A DNA stretch of 64,000 nucleotides from Acidobacteriota bacterium. GTDB lineage: Bacteria; Acidobacteriota; Terriglobia; Bryobacterales; Bryobacteraceae. The position numbers and the translations under genes were made by a program. The stretch covers positions 72,122 to 136,121 of the forward strand of contig JAPKZB010000002.1 in the NCBI GenBank assembly GCA_026393985.1, read 5' to 3'. This document shows positions 1 to 64,000 of the stretch, in pieces (position 1 is the first letter of the stretch; every line of letters starts with the position of its first letter). A model generated the notes under the pieces. The model was not told where the DNA came from, did not search any database, and saw nothing but the letters and a program-made list of their open reading frames with translations.

Positions 1-603
1 GCGGCCCCACAAAATCGCCATGCGGTTCTGGTCCCGGGGCTTGGGAAAGTTCTCGGGTGGTACCGGCACGAAAACCTCATCGAACAGCACCAGGGAGTTC
101 TTGCCTTTGAGCGGGATGGTTCCGCGTAGCATGTAGCGGAAGCGATCCTCGTAAAGGCCGGCCGCCTCGAAGCGGTTTTCAAAGCGAGCCCGGTGCATTA
201 CCTTCACTTTTCCGGCGTCATGACGAAAACGGAGCTCTTCGTAGATCCGGTTTTCGTGGTTCGCCTGGGCCACAGGATAGCGCCCGTACCGGTAGGTATT
301 GACGGACGCATAGCCGGCGCTGACGGCGAACGCCTCGTTGATTTTGAAATTGATCGCCGGCCGCAGCAGTAATTGCTGCCCTGCCAGCACGAGGTCGTGG
401 CGGCGCCATTGTCCTTCGAGGTGGAGGCCCCAGCGGCTCGTCTTGCTGAACGGGTGGTCGCCCATGTATTGAAACCAGCCGTGCGCGTTTCTCTCTACCT
501 GGGCCGAGGCCAGGGTGGCGGTCAAAAGCACAAAGCAGGCTACTCGTGTCGCCAACCTTGCGCAACCGCACGGTGTTGCACGTCCGACTGGAAAGATCCT
601 CAT
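1..603 (-). CDS. DUF2490 family protein (3' end outside window)
   Basis: The minus frame stays open from an ATG at 603 to the window edge (201 codons). It begins MRIFPVGRATPCG and then has a hydrophobic signal stretch ending LASAQ, so the mature protein is exported. The body is rich in alternating aromatic and charged residues with FQYMGDHPFS, LRPAINFKINEAFAVSAGY and repeated FRHDAG/RFENRF patterns typical of DUF2490, a family of outer-membrane-like beta-barrels of unknown function. A TATACT box on the minus strand lies 9 nt before the ATG, which supports this start. The gene is divergent from sulfatase 1. Family assignment is from remembered pattern, not a search; the C-terminus is missing. 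Confidence 0.6.
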   Translation of the reverse strand, partial: MRIFPVGRATPCGCARLATRVACFVLLTATLASAQVERNAHGWFQYMGDHPFSKTSRWGLHLEGQWRRHDLVLAGQQLLLRPAINFKINEAFAVSAGYASVNTYRYGRYPVAQANHENRIYEELRFRHDAGKVKVMHRARFENRFEAAGLYEDRFRYMLRGTIPLKGKNSLVLFDEVFVPVPPENFPKPRDQNRMAILWGR

Positions 604-611
604 TTCCGCTC

Positions 612-620
612 TAGTATACC
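612..620. promoter_or_regulatory. Shared divergent -10 element (DUF2490 / sulfatase 1)
   Basis: The palindrome GTATAC at 614-619 gives TATACT on the minus strand, 9 nt before the ATG at 603, and TATACC on the plus strand, 14 nt before the ATG at 635. No convincing -35 box is visible. Assignment is by position and motif only. Confidence 0.45.
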
Positions 621-643
621 GGGTCTCGGGTAGAATGCGATCT

Positions 644-1969
644 ATGTCTTCCTGCGACCGGCGACATTTTACGCGCCGCGAGTTTCTGGCCGTCGCGCTC
701 ACTCCGCCCCCCGCCCGTCCGCCGAATTTCGTCGTTCTGTTTGCCGACGACATGGGTTACGGCGACCTGGCCTGCTATGGGCATCCCACGCTGCGCACGC
801 CGAACCTCGACCGCCTGGCGGCCGAGGGCATTCGCTTCACCTCCTTCTACGCCGCCGCTTCCGTCTGCAGCCCCTCCCGCGCCGGCTTGCTTACCGGCCG
901 CCACCCCATTCGCGCCGGCCAGCCCGGCAACACAGGACCCGATACCGTTGGAGGCCTACCGCTCTCCGAACTCCTGCTGCCGCAGCTCCTCAAGGCGCGC
1001 GGCTACCAGACGATGGCCATCGGCAAATGGCACCTTGGCTTTCAACCCGCGGCCCATCTGCCGACCAAGCGCGGCTTCGATCGCTGGTTCGGCCTGCCGT
1101 ACTCGAACGATATGATCCCGCCGTGGGTGAAGACCGACCGTCCGCTCCATCTCTACCGCAACGAAGATGTGGCGGAGCCGGTGACCGATCAAGCGAACCT
1201 GACGCCGCGCTACACGGACGAAGCCGTGCGCTTCATCCGAAATTGCGAAACGAAGCCATTCTTCCTGTACCTGCCCTACGCCATGCCCCACCTGCCGGTG
1301 AGCGTCCCGGCCGGCATGCGCGGCCGCTCCCGGGCCGGCCACTATGGCGATGTCATCGAAACGCTCGACTGGTCGGTTGGGGAGATCACCCGGGCGCTGC
1401 GGGAGCTCAAGCTGGACCGGAACACCCTGGTGATCTTTGCCAGCGACAACGGCCCGTGGCATGACCTGCCGCCCCGCATGCTCGTGGGCGGCGTCGAGGC
1501 CTGGCACACCGGTTCAAAAGGGTTGCTCCGCGGCGCCAAAGGGACGACCTACGAAGGCGGCTTCCGCGTTCCCGGTATCTTCCATTGGCCTGGGGTGATC
1601 CGTCCGGGGCAGGTCTCGATGGACATGGCCTCGACGCTCGATATTCTCCCGACGCTGCTTGCCGCCGCCGGGGTGGCGCTGCCCGGCGACCGTCCCTACG
1701 ACGGGCACAACCTGCTGCCGCATCTTCGGGACGGCCAGCCCTCGCCGCGCCAGGAGTTCTTCTACGCGCAGGGCCGCACGCTCGAAGGGATCCGGCAGGG
1801 GCCCTGGAAATACCGGCAGGCGAAGGGTGCAGCGCCGGAGCTTTACCATCTCGACCGCGACCCTGCCGAGCAGTACAACGTCGCCGCCGCCGAACCCGCG
1901 GTTGTCAAGCGTCTGGCCGCCCGCCTCCAACACTTCACTCAGGAGATTCATGCTGATCGACTGCCGTAG
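644..1969 (+). CDS. Type I sulfatase with Tat signal
   Basis: This 441-residue protein hydrolyses sulfate esters, probably of sulfated glycans, outside the cytoplasm. A twin-arginine leader (TRREFLAVAL, residues 10-19) precedes the sulfatase domain. Metal-binding D35-D36 sit in LFADDMGYGD, and the formylglycine signature CSPSR has its cysteine at residue 75, followed by LLTGRHP. GKWHLG, and later SDNG with a basic loop, match the family. I chose the ATG at 644 because it puts the twin-arginine motif at the N-terminus; an in-frame ATG at 635 is equally possible, and an upstream open frame from 515 overlaps the divergent gene. No maturase (formylglycine-generating enzyme) is in the window. The substrate cannot be read from sequence. 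Confidence 0.9.
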   Translation: MSSCDRRHFTRREFLAVALTPPPARPPNFVVLFADDMGYGDLACYGHPTLRTPNLDRLAAEGIRFTSFYAAASVCSPSRAGLLTGRHPIRAGQPGNTGPDTVGGLPLSELLLPQLLKARGYQTMAIGKWHLGFQPAAHLPTKRGFDRWFGLPYSNDMIPPWVKTDRPLHLYRNEDVAEPVTDQANLTPRYTDEAVRFIRNCETKPFFLYLPYAMPHLPVSVPAGMRGRSRAGHYGDVIETLDWSVGEITRALRELKLDRNTLVIFASDNGPWHDLPPRMLVGGVEAWHTGSKGLLRGAKGTTYEGGFRVPGIFHWPGVIRPGQVSMDMASTLDILPTLLAAAGVALPGDRPYDGHNLLPHLRDGQPSPRQEFFYAQGRTLEGIRQGPWKYRQAKGAAPELYHLDRDPAEQYNVAAAEPAVVKRLAARLQHFTQEIHADRLP

Positions 1970-2420
1970 GCTCCTGCTGCTGCTGGCGGCGAGTTGAGCG
2001 ATCCTCTCCCTGGCCCGGCTGTCGCCGATACAAGTTACCGAGGAGATTCCGTCCGTGGTCCTTTACGCCGTTCCGGCGTTTCTGACCGTGGCGATTTGCT
2101 TCCTGCCGCCCCAGTCCTGGGGGCCGGAGCGCTGGTTCCTGATGAGTGCCATGGTCCTGGTCGCCGCGGTCGCGATTTGTTGGCTTCCCATCGGAATCTT
2201 CTTTTGGATGGTAATGCCCTCTTCGTTTGGTTCCTCCGTGGTGTCGCTGCTGTTCGCTGCTGTCCTCTTCGGGGTCGCCTACCGGCAGACGGGCTGCGCC
2301 GGCCCGCTGCCCGCGCGCACCGCGCTAACCACCCTTTGCCTGGCCTCGCTGCTTCTGCTGTATCACGTCATCGCCGACGTCTCGTTTCCCTTCAAACCTC
2401 GTCTGGCGCCGACAGCTTAG
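1950..2420 (+). pseudogene. Small membrane protein, possibly split by an in-frame TGA
   Basis: An AGGAG box at 1941-1945 sits 4 nt before an ATG at 1950, overlapping the end of sulfatase 1. That frame reads MLIDCRRLLLLLAAS and then TGA (1995-1997). The same frame continues without another stop to 2420 and encodes about four hydrophobic segments (residue runs such as VVLYAVPAFLTVAICFL and AMVLVAAVAICWLPIGIFF). A single base change (TGG to TGA) would explain this as a nonsense mutation or sequencing error. Alternatively translation restarts at the GTG at 2055, which has GAGGAG about 10 nt upstream, giving a 121-residue membrane protein. I recognise no family. Confidence 0.5.
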
Positions 2421-2571
2421 CAAATGTCCCGCCCATTGCGAGTTATCTTCCAAGGAATTGGTCGTTGGTGCGAAACGCGGGATGGCGCAACGCCGGATCC
2501 CGCTCGCACAACTGGCTGGGCCTGATCTTCCCGACCTCAGCGATCCTACCGACCTCAGTAAGATGTAGGAC
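2421..2571. other. Intergenic spacer before sulfatase 2
   Basis: No convincing gene. A TAAGAT box at 2559-2564 lies 7 nt before the sulfatase 2 start and fits the -10 pattern seen elsewhere in the window. A nine-base repeat CGACCTCAG occurs twice shortly before it. Confidence 0.4.
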
Positions 2572-4371
2572 ATGCTCTTTTCGCGCCGGCAGTTTCTGGG
2601 CGCCGCTTCCTCCGCGCTGCTGCCTCCGCCAGCGGCCCGGCCGAACGTGGTGCTGGTGATGACCGATGACCAAGGCTATGGCGACCTTGCCTGCCACGGG
2701 AATCCGGTGCTCAAGACGCCCCACCTCGACGCCCTCCACGCGCAGTCGGTCCGCCTGACCAACTACCACGTCAGCCCCACCTGCGCCCCCACCCGGTCGG
2801 CCCTTCTCACCGGGCGCTACTCGAACCTCGTCGGCCCCTGGCACACGATCCAGGGCCGGAGCATCCTGCACCACAACGAGCGGACCGTGGCCGAAGCCCT
2901 GCGCGCGGCGGGCTACCGCACCGGCATCTTCGGCAAATGGCACCTCGGCGACAACTATCCCAGCCGCCCGCAGGACAAGGGCTTTGACGAGGTGCTCATC
3001 CACGGCGGCGGCGGCATCTGGCAGACGCCGGATCACTTCGGCAACGACTACTTCGACGACACCTACCGCCACAACGGCAAGCTCGAAAAGTTCAGCGGCT
3101 TCTGCACCGACGTCTTCTTTGCACAGGCGCAGCGGTTCATCGAAACCTCGGTCCGCGCCCGGCGGCCGTTCTTCTGTTATCTGCCCACCAATGCCCCGCA
3201 CGGCCCCATGTGGGCGCCGGCGGCCAACGAGGCGCACTACCAGAACGTCAAAGGCCTCAAAGAACCCGGCTTCTACGGCATGATCGAAAACATCGACGAG
3301 AACATCGGCCGCCTGCGCCGCTATCTCGACACGGCGGGCCTTGCGGCCAACACGATCTTTGTCTTCACCACCGACAACGGGACCGCCTCCGGGGCGCAGG
3401 TGTTTAACGCCGGGATGCGCGGCGCCAAGGGGTCGGCCTACGAGGGCGGCCATCGCGTGCCGTTCTTCGTGCACTGGCCGGCCGGTGGCTTGGCGCGGGG
3501 CCGGGATGTGCCGCAGTTGACCGCACACATCGACGTACTGCCGACGCTGCTCGAATGGACGGGTGCGGCGCGGGAGCCCGGCGCGCTGCCGCTGCACGGG
3601 CGGTCGCTCACGCCCCTGCTGCGCGGCGAGGCTTGGCCGGAGCGGAGCGTCGTAGTCGACTCGCAACGCGAGGAGGAGCTACTGCCGTGGCGGCAGGCGG
3701 CGGTGATGACCGAGCGCTGGCGGCTGGTGAGCCCGGGGCCGGGCGGCGCGGGGGAGCCGCGGAAGTTGGAGCTTTATGACATCCAGGCCGACCCCGGGCA
3801 GAGGAGCGATGTGGCGGCGCAGGAACCGGCGGTGGTGGCGCGGCTGCGGGCCGATTATGAGGGTTGGTGGCAGATGGTGAGCGCCCGGGCCGGCGAGTAC
3901 GCGCGGATCCTCATCGGAGATGCGCGGGAGAACCCGGTGCGGTTGACCGCTCACGACTGGCACGGGGCGGGGGCGCTGGCGGTTTGGAATCAGCGGTCGA
4001 TTCTGGCGGGTCCGGCCGCGAACGGGTTTTGGGCGCTGGAGGCGCGGGCTGGGCGCTACCGCTTCGCGCTGCGCCGCTGGCCGGCGGAGGTGAACCTGCC
4101 GTTGGGGGCGGCGTATACACCAGAGAAGGGTAACCGGGACCAGACGCCGGGCAAGGCGATTGCGGGCCTGCGGCGGGCGCGGATCCGGTTGGGGAGCCTG
4201 GAGCGGGAGATGCCGGTCGATCCCGGGCAGGCGGCGGTGGTCTTTGAGCTGCAGTTGCCGGCCGGGCCGGTGGAGTTGCAGACCTGGCTCGAGGCCGCGG
4301 ATGGGAGTTCGCGGGGGGCTTACTACGTGGATGTGACGCGGGTGGGCGGTGGTGCGATACTGGCCAAATGA
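2572..4371 (+). CDS. Type I sulfatase (arylsulfatase-like) with Tat signal
   Basis: A 599-residue exported sulfatase. SRRQFLGAASSALL at residues 4-17 is a clear twin-arginine signal. D32-D33 in MTDDQGYGDLAC bind the metal, and the modification site is CAPTR with cysteine 71. FGKWHLG and later FTTDNG match the family. After the catalytic domain ends near residue 450 there is an extra C-terminal beta-rich segment of about 140 residues, longer than in sulfatase 1 and common in arylsulfatases with a glycan-facing module. Its stop overlaps the next start as ATGA, so it is translationally coupled to the metalloprotease. Base composition changes from roughly neutral to strongly G-rich on the + strand within this gene, near 3.5 kb. 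Confidence 0.9.
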   Translation: MLFSRRQFLGAASSALLPPPAARPNVVLVMTDDQGYGDLACHGNPVLKTPHLDALHAQSVRLTNYHVSPTCAPTRSALLTGRYSNLVGPWHTIQGRSILHHNERTVAEALRAAGYRTGIFGKWHLGDNYPSRPQDKGFDEVLIHGGGGIWQTPDHFGNDYFDDTYRHNGKLEKFSGFCTDVFFAQAQRFIETSVRARRPFFCYLPTNAPHGPMWAPAANEAHYQNVKGLKEPGFYGMIENIDENIGRLRRYLDTAGLAANTIFVFTTDNGTASGAQVFNAGMRGAKGSAYEGGHRVPFFVHWPAGGLARGRDVPQLTAHIDVLPTLLEWTGAAREPGALPLHGRSLTPLLRGEAWPERSVVVDSQREEELLPWRQAAVMTERWRLVSPGPGGAGEPRKLELYDIQADPGQRSDVAAQEPAVVARLRADYEGWWQMVSARAGEYARILIGDARENPVRLTAHDWHGAGALAVWNQRSILAGPAANGFWALEARAGRYRFALRRWPAEVNLPLGAAYTPEKGNRDQTPGKAIAGLRRARIRLGSLEREMPVDPGQAAVVFELQLPAGPVELQTWLEAADGSSRGAYYVDVTRVGGGAILAK

Positions 4372-6635
4372 TCCGGTTCCTTTTCGTTGGACTGATGGCG
4401 GCCGCGCTGGCCGCTGGGGCGTCGATTGCCGACAAGACCGCCGGGATGACCCGGATGGACGGATTGTTCCCGCTCTGTTGGGATGCCAAGTCCGGGAGCC
4501 TGTATCTGGAGATTTCGCGGTGGGGGGAGGAGTTCCTTCTCTACACGTCTTTGCCGGCGGGGTTGGGGTCGAACGATATTGGTCTGGACCGGGGCCAGAC
4601 GGGCCGGGCGCGCGTGGTTCGTTTTGAACGCGTGGGGCCGAAGATTTTGCTGGTGGAAGCCAACCGGCGGTACCGGTCCTCTTCGCCGGATGCGGCGGAG
4701 CAACGGGCGGTGGCGGATTCGTTTGCGAGCACCGTGCACTGGGGCTTCACGCCGGCCGCCGAGGAGGGGGCGCGGGTGCTGGTAGATGCTACGGCGTTCT
4801 TTGTGCGGGATGGCCATGAGGCGGCTGACGCGGTGCGGCGGGCCAAGGCGGGGAGCTACCGGGTGGATGCGGGGCGGAGCGCCGTGTGGCTCGAGCGGAC
4901 GAAGTCGTTTCCGCGGAACACGGAAGTGGAGGTGCTGCTGACTTTCGCGGGGGAACCGCAGGGCGGTCTGGTGGGGAGTGTGTCGCCCGCGGATGAGGCG
5001 TTTACGGTGCGGGAGCATTACAGTCTGGTGGCGCTGCCGGGGCCAGGGTTCACGCCGAAGGCGCTCGATCCGCGGTCGAGTTTTAACGCGACGACTTACC
5101 TGGACTATTCGACGCCGCTCGGCGAACCGATGACGAAGCGGTGGGCCATCCGGCACCGGCTGCCGATCCGGTATTACCTGGACCCGGGTACGCCTGAGCC
5201 GGTGCGTTCGGCGCTGCTCGAAGGGGCGCGGTGGTGGGCGCAGGCGTTCCCGCCGGGGCAGTACACGGTAGAGATGCTGCCCGAGGGCGCCGACCCGATG
5301 GACGTGCGGTTCAACATGATCAATTGGGTGCACCGGTCAACGCGGGGTTGGAGCTACGGCGCCTCGATTGTCGATCCGCGGACGGGTGAGATTTTGAAAG
5401 GCAACGTGACGCTCGGCTCGCTGCGGGTGCGGCAGGACTATCTGATTGCCGAGGGGGTGCTGGCGCCTTACGAGCGCGGCAAGGCGGCGAACCCGGCGAT
5501 GCGGGAGATGGGGTTGGCGCGGCTGCGGCAGTTGTCGGCGCACGAGGTAGGGCATACGCTGGGTCTGGCGCATAACTTCGCGGCGAGCGCCAACGGGCGG
5601 GCGAGCGTGATGGACTATCCGCATCCGCAGATCGATCTCGATGCCGAGGGCAAGCCCACGCTGCGCAACGCTTACGCCGCGGGGCTGGGGGATTGGGACA
5701 AGATGGCGATTGGGTGGGGCTATCTGGGCAAGCCGCTGGCGTTCGACCGGCTGCGGTTTCTGAGCGATCAGGATGCGCGCGACCCGGGCGGGGCGAGTCC
5801 GGTGGCGCACCTGTGGGACAACGGGGCGAATGCGGTCGATGAGTTGAACCGGCTAATGATGGTAAGGCGGAAGATTTTGGCGCGATTTGGGGAGGAGAAC
5901 ATTCCGGAGGGCGAAGCGCTGTCGGCGCTCGGCGACCGGCTGGTGCCGATGTATCTGCTGCACCGGTACCAGACGGAGGCGGCGGTGAAGGTGTTGGGTG
6001 GCGTGGACTACAGCTATGCGCTGCGCGGCGACGGGCAGAAGATTGCGGAACCGGTGGCGCCGGCCGAACAGCGGCGGGCGCTGGCGGCGGTGTTGGCAAC
6101 GATAGACCCGGCGGATCTGGAGATTCCTGAACGGATTCTGCGGCTGCTGCCGCCGCGGGCTTTCGGCTACGACGCGACGCGCGAGCAGTTTGCGAGCCGG
6201 ACCGGTTTAACGTTCGATCCGGTGGCGGCGGCCGAGTCGGCGGCGAACCATACGGTCGGGCTGCTGCTGCACCCGGACCGGGCGGGACGGCTGGAGCAGT
6301 TGGCGGCCCGGGTGCCGGGCAGTCCGGGGTTTGGCGAGGTGCTGCGCGCTTTGCTGGCGCGGACGGCGGTGAAGAAGACCGGGCTGCAGGGAGAGATTCA
6401 GAAGGCCGTGCGAATGGTTGTGATGCAGCATCTGATGGCGCTGGCGGCGGATGGCGGGGCGCAGGCTTCGGCGCGGGCGATCGCCATGGACGGCTTGCTG
6501 CAGATGAAGTACGAAGGGGGTGCCCTGGCCGTGGCGGAGATCGACCGGTTTCTGCGCGACGGGAAGCCGCCGGCGATGGCCAAGCCGCTTGCGCCGCCGC
6601 CGGGGCAGCCGATTGGGTGTGAAGAGTGGTTCTGA
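4368..6635 (+). CDS. Zinc metalloprotease, DUF5117/DUF4953 type
   Basis: A 755-residue putative secreted protease. The N-terminus carries a hydrophobic signal ([15 protein letters not shown]). A DUF5117-like beta domain follows, then the extended metzincin zinc motif [13 protein letters not shown] near residue 391, with a later SVMDYP that would serve as the Met-turn. The C-terminal third is helical and ends CEEWF. Family members are usually longer (about 800 residues or more). ATG 4368 overlaps the sulfatase 2 stop by four bases (ATGA), implying co-translation, possibly to degrade glycoprotein or peptidoglycan-bound material; that role is inference. It converges on the WD40 gene with a 7-nt gap. 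Confidence 0.8.
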
Positions 6636-6642
6636 GGACGGC

Positions 6643-7515
6643 CTAGCGGGCCCAGAGTTGGATTTCGTTTTCGCCGGCGGCCATGGCGATCCAAGCGCCG
6701 TTGGGAGAGAAGGCGAGCGAGGCGACGCGGTGGGGCGCGCGGACGGTCCGGAGAATCCTGCCGCTGTTGAGGTCCCAGAAGAGCACCTTGACCGGATTTC
6801 TCTCTGTCAGGACGTCAAAGCCGCCGGTGACCAGAGTTTTGCCGTCCGGGGAGATGGCGAGCGCCGAAATGGTTTCGCCGTGGCCGCTGAGCTTGCGGAG
6901 AAGCTGGAAGGTTTTGGCGTCCCAGATGTAGACGGTCTCGTCGAGGCCGGCCAGGACGAGTTGTTTGCCGTCCGGGGTGAACTCGGCGGCGAACATGGCG
7001 CCGGTGAGGTCTTCAATTTTCTTGACGAGTTCGCCGCTCGCGGTGCGCCAGATGCGGACGTCGTTATCGTTGTTCGTGCTGACGAGCAGGGCGCCATCGG
7101 GGGAGAAGCGGAGGGCGGCGGCGCCGCCGATGCCATCGGCGAGCGAATGGCGGGATTGGCCGGTGGCCATGTCGCGGAGTTCGACGCGGCGGGCGGCGGT
7201 ATCGGCAACGGCGAGCCAGCGGCCATCGGCGGAGAGTTGGGCGCGGTTCATCGCGACGCTGTTCATGATCTGCAATTGCCGGTTGGCCGTCAGGTCCCAG
7301 ACGCGGACTTCGGCTTTGTCGGTTCGTTCGGCCCAGCGGTCGGCGGCGAGGAGGGCGCTGCGGGGCGGCACCTTCTTCTCCGTAGTGAGCTGGCCGGTGG
7401 TGACGGACCAGGTGCGGATGGTGTTATCGCGGCAGAGCGTGGAGAGGGTGAGCGAGTCCTTCGAGAACTCTAGGGTGCCGGGGACGGCGGCGGCGGCCAG
7501 TTTGCGGTCGGCCAC
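6643..7515 (-). CDS. WD40 repeat protein, seven-bladed
   Basis: A 290-residue protein made almost wholly of WD40 repeats. Blade-ending strands occur at about residues 36 (TIRTW), 73 (VRVWD), 114 (VELRD), 156 (VRIWR), 198 (VYIWD), 247 (VLFWD) and 288 (IQLW), about 40 residues apart, which gives a single seven-bladed propeller. SPDG turns precede several blades. There is no signal peptide or fused kinase or peptidase domain, so it is probably a cytoplasmic scaffold. The GTG start at 7515 directly follows the TAA of the dioxygenase gene with no spacer, so the two are almost certainly translated together. Function unknown. Confidence 0.8.
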   Translation of the reverse strand: MADRKLAAAAVPGTLEFSKDSLTLSTLCRDNTIRTWSVTTGQLTTEKKVPPRSALLAADRWAERTDKAEVRVWDLTANRQLQIMNSVAMNRAQLSADGRWLAVADTAARRVELRDMATGQSRHSLADGIGGAAALRFSPDGALLVSTNNDNDVRIWRTASGELVKKIEDLTGAMFAAEFTPDGKQLVLAGLDETVYIWDAKTFQLLRKLSGHGETISALAISPDGKTLVTGGFDVLTERNPVKVLFWDLNSGRILRTVRAPHRVASLAFSPNGAWIAMAAGENEIQLWAR

Positions 7516-8172
7516 TTACGCTTTCTCCAGGACGATATCGAAGCGGATTTCGGCGCGCGGCGCGGCGGGGCCTTCAAAGAGTTTGACGGCGAGGATCAGT
7601 TCGCGATTGGCGGCGATGGCGCGTTTGTTCCAGTTCTTGACGGGGTCGCCTTCAAAGAAAGGATCGGTGGCGAAGTAGGCCTGGGTGATGAGCGGCTTGT
7701 GGCCCGGGGCGGTGATGAGGTAGTGGATGTGCTGGGCGGGGCGGTCGCTGTAGTGGCCGGGGAAGATGGTTTCGACGGCGTAGTCGCCCTTGGCGTCCGG
7801 GGTGATCTTGGTACGGAACTTGTAGCCGCGGGTATCGTAGCGGCCGGCGTGGTCGGCGTGCCAGAGATCGACGGCGGCGCCTTCGACGAGTTGGCCTTTG
7901 GTGTTGAGGACGCGGCCGGAGACGAGCAGGGGAAAGCCGGGGTCACCAGGGTTGCGGAGGGTACGCAGGTTGGGTGCGCCTTTGCGGAAGAAGGGGCCGA
8001 GGACGTCGGCGGCGGTGGGCTTGACCGCCTGCTGTTCAGCCTCTTCCCAGGCGGCGAGGAGGCGGTTATGGCTGAGGGCGCCGGAGCCGGCCAGCCAGCC
8101 GGCGGCGATGCACCGCTCGATCATTTCCCGCCGGGAAGGGATTTCGCGCCGGGAAGGGGTTGTCTGCTTCAT
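7516..8172 (-). CDS. Intradiol ring-cleavage dioxygenase-like protein
   Basis: A 218-residue protein resembling the catechol/protocatechuate dioxygenase fold. The four expected Fe(III) ligands are present: Tyr112 (GRYDTRG), Tyr141 (PGHYSD), His148 and His150 (AQHIHY). The beta-sandwich core SGRVLN...VDLWHADHAG is typical. The N-terminus has a twin-arginine-like leader (SRREMIERCIAAGWL), so export is likely, as in other secreted dioxygenase-like proteins. The leader begins with a doubled PSRREI/PSRREM, caused by an 18-bp tandem repeat (8124-8159); the true start may be the internal Met17. The substrate is unknown, and no other aromatic-degradation gene is nearby. It lies between nagA-like (50-nt gap) and the WD40 gene. 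Confidence 0.75.
   Translation of the reverse strand: MKQTTPSRREIPSRREMIERCIAAGWLAGSGALSHNRLLAAWEEAEQQAVKPTAADVLGPFFRKGAPNLRTLRNPGDPGFPLLVSGRVLNTKGQLVEGAAVDLWHADHAGRYDTRGYKFRTKITPDAKGDYAVETIFPGHYSDRPAQHIHYLITAPGHKPLITQAYFATDPFFEGDPVKNWNKRAIAANRELILAVKLFEGPAAPRAEIRFDIVLEKA
8124..8159. repeat. 18-bp tandem repeat in dioxygenase leader
   Basis: Two adjacent 18-bp copies, tttcccgccgggaaggga and tttcgcgccgggaagggg, differ at two positions. They duplicate six residues (PSRREI/PSRREM) around the twin-arginine motif. Confidence 0.8.
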
Positions 8173-8222
8173 GGCGCAAGCTTAGCCGAGTTCGCCCGCC
8201 GGTTCAAGGGTTTCGGCGACCG

Positions 8223-9368
8223 TTATGGCGCCTGGTAGACGCGCTGCCCGCTGATCCAGGTCTCTTCGACCTGAATCCGGCCGTTGGTCATCGAGAAGAC
8301 GACAAAGTCGGCGCGTTCGCCGGGGGTTAAGCCGCGCTGGCGGCCGCTGATGCGTCCGACGCGGGCCGGGTTGCGGGTTGCCATCGTGACGGCCTCACCG
8401 AGGGTGACGCCGGTCATCCTTATCAGGTTTTCCACACCGCGGTGCATCTTGAGGGCGCTCCCCGCCAGGCGGGTCTGGCCGGCGAGAACAACGCGGTCGT
8501 CCGGGGTGAGGTCTACCCACTGGTCGGCCAACTGGTAGCGGCCGGGGGCGGCGCCGGCCGGGGCGCTGGCGTCGGTCACCAGAATCGACCGTTCGACGCC
8601 TTTGGCGCGGAGGGCGACGCGGAGGAACGCTTCGCCAATATGGATGCCGTCGCCGATGAGGCTGGCCGCGAGGCGGTCTTCGGCCAACTGCTCCCAGAGG
8701 TAGTTTGGATGACGGGGCAGGACGCTGTGGGAGCCGTTGCCGAGGTGCGTCGACAGGGTGGCGCCGGCGGCGACGGCGTCCTGAATCTGCTGGCGATTGG
8801 CGCCCGTGTGGCCGAGGGCGACGACGACGCCTTCGCGGACCAGGGCCTCGATGTAGGCAGGGGCCGCGGGCCATTCGGGTGAGATGGTAACCAACTTCAC
8901 TAAACCACCCGTAACCTCTTGCCAGCCTTTGTATTCTTCGATGTCGGGCGGGCGGACGCAGGCGAGCGGATGGGCGCCGCGCGGCCCTTCTTCGGCGGAG
9001 ATATGGGGGCCTTCGACGTGGAAACCTTCGATGGCGATGCCTTCGGGCAGGGCTTGTTTGGCGGCGTAAAGATTGGCCAGGGAGCCGCGCATGCCTTCGA
9101 CGGTGCCGGTGATGACGGTGGGCAGCAGGCGGGTGACGCCGCAGGCGAACTGGGCGCGCAGGCTGCGGGCGATGTCTTCGCGGCGGGTGGCGGGGGAGTT
9201 GTAGTCGACTCCGTCGTAGCCGTTCACCTGGAGGTCGATGAAGCCGGGGACGACGTAGTCGAGTTCGCCGACCGTGGGGTCGAGGAGTTCGGTGACGCCG
9301 GTGATGAGAGCGCCGAAGTCGACGATGACGCGTTCGTGGCGGACGGGGTCCAAGCCGATAATTCTCAT
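8223..9368 (-). CDS. nagA: N-acetylglucosamine-6-phosphate deacetylase
   Basis: A 381-residue amidohydrolase that removes acetate from GlcNAc-6-phosphate, feeding amino-sugar use and cell-wall recycling. PGFIDLQVNG (residues 41-50) has the NagA-type Q-x-N in place of the H-x-H of other amidohydrolases. The metal ligand Glu119 lies in HVEGPH, His187 in ALGHTGA and His208 in STHLGNGSH; the catalytic Asp is in LVTDASA. The usual THLFNAM sequence is THLGNGS here, a mild deviation. Length is normal for the family. It is the first gene of a minus-strand run with the dioxygenase and WD40 genes. No nagB or PTS gene is in the window. Confidence 0.85.
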   Translation of the reverse strand: MRIIGLDPVRHERVIVDFGALITGVTELLDPTVGELDYVVPGFIDLQVNGYDGVDYNSPATRREDIARSLRAQFACGVTRLLPTVITGTVEGMRGSLANLYAAKQALPEGIAIEGFHVEGPHISAEEGPRGAHPLACVRPPDIEEYKGWQEVTGGLVKLVTISPEWPAAPAYIEALVREGVVVALGHTGANRQQIQDAVAAGATLSTHLGNGSHSVLPRHPNYLWEQLAEDRLAASLIGDGIHIGEAFLRVALRAKGVERSILVTDASAPAGAAPGRYQLADQWVDLTPDDRVVLAGQTRLAGSALKMHRGVENLIRMTGVTLGEAVTMATRNPARVGRISGRQRGLTPGERADFVVFSMTNGRIQVEETWISGQRVYQAP

Positions 9369-9480
9369 GGATTTAAAACAATTCCTTGTAGTTTTGTTTT
9401 ATGCACAGCATCTTCACAGTGTTGCCGGCGTAACTGATTGATTTCAGGGAGTTAAAAACTTGTGGATCGGACTTATTTTT

Positions 9481-9634
9481 TTGTGGCGCACGGAGCACGG
9501 TCCTGGTACAACAATAGGGTACCGCGGGTGCAAGTGCACGAGGCTAATCTCGGGGGAGGTGGCCGGAGCGCATGGCCTGCGGTACACTCCGAAAGGAAAA
9601 GGGCGTCTGGTATATCAGACGCCCTTTTGTTTTG
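9481..9634 (+). ncRNA. Candidate structured small RNA with intrinsic terminator
   Basis: A 7-bp perfect stem, GTACCGC (9519-9525) with GCGGTAC (9579-9585), encloses three short hairpins: GTGC-AAGT-GCAC (9528-9539), GAG-GCTAAT-CTC (9540-9551) and GGCC-loop-GGCC (9561-9577). A strong terminator follows at 9597-9628. The layout is cloverleaf-like but lacks a T-loop sequence, a 7-nt anticodon loop and CCA, so it is not a tRNA. The 5' boundary is not visible and no clear promoter was found. The strand is chosen because the U-rich tract after the terminator is better on the plus strand. Confidence 0.35.
9597..9634. terminator. Bidirectional intrinsic terminator
   Basis: GGGCGTCTG (9601-9609) and CAGACGCCC (9616-9624) form a perfect 9-bp stem with a 6-nt loop. 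It is extended by AAAA/TTTT, with TTTTGTTTTG on the plus side and TTTTCCTTT on the minus side. It can end ilvE on the minus strand, whose stop is 40 nt upstream of it, and the candidate RNA on the plus strand. Confidence 0.85.
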
Positions 9635-9673
9635 TATCATTTTGTGTCAGGCGGTTGTGTCAGGCGGTGGGGA

Positions 9674-10600
9674 TTACTTCCGCACCGGGGTGAGCCAGCC
9701 TTCGGTGTCCGGCGTTTCGCCATTGATGACACTGAAAAACTCTTTCTGCAGTTTGCCGGTGATGGGGCCGCGGCTGCCGGAGCCGATGGAGATGCGGTCG
9801 ACCGAGCGGATGGGGCTGACCTCAGCGGCGGTTCCGGTGAAGAAGACCTCGTCGGCGATGTAGAGGGCTTCGCGGGGGATGGGGGTTTCGATGATTTCGA
9901 TGCCCATGCGTTTGGCGAGGAAGATGATGGTGGCGCGGGTGATGCCGGGCAGGGCGCTGTTGCCGAGCGGCGGGGTGGTGATTTTGCCGTCGCGGACGAC
10001 GAAGATGTTCTCGCCTGAGCCTTCCGAGATGTAGCCGTTGGTGTCGAGGGCGATGCCTTCGGCAAAGCCGTTGTAGTGGGCTTCCATCCGGATCAGTTGT
10101 GAGTTCATGTAATTGGCGCCGGCCTTGGCGAGGGCGGGCAGGGTGTTGGGCGCGATGCGGTTCCAACTGGAGATACAGACATCGACGCCCTGGGCGAGGG
10201 CTTCGGCGCCGAGGTACTGGCCCCAGGACCAGCAGGCCAGATAGAGGTCGTTGGGGTTGTTGATGCCGAGCACGCCGAGTTCGTAGTAGCCGCGCAGGAG
10301 AATGGGGCGGACGTAGCAGGCCTCGAGTTTGTTGACGCGAATGAGGTCCAGCACGGCTTCGCACATCTGGTCGATGGTGAAATCGACCTTATCCATCCGG
10401 TAGATCTTGGCCGAATCCATGAGCCGGCGCATGTGATCCCGCAGCCGGAACACTTGCGGACCGGCGGGGGTGTTGTAGCAGCGGATGCCTTCAAACACCG
10501 AACTGCCGTAGCTGACGACGTGACTCAGAACGTGAATCTTCGCGTCGTCCCAATCAATGAACTTTCCGTTACACCAAATCTTCTCTGTGGGCGTCAACAT
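9674..10600 (-). CDS. ilvE: Branched-chain amino acid aminotransferase
   Basis: A 308-residue PLP class IV aminotransferase for the last step of Leu, Ile and Val synthesis or the first of their breakdown. The Schiff-base lysine is K159 in ALAKAGANY, the same position as in the E. coli enzyme. FEGIRCY (37-43), the RGYYELG loop and SEGSGENIF are diagnostic. Length is typical. It is monocistronic: a perfect TATAAT lies 6 nt before the ATG on the minus strand, implying a leaderless mRNA, and a terminator lies just past the stop. Confidence 0.95.
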   Translation of the reverse strand: MLTPTEKIWCNGKFIDWDDAKIHVLSHVVSYGSSVFEGIRCYNTPAGPQVFRLRDHMRRLMDSAKIYRMDKVDFTIDQMCEAVLDLIRVNKLEACYVRPILLRGYYELGVLGINNPNDLYLACWSWGQYLGAEALAQGVDVCISSWNRIAPNTLPALAKAGANYMNSQLIRMEAHYNGFAEGIALDTNGYISEGSGENIFVVRDGKITTPPLGNSALPGITRATIIFLAKRMGIEIIETPIPREALYIADEVFFTGTAAEVSPIRSVDRISIGSGSRGPITGKLQKEFFSVINGETPDTEGWLTPVRK

Positions 10601-10606
10601 CCAAAC

Positions 10607-10612
10607 ATTATA
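10607..10612 (-). promoter_or_regulatory. ilvE -10 box, leaderless spacing
   Basis: A consensus TATAAT on the minus strand, six bases before the ilvE ATG. The expected transcription start would fall on or next to the start codon. No consensus -35 box is visible 17 nt further upstream. Confidence 0.6.
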
Positions 10613-10691
10613 GCGTCAGGCGGCGGGTCGGGCGTATGGCGTTGAAACCGGGGCGTGAAGTCCGGCATCATTAGGAACGGAGAACCCGCCC

Positions 10692-12071
10692 ATGATCCTT
10701 CGCCGTCTAATTCCGCAACTGGTGCTGAGCGCCACGCTTCTGTTCGCGCAGAAGCAGAAAGTGGTGAAGCCCGGCTTCAACCTGTTCTCGATGGAGCAGG
10801 ATGTTCAACTGGGCCGGGAGGCCGCCGCGCAGATTGAGCGGGAGATGCAGATCGTCAATAACCCGCGTCTGACGGGTTTGATTGACCGGATCGGGCGGAA
10901 GTTGATGGCGGCGAACGCAGCCGATGGTAAGAACGGGCAGTTTCCGTTCACCTTTAAAGTGGTGAACGATCCCTCGATTAACGCCTTCGCGCTGCCCGGC
11001 GGCCCGATGTTTATTCAGACGGGGTTAATTGCGGCGGCCGATAACGAGGGCCAGGTGGCCGGGGTGATGGGCCACGAGATGGCGCATGTGATTTTGCGGC
11101 ATGGCACGAACCAGGCATCCAAGGCCAACCTGATTCAACTGCCGCTAGCCGTGGCCGGCGGGATGGTGGGGGACAACAGCATGCTGGGTACGCTGGCGCA
11201 GCTCGGTATCGGGCTCGGGGCCAACTCCGTATTGATGAAGTTTTCACGGAATGCCGAGTCGGACGCCGATCTGCTGGGGGCGCGGTTGCTGCACGCCGCC
11301 GGATACAATCCTGTGGAGTTGGCCCGCTTTTTTGAGAAGTTGGAGGCCGAGTCCGGCAAGGGGAATGCGCTGACTCAGTTTTTCGCTTCGCACCCCAATC
11401 CGGGGAACCGCGTGAAGAACATTCAGGCCGACATGCAGTTTTATCCGCGCGCCAATTACCAACCAGACGCGCCTTCGGCCGACTTCCTGGCGGCCAAGGC
11501 GGAGGCCAAGGCGCTGCCGGCGCCACCCAAGCGGCCGCAGCAGAGTGGTACGGCACCGGCACCGCAGAACGGTGGGCCGAGTCCGGATACGGCGGCGCCG
11601 CGCGGATTTAGGGTGCAACGCACTCCTTTGTACGCGATGGCGTATCCGGAAGACTGGCAGAGCCAGTTGGCGCAGGACCAGGTTTCGCTGACACTGGCGG
11701 CGGCCGATGGGCTGGTGCGTGGGCAGAACGGTCAGAACGATGTGGGGCACGGGGTGCTGGTGGCGATCAACCAGGTCCGGAGCCAGAACCTCGATCAGGA
11801 GACCGACGCGCTGGTGCGGGGCTTGCTCCAGGGCAACCCGGGCGTGCGGCAGACGGGCAACGCGCAGCGCATTCGCGTGAGCGGGCAGGCGGCGCTGCTG
11901 ACGCCGCTCGAAGGACGGAGCGGCTTGAAGCGGGGGGAGAAAGAGATCATCCGGGTGTTGACGGTGATGCATTCGCGCGGCCTGTTCCACGCGGTTTTGG
12001 TGGCGCCGGAGAGCCGTTGGCGGATCGCCGAGGGCGAGTACGACGAGATGATCCGCAGCATCCGGTTCTAG
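10692..12071 (+). CDS. M48 family metalloprotease (BepA/Loi-like)
   Basis: A 459-residue periplasmic zinc protease. The signal peptide (residues 1-19, ending LLFAQ) is followed by the M48 domain with HEMAH at 128-132 and the third ligand Glu188 in NAESDADLLG. INAFALPGGPMFIQTGL is the classic substrate-cleft segment of the BepA/YfgC group, which acts in outer-membrane protein quality control. After the protease domain (about residue 270) there is a Pro/Ala/Gln-rich linker and a C-terminal globular region of about 150 residues that I do not recognise; there are no TPR repeats. The next gene starts 2 nt after its stop, so they are likely co-transcribed. Confidence 0.85.
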   Translation: MILRRLIPQLVLSATLLFAQKQKVVKPGFNLFSMEQDVQLGREAAAQIEREMQIVNNPRLTGLIDRIGRKLMAANAADGKNGQFPFTFKVVNDPSINAFALPGGPMFIQTGLIAAADNEGQVAGVMGHEMAHVILRHGTNQASKANLIQLPLAVAGGMVGDNSMLGTLAQLGIGLGANSVLMKFSRNAESDADLLGARLLHAAGYNPVELARFFEKLEAESGKGNALTQFFASHPNPGNRVKNIQADMQFYPRANYQPDAPSADFLAAKAEAKALPAPPKRPQQSGTAPAPQNGGPSPDTAAPRGFRVQRTPLYAMAYPEDWQSQLAQDQVSLTLAAADGLVRGQNGQNDVGHGVLVAINQVRSQNLDQETDALVRGLLQGNPGVRQTGNAQRIRVSGQAALLTPLEGRSGLKRGEKEIIRVLTVMHSRGLFHAVLVAPESRWRIAEGEYDEMIRSIRF

Positions 12072-12073
12072 GC

Positions 12074-13051
12074 GTGGCCGAATACCGCGCAGCGTTATTT
12101 GACGGGCCGGGACGGCCGCTCCGGTTGGCTTCGTTTGGTCAACCGGAGTTGGCGGCGGGCGAGAGGTTGGTGCGGGTGATGGCGTGCACGGTGTGCGGCA
12201 GCGACCTGCATACGCTGGCGGGGCGGCGGGCGGCGCCGGCGCCGTCGATTCTGGGCCACGAGGCGGTGGGCATCGAGGTGGCGACGGGGCGGCGGGTGAC
12301 GTGGTCGATCATGGCCTGCTGCGGGGAGTGCGACCGGTGCCGGCGGGGGATGGAACAGAAGTGTGAGCGGTTGTTCAAGTACGGCCATGCGGCGCATACG
12401 GGGGCCCCGTCGGGCGGGTTGTCGGAGTTGATCGTGCTCCGGCCGGGGACGACGGTGCTGGAGGTGCCGGAGGGGTTGGCGGATGAGGTGGTTTGTCCGG
12501 CCAACTGCGCGACGGCGACGGTGGCGGCGTGCTTGCGGGTGGCGGGTCCGGTGCGGGGGCGGACGGTGCTGGTGCAGGGCGCCGGGCTGCTGGGGTTGAC
12601 GGCGGCGGCGATGGCTTCGGCTGCGGGGGCGGCGGCGGTGCACGTGGTGGACCCGGACGGGGAGCGGCGGGCGCTGGCGGGGCAGTTTGGCGCGACGGCG
12701 GCCGAGGCCGAGGGCGCGCCGGCGGTGGATATCGCGTTTGAGTTTTCGGGGCGTTCGACGGCGATGCCGGCGCTGCGGGTGGGCGGGGTGTGGGTGCTGG
12801 CGGGGGCGGTGTTTTCCGTGCCGCCGGTGGCGATTGACCCGGAGGCGATGGTGCGGGGGCTGTGGCGGATGGAAGGGGTGCACAACTACCGGCCGGAGGA
12901 TCTGGGGGCGGCGCTGCGGTTTCTGGACGGGGCGGGGAGGCGGTTTCCGTTTGCCGCGCTGGCACCGCGGAGCTTTGCGTTGGCGGAGGTGAACGAGGCG
13001 CTGGAATATGCGGCCGCGGCGCGGCCGGTGCGGGTGATGATCCGGCCCTAG
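12074..13051 (+). CDS. Zinc-dependent alcohol dehydrogenase, HpnZ-like
   Basis: A 325-residue medium-chain dehydrogenase. Catalytic zinc ligands are Cys41 (CGSDLH) and His62-Glu63 (GHEAVG); the structural zinc site is C83, C86, C89 and C97. A Rossmann glycine motif (VQGAGLLGL) follows. KYGHAA, CPANCATATVAACLRVAG and GAGLLGLTAAAMA resemble the subgroup annotated as phosphonate-catabolism-associated dehydrogenase (TIGR03366), but no phosphonate gene is nearby, so the substrate is open. I chose the GTG at 12074, just after the M48 stop; an upstream frame extends into that gene. Its 3' end overlaps the convergent DUF1501 gene by 4 nt. Confidence 0.8.
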   Translation: MAEYRAALFDGPGRPLRLASFGQPELAAGERLVRVMACTVCGSDLHTLAGRRAAPAPSILGHEAVGIEVATGRRVTWSIMACCGECDRCRRGMEQKCERLFKYGHAAHTGAPSGGLSELIVLRPGTTVLEVPEGLADEVVCPANCATATVAACLRVAGPVRGRTVLVQGAGLLGLTAAAMASAAGAAAVHVVDPDGERRALAGQFGATAAEAEGAPAVDIAFEFSGRSTAMPALRVGGVWVLAGAVFSVPPVAIDPEAMVRGLWRMEGVHNYRPEDLGAALRFLDGAGRRFPFAALAPRSFALAEVNEALEYAAAARPVRVMIRP

Positions 13052-14463
13052 GCGAGGAGCTCCTTCATGACGCGGGCTTCGTCGGAGGGGCCGATGAGGC
13101 GCTGGTTGAGCCCGAGGTAGGGGTAGTGCAGGGTGTGGGGGTTCAGGCCGAGCTGGTGGAGGATGGTCGCCTGGAGGTCGCGGGGCGTCATCTTGTCTTT
13201 GGCGACATAGTAGCCGATGTCATCGGTTTCGCCGAAATTCAGGCCCTTTTTGATGCCGCCGCCGGCCATCCACATGGTGTAGGCGTAGGGGTGATGGTCG
13301 CGGCCGAAGAAGGCGCCTTCGGTGCCGCCGCGGTTTTCGCGCATGGGGGTGCGGCCGAACTCGCCGCCCCAGACGACGAGGGTCTCATCGAGGAGGCCGC
13401 GCTGTTTGAGATCTTTGAGCAGGGCGGTGACGGCTTGGTCGGTCGAGCGGATGTGGGGCCGGAGGGCGTGCTGGATATCGTCGCGCTTGCTGGTGCCATG
13501 GTGGTCCCAGCCCCAATCGAAGATCTGGACGAAACGGACGCCGTTTTCGACGAGCCGGCGGGCGAGGAGGCAGTTGTTGGCGAGGCTGGTTTTGCCGGGT
13601 TCGGTGCCGTAGGCTGCGTGGACGGCTGGAGGCTCCTTCGAGATATCCATGACCTGGGGCACGGAGATCTGCATGCGGTAGGCGAGTTCGTACTGGCCCA
13701 TGCGGGCGTCGGTTTCCGGGTCGCCGGCCTGTTTGGCCTGGAGCGCGTTCAGGTCTTTGAGGGCGTCGATCGTCTTGCGGCGGAGCGAGCGGGTCATGCC
13801 CTCGGGGTCGGAGAGGAACAGGACGGGGTCGCCGTGGGAGCGGCAGTGGACACCCTGGTGGACGCTGGGTAGAAAGGCGCTGCCCCAGAGGCTTTTGCCG
13901 CCGTCGGGGTTGTTGCCGCCGCTCGTGAGGACGACGAAGCCGGGGAGGTCCTCGTTTTCGGATCCGAGGCCGTAGGTGGCCCAGGCGCCCATCGAGGCAA
14001 AGCCAAAGCGGGGGTTGCCGGTGTGGAGAAAGAGCTGGGCGGGGGCGTGGTTGAACTGGTCGGTGCTCATCGACCGGATGATGGTGAGGTCGTCAACCAC
14101 GGTGGACAGGTTCGGGAGCAGTTCGCTGAGCCAGGCGCCGGACTGGCCGTGTTGTTTGAATTTGTAGGGCGTGCCGAGCATGCGGGGGACGCCTTTGATG
14201 AAAGCAAAGCGCTTGCCTTTGAGTAACTCGTCCGGGCAGGGCTTGCCGTCGTACTTGACTAACTCGGGCTTATAGTCGAACAGTTCCAGTTGGCTGGGTG
14301 CGCCGGCCATGTGGAGGAAGATGACGGACTTGGCCTTGGCCGGATGGTCCGGTTTTTTGGCGCCCCGGGCTTCGGCCAGGAACAGGTTGGCCAAGCCCAG
14401 GCTGCAGCCGGACAGGAAGTGGCGGCGGGTGGCCGCGAGAGCCGATTCGAGTTTGGGGTTCAT
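13048..14463 (-). CDS. DUF1501 protein (pair A)
   Basis: A 471-residue protein of the DUF1501 family, whose fold resembles the alkaline phosphatase/sulfatase superfamily; biochemical role unknown. TRRHFLSG near the N-terminus is a twin-arginine signal, so it is exported folded. Family signatures: AGAPSQLELFDYKP (the metal-site strand), NNCLLARRLVENGVRFV, WDHHGT, DLKQRGLLDETLVVWGGEFGRTP and FGRDHHPYAY. ATG 14463 overlaps the PSD1 stop (ATGA), so it is the second gene of the pair. It also overlaps the convergent dehydrogenase by 4 nt. Confidence 0.85.
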   Translation of the reverse strand: MNPKLESALAATRRHFLSGCSLGLANLFLAEARGAKKPDHPAKAKSVIFLHMAGAPSQLELFDYKPELVKYDGKPCPDELLKGKRFAFIKGVPRMLGTPYKFKQHGQSGAWLSELLPNLSTVVDDLTIIRSMSTDQFNHAPAQLFLHTGNPRFGFASMGAWATYGLGSENEDLPGFVVLTSGGNNPDGGKSLWGSAFLPSVHQGVHCRSHGDPVLFLSDPEGMTRSLRRKTIDALKDLNALQAKQAGDPETDARMGQYELAYRMQISVPQVMDISKEPPAVHAAYGTEPGKTSLANNCLLARRLVENGVRFVQIFDWGWDHHGTSKRDDIQHALRPHIRSTDQAVTALLKDLKQRGLLDETLVVWGGEFGRTPMRENRGGTEGAFFGRDHHPYAYTMWMAGGGIKKGLNFGETDDIGYYVAKDKMTPRDLQATILHQLGLNPHTLHYPYLGLNQRLIGPSDEARVMKELLA

Positions 14464-17021
14464 CGACGGGTTACCGTTTCATCGAGATTGAGAATGGTGT
14501 TGGCGACGACGACCCAGGCGGCCTTGGCGGCGTCGCCGGGTTGGGGTTTGCCGAGTTGGAGGGGCAGGGAGCCGATGAGGCCGGCGTCGAAGACCTGGCC
14601 CGCGCCGCGGATGCCGTTGCGGGCGACGCGGATGGCGATGGTGTTGCGGCCGGGGCGGAAGGCTTTCTGACCGTCGTCGTTGATGGGGTATTCGTAATGC
14701 CCGCTGCGTTCAAAGATGTTCGAAACGGCGAGCACGCCGTTGATCCAGACGTCGAACTGAGCGTTGGTGCGGGCGGGCAGTTTGAAGTTGGTCGGGACGG
14801 CGGCGGGGAGGTCGAGTTCGTAGCGGAGCCAGAGGACGTCGGTGTCCCAGGTGGTTTTGATGGGGGTGGTCTCGCTGGGTTTCGAGAAGTGGCCAAAGTA
14901 GCCGGGGCCGGCGGACCACTGGGAGGCATCGTAGGAGGGCTTCATCCAGTTGGCGTCGCCGGGGTCGGTCAAGCGGTAACGCCATTCGCGGGGGGTGGTG
15001 CGGGCGTCGGGCAGGAGAGTGGCCTGGCGGTCTTCGCTATATAGCACTTTATCGTAGTTGAGGAGTTTGGCGGCGTTCTGGGGTTGGCGGGCGAGATCGG
15101 CGGTAGTGGCGGCGTGGAGGGCGGCGATGCGCTGGCGTTCGGCGGGGGTAGGGGGGCGGAGGAGGGCGAGGGCGAAGAGTTTGGCGAGGGGGTCGGCGGG
15201 GGACTCCTGGCGGGCGCGGGCGGCGAGGTGTTGGGCGGCCTCCATGAAGGTGGGGTCGTTCATGACGGTGAGGGCCTGCAGGGGGGTGTTGGTGCGGATG
15301 CGTTTGATGGTGCAGACTTCGCCGGTGGGAGCGTCGAAGTTCATCATCGAAGGGTAGGCGCTGGTGCGGCGCATGAAGGTGTAGAGGGCGCGGCGGTAGC
15401 GGTCTTCGCCGGGGGAGGTGACCCAGCTGTCGCCGTTGTAGACGACGAGCCAGACGCCTTCGGGCTGCCAGGGCATGACGGGGGGGCCGTAGAGCTTGCG
15501 GCTGAGGAGGCCGGCGGCGGCGAGGGCCTGGTCGCGGACCATTTCGGCGTCGAGGCGGAAGCGGCCGGCGCGGGCGTAGTACTTGTTCTGCGGGTCCTTT
15601 TCGCGTAACTCGGGGGTAAGGTCGGAGGCTTGTTTGTAGGTGGCGCTGGTGACGATGGTTTTGAGTAACTTCTTGACGTTCCAATCCTTTTGGAACTCGA
15701 GGGCGAGATGGTCGAGGAGTTCGGGATGGGTGGGAGGGACGCCCTGGGTGCCGAAGTCCTCTTCGCTGTCGACGAGGCCGCGGCCCATGAGGCGGCTCCA
15801 GAAGCGGTTGACGGTGACGCGGGCGGTGAGCGGGTTTTCGGGGCTGACGAGCCACTGAGCGAAGCCGAGGCGGTTGCGGGGAGCTTTCGCGGGCAGGGGC
15901 GGGAAGGCGGCGGGGAGGGCGGCTTCGACGGTTTCGCCGGGGGTGAGGAAATTGCCGCGTTCGTAGATGCGGGTTTTCCGTTGTTTGCCGGGCGGGAGTT
16001 CCTTGAGGATGAGGGTGGAGGATTTGTCGGTGAGTTTGAGGGTGGGGCGGTCGGAGGGGTGGTCGTCGTCGGCGGTTTGGTTAAAGAAGGCGTAGAGCTG
16101 GTAGAACTCTTTGTGGGTGAGGGGGTCGTACTTATGGGTGTGGCACTGGGCGCAGCCCCAGGTTTGGCCCATCCATACCTGGCCGGTGGTCGCCAGGCGG
16201 TCGCGGATGGCGAGGTCGCGGTACTCTTCGTCGTCGGTGCCGCCTTCGGTGTTGGTCATGGTGTTGCGGTGGAAGCCGGTGGCGATTAAGTCATCGATGG
16301 AGGGGTCGGGGAGGAGATCGCCGGCAAGCTGGCGAATGGTGAATTCGTTGAAGGGGAGGTTGTCGTTGAAGGCGCGGATGACCCAGTCGCGGTAGGGCCA
16401 GATGGTGCGTTTGCTGTCCTTTTCGTAGCCCTGGGTGTCGGCGTAGCGGGCGAGGTCGAGCCAGATTTTGGCCCAGCGTTCGCCGAACTGGGGGTTGGCG
16501 AGGAGGGCGTCGACGTATTTCGAGTAGTCGCCGGTGCGGAGAAATTCGGCGGCGAGGGCGGGGTCCGGGGGGACGCCGAGGAGGTCGAGGGCAAGCCGGC
16601 GGGCGAGGGTGGGGCGGTCGGCGGGCTTCGAGGGGGTGAGGTTCTTTTCGGCGAGTTTTTGGAGGATGAAAAAGTCGATGGCGTGGCCGGGAGCGGGGGT
16701 GGGTTTGGGTTTCTGGTAGGCCCAGTGGGCGGTGTAGGGGGCGCCGGCGGCGACCCAATCTTCGAGGGTTTTGATTTCGGCCGGGGTGAGGCGGGGGCCG
16801 GAGGGGGGCATGGGGCGGGTGGGGTGGGAGACGCGGGCAAGGATGCGGGCGCCTTTGGCATGGGGTTGGTCGAGGCGGAGGCCAGCTTGCCGCGAGTGCT
16901 CGTCGGGGCCATGGCAGGCGATGCATTTCTTGCTGAGCAGGGGGCGGACGTCCCGCTGGAAGTCGGGGGCTTCGGCCCGAAGGGTGAGGGCCAACAAAGT
17001 AAGAGGCAACCAACGCAGCAT
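14460..17021 (-). CDS. PSD1 cytochrome c-like protein (pair A)
   Basis: An 853-residue secreted protein of the PSCyt1-DUF1549-DUF1553 type. A signal peptide (LLALTLRAEA) is followed by a haem-binding CIACHGPDEHSRQAGLRLD (PSCyt1), then LALDLLGVPPDP and the DUF1549 block WLDLARYADTQGYEKD. A second CxxCH, CAQCHTHKYDPLT, follows, then DUF1553 with NPLTARVTVNRFW and TNTPLQALTVMNDP. Unlike the other copies it ends in an extra jelly-roll-like module of about 140 residues (WLRYELDLPAAV...NGVLAVSNIFERSG), probably sugar-binding. I chose the ATG at 17021, which has a TACAAT box 9 nt upstream and starts the signal peptide; the open frame continues further back. Function unknown; it pairs with the DUF1501 gene. 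Confidence 0.85.
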   Translation of the reverse strand: MLRWLPLTLLALTLRAEAPDFQRDVRPLLSKKCIACHGPDEHSRQAGLRLDQPHAKGARILARVSHPTRPMPPSGPRLTPAEIKTLEDWVAAGAPYTAHWAYQKPKPTPAPGHAIDFFILQKLAEKNLTPSKPADRPTLARRLALDLLGVPPDPALAAEFLRTGDYSKYVDALLANPQFGERWAKIWLDLARYADTQGYEKDSKRTIWPYRDWVIRAFNDNLPFNEFTIRQLAGDLLPDPSIDDLIATGFHRNTMTNTEGGTDDEEYRDLAIRDRLATTGQVWMGQTWGCAQCHTHKYDPLTHKEFYQLYAFFNQTADDDHPSDRPTLKLTDKSSTLILKELPPGKQRKTRIYERGNFLTPGETVEAALPAAFPPLPAKAPRNRLGFAQWLVSPENPLTARVTVNRFWSRLMGRGLVDSEEDFGTQGVPPTHPELLDHLALEFQKDWNVKKLLKTIVTSATYKQASDLTPELREKDPQNKYYARAGRFRLDAEMVRDQALAAAGLLSRKLYGPPVMPWQPEGVWLVVYNGDSWVTSPGEDRYRRALYTFMRRTSAYPSMMNFDAPTGEVCTIKRIRTNTPLQALTVMNDPTFMEAAQHLAARARQESPADPLAKLFALALLRPPTPAERQRIAALHAATTADLARQPQNAAKLLNYDKVLYSEDRQATLLPDARTTPREWRYRLTDPGDANWMKPSYDASQWSAGPGYFGHFSKPSETTPIKTTWDTDVLWLRYELDLPAAVPTNFKLPARTNAQFDVWINGVLAVSNIFERSGHYEYPINDDGQKAFRPGRNTIAIRVARNGIRGAGQVFDAGLIGSLPLQLGKPQPGDAAKAAWVVVANTILNLDETVTRR

Positions 17022-17030
17022 GGTGTTCCT

Positions 17031-17036
17031 ATTGTA
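17031..17036 (-). promoter_or_regulatory. -10 box of PSD1 pair A
   Basis: TACAAT on the minus strand, 9 nt before the ATG at 17021. It matches the TANNNT pattern at other starts in this window. Confidence 0.45.
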
Positions 17037-17068
17037 TCGCCGCAATCGAGTTAGGCTAGAGGTACGGT

Positions 17069-17914
17069 ATGCGCCACATTCTATTCCCTGTCGATTTTTC
17101 CGCGCCCTGCGAGAACCTGGTTCCGGCCGTTGTGGCGTGGGCCCAGCGCTACGAGGCTGACCTGACGCTGCTGCATGTGCATGAGTTGCCGGTCGTAGCA
17201 ATCGAGCAGCCGAACGTGGCATCCGAACTGGAGTTCTTGCGGGAGGCGGCGCAGCAGAGGTTGGATGCGTTTCTGCCGGATGCGTTTGGCGGATTACCGG
17301 TGCGGCGGGTGCAGGTGGACGGGCGGGCCGGTTCGGCCATTGTCGACTATGCGGCGGCCAACGGGATGGACCTGATTATGATGCCGACGCACGGGTATAC
17401 GCGGTTCCGGCAGATGCTGCTGGGATCGGTGGTGGCGAGCGTGCTGCACGATAGCGAAGTGCCGGTGTGGACGAGCGCGCATGCCGATACGGCGTTGGCG
17501 GCGCCGGCGCCAAAGCATGTGTTGTGCGCGATCGATTGTGGCCCGCAGACGCGGCACGTGCTCGAGGCGGCGGTGGCGGTGGCCAAGCGGTTCGGAGCGC
17601 CGCTGCGGATTGTGTATTCGCATCCGGCGCTGGACACGCGGTTTCCGAGCGCGACGGCCGAGCGGGCGCACCGGTTGGTGCACGAGGAGGCATTAGCGGC
17701 GTATCAGGCGGTGGCGGCCGAGTTGGATCTGCCGGAGTACCTGGAGGTGCTTGAGGAGCCGACGCTGGTGGCGGGGGTGTTGGGGGCGATTGCGACGCAC
17801 CAGGCGGACCTGCTGGTGATTGGGCGGGGCCGGATTCAGGGAGTGATGGGCCGGTTGCGGACCAATGCGCATGATCTGATCCGGATGTCGCCGTGTCCGG
17901 TGTTGAGCGTTTAG
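17069..17914 (+). CDS. Universal stress protein, two UspA domains
   Basis: A 281-residue cytoplasmic protein with two tandem UspA domains. Domain 1 (1-140) begins HILFPVDFS and ends with an ATP-loop of the type THGYTRFRQMLLGSVVASVL. Domain 2 (about 148-281) begins KHVLCAIDCG and ends GRGRIQGVMGRLRTNAHDLIRMSPCPVLSV, where the G-x2-G-x9-G(S/T) pattern is degenerate (the last serine is replaced by N), so one domain may not bind ATP normally. Members act in stress survival. It is divergent from pair A and overlaps the convergent MgtC-like gene by 4 nt. Confidence 0.9.
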   Translation: MRHILFPVDFSAPCENLVPAVVAWAQRYEADLTLLHVHELPVVAIEQPNVASELEFLREAAQQRLDAFLPDAFGGLPVRRVQVDGRAGSAIVDYAAANGMDLIMMPTHGYTRFRQMLLGSVVASVLHDSEVPVWTSAHADTALAAPAPKHVLCAIDCGPQTRHVLEAAVAVAKRFGAPLRIVYSHPALDTRFPSATAERAHRLVHEEALAAYQAVAAELDLPEYLEVLEEPTLVAGVLGAIATHQADLLVIGRGRIQGVMGRLRTNAHDLIRMSPCPVLSV

Positions 17915-19164
17915 CGGGGCCAAGCGAAGAGAAAGCCAGCGGTGGCGCTGGCGAGCAGGAGAGCGAAACCGACCGCAGCGGCGGGGCGGAAGTTGCCACG
18001 TCCAACGAGCAGGACGATGGATAGCTTGACGAGGGTGTTGGCGAGGCAGCCGACGCTGACGGCCATGGCGGCTTGCGTGGGGGCGGCGGCGGATTTCGCC
18101 ATCGCGATAGTGAGGGCGTCGACGTCGGTAAGGCCGAGTAGCGCACCGGAGAGGAGAAGGCCGGCGCCGCCCCAGAGGTCTTTGACGGCCTCGAGGCCGA
18201 ACAGAACGGCCTGGAAGAGAACGGCCATTTGGAGGGCGGCGCCGACTTGCAGGGGGTTGGCGGCTTCCGTGAAGGCTTCGGCGCCGGCGGTGTTGCGGGT
18301 GAGGCCCCAGAGGGCAAATGCCGCGCCGATGGCGGCGGGCGGGCCGACGTAAGGGAGAAGGGCGAGGGCAAGCGTGGGGTTGAGCAGGGCGGTAGCGACG
18401 CCGACGCGGACGAACATCACCGTACAGGCGGTGATGACACCGAGGGCGAGGGGGTAGCCGGACTGGGGTTGCGTAGCGCTGGTGCGGGCGAACGAGAGGG
18501 TTACGTTGGTTGACGAGATGAGGCCGCCGAGCAGGCCCGAGAGTACGGAGCCTTTGCCGGGGCCGACGATGGCGCGGGCGGCGTAGCCCAGAAAGCTTAA
18601 GCCGGAGATGAGGAGCACCACCACCCAGAGTTCGCGGGGCCGGACGCCGCCCCAGGGGCCGAAGGGGCCTTCGGGCACCAGGGGAAGCACGACGAGGGCC
18701 ATGAGGGCGAAGTGGAAGCCCGAGCGGACGCCTTTTTCCGGGACGCGTTCGACCCAGCCGTGCAGTTGGGATTTTTCGGCCAGGAGGACGGCGGTGATGG
18801 CGATGATGCCGCTGGCGATGCGCCAATGGCCGCTGCCGGCGAAGACGCCCGCGGCGAGGACAACGAAGGCGGCCATCTCCGTGGTGCTGCCGATGTCCTT
18901 GCGGCTGGCGAGGATGTAGGCGGCGACGATGAGGGCGGCCGGGCCGGCGAGCAGGACGGTGGCGAGGGGGGCAAAACCGAGGGCCCAGAGGAGGCCGGCG
19001 GCGCCGCCGAGGCCGCCGAGGAGGGTGAAGGTGCGGACGCCCGCAAACAGGGCGTGGTCGTTGCCGGGGCGGCTCGAGCGTTCGCGTTCGACGCCAATCG
19101 CGGCGCCGCCGACGGCGGCCACGAGTAAACTGGCGATTTGTTCCCAACTGATGGCCGGAGTCAC
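17911..19164 (-). CDS. MgtC/SapB + DUF4010 membrane protein
   Basis: A 417-residue polytopic membrane protein. The N-terminal third has the MgtC/SapB signature (AAIGVERERSSRPG...AGVRTFTLLGGLGG), and the rest matches DUF4010, with about 12 hydrophobic segments in total (for example ALIVAAYILAS and LWVVVLLISGLSFLG). The conserved LSGLLGGLISSTNVTLSFAR and LGLTDVDALTIAMA are characteristic. Predicted inner-membrane transporter or regulator; substrate unknown. It is divergent from tpx with a 34-nt gap. Confidence 0.8.
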   Translation of the reverse strand: MTPAISWEQIASLLVAAVGGAAIGVERERSSRPGNDHALFAGVRTFTLLGGLGGAAGLLWALGFAPLATVLLAGPAALIVAAYILASRKDIGSTTEMAAFVVLAAGVFAGSGHWRIASGIIAITAVLLAEKSQLHGWVERVPEKGVRSGFHFALMALVVLPLVPEGPFGPWGGVRPRELWVVVLLISGLSFLGYAARAIVGPGKGSVLSGLLGGLISSTNVTLSFARTSATQPQSGYPLALGVITACTVMFVRVGVATALLNPTLALALLPYVGPPAAIGAAFALWGLTRNTAGAEAFTEAANPLQVGAALQMAVLFQAVLFGLEAVKDLWGGAGLLLSGALLGLTDVDALTIAMAKSAAAPTQAAMAVSVGCLANTLVKLSIVLLVGRGNFRPAAAVGFALLLASATAGFLFAWPR

Positions 19165-19186
19165 TGGTTCTTCAGTCTACATCGGC

Positions 19187-19192
19187 TATATT
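19187..19192 (+). promoter_or_regulatory. tpx -10 box, leaderless spacing
   Basis: TATATT six bases before the tpx ATG. No clear -35 box. Confidence 0.5.
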
Positions 19193-19198
19193 GAAAGC

Positions 19199-19714
19199 AT
19201 GACTCGATCTGGCGCAATTACAATGCGCGGCAACCCCAAAGATTTGTATGGACCGGAGTTGAAAGCTGGCGATACGGCGCCGGATTTTTCGGCGGTCGAT
19301 GCGACGATGAAGGCGATTACGCTGGCGGATACGGCTGGTTCGGTGCGCATCTTTTCCGTTGTGCCATCGCTCGACACGCCGGTGTGCGATATGCAGACCA
19401 AGCGGTTCAACGATGCGGCTTCGACGTTGCCAAACGTGAAATTTTACACCATTTCGATGGACTTGCCGTTTGCAATGAAGCGGTGGTGCGGCGCGATGGG
19501 CGTCGATAACCTGGTGATGATCTCCGACCACCGGAACGCTTCGTTCGGGGAGGCGTACGGGACGCTGATTCCCGAGTTACGGATTGAGTGCCGGGCGATT
19601 TTTGTGATTGACGCCGGGAATACGATCCGTTACGCGGAGTACGTCCGGGAGGTGGCGGATCATCCGGATTACGAGGCAACGCTGGCGGTGGCGCGGGAGC
19701 TGGCGGGGGAATAG
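19199..19714 (+). CDS. tpx: Thiol peroxidase
   Basis: A 171-residue atypical 2-Cys peroxiredoxin that reduces hydrogen peroxide and alkyl hydroperoxides using thioredoxin. The peroxidatic Cys63 lies in PSLDTPVCDMQT and the resolving Cys97 in RWCGAMG, 34 residues apart as in E. coli Tpx. I chose the ATG at 19199 because it gives the standard length and lies 6 nt after a TATATT box; a longer frame overlaps the divergent membrane protein gene. Position 62 before the Cys is V (PVCD, GVC in E. coli), which is normal variation. Confidence 0.95.
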   Translation: MTRSGAITMRGNPKDLYGPELKAGDTAPDFSAVDATMKAITLADTAGSVRIFSVVPSLDTPVCDMQTKRFNDAASTLPNVKFYTISMDLPFAMKRWCGAMGVDNLVMISDHRNASFGEAYGTLIPELRIECRAIFVIDAGNTIRYAEYVREVADHPDYEATLAVARELAGE

Positions 19715-19748
19715 GCAATCCGTAGGGTGGTATCGCTCTTCCGTTTCT

Positions 19749-19770
19749 GGAATATGGAGACCATATTTCC
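19749..19770. repeat. Inverted repeat downstream of tpx
   Basis: GGAATATGG and CCATATTTCC form a 9-bp stem with one bulged T and a 3-nt loop, 35 nt past the tpx stop. No T-tract follows, so termination is possible but not shown. The rest of 19715-19910 is AT-rich with a weaker CGAGCC/GGCTCG hairpin at 19834-19856. Confidence 0.4.
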
Positions 19771-19887
19771 CCCGTTCGAGAGATTGGCGAATACGTTAAT
19801 TTTTTGATAAATTAGGGGTTTATTGTTTTGCCGCGAGCCTCGGCGTTTTCGGCTCGTCGATTGCAAGAAACTTTTCGGCGTAGTGTC

Positions 19888-19893
19888 TATATT
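19888..19893 (+). promoter_or_regulatory. Histidine kinase -10 box
   Basis: TATATT, 17 nt before the GTG at 19911. It is further upstream than most -10 boxes in this window. Confidence 0.35.
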
Positions 19894-19910
19894 CGAGCAG
19901 ATACCCGGCC

Positions 19911-22823
19911 GTGACTGACCTCAAACGACAACTGATTGGAGCGTTCATCGTCATTCTGACGGTGATGGCGGTTGTTGCGGCAGTGATTAACTTTCAGCAG
20001 CAGAATAAGTTCGAGCTGCCGGAGGACGGGGTAACGTGGGTGGACCGGTCGACGGCGCTACATCCTCAAGCCGTGGTAGCATTGCGGGTGGCGCCGGGCC
20101 GGGCCGGGGATAAGTTCGGTATCCACGAAGGGGATGTGTTGCGGCGGATTGGAACGCTGCCGGTGGAGCGGGCAACGGACGTCACGCAGATTCTGGTGGG
20201 AGCGGGGGCGTGGAAGAAGCTCGATTATTACGTCGAGCGGATGGTCACGCGGCAGGGTGTTTCGGTTGCTCTCGAGACGAAGCTGGCCGTGGTGGTGGAG
20301 GCGCGAACGGCGGGCACCGCAGTGCTGTACCAGTATATAGTGGGCGCGGCGTACCTGTTTATCGGGTTGTTTGTTTTCTTTCGCCGCGGGTCGGCGCACC
20401 GGGCGATGCACTTTTACCTGCTGTGTTTGGCCAGCTTTGTCCTGAATACGTTCCACTACACGGGGAAGCTGAATAACTTCGACAAGGTGGTTTATTACTC
20501 GAACGTGATTGCCGGGTTTTGTCTGCCGACGCTGTTTTTCCATTTCGCCGTCGCGTTTCCCGAACCGGCCCGGCCTTTCCGGGCGCGGTGGATGCGGGCG
20601 TCGCTCTACTTGCCGGCAACGGTGCTCTCGCTCGGGTGGGTGCTGATCACCTCCGGGACGCTGCGTTTGGGCCTTTCGCTCACCGAGTTGCGCTGGATGA
20701 TGGACCGGTTCTGGCTGATGTTTGTGGTGGCGGGTCAGATCGCGGGGGCGGCGGTGCTCGCGGTGCGGTATCCGCGGGCGGAGGACCCGATTGTGCGGCA
20801 GCAGTTGAAGTGGCTGCGGAACGGGGCGGTGTTGGGGGTATTGCCTTTTGCCTTGCTGTACGCGGTTCCCTACGCTTGGGGGGCGGTGCCGACGGCGCGG
20901 ATGGAGATGGCGGTGCTGGCGCTGGTGCTGGTGCCGGTGACGTGGGCGTATGCGATTTTCCGCTACCGGTTGATGGACGTGGACGTGATCTTCCAGCAGG
21001 GGTACGTGTATACGGCCGCGACGCTGGGAGTGCTGGCGGTGTTCTATGGCCTGCTGGTTTCGATTACCACGGGGCGGACGGCGGGGCCCGAGGGAGGGGA
21101 GCATAGTTCGCGGTTCGATGATTTGTCTCCAGCGGCGTTGGTGGTTCTGATTCTGGTGGCGGCGTTTGTGTTTCAGCCGATCCGGAACTGGCTGCAGGAG
21201 GTGCTGGACCGGTATGTGTTTTACCGGGACCGCTACGACTACCGCCGGACGCTGATTGAGTTTGCGCGGGAGTTGAGCGCGGAGACGGACCTGAACCGGA
21301 TGTTGAGTTCGGTGTCAGACCGGTTGTTGCGCACGCTTTCGATTCAGCACCTGGCTTTTTTCCTCTGCGAGGAGCAGCAGGATGGCTTTCGGCTATACAT
21401 GACGGCGGGTTTGACGCGTCCGGTGCCGGAGGTGATGGATCTGTCGTTTCTATCGTCGGCGGAGGCGGGGCAGACGCCGTACCTCTTCTTTGAGCGGACG
21501 CGGAACTTTGTGGATGTGCTGGCGCGGGAGTGGCCCGGGGGCGTCAAGCAGACGATTGCCGAGTTGGGGCTCACCTACTATATTCCTTGTACGGCGCGGG
21601 GGCGAGTGATTGCGTGGCTGGGGGTGTCACGGACGGATAAGGGCGATTTTCTGTCCTCGGATGACGTGGAGCTGCTGGTGACGCTATGCGGCTACGTGGG
21701 GATTGCGATTGAGAATGCGCGGCTCTACCGGTCGCTCGAACGGAAGGCCGAAGAGGTGGAGCGGCTGAAGGAGTTCAGCGAGAACATCGTGGAGTCGATC
21801 AACGTCGGGATTCTGGCCGTGGATCTTGAGGACCGTGTGGAGAGCTGGAACTCGCAGATGGAGCAGTTGACGGGGATCCGGCGGCAGGATGCCGTGGACC
21901 GGCGGCTGCGGGAGCTGCTGCCGGGAGCCTTGAGCGAGCAGTTGCTGCGGACGCGGGGCGAGCAGGGCATTCAGCACATCTACAAGGCGCAGTTGACGGA
22001 CCGGACGGTGAACATTGCGGTGGCGCCGCTGATATCGAAAGAGCAGGAGCAGATTGGCCGGCTGATCATTTTCGACGACATTACCGAGCGGGCGGAGCTT
22101 GAGACGCGGCTGGTGCAGGCGGATAAGCTGAGTTCGATCGGGTTGCTGGCGGCCGGCGTGGCGCATGAGGTGAATACGCCGCTAGCGGTGATTTCGACCT
22201 ACGCGCAGATGTTGGCCAAGCAGGTGAACGGGGACGAGGCCAAGAGCCGTCTGCTGGAGAAGATCGCCAAGCAGACGTTTCGCGCGAGCGAAATTGTGAA
22301 CAGCCTGCTGAATTTTTCACGCACCGGGTCGACCGAGTTTGACGAGGTGGATTTGAACCGGGTGTTGCGGGAGACGCTGTCTTTGATTGAGCCGCAGCTC
22401 CAAAAGGCGCAGGTGCGGGTGATTCACCGGCTCGACGGACAACTGCCGGCGATACGGGGCAACGGCAGCAAACTACAACAAGTGTTTCTGAATCTGTTTT
22501 TGAACGCGCGGGATGCGATGGAGGCTGGCGGGGTGTTGGAGGTGCGGACGGCAGCCGAGGGCGATAACGCGCGGGTGGAGGTGGTCGATTCCGGGCAGGG
22601 GATTCCGGCTGAGGTGCTGCACCGGATCTACGATCCGTTCTTCACGACCAAGGGGGCCAAGAAGGGGACCGGTCTCGGTTTGTCGATCAGCTACGGTATT
22701 GTGAAAGAGCATGGCGGATCGATTGTGGCGGATTCCACGCCGGGAGAAGGCACCCGGTTTACGCTCGCCTTTCCGCTGGTGCTGAAATCCGTTGAGGAAC
22801 CCGTGAATGCTCACCGCCCCTAA
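19911..22823 (+). CDS. Membrane sensor histidine kinase (PDZ, GAF, PAS)
   Basis: A 970-residue sensor kinase. Order: one membrane segment (about 11-28), a PDZ-like periplasmic domain (about 50-125, with GDKFGIHEGDVLRRIG), a block of about six to eight membrane segments (about 140-430), a GAF domain (about 445-610), a PAS domain (about 625-735, IVESINVGILAVD), HisKA with phospho-acceptor His752 in GVAHEVNTPLAV, and HATPase with NLFLNARDAME and GTGLGLSISYGIV. It starts with GTG and overlaps the response regulator gene by 17 nt. The signal sensed is unknown; the PDZ-plus-multi-TM front end is unusual. Confidence 0.9.
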   Translation: MTDLKRQLIGAFIVILTVMAVVAAVINFQQQNKFELPEDGVTWVDRSTALHPQAVVALRVAPGRAGDKFGIHEGDVLRRIGTLPVERATDVTQILVGAGAWKKLDYYVERMVTRQGVSVALETKLAVVVEARTAGTAVLYQYIVGAAYLFIGLFVFFRRGSAHRAMHFYLLCLASFVLNTFHYTGKLNNFDKVVYYSNVIAGFCLPTLFFHFAVAFPEPARPFRARWMRASLYLPATVLSLGWVLITSGTLRLGLSLTELRWMMDRFWLMFVVAGQIAGAAVLAVRYPRAEDPIVRQQLKWLRNGAVLGVLPFALLYAVPYAWGAVPTARMEMAVLALVLVPVTWAYAIFRYRLMDVDVIFQQGYVYTAATLGVLAVFYGLLVSITTGRTAGPEGGEHSSRFDDLSPAALVVLILVAAFVFQPIRNWLQEVLDRYVFYRDRYDYRRTLIEFARELSAETDLNRMLSSVSDRLLRTLSIQHLAFFLCEEQQDGFRLYMTAGLTRPVPEVMDLSFLSSAEAGQTPYLFFERTRNFVDVLAREWPGGVKQTIAELGLTYYIPCTARGRVIAWLGVSRTDKGDFLSSDDVELLVTLCGYVGIAIENARLYRSLERKAEEVERLKEFSENIVESINVGILAVDLEDRVESWNSQMEQLTGIRRQDAVDRRLRELLPGALSEQLLRTRGEQGIQHIYKAQLTDRTVNIAVAPLISKEQEQIGRLIIFDDITERAELETRLVQADKLSSIGLLAAGVAHEVNTPLAVISTYAQMLAKQVNGDEAKSRLLEKIAKQTFRASEIVNSLLNFSRTGSTEFDEVDLNRVLRETLSLIEPQLQKAQVRVIHRLDGQLPAIRGNGSKLQQVFLNLFLNARDAMEAGGVLEVRTAAEGDNARVEVVDSGQGIPAEVLHRIYDPFFTTKGAKKGTGLGLSISYGIVKEHGGSIVADSTPGEGTRFTLAFPLVLKSVEEPVNAHRP

Positions 22824-24240
22824 GGGCCGTATTTTAATCATCGACGACGAAGAGGATATTCGGGAGTCGCTTGAAACGCTGCTGACACTCGAAGGGTATA
22901 CGGTGGAGTTGGCGCCGCTGGCCAACGCCGGACTGCGCCGCATGGAGGAGTCCACGTATGACCTGGTGCTGCTCGATCTGATGATGCCGGATAAGTCGGG
23001 CATGGAGGTGCTGGCCGAGGTACGGCAGCGCGACCGGACGACGCCGATCTTTCTGATTACGGCTTATGGCTCGATTGACGTGGCGGTGCAGGCTTTGAAA
23101 TCGGGCGCTAACGACTACTTCTCGAAGCCGTGGGACAACGAGAAGCTGCTGCTCGAAATGGAACGGCAGATTGCCAAGAACCAGTTGGAGCGAGAGAACA
23201 CGGAGCTGAAGCGGGCTCTCAAACAGCGTTACTCGTTCCCGAACATCGTTGGCAAGAGCGAGCGGATGCTGAAGGTGCTCGACCTGGTGGCGCAGGTGGC
23301 GCCGTCGCGGGCGACGATTCTGATAACCGGGGAGACGGGCACTGGGAAAGAGTTGATCGCCAAGTCGATCCACACGAACTCGACGCGGTCCGAGCAGCCG
23401 TTTGTGGCGGTGAACTCGGGGGGCCTGCCGCCGGATTTGCTGGAGTCGACGCTGTTCGGTCATGTGAAGGGAGCGTTCACCGGGGCGATTGCCTCGCACA
23501 AAGGCATGTTTGAGATTGCCAACCGGGGAACGATTTTCTTTGACGAGATCGGGAATATCTCGCTCGAAACGCAGGCGAAGCTGTTGCGGGTGATTCAGGA
23601 GCGGGAGTTTATGCCGCTCGGGTCCACGGACATCATGCAGGTGGATGTGCGGTTGGTGGCGGCGACCAACGAAGACCTGAAGAAGCTGGTGGAGGAGCGG
23701 AGGTTTCGCGAGGACCTCTACTACCGGCTGAACGTGATCAACATTCCGCTGCCACCGCTGCGGGAGCGGAAGGAAGACATTCCTTTATTGATTCAGCACT
23801 TTTTTGACCGTTTCTGCCAGGAAAACGGGAAGTTTCTGAACGCCGAGGGCAAGTCGACGCTGCGGTTTGAACCCGATGCGCTGCAGTTGTTGATGGAGCA
23901 TAACTGGCCAGGGAACGTGCGGGAGTTGGAGAACGCCGTCGAGCGGGCCGTCGTGCTGGCGAACGAGACGGTGGTGCCGGTGACGGTACTGCCGGATACG
24001 CTGCTGCACTCGGGCGGGATCAAGATACGCACCGATGATACGGGGAACGTGCCGGCGGACGCTTCGCTATATGAAATCGTGGCGGCGTTTGAGCGGCAGA
24101 GGATTCTTCAAGTGCTCGAGACGGTGAACTTCTCGCAGACCGAGGCGGCCGAGATGCTGCGGATCCCCTTGTCGACGTTGAACCAGAAGATTAAGCGGCT
24201 GGCGATTGACGTGAAGAAGGCGGCGCGCGGGGCGAGCTAA
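22807..24240 (+). CDS. Sigma-54-dependent response regulator (NtrC family)
   Basis: A 477-residue transcription activator, the partner of the preceding kinase. The receiver domain has DDEED and the phosphorylation site Asp57 (LLDLMMPD). The AAA+ domain has Walker A GETGTGKE, the sigma-54 contact loop GAFTGA, Walker B FFDEIGN and the arginine finger region FREDLYYRLNV. A Fis-type helix-turn-helix lies at the C-terminus (TEAAEMLRIPLSTLNQKIKR). All residues needed for function are present. The ATG at 22807 lies inside the kinase gene. No -24/-12 promoter was recognised in the window, so its targets are unknown. Confidence 0.95.
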   Translation: MLTAPKGRILIIDDEEDIRESLETLLTLEGYTVELAPLANAGLRRMEESTYDLVLLDLMMPDKSGMEVLAEVRQRDRTTPIFLITAYGSIDVAVQALKSGANDYFSKPWDNEKLLLEMERQIAKNQLERENTELKRALKQRYSFPNIVGKSERMLKVLDLVAQVAPSRATILITGETGTGKELIAKSIHTNSTRSEQPFVAVNSGGLPPDLLESTLFGHVKGAFTGAIASHKGMFEIANRGTIFFDEIGNISLETQAKLLRVIQEREFMPLGSTDIMQVDVRLVAATNEDLKKLVEERRFREDLYYRLNVINIPLPPLRERKEDIPLLIQHFFDRFCQENGKFLNAEGKSTLRFEPDALQLLMEHNWPGNVRELENAVERAVVLANETVVPVTVLPDTLLHSGGIKIRTDDTGNVPADASLYEIVAAFERQRILQVLETVNFSQTEAAEMLRIPLSTLNQKIKRLAIDVKKAARGAS

Positions 24241-25206
24241 CGGCTCCAGAGCAGCCAGACAAAGAACGGCCCGCCGAGCAGGGCCGTGGTGACGCCGACG
24301 GGGATCTCGACGGGGGCGAGGACGGTGCGGGAGAGCGTATCGCAGAGGACGAGGAAGGCACCGCCGGCGAGCAGGGAGAGGGGCAGGAGCAGACGGTAGT
24401 CGGGGCCGCAGAGGCGGCGGAGCAGATGGGGTACGATGAGGCCGACAAAGCCGATGGGCCCCGTAATGGCGGTGACGGTGCCGACCAGCCAGGCGCCGAC
24501 GGCAAAGCTCTGCCAGTTGAGGCGGCGATGGTCGATGCCGCGGCCGGCGGCCCAGGCTTCGCCGAGCATCAGCACGTTGAGCAGGCGGGCCTGGCGGAAG
24601 CTCCAGACGGCGCCGAGGGCGACGGCGGCGGCGAGGGCGGCGAGAACGGGGTAGGAGACGGCGTCGATGCCGCCCATGAGCCAGTGGGCGATCTGGAACG
24701 AGCGCGTGATGCCCGCGAGGCTGTGCAGGAGCAGGATGAGGGCGGTCGAGATGCCGCTGAGGGCGATGCCGGTGAGCAGGAGGGTGAACGAGGAGAAGCG
24801 CTGGATGCGGCCGAGAGCGGCGACGAGCGCGATGACCAGGCCCGCGCCGGCGAGCGCCGCGATCCAGACGAGGGGGAAACCGGCCTCTTCGCCGCTGCCG
24901 AGGGCGATGGCGGCCACGGCGCCGAGGGCGGCGGCGGAGGTGACGCCAAGGCTGGACGGGGTGGCGAGGGCTTCGCGGAGGACGGCCTGGTAGAGCGCGC
25001 CGGCGAGCGAGAGCGCGGCGCCGGCGAGGAAAGCGAGCAGGGTGCGAGGGACGCGGAGGTTGAGGAAGATCTCCCAGTCCGGGGACTCGCCGCGCCAGAG
25101 TTTGCCGTAGTCCATGCCGGAGCCGCCGAGGAAGGGGGTCAGCACGGTGACGGCGAGGGCAGCCGCGGCGGCGACGGCGAGGCGGGCGGTGATGGGGCGG
25201 CGGGGG

Positions 25207-25217
<11 letters not shown>
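24237..25217 (-). CDS. btuC: Vitamin B12 ABC transporter permease (FecCD family)
   Basis: A 326-residue FecCD-type permease with about ten membrane segments. LRVPRTLLAFLAGAALSLAG, AHWLMGG and FVGLIVPHLLRRLCGPDYR are the standard family blocks, the last being the loop that contacts the ATPase. The ATG at 25217 gives normal length and lies within the last bases of the ATPase gene (11-nt overlap). It is the last gene of the four-gene operon behind the cobalamin riboswitch, which is the reason for the B12 assignment; by sequence alone it could be a siderophore or haem permease. Confidence 0.85.
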
Positions 25218-25973
<756 letters not shown>

Positions 25974-25977
<4 letters not shown>

Positions 25978-26789
25978 TGGAGCATGGTGCGGAAGGCGGC
26001 GGCGGCGTCGAGGACGCGCGGGCCGGGGACGACGTAGATGTCGGAGGCGACGGCGAAGACCTTCCGGTTCCGGGCGGCGCGGAGGCCGGGGACGGTGTTC
26101 CAGAGGCGAACGACGGCGGCGGTGTGGGCGGGGGAGACGCCCTGCGTGTCGGTCATGTCGCCCATGTCGACGATGACGTCGGGATTGAGGCGGAGGACGC
26201 CTTCGACGGAGATTTTGGGATAGGCGACGGGGGAATCGGCGAGCACGTTGCGGCCCCCGGCGGCGGCGATGAGGTCGTTCAGATAGGAGCCTTTGCCCAC
26301 GGCCAGCATGCCGTCGAGGCGGCCGGGGGTGCGGCCGACGATGAACAGGAGCGTGGGGGGCGTGGGGCGGATGGCTTGGCGGCGCATGACGTCGAGGCCC
26401 TGCCGCAGCCTGGTTTCGAGGGCGCTGCCTTCGCGGGGGCGGCCGACGGCTTGCCCGATGGCGGTGGCGGAGCGGAGGGTTTCCTCGAGCGTCGTGTTGC
26501 GGAGGGCGAGCGTTGCGATGCCGGCGGCGCGGAGTTGGCGAACGATTTGGGGGTGCTCGGCGTGGACGAGAACGAGGTCCGGGCGGAGGCGGAGGATCGC
26601 CTCCACATTGGGTTCGAGGTAGGTGCCGATGCGGGGGAGGCGGTCGACGGAGGCGGGGTAGTGGCAGTAGGTCGAGACGGCGACGACGCGTTCTCCGGCG
26701 CCGACGGCGTAGAGCATCTCCGTGAAGCTGGGCGCCGTCGAGACGATGCGTTCCGGGATGGCGGCGGCGAGCAGGAGGAGCCAGATCAT
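25974..26789 (-). CDS. btuF: B12-binding periplasmic protein (BtuF-like)
   Basis: A 271-residue substrate-binding protein of the helical-backbone class. A short signal (MIWLLLLAAAIP) leads to RIVSTAPSFTEMLYAVGAGERVVAVSTYC, the typical opening of the BtuF/FepB class, with CHYP matching BtuF-like proteins. RPDLVLV and LNPDVIVD mark the two lobes. ATG 26789 overlaps the receptor stop by 4 nt. Delivers corrinoid to the permease; assignment rests on the riboswitch and operon. Confidence 0.85.
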
Positions 26790-29104
26790 CGGAAGAGTAC
26801 CTGGAGGCCGAACAGGCCGGTGGCGCCGGCGGCGCGGAAGCCATTTTCGTAATAAGTCCGGTTGAGGATCTGGTCGCCTTTGCCATAGAGGCGCAGCGAG
26901 TAGGCGTCGGTGCGGCGGAGTTCGTGACTTAGGACGATGTCGATTTTGGTGGCGCCGGGGAAGAGAAAGGCCCGGCTGGCGGTACCGGCGAAGAAGGCGT
27001 TGTAGTAGCTGGAGGAGCGGAACAGGTCGACGGTGAGTTCGGTGCGGCGGCCGAGTTGCTGGGTGGCGAGGGCCGTCCAGGAGTGGCGGGGGATGCCGAG
27101 GGCGTCCCAGAGGCCGCGGACGGTGATGTCGCGGTCGGTGTCGGAGTTGATGAACCAGTAGGAGGACCGGAGCATGGTGCCGCGGAGGGGGCGGAGTTCG
27201 ACCGTGGTTTCGAGGCCACGGGAGATGCCGCCGGAGCCGTTGTAGTAGCCGGAGGTGCGGCGGAAGGGGTCCGTGGCGGCGCGGACGATGCTGGCCGAGG
27301 AGTCGAATTGCGTGTTGGACACGGTACGGGTGTAGAAGAGAGTGCCGCTGAGGCGGAGTTTATCGCGGAACAGATATTGATCGAGGCCGCCGTCGAGGGA
27401 GTTGTAGCGATCCGGGGCGAGGCGGGGGTCGCCGTAGGGGCTATAGACAACGCCGCCAAGGGCGGAGCTGAAGAAGAAGCCGGAGCCGTAGCGTTCGTAG
27501 AGGCCGGGGGCGCGGTAGGCGTTGCCGGCGTGGGCGCGGAGTTTGGTGCCGGAGCGGGGGAAGAAGTAGGCCAGGGCGGCGTCGGCGGTCCAGGCGCGGG
27601 GGGCGGTGGCGACGGCGGCGTTCTGGTAGTTGTTGGCGTTGCCGGTGTAGACGAAGACGGGGCGGGAGAGACGGAAGTCCTGGGTGCGGCCGGAGAGGGA
27701 GAGTTGCAGCCGCCGGTTGGCGAAGGCCATCTGGCTGGCGAAATAGAGGGCGTTCGAACGCTGGGCGGCGCTCGTTTCGACGGCGACGCGGGTGGCATTG
27801 GGGACGCGGTTATCGTCGGCGTTGCGGTAGGTTTCGCGTTCGAACTCGTAGCCGCCCGAGAGGGTCCACCAGGGGGCGGGTCGCCAGTTGAGGCGGGCGT
27901 CGGCGGTGTCGATGTTGCCGTCGAAGTCGCTGCGATTGGAGACGGTGGGTTGGAAGCCGGGGCCGGCGGGGCCGTTTTGGAAGTTCCGGGTGGTGTGGAG
28001 GCGTTGGAAGCTGGCCTGGAGATCGAGGGTGGGGGCGAGGAGGTGGCGGAAGATGAGGGCGGTGCTTGAGAAGCGGCCGGAGCGGCGGCTGTCCGGATCG
28101 TCGCGGCCGGGGAGGTAGGTGCGGCCGGGAATGGCCGGGATGATGCCGGCGGCGGGCCAGTTGGCGGTGGGGATGCCGCTGGTGGTGGGGCTCGCATTGG
28201 TGAGGACGAAGTCGTCGGAGAGCCAGAGGCGGCCGGAGAGGGAGGTGGCCGAGGAGAGGGCGTAGCGGACGAAGCCTTGCGCGCCGGAGCTACGCGAGGG
28301 GTCGTTGCCGTCGATGCCGTGGCGGACGTTGAGATGGAGCAGGCCGGCGCTGTAGGCGAGTTTCTTCCAGGCGCCGGCGGCGTTCGCGCGGGCACGCAAG
28401 AGACCGAGGCCGCCGCCTTCGACGAGGATGCCGCCGTGGGCGGGCCCGCCGCCGGAGTCGGAGACGAGGTTGATGGTGCTGCCGGCCGCGTTGGTGCCAT
28501 AGAGCGAAGAGCCGGAGCCGCGGAGAACTTCGACGCGGCTCAGGTTGATGAGATTGAGATTGCCGATGAAGCCGCTGGCGTCGGCCTGGATGGCGGCGAC
28601 GTCGCGGAAGCGGAGCCCGTCGATGAGGACGGCGGTGGCTTCGGCGCGGAGGCCGCGGGAGCGGATGGTGGTGAGTTGGCCGGGGCCGCCGAGGTTGCGG
28701 ATGAGCAGGCCGGGGACATCGCGGAGAGCTTCGGCGACGTTGTTTTCGTTACGGCGGGCGAGGCCGTCGGCGTCGAGGAGGCTAGAAGACTTGGCGGCTT
28801 CGTCGAGGGTTTGGGCGACGCCTTCGGCGGTGACGACGATGCTTTGGTCGACGCCTGCGACTTCCAGGCGGATGACCTGGTTGGTTTCCACTTCCCGCGA
28901 GACGCGGCGGAAGCCCGCGGCGGTGACCTCGATGAGGGCGCGGCCGGAGGTATTTGCAAAGGTGAAGCGACCGGCCTTTGTCCGGGTGCGCTCAACGGTG
29001 TTACCGCGGTAGAGCAGCACTTGCGCACCATCTACCGGCTGGCCCTGGGGATCTTCGACGATCCCGTCGAGGGCAGCAAAACACAATAAGAAAAGGGAGA
29101 TCAT
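26786..29104 (-). CDS. btuB: TonB-dependent receptor for cobalamin (BtuB-like)
   Basis: A 772-residue outer-membrane receptor. A signal peptide (FLLCFAALDG) is followed by a carboxypeptidase-regulatory-like beta domain (about 20-95), then the plug (ITVTAEGV-like TonB region, ALRDVPGLLIRNLGG, IRSRGLRAEATAVLIDGLRFRD, VEVLRGSGSSLYGTNAAGSTIN), then a 22-strand-type barrel ending in a terminal aromatic (LFGLQVLFR). I chose the ATG at 29104, which has AGGAG four bases upstream; an upstream ATG lies inside the regulatory hairpin. Regulated by the riboswitch directly upstream. First gene of the B12 uptake operon. Confidence 0.9.
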   Translation of the reverse strand: MISLFLLCFAALDGIVEDPQGQPVDGAQVLLYRGNTVERTRTKAGRFTFANTSGRALIEVTAAGFRRVSREVETNQVIRLEVAGVDQSIVVTAEGVAQTLDEAAKSSSLLDADGLARRNENNVAEALRDVPGLLIRNLGGPGQLTTIRSRGLRAEATAVLIDGLRFRDVAAIQADASGFIGNLNLINLSRVEVLRGSGSSLYGTNAAGSTINLVSDSGGGPAHGGILVEGGGLGLLRARANAAGAWKKLAYSAGLLHLNVRHGIDGNDPSRSSGAQGFVRYALSSATSLSGRLWLSDDFVLTNASPTTSGIPTANWPAAGIIPAIPGRTYLPGRDDPDSRRSGRFSSTALIFRHLLAPTLDLQASFQRLHTTRNFQNGPAGPGFQPTVSNRSDFDGNIDTADARLNWRPAPWWTLSGGYEFERETYRNADDNRVPNATRVAVETSAAQRSNALYFASQMAFANRRLQLSLSGRTQDFRLSRPVFVYTGNANNYQNAAVATAPRAWTADAALAYFFPRSGTKLRAHAGNAYRAPGLYERYGSGFFFSSALGGVVYSPYGDPRLAPDRYNSLDGGLDQYLFRDKLRLSGTLFYTRTVSNTQFDSSASIVRAATDPFRRTSGYYNGSGGISRGLETTVELRPLRGTMLRSSYWFINSDTDRDITVRGLWDALGIPRHSWTALATQQLGRRTELTVDLFRSSSYYNAFFAGTASRAFLFPGATKIDIVLSHELRRTDAYSLRLYGKGDQILNRTYYENGFRAAGATGLFGLQVLFR

Positions 29105-29108
29105 TCCG

Positions 29109-29129
29109 CTCCTGCCCTCCCGCGAGGGC
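29109..29129 (-). promoter_or_regulatory. RBS and adjoining hairpin of the B12 riboswitch
   Basis: GCCCTC-GCGG-GAGGGC (minus strand, 29129-29114) forms a 6-bp hairpin ending directly at the AGGAG ribosome-binding site (29113-29109). Its loop GCGG can pair with CCGC in the aptamer's L5 region, the kissing contact known for class I cobalamin riboswitches, so ligand binding would stabilise it and block the RBS. A second hairpin, TCAGCCA/TGGCTGA, lies at 29139-29156. The mechanism is inferred. Confidence 0.55.
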
Positions 29130-29156
29130 ATCGTGAATTCAGCCAGGGTTGGCTGA

Positions 29157-29332
29157 TCCGGGCAGGTCTTCGGACTTCAGGGCGGCGTTGCCTACCGGCG
29201 GCTACTTCCCAACCCGAGTTCGCGAGTCAGTGTGTCGATGCCGCTTTCGTTCCCTGTTACCGCTGCGGGGCAGTCCTGGAGTTACACCAGGTTCCCTTTT
29301 AATCTCCCGCTCGGGAGCGGGAGAACCTCGGA
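29157..29332 (-). promoter_or_regulatory. Cobalamin (adenosylcobalamin) riboswitch
   Basis: On the minus strand the conserved blocks occur in order: AAAAGGGAAC, CTGGTG-TAA-CTCCAGGACTG, CCCCGCAGCGGTAA, then after a variable stem GGGAAGTAGCC, and the closing GAAGTCCGAAGACCTGCC. The P1 stem can form from TCCGAGGT (29332-29325) with ACCT and CGGA (29167-29157). It regulates the downstream btuB-F-D-C operon, normally switching it off when B12 is plentiful. The 5' part of the aptamer overlaps the last codons and the stop of the YfhO gene. Confidence 0.95.
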
Positions 29333-31524
29333 CTTAGTGAGAATAGCACGGCGGCCAAGGAGGCGAGGGCGAGCAGGGCGGCGCCGGTGAGAACGGAGCG
29401 AGGGCGATAGACGAACTGGATGGTGTGCGCATCGGCGGGAGCGACGACGCCCCGGACGAGCGTGTAGGCTTCGTAGATGGTAGCCGGCTGGCCGTCGACG
29501 GTGGCCGACCAGCCGGGGGCGTAGGTATCGGCGAGGATGACCATGCCGCGGCAGGCCATGTTCACGTCGAGGACGACGCGGCCGGGCGTGTGGCTGCGGA
29601 CGGTAACCTGGTCGGGATTGGCGCAGGCCTCGAGCGCGGGCGGATCGACGTCGAGAAAGGTTTTGCGGGCCATTTCGGGTTCGAGCTGGCTGAGATGGTC
29701 CGAAGCGCCGCGGCGGTCGGCGATGCGAAACGCTTCGTGGACGGAGAAGGCGCGGGGGAGGACGTCGGGGTTGGCGTAGACCTTGAGGCCGGAGCCGCTG
29801 GTGAAGACCTCCTGCTTGTGAAGCTCCGTGGGCTGGGAACCGACGGCGAAGGCGACGCCGAGCAGGCGCCTGGCGGCCGGGGTGTGGAGGGCGTGCTGGC
29901 GGACGTTGAGCGGCATGCTGGCCAGGTAGCCGCCGTCCTGGGGTACGCCGTGCCAGTCGCCGAAGTTGTAGGGGATGAGTTTATCGTCCACGACCACGCG
30001 GCGATGGCCGGGCTGTTGGCGGAGGAATCGGGCGATGTCGTCGTGGGAGCGGAGCGAACTGAGCAAGCCCAGGGCGGGGGTGTTGGAGCGGTGGGTGAAA
30101 AAGGAGGTGCCGCCGTTGCTGATTTCGACGATGGCGAGCAGGAGGGCGCCCGTGCAGAGCCCGGGCCAGGTGATGTTGCGAGATTGCCAGGCGTAGAGGA
30201 GGAGGCCGAGGAGCAGGGCCGTGAGGGCGATCATGAAGTCGTTGTCGTCGGCGCGCTGTTCGAAGGTTTTTGCTTTGGCGAGGCCGAGGCGGAGCAGGAA
30301 GACGACGGCGCCGAAGGTGAGGGCGGCGTGGCGGAGGCGGGGCGTCCACGGGCTGTCGGGATGGTCGCGGAGGCGGTCGAGCCCGAGGGCGGCGAGCATG
30401 GCGGCGCCGCAGGAGAACAGGACGATGGCCATGGAGGGGCTGCGGGCCTTGTCGACTTCGGGCAGAAGGCTATAGAGGATGCCGTGGAGGGCGGTGTAGC
30501 CGGAGAGGGAGTAGAACAGGCCGCCGAGGGCGACGGCGGCCATGGCGCGGGCGGGCCAGTGGGGCCAGGCGAGGGCGAGGCCGGCGAGGGCCAGGGTGAA
30601 GATCGTGATGCCCAGAAAGGGATCGGAGTGGACAAACAGGCCGGGAAAGAGGATGCCGAGCAGGGAAGAGGGCTGGAGGCCGTACTCGCTCAGGACGTTA
30701 TAGGGGACTTTCTGGCTCCAGGTGAGGGGCTCAGGGGCGCCCACCCAGCGAATGGCCTGGCGGCCGTACTCCATGGCGGGAAGGATCTGCAGGGCGCCGG
30801 CGGCTCCAGCCATGGTCCAGAACACGCCGCAGGGAACGGCGAGACGGCGGTTCCGCGCGAGCATCCAGGCCCAGAGGCCGGCGGCGGCGAGGGAGAGAAA
30901 GATGGGAATCTGATGATGGCCGCTGAGCCAGGCGAGGCCGAGGGCGAAGCCGCCGAGGGCGGCCGGGCGGAGGGGCTGGGCGGCGCGGGCGGCGCGGAGC
31001 AGGCTGAGCAGGACAAGGGGAATCCAGGTGGCGCCGTTGAACATCTGCGGCCAGTCCAGGCGGCCGAGCAGGCCGGTGAACGGGAAGGCGACGCCGCCGA
31101 GGAGGGCGGCCCAGCGCCGGCAGCCGAGTTCGCGGGCGAGGCGGTAAGCGAACACCGCCATCAGCAGGTGCGTGAGGACGTAATACCAGTGGAGGACCTT
31201 CGTGCTGAGGTAGCCGTCGCGGAGCGGCATCAGGAATAAAAGCCAGTTGAGCGGGTAGGCGGCGCCGGGCTGGGCCTGGCCAATCAGAGACTGGCCGCCG
31301 TAGTGGTAAGGATCCCAGAGCGCGATGCGGCCGGCCTGCCATTCACGGGCCTGGAACTGCAGCCAGGGGAGAACCTGGTTGACATTATCCTGGCCGCCGA
31401 GCCAGGTGAACTGATCGGTGAGGATGAGTTTCCAGTAGACGCCAAAGAGGACAGCGACCAGAAGCAGGGCCGCGGCGCGGCGGCTGAGGTCCGGCTGATC
31501 GAGGGGGGCGGGCTTCTCGCTCAT
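29299..31524 (-). CDS. YfhO-family membrane protein
   Basis: A 741-residue protein with about 12 membrane segments and a C-terminal extracytoplasmic beta domain. The first loop (LGGQDNVNQVLPWLQFQAREW...WDPYHYGGQSLIGQAQPG) is the characteristic YfhO motif; the end (VILADTYAPGWSATVDG, then TIYEAYTLVRGVVAP) matches the family's beta domain. YfhO proteins are GT-C-type glycosyltransferases implicated in lipid or polymer glycosylation in Gram-positives. I use ATG 31524; a TTG three bases earlier is possible. It follows the M20 gene by 21 nt. Its stop codon is the start of the B12 aptamer. Confidence 0.8.
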   Translation of the reverse strand: MSEKPAPLDQPDLSRRAAALLLVAVLFGVYWKLILTDQFTWLGGQDNVNQVLPWLQFQAREWQAGRIALWDPYHYGGQSLIGQAQPGAAYPLNWLLFLMPLRDGYLSTKVLHWYYVLTHLLMAVFAYRLARELGCRRWAALLGGVAFPFTGLLGRLDWPQMFNGATWIPLVLLSLLRAARAAQPLRPAALGGFALGLAWLSGHHQIPIFLSLAAAGLWAWMLARNRRLAVPCGVFWTMAGAAGALQILPAMEYGRQAIRWVGAPEPLTWSQKVPYNVLSEYGLQPSSLLGILFPGLFVHSDPFLGITIFTLALAGLALAWPHWPARAMAAVALGGLFYSLSGYTALHGILYSLLPEVDKARSPSMAIVLFSCGAAMLAALGLDRLRDHPDSPWTPRLRHAALTFGAVVFLLRLGLAKAKTFEQRADDNDFMIALTALLLGLLLYAWQSRNITWPGLCTGALLLAIVEISNGGTSFFTHRSNTPALGLLSSLRSHDDIARFLRQQPGHRRVVVDDKLIPYNFGDWHGVPQDGGYLASMPLNVRQHALHTPAARRLLGVAFAVGSQPTELHKQEVFTSGSGLKVYANPDVLPRAFSVHEAFRIADRRGASDHLSQLEPEMARKTFLDVDPPALEACANPDQVTVRSHTPGRVVLDVNMACRGMVILADTYAPGWSATVDGQPATIYEAYTLVRGVVAPADAHTIQFVYRPRSVLTGAALLALASLAAVLFSLSPRFSRSRAGD
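29304..29323. repeat. Perfect inverted repeat inside the riboswitch 5' arm
   Basis: CTCCCGCTC and GAGCGGGAG pair over 9 bp around a 2-base centre. It lies in the last codons of the YfhO gene and between P1 and the AAAAGGGAAC block, so it is probably an optional aptamer stem. No T-tract follows on either strand. Confidence 0.7.
29340..29345 (-). promoter_or_regulatory. Possible riboswitch promoter -10 inside yfhO
   Basis: TATTCT on the minus strand ends 7 nt before the first base of P1 (29332), where a transcript would start. It lies inside the YfhO coding region. No -35 box is evident. Confidence 0.35.
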
Positions 31525-31545
31525 CAAAACAGTCCAGGAGATGGA

Positions 31546-32664
31546 TTACCGGAAGGTCTCAAGAAAGCCGATTTGGAAGCGGAGGGCGGTGAGGACCTGG
31601 TCGCATTCGACGTACTCGGCGGCGGTGTGGGCGCGGTCGATGCTGCCGGGGCCGAAGATGAGGCTGGGTACGCCGGCGCGGGCGAGTTTGCTGGCGTCGC
31701 TGCCGTAGGGGACACCGGTGGGTGCGGGGTCGAGGCCGAGGCTCGTGAGCACCTGTTGGGCGGCGAGGACGGCGGGGGCGGTGGGATCGGTTTCGAGGGG
31801 GCCGTCGGCGAGGTAGGGCGGGTCGAATTCGAGGGTGAGGCCGGGGAGTTCGGCGAGGAGGGCGTTGGTGGCGGCCCAGACGGCGTGGGGGTCTTCGCCG
31901 GGGAGGAGGCGGCGGTCTATCGCAATCTCGCAGAGCTCCGGCACGAAGTTGATCTGTTCGCCGCCACGGATGAGGCCCACGTTCCGGGTAGCCGGGCCGA
32001 GAAGGGGGTGGGCGGGGGTGGCGATGGGCTCTTCAAGGGCGGCGAGGACGCGGCCCATGTCGAGGATGGCGTTGCGGCCGAGGTGGGGCTTGGCGCTGTG
32101 GGCGGCGATGCCGCGGGTGCGCAGGCGCCAGCGCAGGACGCCCTTGGCGGCGGTGACGGCGCGAAGTTCGGTGGGTTCGGCCACGATGGCGGCCTGGGCG
32201 TGGAGCGGCTCTTCGCAGAGCTTGCGCACGCCGAGGAAGGTGTACTCTTCGTCGACCACAGCGGCGAGCCAGACCTCGCAGGCGGGGGTGATGCCGTTCT
32301 GCTTCAGGTGGACGAGGGCGTGCATCATGGTGGCGAGGCCGGCCTTGGTGTCGCACGAGCCGCGGCCGTAGAGTTTGCCGTCGGCGATGACGGGGTCGAA
32401 GGGGTCGATGGTCATGCCCGCGGTGGAGACGGTATCCATGTGGGCTTCGAGGAGGATGCGGCGGCCGGGTTGAGCGCCGGGGATGCGGGCGATGACGTTA
32501 TCGCGGCCAGGAACGACGGTTTGGCGCCAGGTTTCGATGCCGTGGCGGGCGAAAAAGGCTTCGACGTAGCGGGCCACCTCCTCTTCGCCGACGCCGCCTT
32601 CGTAGGAGGGATTGATGCTGTTGATTCTCACCAGGTCGGCGAGCGTGTGGAGAACGTCGTTCAT
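31546..32664 (-). CDS. M20 family deacylase (ArgE/DapE-like)
   Basis: A 372-residue di-zinc peptidase/deacylase. His75 and catalytic Asp77 are in EAHMDTV; bridging Asp105 in GRGSCDTKAG; catalytic Glu and the next ligand in VVDEEY (139-140); Glu163 in AEPTEL; and the last His in RAHTAAEYV. Full length, with both the catalytic and the lid domain. Members remove acyl groups from ornithine, diaminopimelate or peptides; the exact substrate is not clear. I chose the ATG at 32664 rather than a longer frame, because the latter would run across the divergent promoter. It leads the operon M20-YfhO. Confidence 0.85.
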   Translation of the reverse strand: MNDVLHTLADLVRINSINPSYEGGVGEEEVARYVEAFFARHGIETWRQTVVPGRDNVIARIPGAQPGRRILLEAHMDTVSTAGMTIDPFDPVIADGKLYGRGSCDTKAGLATMMHALVHLKQNGITPACEVWLAAVVDEEYTFLGVRKLCEEPLHAQAAIVAEPTELRAVTAAKGVLRWRLRTRGIAAHSAKPHLGRNAILDMGRVLAALEEPIATPAHPLLGPATRNVGLIRGGEQINFVPELCEIAIDRRLLPGEDPHAVWAATNALLAELPGLTLEFDPPYLADGPLETDPTAPAVLAAQQVLTSLGLDPAPTGVPYGSDASKLARAGVPSLIFGPGSIDRAHTAAEYVECDQVLTALRFQIGFLETFR

Positions 32665-32676
32665 GGAATTTACTGT

Positions 32677-32688
32677 CCAGTATACTGG
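32677..32688. promoter_or_regulatory. 12-bp palindromic divergent promoter core
   Basis: CCAGTATACTGG is a perfect palindrome that presents TATACT to both strands. It lies 12 nt before the M20 ATG (minus) and 8 nt before the amidohydrolase ATG (plus). Confidence 0.55.
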
Positions 32689-32696
32689 CGGATGCC

Positions 32697-33515
32697 ATGG
32701 CACGATTTATTGACGCGCATGTCCATATCTGGACGGATGATGTGGCGCGGTATCCGCGGGCTAACGGGGAGCGCGACTACTCGCCGCGGCGGTTTACGCC
32801 CGAGGATCTGTTTGCGCATGCAAAGCCCGTGGGCGTCGAGCGGATCGTGCTGATCCAGATGAGCTTTTACCGCTTCGATAACTCGTACCTGCTGGATGCG
32901 ATGCGGGCGCATCCGGGGGTGTTCGGGGGGGTGGGGATTGTGGATCACCGGGGGGCGGATCCGGCCGGGGAGATGAAGAAATTGGCCGCGCAGGGGGTGC
33001 GCGGGTTTCGGCTGGTGGGCGGCAAGGAGTTTGCGCTGCCGGGCATGGAGGCGATGTGGCGCGCCGGCGCCGAGCAGAACCTGGCGATGTGCATGCTCTT
33101 GGGGCCGGAGGCGCTGCCGGCGCTGGACCAGATGTGTCAGCGGTTTCCGCGCACGCCGGTGGTGATTGATCACTTTGCGCGGATCGGGGCCGACGGGACG
33201 ATTCGGGATGCCGATATCCGGGCGCTGTCGGCGTTGGCGCGGCATCCGCTCGTGAAGGTGAAGGCTTCGGCGTTCTACGCGCTGGGCCGGAAGCAGGCGC
33301 CGTATACCGATTTGAAGCCGCTGTTCCGGCGGGTGTTTGAGGACTTCGGGCCGCGCCGCTTGATGTGGGCGAGCGACTGCCCGTTTCAGGTGGAAAACGG
33401 TCACCAATACGCGCCGTCGCTGGCGTTGATTACCGAGCAGATGCCGTTTCTGTCGGCCGAGGATCGGGATTGGGTGCTGCGCCGGACGGCGGAGGCGACG
33501 TTTTTTCGTCGATAA
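32697..33515 (+). CDS. Amidohydrolase 2 family protein
   Basis: A 272-residue TIM-barrel hydrolase. His8 and His10 (DAHVHIW) form the first metal site, VIDHFAR the third, and MWASDCPF the catalytic Asp. This is the PF04909 pattern shared by lactonases, decarboxylases and other small-molecule hydrolases; the substrate cannot be read. Length is normal. The divergent M20 gene shares its promoter palindrome, so joint regulation is likely. PSD1 pair B starts 26 nt downstream with its own -10 box. Confidence 0.85.
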   Translation: MARFIDAHVHIWTDDVARYPRANGERDYSPRRFTPEDLFAHAKPVGVERIVLIQMSFYRFDNSYLLDAMRAHPGVFGGVGIVDHRGADPAGEMKKLAAQGVRGFRLVGGKEFALPGMEAMWRAGAEQNLAMCMLLGPEALPALDQMCQRFPRTPVVIDHFARIGADGTIRDADIRALSALARHPLVKVKASAFYALGRKQAPYTDLKPLFRRVFEDFGPRRLMWASDCPFQVENGHQYAPSLALITEQMPFLSAEDRDWVLRRTAEATFFRR

Positions 33516-33523
33516 GGAGCGGA

Positions 33524-33529
33524 TACAAT
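33524..33529 (+). promoter_or_regulatory. -10 box of PSD1 pair B
   Basis: TACAAT 12 nt before ATG 33542. Same pattern as the other copies. Confidence 0.45.
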
Positions 33530-33541
33530 AGCGGCAACGCG

Positions 33542-36232
33542 ATGATGCGCAAGCTTCTCTCCCTCCTGTTCTTTGCGTTCGTGGTTTCTGCCCAGCCTCC
33601 GGCGGAAGACTACTTTGAAAAGAAGGTGCGGCCGGTGCTGGTGAAGCGCTGTCAGGGCTGCCATAACGCGCGGGCCGGGCAGGCGGGGTTGGACCTGACC
33701 TCGGCGGCCGGATTGCGCAAGGGCGCGGATACGGGGCCGGTGGTAGTGGCGGGCGATGTGGCGGGGAGCCGGCTGCTGCAGGTAACGAGTTATCTCGAGC
33801 GGATGAAGATGCCGCCGACGGGTAAGCTGCCAGAGGAGGAGTTGGCGGCGCTGCGGACGTGGGTAGAGCAGGGAGCCGTGTGGCCGGGCGCCGGGTCGGA
33901 GACCGTTGGGCCGGTCCGCGCGGCGAAGAAGGGGTACAGCCGGGCGCAGAAGGAGTTCTGGTCGTTCCGGCCTTTGCGGAAGCCGGCGCCGCCGGCGGTG
34001 CGGAATGAGGGTTGGGTGCGGACGCCGATTGACCGGTTCATCCTGGCTAAGCTCGAGGCCGCGCAGTTGCAGCCCGCGCCGCCGGCCGATAAACGGACGC
34101 TGCTGCACCGCGTGACGCTTGATTTGACCGGGCTACCGCCGACTGCCGAAGAGGCCGATGCGTTTGTGGCCGACGGGTCGGACGGGGCGTTTACGAAGGT
34201 GGTCGACCGCCTGCTGGCTTCGCCGCGTTACGGCGAAAAGTGGGGACGTCACTGGATGGACGTCGCCCGCTACGCCGATTCGACCGGCGCCGACGAGGAC
34301 TACCGCTACCCGCACGCCTGGCGCTATCGCGACTATGTGATCAACGCCTTTAACGCCGATGTGCCGTACGACCGGTTCATCCGCGAACAGATCGCGGGAG
34401 ACCTGCTGCCGCCGGCGCCGGGCGAGGCGGTCAATACGGCGGGCATCGTGGCCACGGGCTTCCTGGCGCTGGGGCCGAAGCTGGTGGCGGAACAGGATAA
34501 GGTGAAAATGTTTTATGACATCGTCGACGAGCAGATCGATGTCGCCGGCAAAGCGATTCTCGGGCTGACCATCTCCTGTGCGCGCTGCCATGACCATAAG
34601 TTCGATCCTGTATCGACCAAGGACTACTATTCGCTCGCGTCGATTTTTGCGAGCACCAAGCAGTTGGCGCAAATTGAAGGGACGGTGTCGAAGCTCTACT
34701 ACGCGCCGCTGGTGGCCAAGCCGCAGGCGGCCGAGTTTGAAGCCCATCAGAAGCTGGTCGCCGCCAAGCAGGCGGAGATCGCCGCCGTGAAGGCGGCCGA
34801 GGGTCGCCGCTTCCGGGACCTGCACGCGCCCCGGATTGCCGAGTACATGCTGGCGGCGCGGAAGGTGTACGCCGAAGGCGCCGTGGCGGCGGCCGTGGCG
34901 GCGCAGGGCGTGTTGGACCGTCCGCTGCTCGACCGCTGGGTGGCGTACCTGAAGCCGACCAAGGAGCGGCGGGCGCATCTCGAACCCTTCTATGAAGCGC
35001 CCGAGATGGCGGCGCGCTACCAGGCCGATTTCCTGGCCGAAGTGGCGCGGCGCAACGCGGAGCCAAAGAAAAAGTTTCTGGCTGGGGACAACCGGTTCTA
35101 CACGGAAGTGGCCGGCGGCAAGGGACCGCTGACGCTGCCGGCGGATAAGCCGGAGGCGTTTTATTCCGCCGAAGCGCAGCGGCAGATGGCGGCCATTGAA
35201 ACCGAACTCAAGGCGATCAAAGCGAAGGCGCCGCCGGAGCCGCCCTACGCCTGCGCCGTGGGGGAAGACCAACCGGTGGAGCAGCGGGTGTTCCTGCGGG
35301 GCAACCCGGAGTCGAAGGGCGATGTGGTGCCGAAGCGCTTCCCTGAGATCCTGGCCGGTGAGGAGCAGGCGCCGATTACGCAGGGCAGCGGGCGGCTGGA
35401 GTTGGCCAACTGGCTCGCGAGCGGGCAGAGTCCGCTGCCGGCGCGGGTGATGGTGAACCGGATCTGGCAGGGGCACTTTGGCCAGGGACTGGTGCGCACG
35501 CCGAATAACTTCGGTCTGGCCGGGGAACGGCCGACCCATCCGGAGTTACTCGACTGGCTGGCGTCGGAGTTCATGGAGCGGGGTTGGTCGATCAAGCAGA
35601 TGCATCGGACGCTGCTGCTGTCGAGCACTTACCGGCAGAGTGTCCTGGTTGAGGAGAGCAAGCGGCAGAAGGATCCCGAGAACCGGCTGCTGTCGCGCTT
35701 TGCCATCCGGCGGAAGACGGTGGAGGAGATTCGCGATTCGCTGCTGTGGATCGACGGGAGCCTGGACCTGACCATGGGGGGGACGCTCCAGATCGGCGAA
35801 GGGACCGACAACGAGTTCTCCGATAGCCGCAAGAGTATTGACCCGGACCGGTCCACGCGCCGGACGGTGTATCTGCCGATTCGGCGGTCGAACCTGTCGA
35901 GTCTGTTCAACCTGTTTGACTTCGGGGACGGGACGACAAGCACGGAGACCCGGTCCGAGACCAACGTGGCGCCGCAGGCGCTGTACATGATGAACAGCCA
36001 GTTCGTGGCCAGCCGGGCGGCCAACCTCGCGGGGCGGGCGAAGCAGTGGCCGGGCAGCCCGGACGACAAGATGCAGCGGGTGTGGCGGCAGGTGCTGGGC
36101 CGGGATGCCGCCGCCGCCGAATTGGCCGCGGGGCGCGACTTTCTGGCTGGCTTTCCCGGCGGCGCGGACCTCGCCTGGACCAGTTACTGCCGCTCGCTGA
36201 TTGCTTCGAACGATTTCCTGTACGTCTACTAA
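33542..36232 (+). CDS. PSD1 cytochrome c-like protein (pair B)
   Basis: An 896-residue secreted PSCyt1-DUF1549-DUF1553 protein. After a signal peptide (LLSLLFFAFVVSA), haem site CQGCHNARAGQAGLDL defines PSCyt1, DUF1549 has LDLTGLPPTAEEADAF and GRHWMDVARYADSTGADED, and a second CxxCH is CARCHDHKFDPVS. DUF1553 has LPARVMVNRIWQGHFG and FMERGWSIKQMHRTLLLS. It has the longest middle region of the copies, with a helical insert (residues about 405-600). The start MM (33542) could also be the second ATG. The DUF1501 partner follows after 5 nt. Confidence 0.85.
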   Translation: MMRKLLSLLFFAFVVSAQPPAEDYFEKKVRPVLVKRCQGCHNARAGQAGLDLTSAAGLRKGADTGPVVVAGDVAGSRLLQVTSYLERMKMPPTGKLPEEELAALRTWVEQGAVWPGAGSETVGPVRAAKKGYSRAQKEFWSFRPLRKPAPPAVRNEGWVRTPIDRFILAKLEAAQLQPAPPADKRTLLHRVTLDLTGLPPTAEEADAFVADGSDGAFTKVVDRLLASPRYGEKWGRHWMDVARYADSTGADEDYRYPHAWRYRDYVINAFNADVPYDRFIREQIAGDLLPPAPGEAVNTAGIVATGFLALGPKLVAEQDKVKMFYDIVDEQIDVAGKAILGLTISCARCHDHKFDPVSTKDYYSLASIFASTKQLAQIEGTVSKLYYAPLVAKPQAAEFEAHQKLVAAKQAEIAAVKAAEGRRFRDLHAPRIAEYMLAARKVYAEGAVAAAVAAQGVLDRPLLDRWVAYLKPTKERRAHLEPFYEAPEMAARYQADFLAEVARRNAEPKKKFLAGDNRFYTEVAGGKGPLTLPADKPEAFYSAEAQRQMAAIETELKAIKAKAPPEPPYACAVGEDQPVEQRVFLRGNPESKGDVVPKRFPEILAGEEQAPITQGSGRLELANWLASGQSPLPARVMVNRIWQGHFGQGLVRTPNNFGLAGERPTHPELLDWLASEFMERGWSIKQMHRTLLLSSTYRQSVLVEESKRQKDPENRLLSRFAIRRKTVEEIRDSLLWIDGSLDLTMGGTLQIGEGTDNEFSDSRKSIDPDRSTRRTVYLPIRRSNLSSLFNLFDFGDGTTSTETRSETNVAPQALYMMNSQFVASRAANLAGRAKQWPGSPDDKMQRVWRQVLGRDAAAAELAAGRDFLAGFPGGADLAWTSYCRSLIASNDFLYVY

Positions 36233-36237
36233 CTTCT

Positions 36238-37623
36238 ATGACTCGCCGTTACTTACTTCGTCGCGCCGCCTGCGGATTTGGCATGGTTGGGCTGGCGGGC
36301 CTTTTGCATGGCCAACACGGGCCCAAGACGCCGCATTTTCCCGCCAAGGCCAAGCGCGTCATTTTCCTGTTCATGCACGGCGGGCCATCGCATCTCGATA
36401 CTTTCGACCCCAAGCCGCGGCTGATTCAGGACCACGGCAAACCGCTGCCCTTCAAACGCCCGCTCACGTTCGCCGAAGGCTCGACGGGCAACCTGCTCAA
36501 ATCGCCGTGGGAGTTCCGGCAGCACGGCCAGAGCGGGATTCCCATCAGCAGTCTGTTCCCGCACCTGTCAAGACACGCCGACGAGTTATGTATCATCCGC
36601 TCGATGGTGGGCGACAGCGTGGCGCACGGCGGGGCGACGCTGCAGTTGCACACGGGTTCGAACACGTTCACGCGGCCAAGCATGGGTTCGTGGGTGATTT
36701 ATGGCTTGGGCAGCGAGAACCAGAACCTGCCGGGCTACATCACGCTCAAGCCGGGTTTGTCGCACGGCGGGTCGAAGAAGTGGAGTTCGGGCTTTCTGCC
36801 GGCGGCGTATCAGGGGACCGCGGTAGGGTTGGGCGGCGTGCCGATTGAGAAGATCGCCGAGCCGATTGAGCACCTGAAGAACACGGGCCTGACGCCGGAG
36901 CAGCAGCGCTACGAACTCGACATGATTCAGAAGATGAATCGCGCGGCGGCGGCACGCTGGCAGCAGGATGCCGAGTTGGAGGCGCGCATTCAGAGCTTCG
37001 AACTCGCCTTCCGGATGCAGACCGTGGCGCCGGAGGCGTTCGATGTTGCAAAGGAGTCCGCCGCGACGCGGAAGCTCTACGGCATGGACGAACCGGAGAC
37101 GGCCGACTTCGGCTGGCAGTGTTTGATGGCCCGGCGACTGGCCGAGCGCAACGTGCGGTTCATTCAGATCAATCACGAGTACGGGCCCGGCAACGAAGTG
37201 GGTTGGGATGCGCACTCCGAGTTGATCCGGCTGCACACGCGGACGGCGCTGCAGGTGGATCAGCCCATCGCGGGGCTGCTCACCGATTTGAAGGCGCGGG
37301 GCCTGCTCGAGGATACGCTGGTGGTCTGGGGCGGGGAGTTCGGCCGGACGCCCATCGCCGAGTCCGGCGACGGGCGCGACCATAACCCGTACGGTTACTC
37401 GATCTGGATGGCGGGCGCGGGCGTCAAGAAAGGCTTTATCTACGGCGCCACCGACGAGTTCGGCTATTACGCGACCGAAGACCGGATGCATATTCACGAC
37501 ATGCACGCGACGATGCTGCATCTGCTGGGCTTGCACCACGAGAGATTGACTTACTCCTACGGCGGCCGGCCCTTCCGGTTGACCGACGTGGCGGGGCGGG
37601 TGGCAGAGAAGATCCTGGCTTGA
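36238..37623 (+). CDS. DUF1501 protein (pair B)
   Basis: A 461-residue Tat-type protein (TRRYLLRRAACGFG). Motifs: HGGPSHLDTFDPKPRL, GSENQNLPGYI, LMARRLAERNVRFI, WDAHSELI, DLKARGLLEDTLVVWGGEFGRTP, GRDHNPYGYSIWMAG and HDMHATMLHLLGL. I chose the ATG at 36238, just after the PSD1 stop. Function unknown; see pair A. Composition here is intermediate between the G-rich and C-rich parts of the window. Confidence 0.85.
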   Translation: MTRRYLLRRAACGFGMVGLAGLLHGQHGPKTPHFPAKAKRVIFLFMHGGPSHLDTFDPKPRLIQDHGKPLPFKRPLTFAEGSTGNLLKSPWEFRQHGQSGIPISSLFPHLSRHADELCIIRSMVGDSVAHGGATLQLHTGSNTFTRPSMGSWVIYGLGSENQNLPGYITLKPGLSHGGSKKWSSGFLPAAYQGTAVGLGGVPIEKIAEPIEHLKNTGLTPEQQRYELDMIQKMNRAAAARWQQDAELEARIQSFELAFRMQTVAPEAFDVAKESAATRKLYGMDEPETADFGWQCLMARRLAERNVRFIQINHEYGPGNEVGWDAHSELIRLHTRTALQVDQPIAGLLTDLKARGLLEDTLVVWGGEFGRTPIAESGDGRDHNPYGYSIWMAGAGVKKGFIYGATDEFGYYATEDRMHIHDMHATMLHLLGLHHERLTYSYGGRPFRLTDVAGRVAEKILA

Positions 37624-37687
37624 CTCCGGCGCGGGGCTGTGAAAGAATTTTGACTGTAAATTGCTGATCTGACAGGAGATCATCCGC

Positions 37688-39874
37688 ATGACCGGCCGTT
37701 CTTTATTGATCACCACGTTGTGGATCGTCCCGGTCTTGGCCGATGGCCTTCCGCAATTCAACGCGATTCAGAAGCGGTGGTGGGCGATCCAGCCCGTGAA
37801 GGCGAGCCCCCCGCCGGCGGTGGATGGCGAGGCCCAGCCATGGGTGCGGAACGAAATCGACCATTTTGTCTATGCCAAGTTGAAAGCGAAGGGTTTGCGT
37901 CCTTCGCCCCCGGCCAGCCGCGAAGTGTTTCTGCGTCGGGTGACCCTTGATCTTACCGGTTTGCCTCCCACCCCTGCCGAAGGGCAGGCGTTTCTGAGCG
38001 ACAACAGGCCCGGCGCCGAAGAGCGTCTGGTGGACCGCCTGCTCGCCAATCCCCGCTACGGCGAGCGCTGGGGCCGGCACTGGCTCGACGTGGTCCGCTA
38101 CGCCGATAGCGACGGCTTCAAGCAGGACGACACGCGCCCGAACATGTGGCGGTACCGCGATTGGGTGATCCAGAGCTGGAATGAAGATAAACCGTTCGAT
38201 CGGTTTATCAAAGAGCAGATTGCCGCCGACGAACTCTATCCCGGTGATCCCAAGGCGCTGCCCGGTCTCGGCTACCTGCGCCTGTTTGAAGATGAGTTCA
38301 ACCAGGCGAATATTCATCTCCGGCGTCAGGAGTTACTCAACGACCTGACGGATAACACGGCCTATGCCTTTTTAGGGGTCACGCTGGCTTGCGCCCGCTG
38401 TCACGATCATAAGTTCGACCCGCTGCTTCACCGCGACTACTACCGGCTGCAGGCCTATTTCGCCAACCTCCGGATTGACGACGGCGCCCCGGTAGCGACG
38501 GCGTCCGAGATTGCCGCTTACCACGCGCAGAGGGAGCGCTACGAGGCAGCCGCCAAGCCGGTGCTCGATCAGATCGCCGCCCTGCTCGCCGCCCCCCGCG
38601 CGGCCTACCGCAAAGAGTACACCGAGCGGTTCCCCGAAGCCGTGCAGGAGGTGCTCTACCGTGACCCGGCGAAGCGCTCGCCCATGGACTGGCAGATCTA
38701 CCACAAGGGCATCACGCAGGTCGAGGTGGACGACAACACGGTAGTCGGCAAGAAAGGCACCCCCCAAATCAAGGCCGAGTATCAGAAGTTGCTCAAGCAC
38801 CTGGACGAGTACAAGCATCTGCTTCCCGCGCCGCTGCCGCTCGCGCAGGTGATGCGCGACCAGGGCGTGGAGGCGCCGGCCACGCACGTCCTGCGCGCAG
38901 GCGCCGTCGGCGCCACGATGGAAGAGACCGTCCCCGGTTTGTTCAGCATTCTCGATCCGGCGCCGGCCAAAGTGGTCGCCCGGCCCGAGTTGAACTCGAG
39001 CGGCCGGCGAACCGCGCTCGCCAACGCCCTGGCGGACCCCAACAATCCACTGACCACCCGCGTCATCGTCAACCGCATCTGGCACTATCATTTCGGCCGG
39101 GGCATCGCCGGTACGCCGAATGACTTCGGGCTGATGGGCGAGCGCCCCACGCATCGCGAGTTACTCGATTGGTTGACCGCGACATTTACCGGTGCCGATG
39201 GCTGGAGCCTCAAGAAACTCCATAAGCGCATTGTGCTGAGTGCCACTTACCGGCAGTCCTCCGATTTCCGGGCCGAGCCGGCCGCTGCCGATGGCGAGAA
39301 CAAGCTGCTGTGGCGGTACCCGCGGCGGCGTCTCGAAGCCGAGGCTATCCGGGACTCGATGCTGGCGGTCTCCGGCCTGCTCGACCGGACCATGGGCGGC
39401 CCGGGCGTGTTTCCCAGTGTGCCGGCTGGTACGGAGATTCAGGAGGGGCGGCATTGGCGCAAATCGACGGGCGATGCCGACGAGAACCGGGCCAGCGTCT
39501 ATATCTTCGCCAGGCGCCTGGTTCGCTATCCCATGCTCGAAAGCTTCGACGCGCCGCTCGCGTTTGAAAGCTGCGGGCGGCGTCAGGAGACCGTCACGGC
39601 CGACCAGGCGCTGGAGCTGATGAACGGGCAGGCGGCGGCAAAGTTTGCGCGAGCTTTGGCGCAGCGCGTGGGTAACGACCCCGGCCAGGGCCAGGATTCG
39701 CTGGCCGAGCGGGCCTACCGGCTCACGCTAGGCCGCGCTCCGACCGAAGCGGAACTGCGCCGCAGCCGTGAATTTCTCACCGCGCAGACGAAGCTGGCGG
39801 GCGGCGCCCAAGGTGCGCTCGAAGATCTGTGTTTGAACCTGCTCAGCGCGAGCGAGTTCCTGTATATCGACTAA
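37688..39874 (+). CDS. PSD1-like protein without N-terminal haem domain (pair C)
   Basis: A 728-residue protein with a signal peptide, DUF1549 (VTLDLTGLPPTPAEGQAF, RYGERWGRHWLDVVRYADSDG, CARCHDHKFDPLL) and DUF1553 (TTRVIVNRIWHYHFGRGIAG, LKKLHKRIVLSATYRQSS). It differs from pairs A, B, D and E in having no PSCyt1 domain: the signal runs directly into NAIQKRWWAIQPV, and the only CxxCH is the DUF1549 one. AGGAG precedes the ATG by about 10 nt, so this start has a ribosome-binding site and the lack of the haem domain is not a start-choice error. Tandem with pair B. Confidence 0.85.
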   Translation: MTGRSLLITTLWIVPVLADGLPQFNAIQKRWWAIQPVKASPPPAVDGEAQPWVRNEIDHFVYAKLKAKGLRPSPPASREVFLRRVTLDLTGLPPTPAEGQAFLSDNRPGAEERLVDRLLANPRYGERWGRHWLDVVRYADSDGFKQDDTRPNMWRYRDWVIQSWNEDKPFDRFIKEQIAADELYPGDPKALPGLGYLRLFEDEFNQANIHLRRQELLNDLTDNTAYAFLGVTLACARCHDHKFDPLLHRDYYRLQAYFANLRIDDGAPVATASEIAAYHAQRERYEAAAKPVLDQIAALLAAPRAAYRKEYTERFPEAVQEVLYRDPAKRSPMDWQIYHKGITQVEVDDNTVVGKKGTPQIKAEYQKLLKHLDEYKHLLPAPLPLAQVMRDQGVEAPATHVLRAGAVGATMEETVPGLFSILDPAPAKVVARPELNSSGRRTALANALADPNNPLTTRVIVNRIWHYHFGRGIAGTPNDFGLMGERPTHRELLDWLTATFTGADGWSLKKLHKRIVLSATYRQSSDFRAEPAAADGENKLLWRYPRRRLEAEAIRDSMLAVSGLLDRTMGGPGVFPSVPAGTEIQEGRHWRKSTGDADENRASVYIFARRLVRYPMLESFDAPLAFESCGRRQETVTADQALELMNGQAAAKFARALAQRVGNDPGQGQDSLAERAYRLTLGRAPTEAELRRSREFLTAQTKLAGGAQGALEDLCLNLLSASEFLYID

Positions 39875-41295
39875 TGGCCAATCCTTCCCAGTCCGATCTC
39901 ACGCGGCGTGCGCTGTTGGGCGGCGCCGGCAGCGGTTTAGGCGCCATCGCCATGGCCTCGATGCTGGCCGAAGAGGCCGCCGCCGCGCCGCGGCACGACC
40001 CGACAGTCGCCCGCAAGCCGCATCATCAGCCCAAGGCGAAGGCCGTTATCTTTCTCTTCATGGAGGGCGCGCCGAGCCACATCGACCTGTTTGACCCCAA
40101 GCCCAAGCTCAATGAGATGCACGGCCAACCCATGCCCGCCAGCTTCGGCAAGGTGATCACGGCCATGGGCACGGCGAATAACACGCTCATGGGTAGCCCG
40201 CGCCAGTGGAAGCAGCACGGTAAGGGCGGCATTTGGATTAGTGAACTGTATCCTCACATCGCCCGCCAAGCCGATAAGTTGGCCGTGTTGCGCTCCTGTC
40301 AATCCGATGGATTGAACCACGCGGGCGGGGTTAGCCAGATGAACACGGGAGATATTCTCTCCGGGCGGCCAAGTCTGGGGGCATGGGTAACTTATGGTCT
40401 CGGCACGGCAAATAAAAATCTACCCACCTTCGTCAGTATGATCGACGAACGCGAGCCCTTTGGCAATGCCAAGAACTGGGGCTCCGGCTTTCTCCCGGCC
40501 GTCTACCAGGGAACGCTCTTCCGGCAGGGGCCGAACCCGATTCTCAACACCAAGCTGCCCGAAGGCCAGAGCGACGAGCGGCAGCGAACGCGCCTTGCCT
40601 TCCTCGAGGCGCAGAACCGCGAATATGCATTCGGCCGCGAGGACGATACGAGCCTCGAAGCCCGCATTCGCAGCTTCGAACTCGCCTACGCCTTACAGAA
40701 GTCCGGCCCCGAAGCGGTCGATCTTTCGCAGGAGACCGAGCAGACCCGGGAAATGTACGGCCTAAACAACCCGGAAACCGCCGTCTTTGGCCGCAACTGT
40801 CTGTTGGGCCGGCGGCTGGTCGAGCGTGGCGTCCGTTTCGTCGAACTTTACTGTGGTTCGGGCAGCGGTTGGGATGCGCACACCAATCTTGAGGGCAACC
40901 ACAAGAAGTGGTGCAAGGCCTCCGACCAGCCCGTGGCGGCGCTGCTCGAAGACCTGGAGCGCCGGGGAATGTTAAAGGAAACACTCGTGGTCTGGGGCGG
41001 CGAGTTTGGCCGCACGCCGTTCAACGAAAAGGGCAACGGACGCGATCACAATCCCTGGGGCTTTTCGATGTGGTTTGCCGGTGGCGGCGTGCAGGGTGGA
41101 CAGACCATCGGCGCGACCGACGAGATTGGCCTGCGCGTCACCGAGCGCCCGGCGCACGTCAGCGACATCCACGCCTCCATTCTTTGGCTGCTGGGCCTGG
41201 ACCATCTCCAACTGACCTATCCGCACAACGGACGGGCCGAGCGTCCCACCATCGTGCGCGGAGAGCACATGGTGAAGGAGCTTTGGGGCGGGTAG
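39874..41295 (+). CDS. DUF1501 protein (pair C)
   Basis: A 473-residue Tat-exported protein (TRRALLGGAGSGLG). EGAPSHIDLFDPKPKL, SDGLNHAGGVSQMNTG, GLGTANKNLPTFV, CLLGRRLVERGVRFV, WDAHTNLEGN, MLKETLVVWGGEFGRTP and GRDHNPWGFSMWFAG mark DUF1501. The ATG at 39874 overlaps the PSD1-C stop (TAATG), so they are coupled. Paired function unknown. Confidence 0.85.
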   Translation: MANPSQSDLTRRALLGGAGSGLGAIAMASMLAEEAAAAPRHDPTVARKPHHQPKAKAVIFLFMEGAPSHIDLFDPKPKLNEMHGQPMPASFGKVITAMGTANNTLMGSPRQWKQHGKGGIWISELYPHIARQADKLAVLRSCQSDGLNHAGGVSQMNTGDILSGRPSLGAWVTYGLGTANKNLPTFVSMIDEREPFGNAKNWGSGFLPAVYQGTLFRQGPNPILNTKLPEGQSDERQRTRLAFLEAQNREYAFGREDDTSLEARIRSFELAYALQKSGPEAVDLSQETEQTREMYGLNNPETAVFGRNCLLGRRLVERGVRFVELYCGSGSGWDAHTNLEGNHKKWCKASDQPVAALLEDLERRGMLKETLVVWGGEFGRTPFNEKGNGRDHNPWGFSMWFAGGGVQGGQTIGATDEIGLRVTERPAHVSDIHASILWLLGLDHLQLTYPHNGRAERPTIVRGEHMVKELWGG

Positions 41296-41353
41296 CCCGC
41301 AGGCTGCCAAGAGGTAGCGCGAAGCCGCTGGTTTCTCGCTATTCTGTATCGTG

Positions 41354-42967
41354 ATGCTGCCCATTGTTGATGTTGCCGCGCGCCTCGGCGTTCCCTCTCA
41401 GTACCTGCATACGTATGGCCCCCATATGGCCAAGGTCCGTCTCGACCTGCTCGCGGATCTGCCGCCCCAACGCGGCAAGCTGATTCTGGTTACGGCCGTT
41501 TCGCCGACCATTCACGGAGAAGGCAAAACCGTCACCACCATCGGCCTTGCGCAGGCGCTGACGGCGATCGGCAAGCATGCCGTGGCCACCGTACGGCAAC
41601 CTTCGCTCGGGCCGGTGTTCGGCCAGAAGGGCGGCGCCACCGGCGGCGGGCGCTCGCAGGTGCTGCCGCACGACCGCATCAATGTCCATTTCACGGGCGA
41701 TTTCCATGCCGTCGCCGCCGCGCAGAACACTCTGGCCGCCCTGCTCGATGCCTCGATCTATCACGGCAACCCGCTCGATATCGATCCGCAATCCATCGAC
41801 TGGCCCCGCGCCTTGGACGTCAACGACCGCTCGCTCCGCGAGGTGATTACCGGGCTCGGAGGCCGCATCAACGGTGCGCCCCGCGTCGCGAATTTTGTCA
41901 TCACCGCGGCCTCGGAGATGATGGCGATTCTGGGCATGGCCTCGTCGGTAGACGACCTGCGCCGCCGTCTTGGCAACATCGTCGTCGGCGCCACGCGGCA
42001 AGGCCGGTTTGTGCGGGCCGACGAGTTGGGCATCACCGGTTCGCTGCTGATGCTGCTTGCCGATGCCATCCACCCGAACCTGGCCCAGACCACCGACGGC
42101 ACTCCGGCCTTTGTCCACTCCGGCCCGTTTGCCAACATCGCGCACGGCACCGCCAGCGTGGTTTCGCTGCGGATGGCCATGGGCCTGGCCGACTACGTCG
42201 TCAACGAGACCGGCTTTGCCGCGGACCTGGGCGCCGAGAAATTTTTCGATATCGTCATGCCCGCCACCGGCCTGCGCCCCTCGGTCGCCGTCATCGTCGC
42301 CAGTGTTCGCGCCGTGGCCGCGCAGAGCGGCAGCGCGGAGGTCACCGTAGATACGCTGGCGGCCGGCATCGGCAACCTCGCGCGCCACGTCGAAAACACC
42401 CGCTCGTTCGGCGTGCCCGTCGTGGTGGCGGTCAATCGCTTCCCGAAGGACGATCCGGCCCATCTGGCCTGGCTGGTGGACTACTGCCGCGGCACCCTCA
42501 ACGTCCCGTGCGCCGTCAGTGAACTCTACGGCCAGGGCGGCGAGGGGGGCAGGGAACTGGCCGAACTCGTCGTCGCGGCCGAGGGTGGCGACGCGCGTCC
42601 GCTGTATGAGCCGGAACTGTCTTTCTCCGACAAGATCCGCCGCGTGGCCACCAAAATCTACCGGGCTGGCGCGGTGACCATCAGTCCCGCCGCCACCCGC
42701 AAGCTGCGGAAGATGGAGGCCGATGGCTTCGGCCATCTGCCCGTTTGCGTGGCCAAAACGCAGTACTCGTTCACGGACAACCCGAAGCTGCTCGGGGCGC
42801 CGGAAGGGTTTGAATTCACGGTCAACGATGCGTATCTGCGCGCCGGGGCCGGCTTTGTCACGGCCGTCTCCGGCAGTATGAGTCTGATGCCGGGCCTGGG
42901 CAAAACGCCGGCGGCGCTGCATCTCGATGTAGCGCCGGACGGCTCGATGGTGGGGCTGGACGGCTAA
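41354..42967 (+). CDS. fhs: Formate-tetrahydrofolate ligase
   Basis: A 537-residue ATP-dependent ligase making 10-formyl-tetrahydrofolate from formate. The nucleotide loop is HGEGKTVTTIGL (54-65); SLGPVFGQKGGATGGG, INVHFTGDFHA and HSGPFANIAHG are strongly conserved. Family proteins are about 550-560 residues; this one is near full length and lacks only short loops. The ATG at 41354 is preferred; a GTG three bases earlier is possible. It supplies one-carbon units for purines. It stands alone, with no folD or glyA nearby. Confidence 0.95.
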   Translation: MLPIVDVAARLGVPSQYLHTYGPHMAKVRLDLLADLPPQRGKLILVTAVSPTIHGEGKTVTTIGLAQALTAIGKHAVATVRQPSLGPVFGQKGGATGGGRSQVLPHDRINVHFTGDFHAVAAAQNTLAALLDASIYHGNPLDIDPQSIDWPRALDVNDRSLREVITGLGGRINGAPRVANFVITAASEMMAILGMASSVDDLRRRLGNIVVGATRQGRFVRADELGITGSLLMLLADAIHPNLAQTTDGTPAFVHSGPFANIAHGTASVVSLRMAMGLADYVVNETGFAADLGAEKFFDIVMPATGLRPSVAVIVASVRAVAAQSGSAEVTVDTLAAGIGNLARHVENTRSFGVPVVVAVNRFPKDDPAHLAWLVDYCRGTLNVPCAVSELYGQGGEGGRELAELVVAAEGGDARPLYEPELSFSDKIRRVATKIYRAGAVTISPAATRKLRKMEADGFGHLPVCVAKTQYSFTDNPKLLGAPEGFEFTVNDAYLRAGAGFVTAVSGSMSLMPGLGKTPAALHLDVAPDGSMVGLDG

Positions 42968-42976
42968 CCGGGCGGC

Positions 42977-43762
42977 TCACTCTCGCCAACACGGCGGCCG
43001 CTTGGCGAGGAAGGCTTCGATGCCTTCCTGCGCATCGGCCGCCTTCGCGTTTTGGGTCATCACTTGGCTTGCGTACTCGTAGGCGGCAACCTGGTCGAGG
43101 TCGATCTGGCTATAAAATGCCCGCTTGCCAATCGCCACCGTGGCCGCGCTGGCGGCGGCGATTTCACCGGCCAGCCGGTGCGCCTCGGCAGCCAGCGTTT
43201 CGTGCGGCACGACGTGGTTGACGATGCCCCACGCGGCCGCCGTCGGGGCATCGATGACGCGTCCCGTCAGTAGCATCTCCATGGCCCGCTTCCGGCCCAC
43301 GGCCCGCGTCAGCGCCACCATGGGCGTCGAGCAAAACAGACCGATCTTCACGCCCGGCGTGGCAAACGCGGCCCGCTCGCTCGCCACGGCCAGGTCGCAC
43401 GAGCACACCAACTGGCAACCCGCCGCCGTGGCCAACCCCTGCACGGCGGCAATCACCGGCTGCGGAATCGTCTGCAGCCGCTGCATCAGTGCGCTGCAAA
43501 CGGTGAACAACTCCCGGTAGTCCGCCTCCTCGCCGCCGGACAACTCCTTCAGGTCATGGCCGGAAGAAAAGACCTCCCCCGCCGCCGCCAGCACCACGGC
43601 ACGGACCTCGCGCGGCCGCGCCGCGACCGCATCGAGGCAGTCGAGCAGCTCCCGCATCAGACCCAGCGACAGCGCATTGCGCCGCTGCGGCCTGTTCAGC
43701 GTAATCGTGACGAAGGGTAAGGATTGATCGACATTGATCCACTCGTAGTTTCTGCTCTCCAT
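42977..43762 (-). CDS. Crotonase-fold protein, ECHDC3-like
   Basis: A 261-residue enoyl-CoA hydratase/isomerase superfamily member. FSSGHDLKEL and GLATAAGCQLVCSCDLAVAS, FATPGVKIGLFCSTPMVALTRAVGRKRA match the ECHDC3 branch very closely. Both hydratase glutamates are missing: the GGGCE glutamate is Gln117 and the PEI glutamate is Gly137. It should therefore not hydrate enoyl-CoA; ECHDC3 is thought to be regulatory or to have another activity. It has a 6-nt gap to the enolase-superfamily gene upstream and is in the same minus-strand run as pair D. Confidence 0.85.
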   Translation of the reverse strand: MESRNYEWINVDQSLPFVTITLNRPQRRNALSLGLMRELLDCLDAVAARPREVRAVVLAAAGEVFSSGHDLKELSGGEEADYRELFTVCSALMQRLQTIPQPVIAAVQGLATAAGCQLVCSCDLAVASERAAFATPGVKIGLFCSTPMVALTRAVGRKRAMEMLLTGRVIDAPTAAAWGIVNHVVPHETLAAEAHRLAGEIAAASAATVAIGKRAFYSQIDLDQVAAYEYASQVMTQNAKAADAQEGIEAFLAKRPPCWRE

Positions 43763-43768
43763 GTTCGC

Positions 43769-44902
43769 CTACCGAATCTCAATCCGCCGTTCGGTGAACG
43801 CCGCCACGGCCGCGGGATCCACGTGGACGCCCAGGCCCGGCCCCGTGGGTACCGCCATGGAGCCGCCCGCCCGCTCCGGCCGGACGGACTCGCGCACCAC
43901 CGCGTCCCGGAAGGCACTTTCCGTCTGGTCAAACTCGAACAGCATCTCGGCGCCCGCCAGCGCTGGCGTCAACGGCGGAGTGGCCGCCAGCCAGTGCAGC
44001 GTGGCCGCCGTACGCAACGCCGTGCCCCAGTTGTGGGGAACCAGACGAATGCGGTTCAACCAGCACAACTGCGAAAGGCGGCGGCCCCCGGTCAGGCCCA
44101 CAGTCTCCAGGTCCGGCTGCAGAATCGCCACTCGCCGCGGTTGCACGTAGTCAAGGATCAGCCGGTCCGTGCTCATCGTCTCGCCGCTGGCGAGCGGGAT
44201 GCGGATTCCCGCGGATAGACGGTCGTAACCGGCCAGGTCGTCGGCCAGCAGCGGCTCCTCCCACCACAGCAGATTCATCTCTTCCATCTGTGCGCCAAGC
44301 GCCAGCGCCGTGCCGGCGTCGTAGGCGCAGTTGGCGTCGACCCCCAGGCCGATCTCCTCGCCCAACGCCCGTCGCACCGCTCGCACCGCCGCCAGGTCCG
44401 TCACCGGGTCGTAGCCGATCTTCATCTTCATCCGCCGCCAGCCTTGCTCCCGCCAGGCGAGCGCCTCCTCCGCCAGCCCTTCGGCCAGGTGGGGCCAGTC
44501 CTGCCGGTAGAGCGCCGTCAGATAGGGCTGCACCTCGCTCCGGTGCCGCGGCCCGAGCAGATCGCATACCGGCTGCCCCGTGGCCTGCCCGCACAGGTCC
44601 CACAACGCCTGGTCCAGGCCTCCCGCCGTCGGCTCGCCGCGCCGCGTCTGGTGCCCCGCGGCGGGCCGCAGATCGTCAAAGATCGCCTCGACGGCAAACG
44701 GGCTCCGGCCGATCACCAGCTCCGGATGATCAATCAACCGTTGGCCGCCCCAGTAACCATCGCCCCACCCGGTCAGCCCGGCGTCGGTTGATACCTCCAC
44801 CAGAGTCGCCGTCCGCGTCGTGGTCCAGTTCAGCGACCAGCCAAAGCGGCGGCTGAGCGGCGCCCGCAGCTGATGAATGGTGACCCCCGTGATGCGCAAC
44901 AT
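43769..44902 (-). CDS. Mandelate racemase/muconate lactonizing family enzyme
   Basis: A 377-residue enolase-superfamily enzyme. The KxK motif is K159-M-K161, metal ligands are Asp189, Glu215 (WWEEPL) and Glu241 (ASGE), and a catalytic His near 289 (VPHNWG) completes the site. This His-type set fits the MR/MLE acid-sugar dehydratase or racemase groups; which sugar acid is unclear. It is the last-but-one gene of a run from PSD1-D, and 2 nt separate it from the DUF1501-D stop. The presence of a sugar-acid dehydratase at 52.9 kb supports a carbohydrate role, by inference. Confidence 0.85.
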   Translation of the reverse strand: MLRITGVTIHQLRAPLSRRFGWSLNWTTTRTATLVEVSTDAGLTGWGDGYWGGQRLIDHPELVIGRSPFAVEAIFDDLRPAAGHQTRRGEPTAGGLDQALWDLCGQATGQPVCDLLGPRHRSEVQPYLTALYRQDWPHLAEGLAEEALAWREQGWRRMKMKIGYDPVTDLAAVRAVRRALGEEIGLGVDANCAYDAGTALALGAQMEEMNLLWWEEPLLADDLAGYDRLSAGIRIPLASGETMSTDRLILDYVQPRRVAILQPDLETVGLTGGRRLSQLCWLNRIRLVPHNWGTALRTAATLHWLAATPPLTPALAGAEMLFEFDQTESAFRDAVVRESVRPERAGGSMAVPTGPGLGVHVDPAAVAAFTERRIEIR

Positions 44903-44904
44903 GG

Positions 44905-46221
44905 CTAGGCCAGAACTCCTTTGACGACCGTGCCGAACACGTCGGTCAGGCGGAAATCCCGCCCGGCGTAGCGGTAGGTCAACTGCGTGTGGTCGAGCCC
45001 CAGGGCATAGAGCATCGTCGCGTGGAGATCGTGAATGGAGACGCGACTTTCGACAGCCTTGAAGCCGAAATCATCGGTCGCGCCGTGCGCGATGCCGCCG
45101 CGGAATCCGCCGCCCGCCACCCACATGGTGAAGCCGTACGGGTTGTGGTCGCGCCCGGTGCCGCTCTCCGATACCGGCGTGCGGCCGAACTCGCCGCCCC
45201 AAACCACCAGCGTCTCTTCGAGCATCCCCCGGCGCTTCAGATCGGTGATCAAGCCGGCGGCCGCCTGGTCCATGGCGGGAATCTTCTTCTTGTAGGCCGC
45301 TTCAATGCCCTTATGGTCGTCCCAATCGCCCGAGCCTACGCTCACAAAGCGCACCCCGCGTTCCACCAGCCGCCGCGCGAGCAGGCAACTGTTGCCGAGT
45401 GGCGTCTCGCCATAGAGCGCCCGTGTTTCGGCTGACTCCTTGCGGATGTCAAAGGCGTCGGTGGCCGCGAACTGCATCCGGTAGGCCGCCTCCATCGAAG
45501 CGATCCGTCCCGACAGGTAGTCGTCGGGCCCGAACGATTCGTTGAACCGCCGGTTCAACGCCTGCACCGCGTCGAGTTGGCGCTGTTGCGCCGCCGCGTC
45601 GAGCGCCCTATTGCGCAGGTTCGGGATCATTTTTTCGGGCTCCAGGTCGGCCGTATTCAGCGGCATGCCCTGATGTTCAGCCGGCAGAAACGCCGAACGC
45701 GCCGCCGGGCCATTCGCGTTCAAGGCGACAAACGACGGAAGGTTCTGATTCTCCGCGCCCAGCCCGTAGGAGACCCACGATCCGATCGAAGGCCGGTTAG
45801 CGAGAATGGTGCCGGTGTGATACAAACTCGACGCCGGGGTGTGCGTCGGGTTGAACGAGTACATCGAGCGAATCACGCTGATCTCATCGATGACCGCCCC
45901 GAGCCGCGGCAGAATGTCGCTGACCTCTACTCCGTTCCGTCCCCGCCGGGAGAAGGAAAACGGCGTCGGCATCAGTCCGCCGGTCTGCCGCTCCGTGCGC
46001 AACTCTACGCCGCCCGGCCGCTGCCCCTGATACTTCACGAGCAGCGGCTTGGGGTCAAACAGATCCACCTGCGACGGCCCGCCGGCCAGAAACAGGCTGA
46101 TCACGCGTTTGGCTTTACCCGGAGTCCGCTGGCCGGTGTAGTGGCCCATGGCCGCGCCCACACCCAGGTTGCCTAGCAAACCAAAAGCCGCCTGCAGTAA
46201 CTCCCGCCGAGCTAAGGCCAT
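44905..46221 (-). CDS. DUF1501 protein (pair D)
   Basis: A 438-residue protein, the shortest DUF1501 in the window. The leader ARRELLQAAFGLLGN is twin-arginine-like. AGGPSQVDLFDPKP, GAENQNLPSFV, CLLARRLVERGVRFVS, WDDHKG, DLKRRGMLEETLVVWGGEFGRTP and GRDHNPYGFTMWVAG are present. It overlaps the PSD1-D stop by 10 nt. The two genes downstream (enolase-superfamily, ECHDC3-like) follow closely and may be in the same transcript. Confidence 0.85.
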   Translation of the reverse strand: MALARRELLQAAFGLLGNLGVGAAMGHYTGQRTPGKAKRVISLFLAGGPSQVDLFDPKPLLVKYQGQRPGGVELRTERQTGGLMPTPFSFSRRGRNGVEVSDILPRLGAVIDEISVIRSMYSFNPTHTPASSLYHTGTILANRPSIGSWVSYGLGAENQNLPSFVALNANGPAARSAFLPAEHQGMPLNTADLEPEKMIPNLRNRALDAAAQQRQLDAVQALNRRFNESFGPDDYLSGRIASMEAAYRMQFAATDAFDIRKESAETRALYGETPLGNSCLLARRLVERGVRFVSVGSGDWDDHKGIEAAYKKKIPAMDQAAAGLITDLKRRGMLEETLVVWGGEFGRTPVSESGTGRDHNPYGFTMWVAGGGFRGGIAHGATDDFGFKAVESRVSIHDLHATMLYALGLDHTQLTYRYAGRDFRLTDVFGTVVKGVLA

Positions 46222-48626
46222 AGAATCTCCTCGTTGGTGGACAGCAGGACATGGGCGTACTCGGTGAGGGTGCCCTTGGCCAGAAAGCGCCGGGCCAGAT
46301 CGAGCTCGGCCGGGTTCGGATCGCGCCCGAGCAGCCGGCGGTAGAGCTCCCGCAGGCGCCGCGGCTCGGTGGGGATGTCGTGTACCGCCTTGGCGATGGC
46401 GGCGGCGGCATCCTGCACAAACTGGCTGTTGAGCACGAAGAGTTGTTGCAGCGAGGTCGTCGTCAGGTCGCGGCCCCCACTGCTCTGCATCGGATCGGGA
46501 AAGTCGTAATTCTTCAGCAGAGCGCTGAGACGGTTCCGGCTCACGCGGCCATAGACGGTCCGCCGCACGTTTTCGGGCGCGTCAATGTCTTGCGAGGGCC
46601 CGCCCGCGGTATGGTCCAATCGACCGCTCGCGCGCAACAGCGTGTCCCGGTAGGCTTCGATATCCATCCGCCGCGGGGCCACGCGCCAGAGCAGCGCATT
46701 GGTGGGGTCGGCCTTCATCATCTCGGGCCGCGGGCGGCTGGCCTGCTGATAGGCGGACGACGTCATGATCTCCCGGTTCAGCCACTTTAACGACCATCCG
46801 TGGGCGACAAACTCCCCGGCCAGGTAAGTCAGTAACTCGGGATGTGTCGGCGCCTCACCCTGCACGCCAAAGTCGCTCGCCGTCGCGGCCAGCGGCCGGC
46901 CGAAGTGCCAGCCCCATACCCGGTTCACCATCACGCGCGCGGCCAGCGGGGCGGCATCGGTAAAGATCCTTTCGGCCAGTTCCCGGCGTCCCGAGCCCGG
47001 GCCCAACCGGTTGTCGCCGCGGGCCAGCACCGACAGGAAGTGCCGCGGGACGATCGCGCCGGGCGTTGCCACGTTGCCGTTGCGAAACACGGGCACATCC
47101 CGCGCCTCGCCCGGCCGGTAGTCGAGAAAGGTGTAGTGCGCGTCGGTCCCGTCAACATACTGGGCGGCGTCATAGACAGCGTTCATGAACGGTTCGGTCG
47201 AAGCCGCATTGCCCCGGCGCCGCGGCCCGGCGCCGCGCGGCTCGGGCGGAGCCCAGTAGCGCTCCAGGCTGGCCACCAGCGCCGGATACCGCGCCTGCAG
47301 CGTCAGCACTTCGCTCTTCAGCGTCTCAATCTCGGCCTTCCATTTGGCGACCCGCTGCTCGCTGCCCACCACTGTCGACGCTTCATTCGTCAGCAGGTTG
47401 GCCGAGTAGCGCAGATCGATCAGCCGCCTCTGCACCCACAGATAGCGGGCTTCAACGGCCGGGTCGACGGCGAACAGCGGCCGTTCGGTGCGCGCCGTCG
47501 AGGCAAACACGCCGGCCAGCCCGTAGTAGTCTTTGGTGGGAATCGGATCGAACTTATGGTCATGGCAGCGGGCGCAGGCGACGGTCATGCCCAGCAGGCC
47601 GCGCGTCACGGCGTCGATCCGCTCGTCCCAGTCATCGGCCAGAAAGCCCCCGATGACATCGGCCGACAGGCGCTGGTCTTTGTGATAGACCGGCGCGGCG
47701 CCCAGGTAGCCCAGCGCCCGCCAGTCATTGCGCGGCGCATCCGGCATCAGATCCGCGGCCAGTTGCAATTTCACGAAGCGGTCGTAGGGGACGTCGCGGT
47801 TGATCGCCTCGATGATCCAGTCGCGGTAACGCCAGGCGTAGGGGTAGGGCTGGTTGGTCGCTTCGGCCGTGGCGTTGTCCTCGCCGTAGCGGGCCACGTC
47901 CATCCAGTGGCGGCCCCAACGTTCGCCGTACTGGGGCAGCGCCAGCAGTTTATCAATCAGCTTGGGCCAGGCCTCGGGGGAAGGATCGGCCGCGAAGGCC
48001 TCGACCTCTTCGTAGGTTGGTTGGAAACCGACCAGGTCTATGTAGGCGCGGCGCACCAGCGTCCGCCGGTCCGCCGCGGGCGATGGACGGAAGCCGCCGG
48101 CTTCCAGTTTGGCCAGCACAAACGCATCGAGCGGCTTGCGCGGCCACGCCGCCTGGCGCACCGGTGGCGCTGCCGCTGGGGTCAGCGGTTGAAAAGCCCA
48201 CCACTGGCGGCCCGCCTCGACACTCATGCCGCGCAGCGGGGTGGTCACAGTGCCGGGCGCGGCTGCCGCGCGTGGGTCGACGGCGCCCGCGGCAATCCAG
48301 GCTTCAAAATCGGCAATCACCGCCGCCGCCAGCTTGCCTGTGGGCGGCATCTGCAGATGCGGGTCGGCATAGCGGAGCGCGGTCAACAAACGGCTGGCCG
48401 CTGGTTTACCAGGCGCTACGATGGGACCGTTGACGCCGCCCGCCGCCAGGCCGTCTTTCGTATCGAGCACCAGTCCCCCCATCGGCGCCTTGCTCTTGGC
48501 CGAGTGGCAGGAGTAACAATGGGTGGCCAGCACGGGACGAATCCGCGCTTCAAAAAACTTGGAATCGACAGGCTGCCCGAGCAGGGAAACACCGGTCGCG
48601 ATCGTCAGCCAGAGAGGACGCAGCAT
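46212..48626 (-). CDS. PSD1 cytochrome c-like protein (pair D)
   Basis: An 804-residue secreted protein. A signal peptide ends near residue 16; the haem site is CYSCHSAKSKAPMGGLVLD. DUF1549: AYIDLVGFQPTYEEVEAF, RYGERWGRHWMDVARYGEDN, CARCHDHKFDPIPTKDYYG. DUF1553: LAARVMVNRVWGWHFGRPLA, SLKWLNREIMTSSAYQQ, QQLFVLNSQFVQDAA. A TACTCT box lies 14 nt upstream of ATG 48626. It leads pair D, with the DUF1572 gene upstream on the same strand. Confidence 0.85.
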   Translation of the reverse strand: MLRPLWLTIATGVSLLGQPVDSKFFEARIRPVLATHCYSCHSAKSKAPMGGLVLDTKDGLAAGGVNGPIVAPGKPAASRLLTALRYADPHLQMPPTGKLAAAVIADFEAWIAAGAVDPRAAAAPGTVTTPLRGMSVEAGRQWWAFQPLTPAAAPPVRQAAWPRKPLDAFVLAKLEAGGFRPSPAADRRTLVRRAYIDLVGFQPTYEEVEAFAADPSPEAWPKLIDKLLALPQYGERWGRHWMDVARYGEDNATAEATNQPYPYAWRYRDWIIEAINRDVPYDRFVKLQLAADLMPDAPRNDWRALGYLGAAPVYHKDQRLSADVIGGFLADDWDERIDAVTRGLLGMTVACARCHDHKFDPIPTKDYYGLAGVFASTARTERPLFAVDPAVEARYLWVQRRLIDLRYSANLLTNEASTVVGSEQRVAKWKAEIETLKSEVLTLQARYPALVASLERYWAPPEPRGAGPRRRGNAASTEPFMNAVYDAAQYVDGTDAHYTFLDYRPGEARDVPVFRNGNVATPGAIVPRHFLSVLARGDNRLGPGSGRRELAERIFTDAAPLAARVMVNRVWGWHFGRPLAATASDFGVQGEAPTHPELLTYLAGEFVAHGWSLKWLNREIMTSSAYQQASRPRPEMMKADPTNALLWRVAPRRMDIEAYRDTLLRASGRLDHTAGGPSQDIDAPENVRRTVYGRVSRNRLSALLKNYDFPDPMQSSGGRDLTTTSLQQLFVLNSQFVQDAAAAIAKAVHDIPTEPRRLRELYRRLLGRDPNPAELDLARRFLAKGTLTEYAHVLLSTNEEILWP

Positions 48627-48665
48627 GAGGAATCTTCTCTAGAGTATCGCGGCGGGCGCCCTTGG

Positions 48666-49175
48666 CTACGGGGTCTGTTCGCCATGCGCCGGCCGCGACA
48701 GGTGGGCATAAAAGCCCAGGTCCCGCTGCGTGTAAAGCTTCGTGAGAAGTTGAATCTGTCCGGCGTGCAAGGCGAAATGATCGACCACCTGGTACACGGC
48801 ATCGAGCACCGGAATATCATAGCCCTGCACCTGCACCCGCTCGAGCAACCGCTCCTCGCTCAGACCGGCGAAGACGGCGACCGCCGCCTCCACCGTCTCT
48901 CCGAGCTGTTGCCGCAGTTCCGCCTTGGTGACGCCGCCCTTGGCCGCAAACTCAGCCTCCCGCCGGCGGATATCGCCGGCGCCACCTACCGCGGACACCG
49001 CCCACTGCCGGACGTTGCCGGTAAGATGCAGCACCAGATTGCCCACCGCATTCTCCGCCTCACTGCCCCGCCGCCAGATCTGCTCCTCGGTCAGCAGATC
49101 CAGGCAAACGTCCAAACGTTGCGTTAACTGCCGTAACTTTCGAATTGAGTACTCCCGGAATAGAAACGCGACCAT
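48666..49175 (-). CDS. DinB superfamily protein (DUF1572)
   Basis: A 169-residue four-helix-bundle protein. The three metal histidines are expected in HLTGNVRQW (His50) and in VDHFALHAGQIQLL. LTEEQIWRR and NLVLHLTGNVRQWAVSAVGG are typical of DUF1572, a DinB-like metal-binding family often linked to thiol-dependent detoxification. No enzymatic function is established. It is divergent from the first DUF4177-like gene with 23 nt between; minus-strand TACGCT lies 7 nt before its ATG. Confidence 0.8.
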   Translation of the reverse strand: MVAFLFREYSIRKLRQLTQRLDVCLDLLTEEQIWRRGSEAENAVGNLVLHLTGNVRQWAVSAVGGAGDIRRREAEFAAKGGVTKAELRQQLGETVEAAVAVFAGLSEERLLERVQVQGYDIPVLDAVYQVVDHFALHAGQIQLLTKLYTQRDLGFYAHLSRPAHGEQTP

Positions 49176-49198
49176 CCCGCGAAGCGTACCACAGCCAT

Positions 49199-49795
49199 AT
49201 GTCTTTAAGAATCCTTTCTCTCCTGACTCTCGCGGCCTCCGCGCTTTGCGCCGCCGACAACGTCACAAAGTTCGACTACCGGGTCCTCGCCACGAACAAA
49301 ACCTCGACCATGGAAAAAGAGATTAATGAGGCTGCCGCCGAGGGCTATGTCTTCGCCGGGGCCATGGGGGGCGAGTCTGCCTTCCGCGGGAATCAGATGG
49401 TTACGGTAATGAAGAAAGATCTCAACAAGCCGGCTACGGGCCGCCGGTACAAAGTGCTGGCGACGGTGAAAACTTCCACCCTCGCCAAAGAGTTGAATGA
49501 TGCGGGTAAGGAGGGTTTCGCCTACTGCGGCCAAACCATCTACAGTACGACCTTCGGGGGCCGGGAAGTCGCGTTGGTTCTCGAGTACAACCCGGAGAAC
49601 AAAGGGACCCGGATTCAGTACAAGCTCGCCGCAACCGCCCGGACTTCGACCATGCAGAAGGAACTGAGCCCGGCGGGCGAGCAGGGCTTTCTGTTTCAGG
49701 GCATGGTAGTCGGCAACACCGTCTTTGGGGGCTCGGAAGTAATTTCGATCCTCCAAAAGTCGGTCCGGGAGGCCCATCTGCAGGCGTCCCGCTAA
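49199..49795 (+). CDS. Secreted triple-repeat DUF4177-like protein 1
   Basis: A 198-residue protein with a signal peptide (ILSLLTLAASALCAAD) and three copies of a module of about 45 residues: FDYRVLATNKTSTMEKE, RYKVLATVKTSTLAKEL and QYKLAATARTSTMQKEL, each followed by an EGY/F-x-F turn and a FGG-x-E-V-x-x-I/V-L strand. The module looks like DUF4177 (Y-K-V ... E-x-L-N ... GWE). A copy of the same gene lies just downstream, so it is a recent duplication. I chose the ATG at 49199, which starts the signal. Function unknown; exported. Confidence 0.7.
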   Translation: MSLRILSLLTLAASALCAADNVTKFDYRVLATNKTSTMEKEINEAAAEGYVFAGAMGGESAFRGNQMVTVMKKDLNKPATGRRYKVLATVKTSTLAKELNDAGKEGFAYCGQTIYSTTFGGREVALVLEYNPENKGTRIQYKLAATARTSTMQKELSPAGEQGFLFQGMVVGNTVFGGSEVISILQKSVREAHLQASR

Positions 49796-49825
49796 TCGCC
49801 CCCCCGGCGCCCGTCACGGTTTTGC

Positions 49826-49852
49826 TTGCCGCCCGGCTCCCCTGGGCGGCAA
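49826..49852. repeat. Strong hairpin between duplicated genes
   Basis: TTGCCGCCC and GGGCGGCAA pair over 9 bp around a 9-nt loop. No T-tract follows (CGCCTTTGG), so its role as a terminator is uncertain. Confidence 0.5.
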
Positions 49853-49928
49853 TCGCCTTTGGGGCCCTTCCGGCTCATTAGAGATTTGCCGCGCCCGCTG
49901 GCGTCGGTGGACGCGATGATCGGCATGC

Positions 49929-49934
49929 TACAAT
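49929..49934 (+). promoter_or_regulatory. -10 box of DUF4177-like protein 2
   Basis: TACAAT six bases before ATG 49941, indicating its own, probably leaderless, transcript. Confidence 0.5.
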
Positions 49935-49940
49935 CCCGGA

Positions 49941-50507
49941 ATGCGCTTTCGTTTTCTCTCCGCCCTGATCCTCACGGCTGGTCTCCTCGCGGCGGCAGAG
50001 GCCAAGCTGGACTATCGCGTCCTGGCGACCAGCAAGTCTTCCACGATGGAAAAGGAGCTCAACGCCGCCGCTGCCGAGGGTTATATCTTCGCCGGCGTCA
50101 TGGGCGGAGAATCTGCTTTTGGCGGCAGTGAGGTCATCTCGATCATGAAGAAAGATGCTAACGTCGCAACGAAGGGTCGGAAGTATAAGCTGGTGGCGAC
50201 CTCAAAAACCTCGACCCTCGAAAAGGAGCTCAATCAGGCGGGAGAAGAGGGTTTCGCTTATTGTGGCCAGACAGTGTTCGCCTCCACCTTCGGGGGCAGG
50301 GAAGTGGCCGTGATTCTCGAACTGAACCCGGACAGCAAAGCGGGCCAGATTCAGTACAAGCTGGCCGCCACCTCCAAAACCTCGACCATGCAGAAAGAGC
50401 TAAGTCAGGCCGGAGAGCAGGGATTCATCTTCCAGGGCGTTGTCGTGGGAAAAACCGCCTTTGGCGGCAGCGAAGTGATTTCCATCCTCCAGAAGTCCGT
50501 TCAGTAA
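49941..50507 (+). CDS. Secreted triple-repeat DUF4177-like protein 2
   Basis: A 188-residue paralogue of the previous gene with the same signal and three repeats: LDYRVLATSKSSTMEKEL, KYKLVATSKTSTLEKEL and QYKLAATSKTSTMQKEL. The repeats are more alike to one another here than in copy 1, and repeat 3 is nearly identical between the two genes. FAYCGQTVF replaces FAYCGQTIY. Exported, function unknown. It converges on the lipoprotein gene with a 7-nt gap. Confidence 0.7.
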   Translation: MRFRFLSALILTAGLLAAAEAKLDYRVLATSKSSTMEKELNAAAAEGYIFAGVMGGESAFGGSEVISIMKKDANVATKGRKYKLVATSKTSTLEKELNQAGEEGFAYCGQTVFASTFGGREVAVILELNPDSKAGQIQYKLAATSKTSTMQKELSQAGEQGFIFQGVVVGKTAFGGSEVISILQKSVQ

Positions 50508-50514
50508 GCCGGCT

Positions 50515-51420
50515 TCAGAGCTTCTCGGTGATGGTCACCGCTTGCGTGACCTGGAACCGGAGCAGCGTCTCGGCGGGCAGCACAGCTGGTTTGCCGCGGG
50601 TGGCCAGCACCGTTCCGGCGCCCGCCGCCCCGCCCGCTCCGGCGCCTATCGCCGCCCCTTTCCCTTTGCCCGCGATCGCGCCGATCGCTGCGCCAATCCC
50701 GGTGGCGATGCCTACCTTCGCGGCGTCACTCTTGGTGGTGTCCGGACCTTTCTGCAAAAAAGCATCGGTCACAATCGGCACCCGCTGATTGTCTGCCGTA
50801 GTGATCTCGGTCAAGGCCAACTGCAGAACCGCTACCCCCTTCACCCTCCCCGCCCGCTCCCGGTCCACGATCTTGCCGCTCACCCGCGCCCCGCGCTCGG
50901 CAATCACAAACCCATCGATCACGAGCGGTTCGGCCAGCGATGCGCTAAACGAGTCGCCCGTCGCGTTCTTCTCACTGTCGAGCGTCTCGCCCAGACGGAT
51001 GGCGATCACCGAACCCGCCTTGAGTGTTACCTTCATCGGTTCCGGCGGCGGCGGAGGAGGCGGGGGCGGCGGAGCCGCGGGGCGCGTTTGGGCTACCGGT
51101 GCCGCCGGTTCGGCGACCGGCGAATTGAGCACCGGCACCGGTACCGGCACCGGTCGGGGCGTGGCGGACGCCGTGGCGTCTGCAGTGGGAGCCGGAGCGG
51201 AAGCCGCGCCGGGCCGCTTAGCCACCGGTTTAAAGGCATGTTCGCGCACCGGTGGCGGCGCCGCCGCGGGCGCACTCGGCGGTGGAGCCGAACCGAGCGG
51301 CTGGGCTTCAATCGGCGCATCGGCAGTCGCGGCGGCCTGTGGAGCGGCGGCCGGCTTTGTACAAGAAGACACGGCGCCCACGGCTACCGCCAAACTCAAG
51401 ACAAGAATGCACTTTTTCAT
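50515..51420 (-). CDS. Proline-rich, glycine-zipper lipoprotein
   Basis: A 301-residue protein. The leader ends VSSC with a lipobox cysteine at 20, so it is probably a lipoprotein. Residues about 25-130 are Ala/Pro-rich and include a run of ten prolines, suitable for spanning the periplasm. A globular beta domain follows (LKAGSVIAIRLGETLDSEKN, AERGARVSGKIVDRERAG), and a glycine-zipper stretch (GIGAAIGAIAGKGKGAA, GAGAGGAAGAG) that may insert in a membrane ends before the C-terminal LLRFQVTQAVTI. A good RBS (AGAGGG) precedes ATG 51420. Function unknown. Confidence 0.7.
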   Translation of the reverse strand: MKKCILVLSLAVAVGAVSSCTKPAAAPQAAATADAPIEAQPLGSAPPPSAPAAAPPPVREHAFKPVAKRPGAASAPAPTADATASATPRPVPVPVPVLNSPVAEPAAPVAQTRPAAPPPPPPPPPPEPMKVTLKAGSVIAIRLGETLDSEKNATGDSFSASLAEPLVIDGFVIAERGARVSGKIVDRERAGRVKGVAVLQLALTEITTADNQRVPIVTDAFLQKGPDTTKSDAAKVGIATGIGAAIGAIAGKGKGAAIGAGAGGAAGAGTVLATRGKPAVLPAETLLRFQVTQAVTITEKL

Positions 51421-51436
51421 GATCAGACCCTCTTTC

Positions 51437-51462
51437 GTTCCTACAATGGGCGTTCGTACAAT
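51437..51462 (+). promoter_or_regulatory. Duplicated -10 element upstream of dusB
   Basis: A 15-nt unit occurs twice in tandem (cgttcctacaatggg, then cgttcgtacaatgga), giving two TACAAT boxes, 51442-51447 and 51457-51462. The second ends 6 nt before the dusB ATG. Confidence 0.45.
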
Positions 51463-51468
51463 GGAGAG

Positions 51469-52479
51469 ATGCAGGTTATCGACTTTCCGCGCGGCTACGC
51501 CATGGGCCCGGTTCCTATTCAACCGGCGACCGTTCTGGCGCCCATGGCGGGCATCACCGATACTGTCTTCCGCCGCCTGATCCGGAATCAGGGCCACTGT
51601 GGCCTCATTATGACCGAGTTCACCAGTTCACACGGCGTTGTAGGGTCAGATGGTGGCAGACGCAAGAAAAGTTTCAACTACTTGCTCTTTGAGCCCGAAG
51701 AACACCCGATCAGCTCGCAACTGTTCGGTTCCGATCCCAAGGTGATGGCCGAAGCGGCCCGCATCTGCGAAGACATCGGCTTCGATGCGGTCGACATCAA
51801 CTTCGGCTGCCCGGTCAAGAAGGTAACCAAATGCAACGGCGGCTCGGGCTGCCTGCGGGATCTTGACCTCGTCCGCAACATCCTCGAAAGTGTCAAAGCG
51901 GCCATCAAAATCCCCCTGACCATGAAGTTCCGCGCCGGCTGGAACGACCGCGAACTCGTTCACGTCAAAATGGCCCGGATGGCCGAGGACATCGGCGTCG
52001 CCGCCATGGCGCTGCATCCCCGCACCCGCGAGCAGGGCTATTCCGGCTCCGCCGATTGGACCCGCATCGCCGAGGTCAAGGATGCCGTCAAGGTCCCTGT
52101 CATCGGCAACGGCGATATTCTTACCCCCGAAGATGCCGTCCGCATGTACCGGCAGACCAACTGCGACGCGGTGATGATCGGTCGCGCGGCCTCCTCCAAT
52201 CCCTGGATCTTCCGCCAGATCGGCGAGTATCTCGCCACCGGCGAATACTGGGAGCCCAGCGAAATGGACCGCTATGAGATCATGAGCCGGTACTACCGCA
52301 TGCTCGACGAAGAGGAGATCCCCGACACGATCGGCAAGATGAAGCAGTTCGCCAGCTACTTCACGCACGGGGTGCGCAACGGCGCCAAACTGCGCGTTGA
52401 AATCTATCACGCCAAGTCCGCGCAGGAGATCCGCAGCCTCGTCGACCGCTTCTTTGCCGGCGAACTGGTGGCTGCGTGA
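51469..52479 (+). CDS. dusB: tRNA-dihydrouridine synthase
   Basis: A 336-residue FMN enzyme that reduces uridine in the tRNA D-loop. APMAGITDTVFRRL (24-37), INFGCPVKKVTKCNGGSG (110-127), MKFRAGWND and VPVIGNGDI...MIGRAASSNPWIF are the family blocks. Cys114 and Cys128 are candidates for the active site. The C-terminal helical RNA-binding region is complete. ATG 51469 lies 6 nt after a TACAAT box. rnhA starts within its stop codon (GTGA), so the two are coupled. Confidence 0.93.
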   Translation: MQVIDFPRGYAMGPVPIQPATVLAPMAGITDTVFRRLIRNQGHCGLIMTEFTSSHGVVGSDGGRRKKSFNYLLFEPEEHPISSQLFGSDPKVMAEAARICEDIGFDAVDINFGCPVKKVTKCNGGSGCLRDLDLVRNILESVKAAIKIPLTMKFRAGWNDRELVHVKMARMAEDIGVAAMALHPRTREQGYSGSADWTRIAEVKDAVKVPVIGNGDILTPEDAVRMYRQTNCDAVMIGRAASSNPWIFRQIGEYLATGEYWEPSEMDRYEIMSRYYRMLDEEEIPDTIGKMKQFASYFTHGVRNGAKLRVEIYHAKSAQEIRSLVDRFFAGELVAA

Positions 52480-52919
52480 AGAAAGTGCAGTTGATCACCG
52501 ACGGCGCCTGCCTCGGCAACCCCGGCCCGGGCGGCTGGGCCTGCGTGCTCCGCTTTGGCGAGCACACCAAAGAGATGTACGGCTCCGAGAAAGCCACGAC
52601 GAACAATCGCATGGAACTCACCGCCGCCATCAAGGGCCTGGCGATCCTCAAGGAGCAGTGCGAAGTTACCGTCACCACCGACTCCGAGTATGTCAAGAAC
52701 GGCATCACCCAGTGGATTCACGGCTGGAAGAAACGCGGCTGGGTGAAGGCCGACAAATCGCCCGTCATCAACCGGGACCTCTGGGAAGAACTCGACCATC
52801 AGGTCACCCGCCACCACACCCACTGGCACTGGACCAAAGGCCACGCCAACCACGCCGACAATAACCGCTGCGACGAACTGGCCACCCGCGCGGCGCGCGA
52901 ACAGAGCAGCCACGAGTAA
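52476..52919 (+). CDS. rnhA: Ribonuclease HI
   Basis: A 147-residue enzyme that cuts the RNA strand of RNA-DNA hybrids. Catalytic acids Asp9 (TDGAC), Glu47 (MELTAA), Asp69 (TDSEYV) and Asp133 (NNRCDEL) are all in place, and the basic protrusion (GWKKRGWVKADK) is present. It starts with a GTG that overlaps the dusB stop. Length is normal. IlvD-type gene follows after 15 nt. Confidence 0.97.
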   Translation: MKKVQLITDGACLGNPGPGGWACVLRFGEHTKEMYGSEKATTNNRMELTAAIKGLAILKEQCEVTVTTDSEYVKNGITQWIHGWKKRGWVKADKSPVINRDLWEELDHQVTRHHTHWHWTKGHANHADNNRCDELATRAAREQSSHE

Positions 52920-52934
52920 GGGAAACAGCAACTT

Positions 52935-54725
52935 ATGATTACCGATCCGAAAGAGCAGATCAAAGGACGCTTACGCAGCCGCGCCTGGTTCGATAACCCC
53001 AACGACCCGGCTAACATGGCCATCTATCTCGAGCGGATGACTAACTACGGGCTCACCCGGGACGAGTTACAGGGCGGCAAGCCCATCATCGGCATCGCCC
53101 AGACCGGTTCCGACCTCTCGCCCTGCAACCGCATCCATCTCGATCTCGCCAGCCGCCTCCGCGATGGCATCCGCGACGCCGGCGGCGTGCCGCTCGTCTT
53201 TCCCACCCATCCCATCCAGGAAAGCTGCCGCCGTCCCACCGCCTCCATCGATCGCAATCTCTCCTATCTCACCCTCACCGAAATCCTCCACGGCTACCCG
53301 CTCGACGGCGTCGTCCTCACCACCGGCTGCGACAAGACCACCCCGGCCTGCATTATGGCCGCCGCCACCGTGAACATCCCGGCCATCGTCCTGAGCGGCG
53401 GCCCCATGCTCAACAGCTATTTCAAAGGCAAACCGGCCGGCAGCGGCATGGCCGTCTGGGAGGCCCGCCGCCTCCACGCCGCCGGCGAAATCGACTACAG
53501 CGAGTTCGTCGACATGGTCGTCGCCTCCGCCCCCTCCGCCGGCCACTGCAACACCATGGGCACGGCGCTTTCGATGAACTCCCTCGCCGAAGCCCTCGGC
53601 ATGTCGCTGCCCGGCTGCGCCGCCATTCCCGCCCCCTACCGCGAACGCGGCCAGATGGCCTACGAAACCGGACGCCGCATCGTCGCCATGGTTGCCGAGA
53701 ATCTCACCCCGTCAAAGATCCTCACCCGCGAGGCCTTTGAAAACGCCATCGTCGTCAACTCCGCCATCGGCGGCTCCACCAATTGCCCGCCCCACCTCAT
53801 CGCCATCGCCCGCCACATCGGCGTCGACCTCAAGGTGGAGGATTGGGAAACCGTCGGCCACCATATCCCGCTCCTCGCCAACATCCAGCCCGCCGGCGAC
53901 TTCCTCGGCGAAGATTACCACCGCGCCGGCGGCGTGCCGGCCATCATCGGTGAACTCATGCGCGGCGGCCATATCCGCGAAAACGCCCTCACCGTCTCCG
54001 GCAAAACCGTCGGCGTCGCCTATGCCAACTGCGTCTCGGCCGACCCCATCGTGATCCGCTCGATCGACCGGCCGCTCAAAGAAGACGCGGGCTTCCTGGT
54101 CGTCAAGGGCAACCTGTTCGACAGCGCCCTCGTCAAGACCTCCGTCATCGGCCACGAGTTCCGCCACCGCTACCTCGAAAACGAAGGCGACAAAAACGCC
54201 TTCACCGGCCGCGCCATCGTCTTTGAAGGCCCCGAGGACTACCACGAACGCATTAACGACCCCTCCCTCCAGATCGACGAGCACTCCATCCTGATCATCC
54301 GCGGAACCGGCCCGGTCGGCTATCCCGGCGCCGCGGAAGTCGTCAACATGCTCCCGCCCGACGCTCTCGTCAAACGCGGCGTGAAGCAGTTAGCCACCAT
54401 CGGCGATGGCCGCCAAAGCGGCACCTCCGACAGCCCGTCCATTCTCAATGCCTCCCCGGAGGCGGCCGTCGGCGGCGGCCTGGCGTTGCTCAAAACCGGC
54501 GATTCCGTCCGCGTGGATCTCAACGCCCGGACCGTGGACGTCCTGCTGTCGGACGAGGAGCTGGCGGCCCGCCGCGAGACGATGCGCGTAGCGCCCGCCG
54601 TACCGCAGTCCCCCTGGCAGGAGCTCTACCAGAAGCACGTCGGGCAGTTGGGCGAAGGGGGCGTTCTCGAGTTCGCCGTCAAGTATCAGGATATCGGCAA
54701 GGAGATCCCCCGCCACAGCCACTAA
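52935..54725 (+). CDS. IlvD/Edd family sugar-acid dehydratase
   Basis: A 596-residue Fe-S dehydratase. Cluster cysteines Cys64 (LSPCN), Cys132 ([10 protein letters not shown]) and Cys205 ([10 protein letters not shown]) are all present. [26 protein letters not shown] and [16 protein letters not shown] match the L-arabonate/D-xylonate dehydratase subgroup rather than the valine-pathway IlvD. It acts by removing water from aldonic acids to give 2-keto-3-deoxy sugars. It follows rnhA by 15 nt and overlaps the convergent amidase gene by 4 nt. The precise sugar is unknown. Confidence 0.85.
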
Positions 54726-56260
54726 CGTCGGCGCTTGCCCAGCGGCGGCGTCGACGCCGGCGGCCGCCGGTGGTGCGTTGCTTGCTCGTAGGCGTAGGCC
54801 AGGTTGATCAGGGTCGCCTCGGACCAGGGGCGGCCCAGCAGCGTCATGCCCAGCGGCAGCTGGTTCCCGCGCGTGTAGCCTATGGGAACGTTGATGGCCG
54901 GAAAGCCGGTCGTCGGCGAGAACACCTGGCTGTTATCCCCGTGAGGCGTGTTGAGGTCGCCTATGCGGCGCGGCGGATTGCTCCAGGTCGGGTAGATGTA
55001 GGCGTCCAGCTGATACCTCTCCATCGCCTCCAGTACCGCCCCGCGAAACCGTTCCCGATACGCCGTATCCGCCCGGCAGGCGGCCGATTCCGGCCCGTTC
55101 ACCGGTCCGCGTTCGGCCATCTCCAAGCGCCGCTGGACGTTCGGGTGAAACTGGTTCGAACGCAGGATCTCGCCGAGCGTCTGCACCGGAACCTGCCCGG
55201 CGCGAGCGGCCAGGAAGCGTGGCAGGTCATAGGCAAATCCCATGCAAGGACCGGCCTGGCTGTCCCGGCGCAAAGCCGCAAACTCAGGAATCGGCGCAAC
55301 CTCCACCACCTTGGCCCCGGCGCGCCGAAGCTCCCCGAGAGCGCGGTTGAATACGGCCACCACCTCCGGGTCGGTTGACTCCCGCATGTAAGCCTCCCGC
55401 AGCACGCCCACCGTCGCCCCGCGCAGCGCCTGCGCGTTCAGTTGCAATGGCGGCAAGTGCTCATCGGCCCCGGCGGTAACCGCATCGTCCGGATCCGCAC
55501 CGGCCACCACGGCCAGAATCTTCGCGGCATCTTCCACCGTCCGGGTGATCGGTCCCGCAATATCGGCCAGCAGAACCAGCGGGAAAACCCCGGCGCGGCT
55601 GGTCAGGCCCATCGTCGAACGGATGCCCACCAGCGCCTGGTGCGACGATGGCCCGCGGATCGAGTTCCCCGTATCCGTGCCCAACCCGGCCAGACCCAGG
55701 TTGGCCGCCACCGCCGCGGCGGTGCCGCCGCTCGATCCAGCCGTCACGCGGTCGAGCGCGTACGGGTTCTTCGTATAGCCGGGCAGCACGGAGTTCACTG
55801 TTTCGTAAGGACTGAACGCCCATTCCGCCATCGAGGTCTTCGCCAGAATCACCGCTCCGGCCTGTCGCGCGCGGGCTACTTGAAAGGCGTCCCGCGTCGG
55901 GATGTACCGGGAGAAAACCAGCGCGCCGTTCGACGTGGGCAGCCCTGCGGTTTCAAAATTGTCTTTCACCAGCAGCGGAACGCAGTGCAGTGGGCCCGCC
56001 GGGCCGCTCCTCTGATAACGCCGGTCCAACTCCCGGGCCTCCCCAAGAGCACGAGGGTTCACCACAACCAGCGAGTTCAGCGCCGGACCCTGCTGATCGT
56101 AGGCCGCAATCCGGTCGAGATAGATCTGCACCAGACCCTCACAGCTCAGGCGCTTAGCCCGAAACGCGGCGTGCACCGCGGCGATGGTTGTCTCTTCAAC
56201 CGGAAAGGGACGCCCGGCATACAACGCCGCTACTGCGAAAAATGCCACCAGAAAACGCAT
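54722..56260 (-). CDS. Amidase signature family protein
   Basis: A 512-residue hydrolase with a signal peptide ([16 protein letters not shown]), so probably periplasmic. The Ser-cisSer-Lys triad is complete: Lys99 (LLVKDNFE), Ser176-Ser177 ([10 protein letters not shown]) and nucleophile Ser199 ([12 protein letters not shown]). Length is typical. The substrate (peptide or small amide) is not obvious. I chose the ATG at 56260 because it opens the signal peptide; TACACT on the minus strand lies 7 nt upstream. It is divergent from the kinase-TonB gene. Confidence 0.9.
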
Positions 56261-56267
56261 CGTCCCA

Positions 56268-56295
56268 GTGTAAAGCCTGGCCGGGACGATATACT
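56268..56295. promoter_or_regulatory. Divergent -10 boxes, amidase and kinase-TonB
   Basis: TACACT (minus, 56273-56268) ends 7 nt before the amidase ATG; TATACT (plus, 56290-56295) ends 8 nt before the kinase ATG at 56304. The two starts are only 43 nt apart. Confidence 0.45.
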
Positions 56296-56303
56296 TTCGG
56301 GTG

Positions 56304-57752
56304 ATGCAGCGGCTGGGTCCATATGAGTTGGTCGCCGAATTGGGGCGAGGAGGCATGGGGGTGGTCTACCAGGGCTTCGATCCGCTCATCCGCCGTTCGG
56401 TGGCGATCAAGACCCTCCGGCTCTACGATGCGCCTCCGGCCGAACGTGCCCTACTCGAAGATCGCTTGGCCCGGGAAGCGCAGTCAGCCGGCCGCTTGTC
56501 GCATCCCAACATCGTCACCATCCACCAGATTGGTTACGACCAAACGGAGATCGGCGACCGGCTGGCCTACATCGTCATGGAATACGTCCCCGGCCAAACC
56601 CTGGCCGACCGCCTGACGCAATCTCCCCCGCTCGACCGCCAAGCCACTCTGGACATTCTCGCCCAAACGGCCGACGCCCTTGATTACGCACACTCCCAGG
56701 GCGTCATCCACCGCGATATCAAACCCGCTAATCTTCTGCTCAGCCAGCAAGGACGCGTCAAGGTAGCCGATTTCGGCATCGCGAAAATCACCTCGCAATC
56801 GGTCACACAGACCGGCGCCATGCTGGGTTCGCCCTACTACATGGCCCCCGAACAGATCCGGGCCGAGGCGCTCGATGGACGCGCCGACCAGTTCTCGCTC
56901 GCCGTCGTAGCCTTTGAAATGCTCTCCGGGCAGCGTCCCTTCACCGCCGACACCCCCTCGGCGCTCGTCTACCAGATCGCCCACCTGGAAACCCCCACCG
57001 CCTCCCTCCTGCGGGCCGGCCTGTCGCCGGCTACCGTGCAGGTAATCCGCACCGCCATGGCGAAACAACCGGCCGACCGCTATGCCACGTGCCGGCAGAT
57101 GGTCGCGGCCCTCCGGGACTCTTTCCATGCCCCCTTTGCCCCCGTCCCGGCGACCCGCACGGCAGGCCGAAACACCGGGCGGCGTGGCTGGTCCGGCTGG
57201 CTATTCGGCCTGACGACTCCCATCCTGTTGGCCGCCGGCGTCCTCGGTTGGTTGCAGTATCGCGATGGTTCGTCCCCGGCGCTGCCGCTGCCCCTCTCCG
57301 CCCCGCCAACAGCCACCCCCAAGTCGAGGCCCCGGCCCGCGGCGCCCCGGCAGCAACGCTCCGAACCGGCCAGCGAAGCCGCCGTCGCTGCAGCGCCCGT
57401 AATCACCGAACCCCCACCCCCACTTCCAGAAGGTCCGGTAACAAAAGGAGCGCCCGCCGTTCTGCGCAAGGTAGACCCGGTCTACACCGAAGCGGCCCGC
57501 CGCGCCCGCATCGAAGGCGTCGTCTCCTTACGCGTCCGTGTCTCCCCGGCCGGCATACCGGAGCAGATCGAAGTCGCGCAGAGTCTCGATCCGGGTCTCG
57601 ATCAGCGCGCCATAGAAGCGCTCTCGCAGTGGCGCTTCACCCCGACTTCGGCCCCGGAAGCAAGTCCCACCTCCTGGACCGGCATCGTACAACTCAACTT
57701 CCGGTTGCTCAATCCGCCCGGCAACGCGGCGCCGACACTTCGCAAAAAGTGA
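56304..57752 (+). CDS. Ser/Thr protein kinase fused to TonB C-terminal domain
   Basis: A 482-residue protein joining a Hanks-type kinase to a TonB module. Kinase: [11 protein letters not shown] loop, catalytic Lys36, HRDIKPAN with Asp138, DFG with Asp156, APEQ; all are intact (1-275). A membrane segment ([19 protein letters not shown]) follows near residue 300, then a Pro-rich spacer, then a TonB C-terminal domain ([19 protein letters not shown], with [11 protein letters not shown] and [10 protein letters not shown]) in the periplasm. The kinase faces the cytoplasm. A possible reading is that it links phosphorylation to TonB-type energy transfer or senses outer-membrane contacts; this is inference. 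GTG 56301 is an alternative start. Confidence 0.85.
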
Positions 57753-57784
57753 CTGGCCGCCCCGTTGCCGGGCCGATTCCCGCC

Positions 57785-58528
57785 CTAAACCAGCGACGAT
57801 GACGCCTCTTCCAGAGCTGCCAGACACTCCCGCAGCCACGTCCGGCAGTACCGCCGCTCCGTGAAGCCCGCCTCACTCTCGCAAAACGCCGTAAACGAAA
57901 GGCTGGTCTTGTCCACGGACTGGTACACCGCACCGTCCAAAGCCGGAATCGTAATCTCCGTTGCGCCGGCAGCCAGCAGATCCTTCCGGATGTTGGAGCT
58001 TTCGTACACGTCAAACCGCGCCGCCACTCCCAGGTTCTTCACAATCACGTACTTCACATCGGAACCCAGCGCTGCAAAGCATTCCTTCAGGTGTCCTACG
58101 CTATCTACCGCTCCCCCAAGAACATAAATGATCGTGATGTCCAGTTGGCTGGCCTCGGCCTCTTCGAGCGCACCGCCCTTGTACAGCCAGTTCTTCAGGT
58201 CCTCGCCGGAGCGCGCGCCTAGATCGACCAGCGCCAGCCGGTTCGGTTTGCCGTCCATCAGGAAGTCCAAAACCGGGGCGATCGATACCGCCTTGTCCAC
58301 TTCCACCGACACCGTATGGGAGGGGTGGAAGCGAAGCAGTTGGCCCGTCGGCCCTTCGGCGTCGAAGGCCCGGAACGGGGTCTCCCGGGTGGAGAGAAAC
58401 TCGGCAACCAGGCGGGCAACCGTGGTTTTTCCCACGCCGCCCTTCTCGCCGTGCGTGATCAGCAGGCGGGGATTGGTAGGTGCCGGTACATTCTTCTGTT
58501 GTTTTTTCGGTGCTTTGGCGGTGCTCAT
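57785..58528 (-). CDS. ParA/MinD-type ATPase
   Basis: A 247-residue P-loop ATPase. GEKGGVGKTTVARL (residues 27-40) is the deviant Walker A of ParA/MinD proteins, and later LALVDLGARSGED fits the Walker B and switch region. The middle (LDITIIYVLGGAVDSVGHLKE) is less like chromosomal ParA and more like plasmid or conjugation ATPases. It is single-copy here, without parB or parS that I can see. A small helix-turn-helix gene ends 5 nt upstream on the same strand, so they form a two-gene unit. Function unknown; could be partition of a lost mobile element or positioning of some other cargo. Confidence 0.75.
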   Translation of the reverse strand: MSTAKAPKKQQKNVPAPTNPRLLITHGEKGGVGKTTVARLVAEFLSTRETPFRAFDAEGPTGQLLRFHPSHTVSVEVDKAVSIAPVLDFLMDGKPNRLALVDLGARSGEDLKNWLYKGGALEEAEASQLDITIIYVLGGAVDSVGHLKECFAALGSDVKYVIVKNLGVAARFDVYESSNIRKDLLAAGATEITIPALDGAVYQSVDKTSLSFTAFCESEAGFTERRYCRTWLRECLAALEEASSSLV

Positions 58529-58533
58529 GGCGT

Positions 58534-58914
58534 TTAAAGGTCCTCGATGCGTGAAAATGGGTGACTTTTCGATTTGGGTTGGATCGCTTGACCAAGCGAT
58601 TGACGGAGAAGTTTCCGGCGCACGGACGGCGCCAGTAGGGCGGAGAGCTGAACGGTGGTTAACGCCCACGCCGGGGTCGGGGCTCTGGCTGCAAGCCAAT
58701 CTTCCACCTCCTCGCGCGAAACGTCGATGATGCGGCTCAGTTCGGACGCGGTCAGGCCAGCTAGCTCCATCTCGCTCCGCAGAAGCGAGGGTTCGACCGC
58801 GGCATAACCTCCAAGCGGCGTAACAGCCGCAAGCGAACGCAACTCCGACAACTCTTTTTCGAGATCGTCGAGCAGTTGCAAAATTGTGTCCATGGATGCG
58901 CACGGTTCAGCCAT
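58534..58914 (-). CDS. Small helix-turn-helix protein beside the ParA-like gene
   Basis: A 126-residue protein; residues 1-40 look helical (ILQLLDDLEKELSELRSLA) and could form a coiled coil. Residues about 48-75 (SEMELAGLTASELSRIID, then VSREEVEDWLAARAP) fit an XRE-type helix-turn-helix. The basic C-terminus (RRKLLRQSLGQ) may help bind DNA. It precedes the ParA-like gene by 5 nt and probably regulates it or acts as its DNA-side partner. Start could instead be the in-frame Met at 58893. No family name can be given. Confidence 0.6.
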   Translation of the reverse strand: MAEPCASMDTILQLLDDLEKELSELRSLAAVTPLGGYAAVEPSLLRSEMELAGLTASELSRIIDVSREEVEDWLAARAPTPAWALTTVQLSALLAPSVRRKLLRQSLGQAIQPKSKSHPFSRIEDL

Positions 58915-58942
58915 TAAGCGACAACAGCAACGAGAGCGACCT

Positions 58943-58971
58943 GGAGGGAGTCAACCAGCATGTTGCCCTCC
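58943..58971. repeat. Hairpin upstream of the HTH gene
   Basis: GGAGGG (58943-58948) pairs with CCCTCC (58966-58971), and inside it CAAC (58952-58955) pairs with GTTG (58962-58965), with a 4-nt bulge between the stems. It lies in the 186-nt divergent spacer and may be an operator for the HTH protein, or an RNA stem. Confidence 0.4.
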
Positions 58972-59100
58972 CATGATACTACCGCCGGTGGCGTATTGAG
59001 TAGAGCGCGCAACAAGGGAATGTGGCCAGCCTGCCGCTCCTCGTCGCCAACCCCTGCACGCGCTCGTGATACCCTGCAATCGCGGAACCCGCTCTCTAAT

Positions 59101-61158
59101 ATGACCTCCCCCCGGCTCCTCCTCCCCCTGCTCTGCGCCGCTCTGCTCCCGGCCCAACCCCCCGCTCCGCTCAACGTTGGCGGCCAGTACGCCGCGCCCT
59201 TTGAAGCCTGGCTCACCCGCCACGCCAAACAACTCTGGGACCAGCGCGAACAAGCCCTCAACCGCCTCGCCACCGCCGCGCAGATCCGCGAACGCCAAAC
59301 CACCCTCCGCCAAGCCATGCTCTCCACCCTGGGCGGCCTCCCCTCCACCAAAACCCCCCTCAACGCCCGCGTCACCGGCTCCTTCGTCCGCGACGGCTAT
59401 CGCGTCGAAAACATTATCTTTGAAAGCCAGCCCGGCTTCCTCGTCACCGCCAACCTCTACCTCCCCTCCACCGGCCGCCCCCCCTACCCCGCCGTCCTCG
59501 GCGTCGCCGGCCACAGCAACAACGGCAAAGCCTCCGCCACCTACCAGTCCGCCTTCATCGGGTTCGCCAAACAAGGCTTCGCCGTCCTTGCCTACGATCC
59601 CCCCGGCCAGGGCGAACGCCTCGAATACCTCGACCCCGACACCGCCCGCTCCCGCCCCGGCATCGGCGTCGCCGAACACAACATGGCCGGCCTCCAAACC
59701 CTCCTCACCGGTCACAGCCTCGCCCGCTACTTCATCTGGGACGGCATCCGCGCCTTCGACTATCTCCTCACCCGACCCGAAATCGACCCCCGCCGCATCG
59801 CCGTCGCCGGTAACTCCGGCGGCGGCACCCAGGCCTCCTACCTCGCCGTCTTCGAACCCCGCCTCGCCGCCGTCGTCGCCTCCTGCTACATCACCCGCTG
59901 GCGGGAACTCTGGGACGGCCCCGGTCCCCAGGACGCCGAACAGATCTTCCCCCGCTTCCTCGAACAGGGCCTCGACTTCGGCGACTTCGCCCTCGCCCAC
60001 GCCCCCCGCCCCTTCCTCATGACCACCGCTATCCGCGACTTCTTCCCCATCGACGGCGCCCGCGCCACCTTCAAACAAAACCAGCGCCTCTTCGACATGC
60101 TCGGCGCCGGCGAAAAAGCCGCCTACTTCGAATACGACGATACCCACGGCTGGTCCCAACCCCGCCGCGAAGCCGCCTACCGCTTCCTCGCCAAAAATCT
60201 CCAGGGCCGCGACATCGACGGCCGCGAACCTGCCCTCCTGCCCGAAGAGGAGTCGCTTCTCTATGCCACCCCCACCGGCCAGGTCTCCAGCTCCGGCGCC
60301 CGCCAAACCGTCCGTACCCTCAACCTCGCCGAAGCCCGGCGCCTGGCCGCCGTCCGGCCCCCCGTCACCCTCGCCTCCGTCCGCACCGCCCTCGGCTGGA
60401 CCGTCGCCCCCTCCGCCCCCGCCTCCCGCGCCATCGGCGACGAAACCCGCGCCGGCATCCGCATCGAAAAACTCGAACTCACCGTCGAAGGCGGCGTCCC
60501 CATTCCCGCCCTCCTGTTCCACCCCGCCCGCGCCCGTCGCGCCGTCCTCTTTGCCAGCTCCTTCGGCAAAGCCGCCGACCCCGACCTGCTCGAACTCGCC
60601 CAGGCCGGAACCCTCGTCCTCGCCCTCGACCCCCGCGGCACCGGCGAGAGCTATCAAACGCCCAACCGCGGCGGCTACCGCCAGGACTACCAACTCGCCG
60701 CCCGCGCCATGCTCCTCGGCCGCAACCTCGTCCAAATGCAAACCGCCGACCTTCTCGCCGCCGCCCGCTACCTCCAATCCCGCCCCGAAGCCGCCAACCT
60801 CCCCCTCGCCCTCTACGCCAAAGGCGCCCTCGGCCCCGCCGCCACCTTCGCCGCCGCCCTCGAACCCTCCCTCGCCGAACTCGTCCTCGACCGCTCCATC
60901 GTCAGCTATCTCGACCTCGCCGCCGCCCCCGTCCACGAAGGCCTCAACACGGTCGTCGTTCCCGGCGTCCTCCGCCATCTCGACCTGCCCGAGGTCGTCA
61001 AACTCATCGCCCCCCGCCCGGTCACCCTCATCTCCCCCGTCTACCCGAATGGCCGCCGCCTGCTCTCCTCCGAAGTCACCGTGCCCGGCGCCCGCGTCCT
61101 CCTCCGCGGCGAAGGCTGGAATCTCCAGCGCACCCTCCCGCCCTGGTTTGTTCAATAA
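59101..61158 (+). CDS. Acetyl-xylan-esterase-like hydrolase with a second, degenerate domain
   Basis: A 685-residue exported protein (signal LLLPLLCAALLPAQP). The first alpha/beta-hydrolase half (about 100-400) has nucleophile Ser near residue 239 in GNSGGGTQ, an Asp in RDFFPIDGA and a His in DDTHGWS, so it is likely active on acyl esters of polysaccharides. The second half (about 470-680) repeats the fold (LALDPRGTGESYQT) but has YAKGALGPA where the GxSxG nucleophile should be, so it is probably inactive. Its third-codon positions are very C-rich compared with genes before 36 kb. The ATG at 59101 starts the signal peptide. Confidence 0.8.
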   Translation: MTSPRLLLPLLCAALLPAQPPAPLNVGGQYAAPFEAWLTRHAKQLWDQREQALNRLATAAQIRERQTTLRQAMLSTLGGLPSTKTPLNARVTGSFVRDGYRVENIIFESQPGFLVTANLYLPSTGRPPYPAVLGVAGHSNNGKASATYQSAFIGFAKQGFAVLAYDPPGQGERLEYLDPDTARSRPGIGVAEHNMAGLQTLLTGHSLARYFIWDGIRAFDYLLTRPEIDPRRIAVAGNSGGGTQASYLAVFEPRLAAVVASCYITRWRELWDGPGPQDAEQIFPRFLEQGLDFGDFALAHAPRPFLMTTAIRDFFPIDGARATFKQNQRLFDMLGAGEKAAYFEYDDTHGWSQPRREAAYRFLAKNLQGRDIDGREPALLPEEESLLYATPTGQVSSSGARQTVRTLNLAEARRLAAVRPPVTLASVRTALGWTVAPSAPASRAIGDETRAGIRIEKLELTVEGGVPIPALLFHPARARRAVLFASSFGKAADPDLLELAQAGTLVLALDPRGTGESYQTPNRGGYRQDYQLAARAMLLGRNLVQMQTADLLAAARYLQSRPEAANLPLALYAKGALGPAATFAAALEPSLAELVLDRSIVSYLDLAAAPVHEGLNTVVVPGVLRHLDLPEVVKLIAPRPVTLISPVYPNGRRLLSSEVTVPGARVLLRGEGWNLQRTLPPWFVQ

Positions 61159-61224
61159 GCGTTCGTTCATTAGGCCGACCCCCCCCGTTTGAGTCCGTCC
61201 GGAATTTCCAGTACGCTGTAGGGC

Positions 61225-62442
61225 ATGACCACCCGGCGTACCTTCCTAGCCTCTGCCATGGCGGCCGGCGCAGCCTTCGGCAACTCCAAGACATTCCCCT
61301 ATCAGGAATTCGAGCAGCGCATCGCCAAAAAAGATTTCCGCGACATGACCAAGGACGTCCTCCCCACGCCCTGCATGGTCGTCGATCTCGATCTCTTTGA
61401 GAAAAACCTCAAAACCATGGCCGACTACGCCAAGTCGGCCCCCATCCAACTCCGTCCCCACGTGAAGGTACACAAGAGTCTGGATATCGCCAAACGCCAA
61501 GTGGCCCTCGGCGCCATCGGCGTCACCACCGCCACCATCGCCGAAAGCGAACTGATGTCCCGCGGCGGCATCAAAGGCGTCCTCTGGACCAAACAACCGG
61601 CCAGCAACAACAACATCATCCGCGCCGTCAACCTGAGCAAGGCTGACCCTACGTTCATGTTCGTCGTCGACGACTTCAACGTGCTGGCGAAGGTCGACGA
61701 AGCCGCCGCCGCCGCCAAAACCAAGTGCCGCATCGTCGTCTCGGTCTACGCCGGCCTCACCCGCCAGGGCATCGCCAACGGCCAGCCTGCCGTCGACCTC
61801 GCCAAGCGCGTCCTCTCGGCCAAAAACGTCAGCTTCGAAGGTTGGATGGCCTACTCCGGCGGCGCCTCTCATACCAAAGGTTGGCAAGCCCGCCTCCAGA
61901 AGTCGATTGAAGACCTCTCCGGCGTGAACGAAACCGTTGCTCTCGCCAAAAAAGCCGGTCTCCCCGCCGGCATCGTCAGCGGCGGCTCCACCGGGACCTA
62001 CAACATGGACCACGAACTCGGGCTCACCGAACTCGAGTGCGGCAGCTATGTCTTCATGGACTCCATCTACCGCGCCGTCGGCGGTAAGTCCAACGGCGAA
62101 ATCTACACCGATTTCGACAACTCCCTCAGCATCATCGCCACGGTCGACAGCAAACACCACGCCGGCCAAGCCACCATCGACTACGGCAACAAGGCGCTCA
62201 TCCAGACGACCGACCAGGTGAAGGGTATGCCCTGGATGCGCCTCGAAAAGCAGGGCGCCGAGTACGGCATCCTCCGCTGGAGCGATGGCGGCGGAGAAAC
62301 CAAAGTCGGCGACCGCGTCGAGATCTACTGCTCCAACCTCGACATGAGCACCAACTGCTACGACCGCTACTACATCGCCCGCGGCAATCAAATCGTCGAC
62401 GTCTGGCCCATCATGGGCCGGGCCGGCGCCGCCCAACGCTAA
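61225..62442 (+). CDS. D-threonine-aldolase/D-serine-dehydratase-like protein, exported
   Basis: A 405-residue alanine-racemase-fold PLP protein. Tat leader TRRTFLASAMAAGAAFG (residues 3-19) is unusual for this family, which is normally cytoplasmic. PLP lysine lies in RPHVKVHKS (78-85), and the phosphate site is SGGSTGTY. At the C-terminus the metal-binding H-x-C/D of the DSD1/D-threonine aldolase group reads N-x-D (CSNLDMSTNCYDRYY), so one ligand is changed. Substrate is unknown: it may act on a hydroxy amino acid. A TACGCT box lies about 8 nt before the ATG. Confidence 0.75.
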   Translation: MTTRRTFLASAMAAGAAFGNSKTFPYQEFEQRIAKKDFRDMTKDVLPTPCMVVDLDLFEKNLKTMADYAKSAPIQLRPHVKVHKSLDIAKRQVALGAIGVTTATIAESELMSRGGIKGVLWTKQPASNNNIIRAVNLSKADPTFMFVVDDFNVLAKVDEAAAAAKTKCRIVVSVYAGLTRQGIANGQPAVDLAKRVLSAKNVSFEGWMAYSGGASHTKGWQARLQKSIEDLSGVNETVALAKKAGLPAGIVSGGSTGTYNMDHELGLTELECGSYVFMDSIYRAVGGKSNGEIYTDFDNSLSIIATVDSKHHAGQATIDYGNKALIQTTDQVKGMPWMRLEKQGAEYGILRWSDGGGETKVGDRVEIYCSNLDMSTNCYDRYYIARGNQIVDVWPIMGRAGAAQR

Positions 62443-62457
62443 GCCCCCTTGCTCAGC

Positions 62458-62486
62458 CTCCGGGACGGTCCTCCCCCGTCCCGGAG
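62458..62486. repeat. 11-bp hairpin between the aldolase-like gene and DUF1501-E
   Basis: CTCCGGGACGG (62458-62468) and CCGTCCCGGAG (62476-62486) pair perfectly around a 7-nt loop. No T-tract follows; it lies 14-42 nt before the GTG start at 62500. Could be a terminator of the preceding gene or a control element. Confidence 0.55.
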
Positions 62487-62499
62487 CCAACAGATCCCC

Positions 62500-63888
62500 G
62501 TGTCCAACCCCTCCCGCCGTCAACTCCTCGAACGCACCACCCTCGGCTTCGGCTCCCTCGTCCTCGCCGACCTGCTCGCCGCCCAGCCCATCAACGATAT
62601 CTCCGCCCGGCCTCCCCATTTCCCCGCCAAAGCCAAGGCCATCATCCAGCTCGTCCAGAACGGCGGCCCCAGCCAGATGGACCTGTTCGACCCCAAGCCG
62701 CTTCTCAAGAAACTCGCCGGCAAGCCCCTGCCCGGCGGCGTCGAAATCCACCAGCCCAACAACGTCAATACGCTTCTGCCCTCGCCCTTCTCCTTCCAGA
62801 AGTACGGCGCCGCGGGCATGGACATCTCCGAGATGCTCCCCCACACCGCGAAGATCGTCGACGACCTCACCTTCATCCGCAGCATGCACACCGAGCACAA
62901 CAACCACCTCGAAGCGCTCAACATGCTGCTCACCTGCAAGATCTTCCCCGGCCGGCCCGTCATGGGCGCCTGGGTCAGCTACGCCCTCGGCACCGAAAAT
63001 CAGAATCTGCCCGCCTACGTCGTCCTGCGCGACCCCACCGGCTACACCATCGGTGGCAAACAGCTCTGGGCCAACGGCTACCTGCCGGCCACCTTCGCCG
63101 GCGTCGAGTTCAGCATGAAGGGCGCGCCGGTGCACCACTTGAATCCCCCGGCCGGCCAAGCCCCCGGCGCCCAGCGGGCCACTCTCGATCTGCTTGCCAG
63201 GCTCAACGAATCCCACGCCAGCCAGCATCCCGGCGAACAGGAACTCGAAGCCCGCATCCGCAACTTCGAACTTGCCGCCCGCATGCAGCTCGCCGCCGGC
63301 GAAGTCCTCGATACTGCCAAGGAAACCGAAGCCACCAAGAAACTCTACGGCCTCGACGACCCCAAGTCCGGCGCCTACGGCCTCCGCTGCCTCATGGCCC
63401 GGCGACTCGTTGAACGCGGCGTCCGCTTCGTCCAGGTCACCACGAGCCCCGGCCAGCCCTGGGACCACCACAACAGCGTCTCGAAGGACATGCACAAGAT
63501 CGCCGGCGAGGTCGACCAAGGCTCGGCCGCCCTCATCACCGACCTCAAATCCCGCGGCCTCCTCGATTCCACCATCGTTATGTGGGCCGGTGAGTTCGGC
63601 CGCCTCCCCACCACTCAGAACGGCGACGGCCGCGACCACAACCGCAACGCCTTCACCCTCTGGTTCGCCGGCGGCGGCTTCAAAAAAGGGCTCATCTACG
63701 GCGAAACCGACGAATTCGGCTACAAAGCCGTCGTCAACCGCGTCTCCGTCCCCGCCATGATCGCCACCGTCCTGCGCCAACTGGGCCTCGACCACGCCAA
63801 GGTGCAGTATCCCAACGGCGGGCGCCTTGAAACCCCCTCCGACGTCTCCGTCACCGGCGCCCAACCCGTCCTCGATCTCCTCGCATGA
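62500..63888 (+). CDS. DUF1501 protein (pair E)
   Basis: A 462-residue Tat-type protein (SRRQLLERTTLGFG). NGGPSQMDLFDPKP, GTENQNLPAYVV, CLMARRLVERGVRFVQ, WDHHNSVS, DLKSRGLLDSTIVMWAGEFGRLP and GRDHNRNAFTLWFAG follow the family, though WGGEFGRTP is altered to WAGEFGRLP. I chose GTG 62500, which places the twin-arginine near the N-terminus, after the hairpin; a TTG at 62449 would cover the hairpin. In this pair DUF1501 comes first, unlike the other four. Confidence 0.8.
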   Translation: MSNPSRRQLLERTTLGFGSLVLADLLAAQPINDISARPPHFPAKAKAIIQLVQNGGPSQMDLFDPKPLLKKLAGKPLPGGVEIHQPNNVNTLLPSPFSFQKYGAAGMDISEMLPHTAKIVDDLTFIRSMHTEHNNHLEALNMLLTCKIFPGRPVMGAWVSYALGTENQNLPAYVVLRDPTGYTIGGKQLWANGYLPATFAGVEFSMKGAPVHHLNPPAGQAPGAQRATLDLLARLNESHASQHPGEQELEARIRNFELAARMQLAAGEVLDTAKETEATKKLYGLDDPKSGAYGLRCLMARRLVERGVRFVQVTTSPGQPWDHHNSVSKDMHKIAGEVDQGSAALITDLKSRGLLDSTIVMWAGEFGRLPTTQNGDGRDHNRNAFTLWFAGGGFKKGLIYGETDEFGYKAVVNRVSVPAMIATVLRQLGLDHAKVQYPNGGRLETPSDVSVTGAQPVLDLLA

Positions 63889-64000
63889 AACTCCTCTCCC
63901 TCCTCCTGCTCGCCCCCGCCTTCGCCCTCGCCGCTGCCCCCAACTACGAAGAGCACGTCCTCCCCATCTTCACCAAGTACTGCTTCACCTGCCACGGCCA
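63885..64000 (+). CDS. PSD1 cytochrome c-like protein (pair E, partial)
   Basis: The first 38 codons are visible: signal peptide LLSLLLLAPAFALAAA, then NYEEHVLPIFTKYCFTCHG, with haem motif CFTCH, the PSCyt1 start. ATG 63885 overlaps the DUF1501-E stop (ATGA). The remainder lies outside the window. Confidence 0.75.
   Translation, partial: MKLLSLLLLAPAFALAAAPNYEEHVLPIFTKYCFTCHG

Follow-up and report, generated by a model that had tools for sequence, protein, structure and literature searches.

One of the intergenic regions within the window (the whole 64,000-nucleotide stretch of Acidobacteriota DNA analysed here) appears to harbor a single-copy gene whose product would be a small noncoding RNA specific to a family of the Bryobacterales; this RNA would be expressed from its own promoter, divergent from a nagA-like gene, would fold into one long stem-loop and would act in trans through the tip of that stem-loop; taken as a whole, this reading is given a probability of roughly 70%. 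The initial annotation of this DNA had proposed a structured RNA whose plus-strand transcript would be independent, and comparative evidence--that is, covariation, distribution, strand bias and promoter sequence--now speaks for such an RNA. It had also named beforehand the lack of compensatory change and of conservation in relatives as telling against the proposal; both were found in relatives, an outcome that favours the RNA. The features of the locus are collected in Table 1.

Table 1. Predicted and annotated features of the RNA locus, in window coordinates.
Feature	Position	Strand	Basis and remarks
NagA-like amidohydrolase gene, divergent neighbour	8223-9368	-	TIGR00221 (nagA), 210.8 bits; Amidohydro_1
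Divergent intergenic region, RNA promoter to nagA-like start codon	9369-9480		Intergenic regions of 59 loci, column statistics of 62; A-rich stretches are conserved, as is a box pair adjoining nagA
DnaA-box-like 9-mer TTATGCACA	9399-9407	+	Sole TTATNCACA of the window; similar boxes at the same place beside nagA in many relatives
-35-like element GTGGCG	9483-9488	+	CTGGC in many relatives; column counts, 62 loci
Extended -10 element TGGTACAAC (promoter core TGGTACAA, 9504-9511)	9504-9512	+	TGnTAnAA in 62 non-redundant loci
RNA hairpin: variable stem of ~22 bp, near-invariant tip	9519-9585	+	Minimum-energy fold, match to model R1 (9521-9583), covariation
Tip hairpin AUCUC-GGGG-GAGGU	9547-9560	+	Pairs conserved over 70 sequences; CUCGGGGGAG core kept in five diverged copies
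GGCC 3' of the tip	9561-9564	+	Its CC pairs with GG across a small internal loop
Intrinsic terminator	9597-9634	+	13-bp stem (9597-9609/9616-9628), loop GTATAT, then U-rich tail
Branched-chain aminotransferase gene ilvE, convergent neighbour	9674-10600	-	TIGR01122, 416 bits, above the cut-off of 245.55

The RNA lies in the gap 9369-9673, between a nagA-like gene and ilvE, both of which are on the minus strand, as had been stated. (The former falls formally short of NagA identity, its TIGR00221 score lying below the cut-off of 225.65 bits.) This gap had been described as the only large gene-free one; other internal gaps of more than 200 bases occur, however, at 17684-17910, 19532-19910 and 25647-25973, as delimited by a crude gene caller that may have missed genes in some of them, and these were covered by the Rfam scan described below. 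The segment 9481-9640 folds at -74.6 kcal/mol, whereas 200 dinucleotide shuffles average -53.8 (sd 3.8) and none folds as well (z = -5.45); the minimum-energy fold of 9519-9585 is a single long stem-loop. The perfect 7-bp stem reported earlier (9519-9525/9579-9585; GTACCGC/GCGGTAC) is indeed present, as the base of this long hairpin; likewise present is the perfect terminator hairpin with its U-rich tail, the 9 bp given for its stem being the G+C-rich part of the actual 13 bp. What does not hold up is the further suggestion of three enclosed hairpins in a cloverleaf-like layout, since the relatives support the long hairpin instead: among 15 members of the genus, the three small hairpins (as far as these can be reconstructed) have 69.8% of their cells paired and no changes on both sides of a pair, versus 89.8% of cells paired and double changes in 6 of 26 pairs for the long hairpin.

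The comparative evidence for the stem rests on the alignments termed A2, A4 and A5. Twelve seed sequences were picked for a shared stem register (a choice that helps the percentage paired) and were aligned by sequence only; here 18 of 27 pairs are changed on both sides and 87.0% of cells are paired (44-49% when slid). For all five measures used, 500 shuffles produced no value as high. A covariance model (R1) built from these seeds and run on 81 sources gave 93 matches at E up to 10, among which are weaker ones to the opposite strand of certain hairpins already matched, as well as a single chance match at another place in the window. A larger alignment, of 73 matches from 73 sources (70 distinct sequences), was obtained by adding 6 loci and omitting 14 of the 81 sources, namely L008, L061 and L072 (partial matches), L020 (no match) and, as near-duplicate or weak copies, L012, L013, L015, L016, L092, L100, L121, L133, L143 and L167. 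In this alignment, which was fitted to the covariance model and thus favours that model's structure, 420 stem cells are changed on both sides yet paired (versus 136, sd 10, in shuffles and 94-108 when slid), 90.0% of cells are paired (versus 66.5% and 39-54%, respectively) and the covariation score is 0.588 (versus 0.171 in shuffles); for each of these values, 0 of 500 shuffles reach it. Double changes affect 21 of the 22 stem pairs, a number that is matched by 41 of 500 shuffles.

Within the genus (15 sequences, aligned by sequence only), the 6 doubly changed pairs are reached by 10 of 500 shuffles and the 22 double-change cells (versus 11.3 in shuffles) by none; the number of pair types in this alignment is not above that of shuffles, 324 of 500 of which reach it. 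On the first sequence-only alignment (A1), RNAalifold recovered the tip only (5 pairs, no covariation), which we think is because MAFFT misaligned the variable stems. By these comparisons, then, the predicted stem is shown to be maintained by compensatory change.

Which strand is under this constraint can be asked of the mismatches that the two strands would read differently. The stem cells contain 205 G-U and 31 A-C combinations, where column composition predicts 191 and 123, in an alignment fitted by a model that accepts G-U. Because the minus strand would swap the two classes, the retention of G-U and avoidance of A-C identify plus as the RNA strand. Independently of any alignment, at 61 of 62 non-redundant loci the hairpin read from the plus strand is stabler than the one read from the minus strand; with a neutral loop in place of the tip, this still holds for 54 of the 62. 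The comparison thus shows structural selection on what would be the plus-strand transcript.

The TGnTAnAA element occurs with all six fixed letters in 45 of the 62 non-redundant loci, with five in 15 and with four in 2 (for T, G, T, A, A and A, respectively, 54, 62, 61, 62, 57 and 57 loci), counts that are partly self-fulfilling, given that the -10 anchor was chosen by its best match to TGnTAnAA. Independent of this anchor is an upstream TGGC that occupies positions -20 to -17 relative to the TG of the -10 element (over the 62 loci, T in 44, G in 42, G in 32 and C in 36). Together these two conserved elements, as far as sequence alone can tell, provide the RNA with a promoter of its own, and the comparison shows the sequence of this putative promoter, of sigma-70 type, to be conserved. 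The -10 element precedes the tip by 42-53 bases, and a transcript would start near 9518-9520.

The genomic context is likewise recurrent. Within 420 bases of the RNA, a divergent nagA-like gene is present in 58 of the 62 non-redundant loci; a convergent ilvE lies within 300 bases in 48; and the distance from the -10 element to the extrapolated nagA start is 126-188 bases in 56 of 59 loci (37, 300 and 1402 in the others). The near-constancy of this distance, along with the proximity of the ilvE end, is what might be expected of a cis element on the minus strand, serving either ilvE, as its 3' UTR or terminator, or the nagA-like gene, as its leader. Such an element is nevertheless very unlikely: the G-U/A-C asymmetry and the greater stability of the plus hairpin place selection on the plus strand; a plus-strand promoter intervenes between the hairpin and nagA; and ilvE is not nearby in 14 of the 62 loci, nor is nagA beside the RNA in 4. 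A cis-regulatory leader or riboswitch on the plus strand was considered and rejected, inasmuch as no same-strand gene lies directly downstream, the next called plus-strand gene being at 10692, beyond both the terminator and the antisense ilvE.

The terminator is clear at the window locus and is the same in the relatives L002, L004, L006 and L007; in L003 and L005 its stem is altered. Counting against the small-RNA reading, a simple scan within 120 bases recognised a U-run or terminator in only 16 of the 62 loci: 8 have a U-run right after the hairpin and 8 a terminator apart from it, whereas 46 have neither. The A-tract of the window's terminator would let it also serve ilvE, on the opposite strand.

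Among the 70 sequences, four of the five tip pairs never vary and the remaining one has two states, A-U (68 sequences) and G-U (2); a U-G wobble lies inside the tip helix in all 70. Members were first gathered by the tip core, so that invariance there is partly by construction, but models R1 and R2 and the diverged copies reach beyond this, and the latter (in genomes G030, G027, G471, G498 and G032) all retain CUCGGGGGAG. Within the adjoining GGCC, the CC, itself part of the search pattern, is invariant in the 62 sequences of alignment A1, and the variants GACC and CGCC occur. Comparison thus shows the predicted CUC-GGGG-GAG tip to be conserved in sequence.

This conservation admits other interpretations. 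One is that the tip is a Shine-Dalgarno decoy, its GGAGGU capturing the 3' end of 16S rRNA: GGGGGAGGUGG, near-invariant in the 70 sequences, holds GGAGGUG, which matches the usual anti-Shine-Dalgarno sequence, CACCUCC. We regard this as quite unlikely, given that G471 and G498 carry GGGGAGAG at this segment, having lost GGAGGU while keeping CUCGGGGGAG intact, and that GGAGGU is half buried in the tip helix (imposed in folding; free folding reached equal energy in 73 of 75 sequences). Another is that the RNA sequesters CsrA/RsmA, in the manner of CsrB and CsrC, which it resembles in its G-rich, GGA-containing tip and in a terminator like that of CsrC (the source of a below-threshold Rfam match confined to the terminator); csrA was found, moreover, in 10 of 12 genomes. 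Yet both genomes in which it was not found, G446 and G051, carry the RNA, and a single tip with its GGA half in a helix differs from the many GGA hairpins of CsrB and CsrC, where several GGA loops would be expected of such a sponge; this interpretation is thus highly improbable.

Searched at the DNA level, 25 of 101 relatives gave matches: 16 of the 19 of the same genus and, weakly, 9 others, of which 8 are centred on one short core and one (G067) lacks it. Exact scanning of genome contigs for the core ATCTCGGGGGAGGTSRCC yielded at least 120 stretches; among the 120 listed, 68 were judged to be members by promoter and stem, 67 of them from Acidobacteriota (Bryobacterales, Bryobacteraceae, Terriglobia and the like) and one from Acidimicrobiia, which is probably misbinned. 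The other 52 listed, some of them judged by organism title and a stem scan, were dropped as chance occurrences; most come from unrelated organisms, but L065, L066, L130 and L136 are bacterial or acidobacterial, though lacking the promoter and stem.

Searches with the covariance models, by contrast, are not tied to an exact core. At E up to 0.01, R1 has exactly one match per genome in 153 of the 200 genomes from the family; these include 111 of the 141 of good quality and represent 62 of 76 genera. A model rebuilt from 73 sequences (R2) was run at E up to 0.1 on 250 genomes drawn from the class and matched 48 of 54 family genomes (46 of them at E up to 0.01, with G463 and G474 at 0.04-0.05), as against a single, marginal match (E 0.068) in the 196 genomes outside of the family; this 54/196 split assumes that the genome listing, in which 181 unmatched genomes are not itemized, is ordered by kinship. 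Several family genomes missed by the models carry a diverged copy, either upstream of nagA (G030, G471 and G498, missed by R2; 22.3-24.0 bits) or as scored in G027 and G032, missed by R1 (19.7 and 25.0 bits). Upstream of nagA, no copy was seen in G445 or G024, which R2 also missed; G057 retains the promoter and not the tip, G021 has lost the intergenic region, and the contig of G007 ends at the promoter. In G058, the last of the six family genomes missed by R2 at E up to 0.1, nagA is elsewhere, and a weak R2 match (17.9 bits; L296, 3524-3580) lies upstream of it without adjoining it, perhaps as a moved copy. By eye, no such RNA is seen upstream of the nagA relatives of G062, G064 and G068, from another family of the same order, or of G081, G083 and G089, from other families of the class.

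The earlier statement that no known RNA is recognizable here agrees with Rfam 15, which returns only terminator look-alikes and noise: a scan of the whole window finds a cobalamin riboswitch elsewhere and nothing at 9519-9585; within 9369-9673, at E up to 10, there are 11 matches, all far below gathering scores and nearly all to the terminator; and the relatives L070 and L133 give matches below threshold only. (The riboswitch, RF00174 at 29144-29346 on the minus strand with 99.8 bits, lies directly upstream of a minus-strand ORF, 26786-29131, whose 781-residue product is by eye TonB-dependent receptor-like, so that this is probably a vitamin B12 uptake gene.) Nor is the RNA a tRNA, as had also been said: ARAGORN finds 0 tRNA or tmRNA genes in the window. 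The bacterial small SRP RNA is similar in kind, being a short, single-copy stem-loop with a variable stem and a conserved tip; this identity was rejected, however, because the sole RF00169 match of the genome is a separate gene at C52:54794-54891 (74.2 bits) and the tip sequences differ. 6S RNA was likewise set aside, the folds having no large central bubble and the genome no match to RF00013, a model that may miss divergent 6S RNAs, as it matched just 5 of 14 control genomes. GlmY and GlmZ are trans-acting small RNAs of amino-sugar metabolism. Both are named among the small RNAs in PMC9029176; the likeness lies in the amino-sugar link, which is here positional only, by way of the nagA-like neighbour, and they differ in that Rfam gives no match here and the glmS/SIS-domain gene starts show no consistent complementarity.

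Three candidate structured RNAs are tabulated for related organisms in Table 1 of PMC2864571: Acido-1 (RF01686), for Acidobacteria; Acido-Lenti-1 (RF01687), for Acidobacteria and Lentisphaerae; and Solibacter-1, for Solibacter usitatus. The first two have no Rfam match to the RNA described here, even at E up to 10. Solibacter-1, which bears a question mark and no Rfam number in that table, is compared by its listing alone, and the present RNA may correspond to it, as one member (L103) comes from a Candidatus Solibacter usitatus record. Literature searches, at the level of titles and abstract openings, returned no description of this RNA, and a word search of the main texts of PMC11109978 and PMC8632094 gave no occurrence of Solibacter, Acidobacter, nagA, ilvE or Bryobacter. 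Subject to the Solibacter-1 listing, the RNA thus appears to constitute a new family of small structured noncoding RNAs, absent from Rfam 15.

Regarding function, the small-RNA reading favoured here supposes that the RNA is transcribed from its own sigma-70-type promoter; that the stem would lend stability and serve as a scaffold; and that the tip, with its exposed GGGG, would act in trans, either by being bound by an RNA-binding protein or by pairing with C-rich RNA, the RNA thereby functioning as a regulator or a decoy. The partner is slightly more likely to be a protein than an RNA paired through a seed, since conservation extends to both strands of the tip helix and is not confined to one single-stranded seed; these conserved halves, together with the invariant U-G wobble, fit a protein binding the tip, or recognition of its shape, better than they do a simple seed. 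The tip loop, at 4 bases, is also short for a seed, which counts against pairing in trans. Nevertheless, C-rich RNAs may be targets of the tip. In line with the small-RNA reading, an Hfq gene is present in all 12 genomes looked at.

For glmS/SIS-domain gene starts (those of the SIS genes being taken as the start of the match, which in L385 and L395 does not look like a true start), pairing over 26 loci ranks from 1 to 90 of 100 and is not above shuffles. Nor is it for the gene starts of nagA, ilvE and M48, with median shuffle fractions of 0.52 (59 loci), 0.48 (47) and 0.73 (31), respectively; strong scores at the 'ilvE stop' in L043 and L075 are the RNA locus itself, on the other strand. That complementarity to these gene starts does not exceed shuffle level counts against the proposed trans-acting step. 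As to glmS itself, two full-length genes score above cut-off in the genome of the window (G000; C52:139893-141740 and C10:6128-7975), and its genus-mate G017 also has two.

The region between the RNA promoter and nagA has a conserved feature of its own. The DnaA-box-like 9-mer TTATGCACA belongs to a pair of boxes, TTTTATNCACANNNTNNCCACA (up to one mismatch), 11 bp apart and located here at 9395-9420, between the two divergent promoters; such a pair occurs in 58 of 101 family genomes, as against 1 for the reversed control. Of 70 sites listed, and placed by hand comparison with RNA and nagA positions, 54 are at the RNA locus, 15 are elsewhere and one (in G408) is unplaced. The sequence TTATNCACA is rare in sampled genome stretches. 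Perfect tandem pairs away from the RNA locus are seen in G051 (C38:8540), G441 (C49:43232), G399 (C473:2770), G446 (C32:11811), G024 (C2:35246) and G414 (C1:1431686).

These tandem boxes, along with the lack of an exact TTATNCACA in the stretch examined around the dnaA domain of 6 genomes, raise the question of whether the locus acts as DNA, for instance as a replication origin, with the hairpin as a by-product. This is extremely unlikely. The G-U/A-C asymmetry requires an RNA; and, more weakly, the third-position GC skew of G447 keeps its sign across the RNA and turns from negative to positive at dnaA. GC skew from sampled stretches was too noisy to locate an origin; the contiguous skew of G447, which argues weakly against one at the RNA, is patchy and changes sign at dnaA and at other places too, so that, while no change occurs at the RNA, the RNA locus is not called an origin. 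On contig C1 of G447 (1.57-1.97 and 3.77-4.17 Mb), the sign of the skew alternates between blocks tens of kb long, mostly irrespective of gene strand, which gives the impression of a much rearranged chromosome.

A bolder and unlikely elaboration is that the GGGG tip serves specifically to bind some protein or small ligand that is not known to use a hairpin of this kind, and that the RNA is a single-copy global regulator or scaffold whose promoter, shared with nagA, is controlled by the DnaA boxes; if this were true, the state of the cell cycle and the supply of amino sugars, and hence of cell wall, would be coupled through an RNA.

More generally, few RNAs are annotated in Acidobacteria (Table 1 of PMC9029176 gives 4 small RNAs). 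The covariance model, the promoter and the tip provide handles for finding the partner of the RNA by pull-down. Given its single copy in 153 of the 200 genomes examined from a large and little-studied family, and its near-invariant tip, the RNA is probably important to the cells that carry it.
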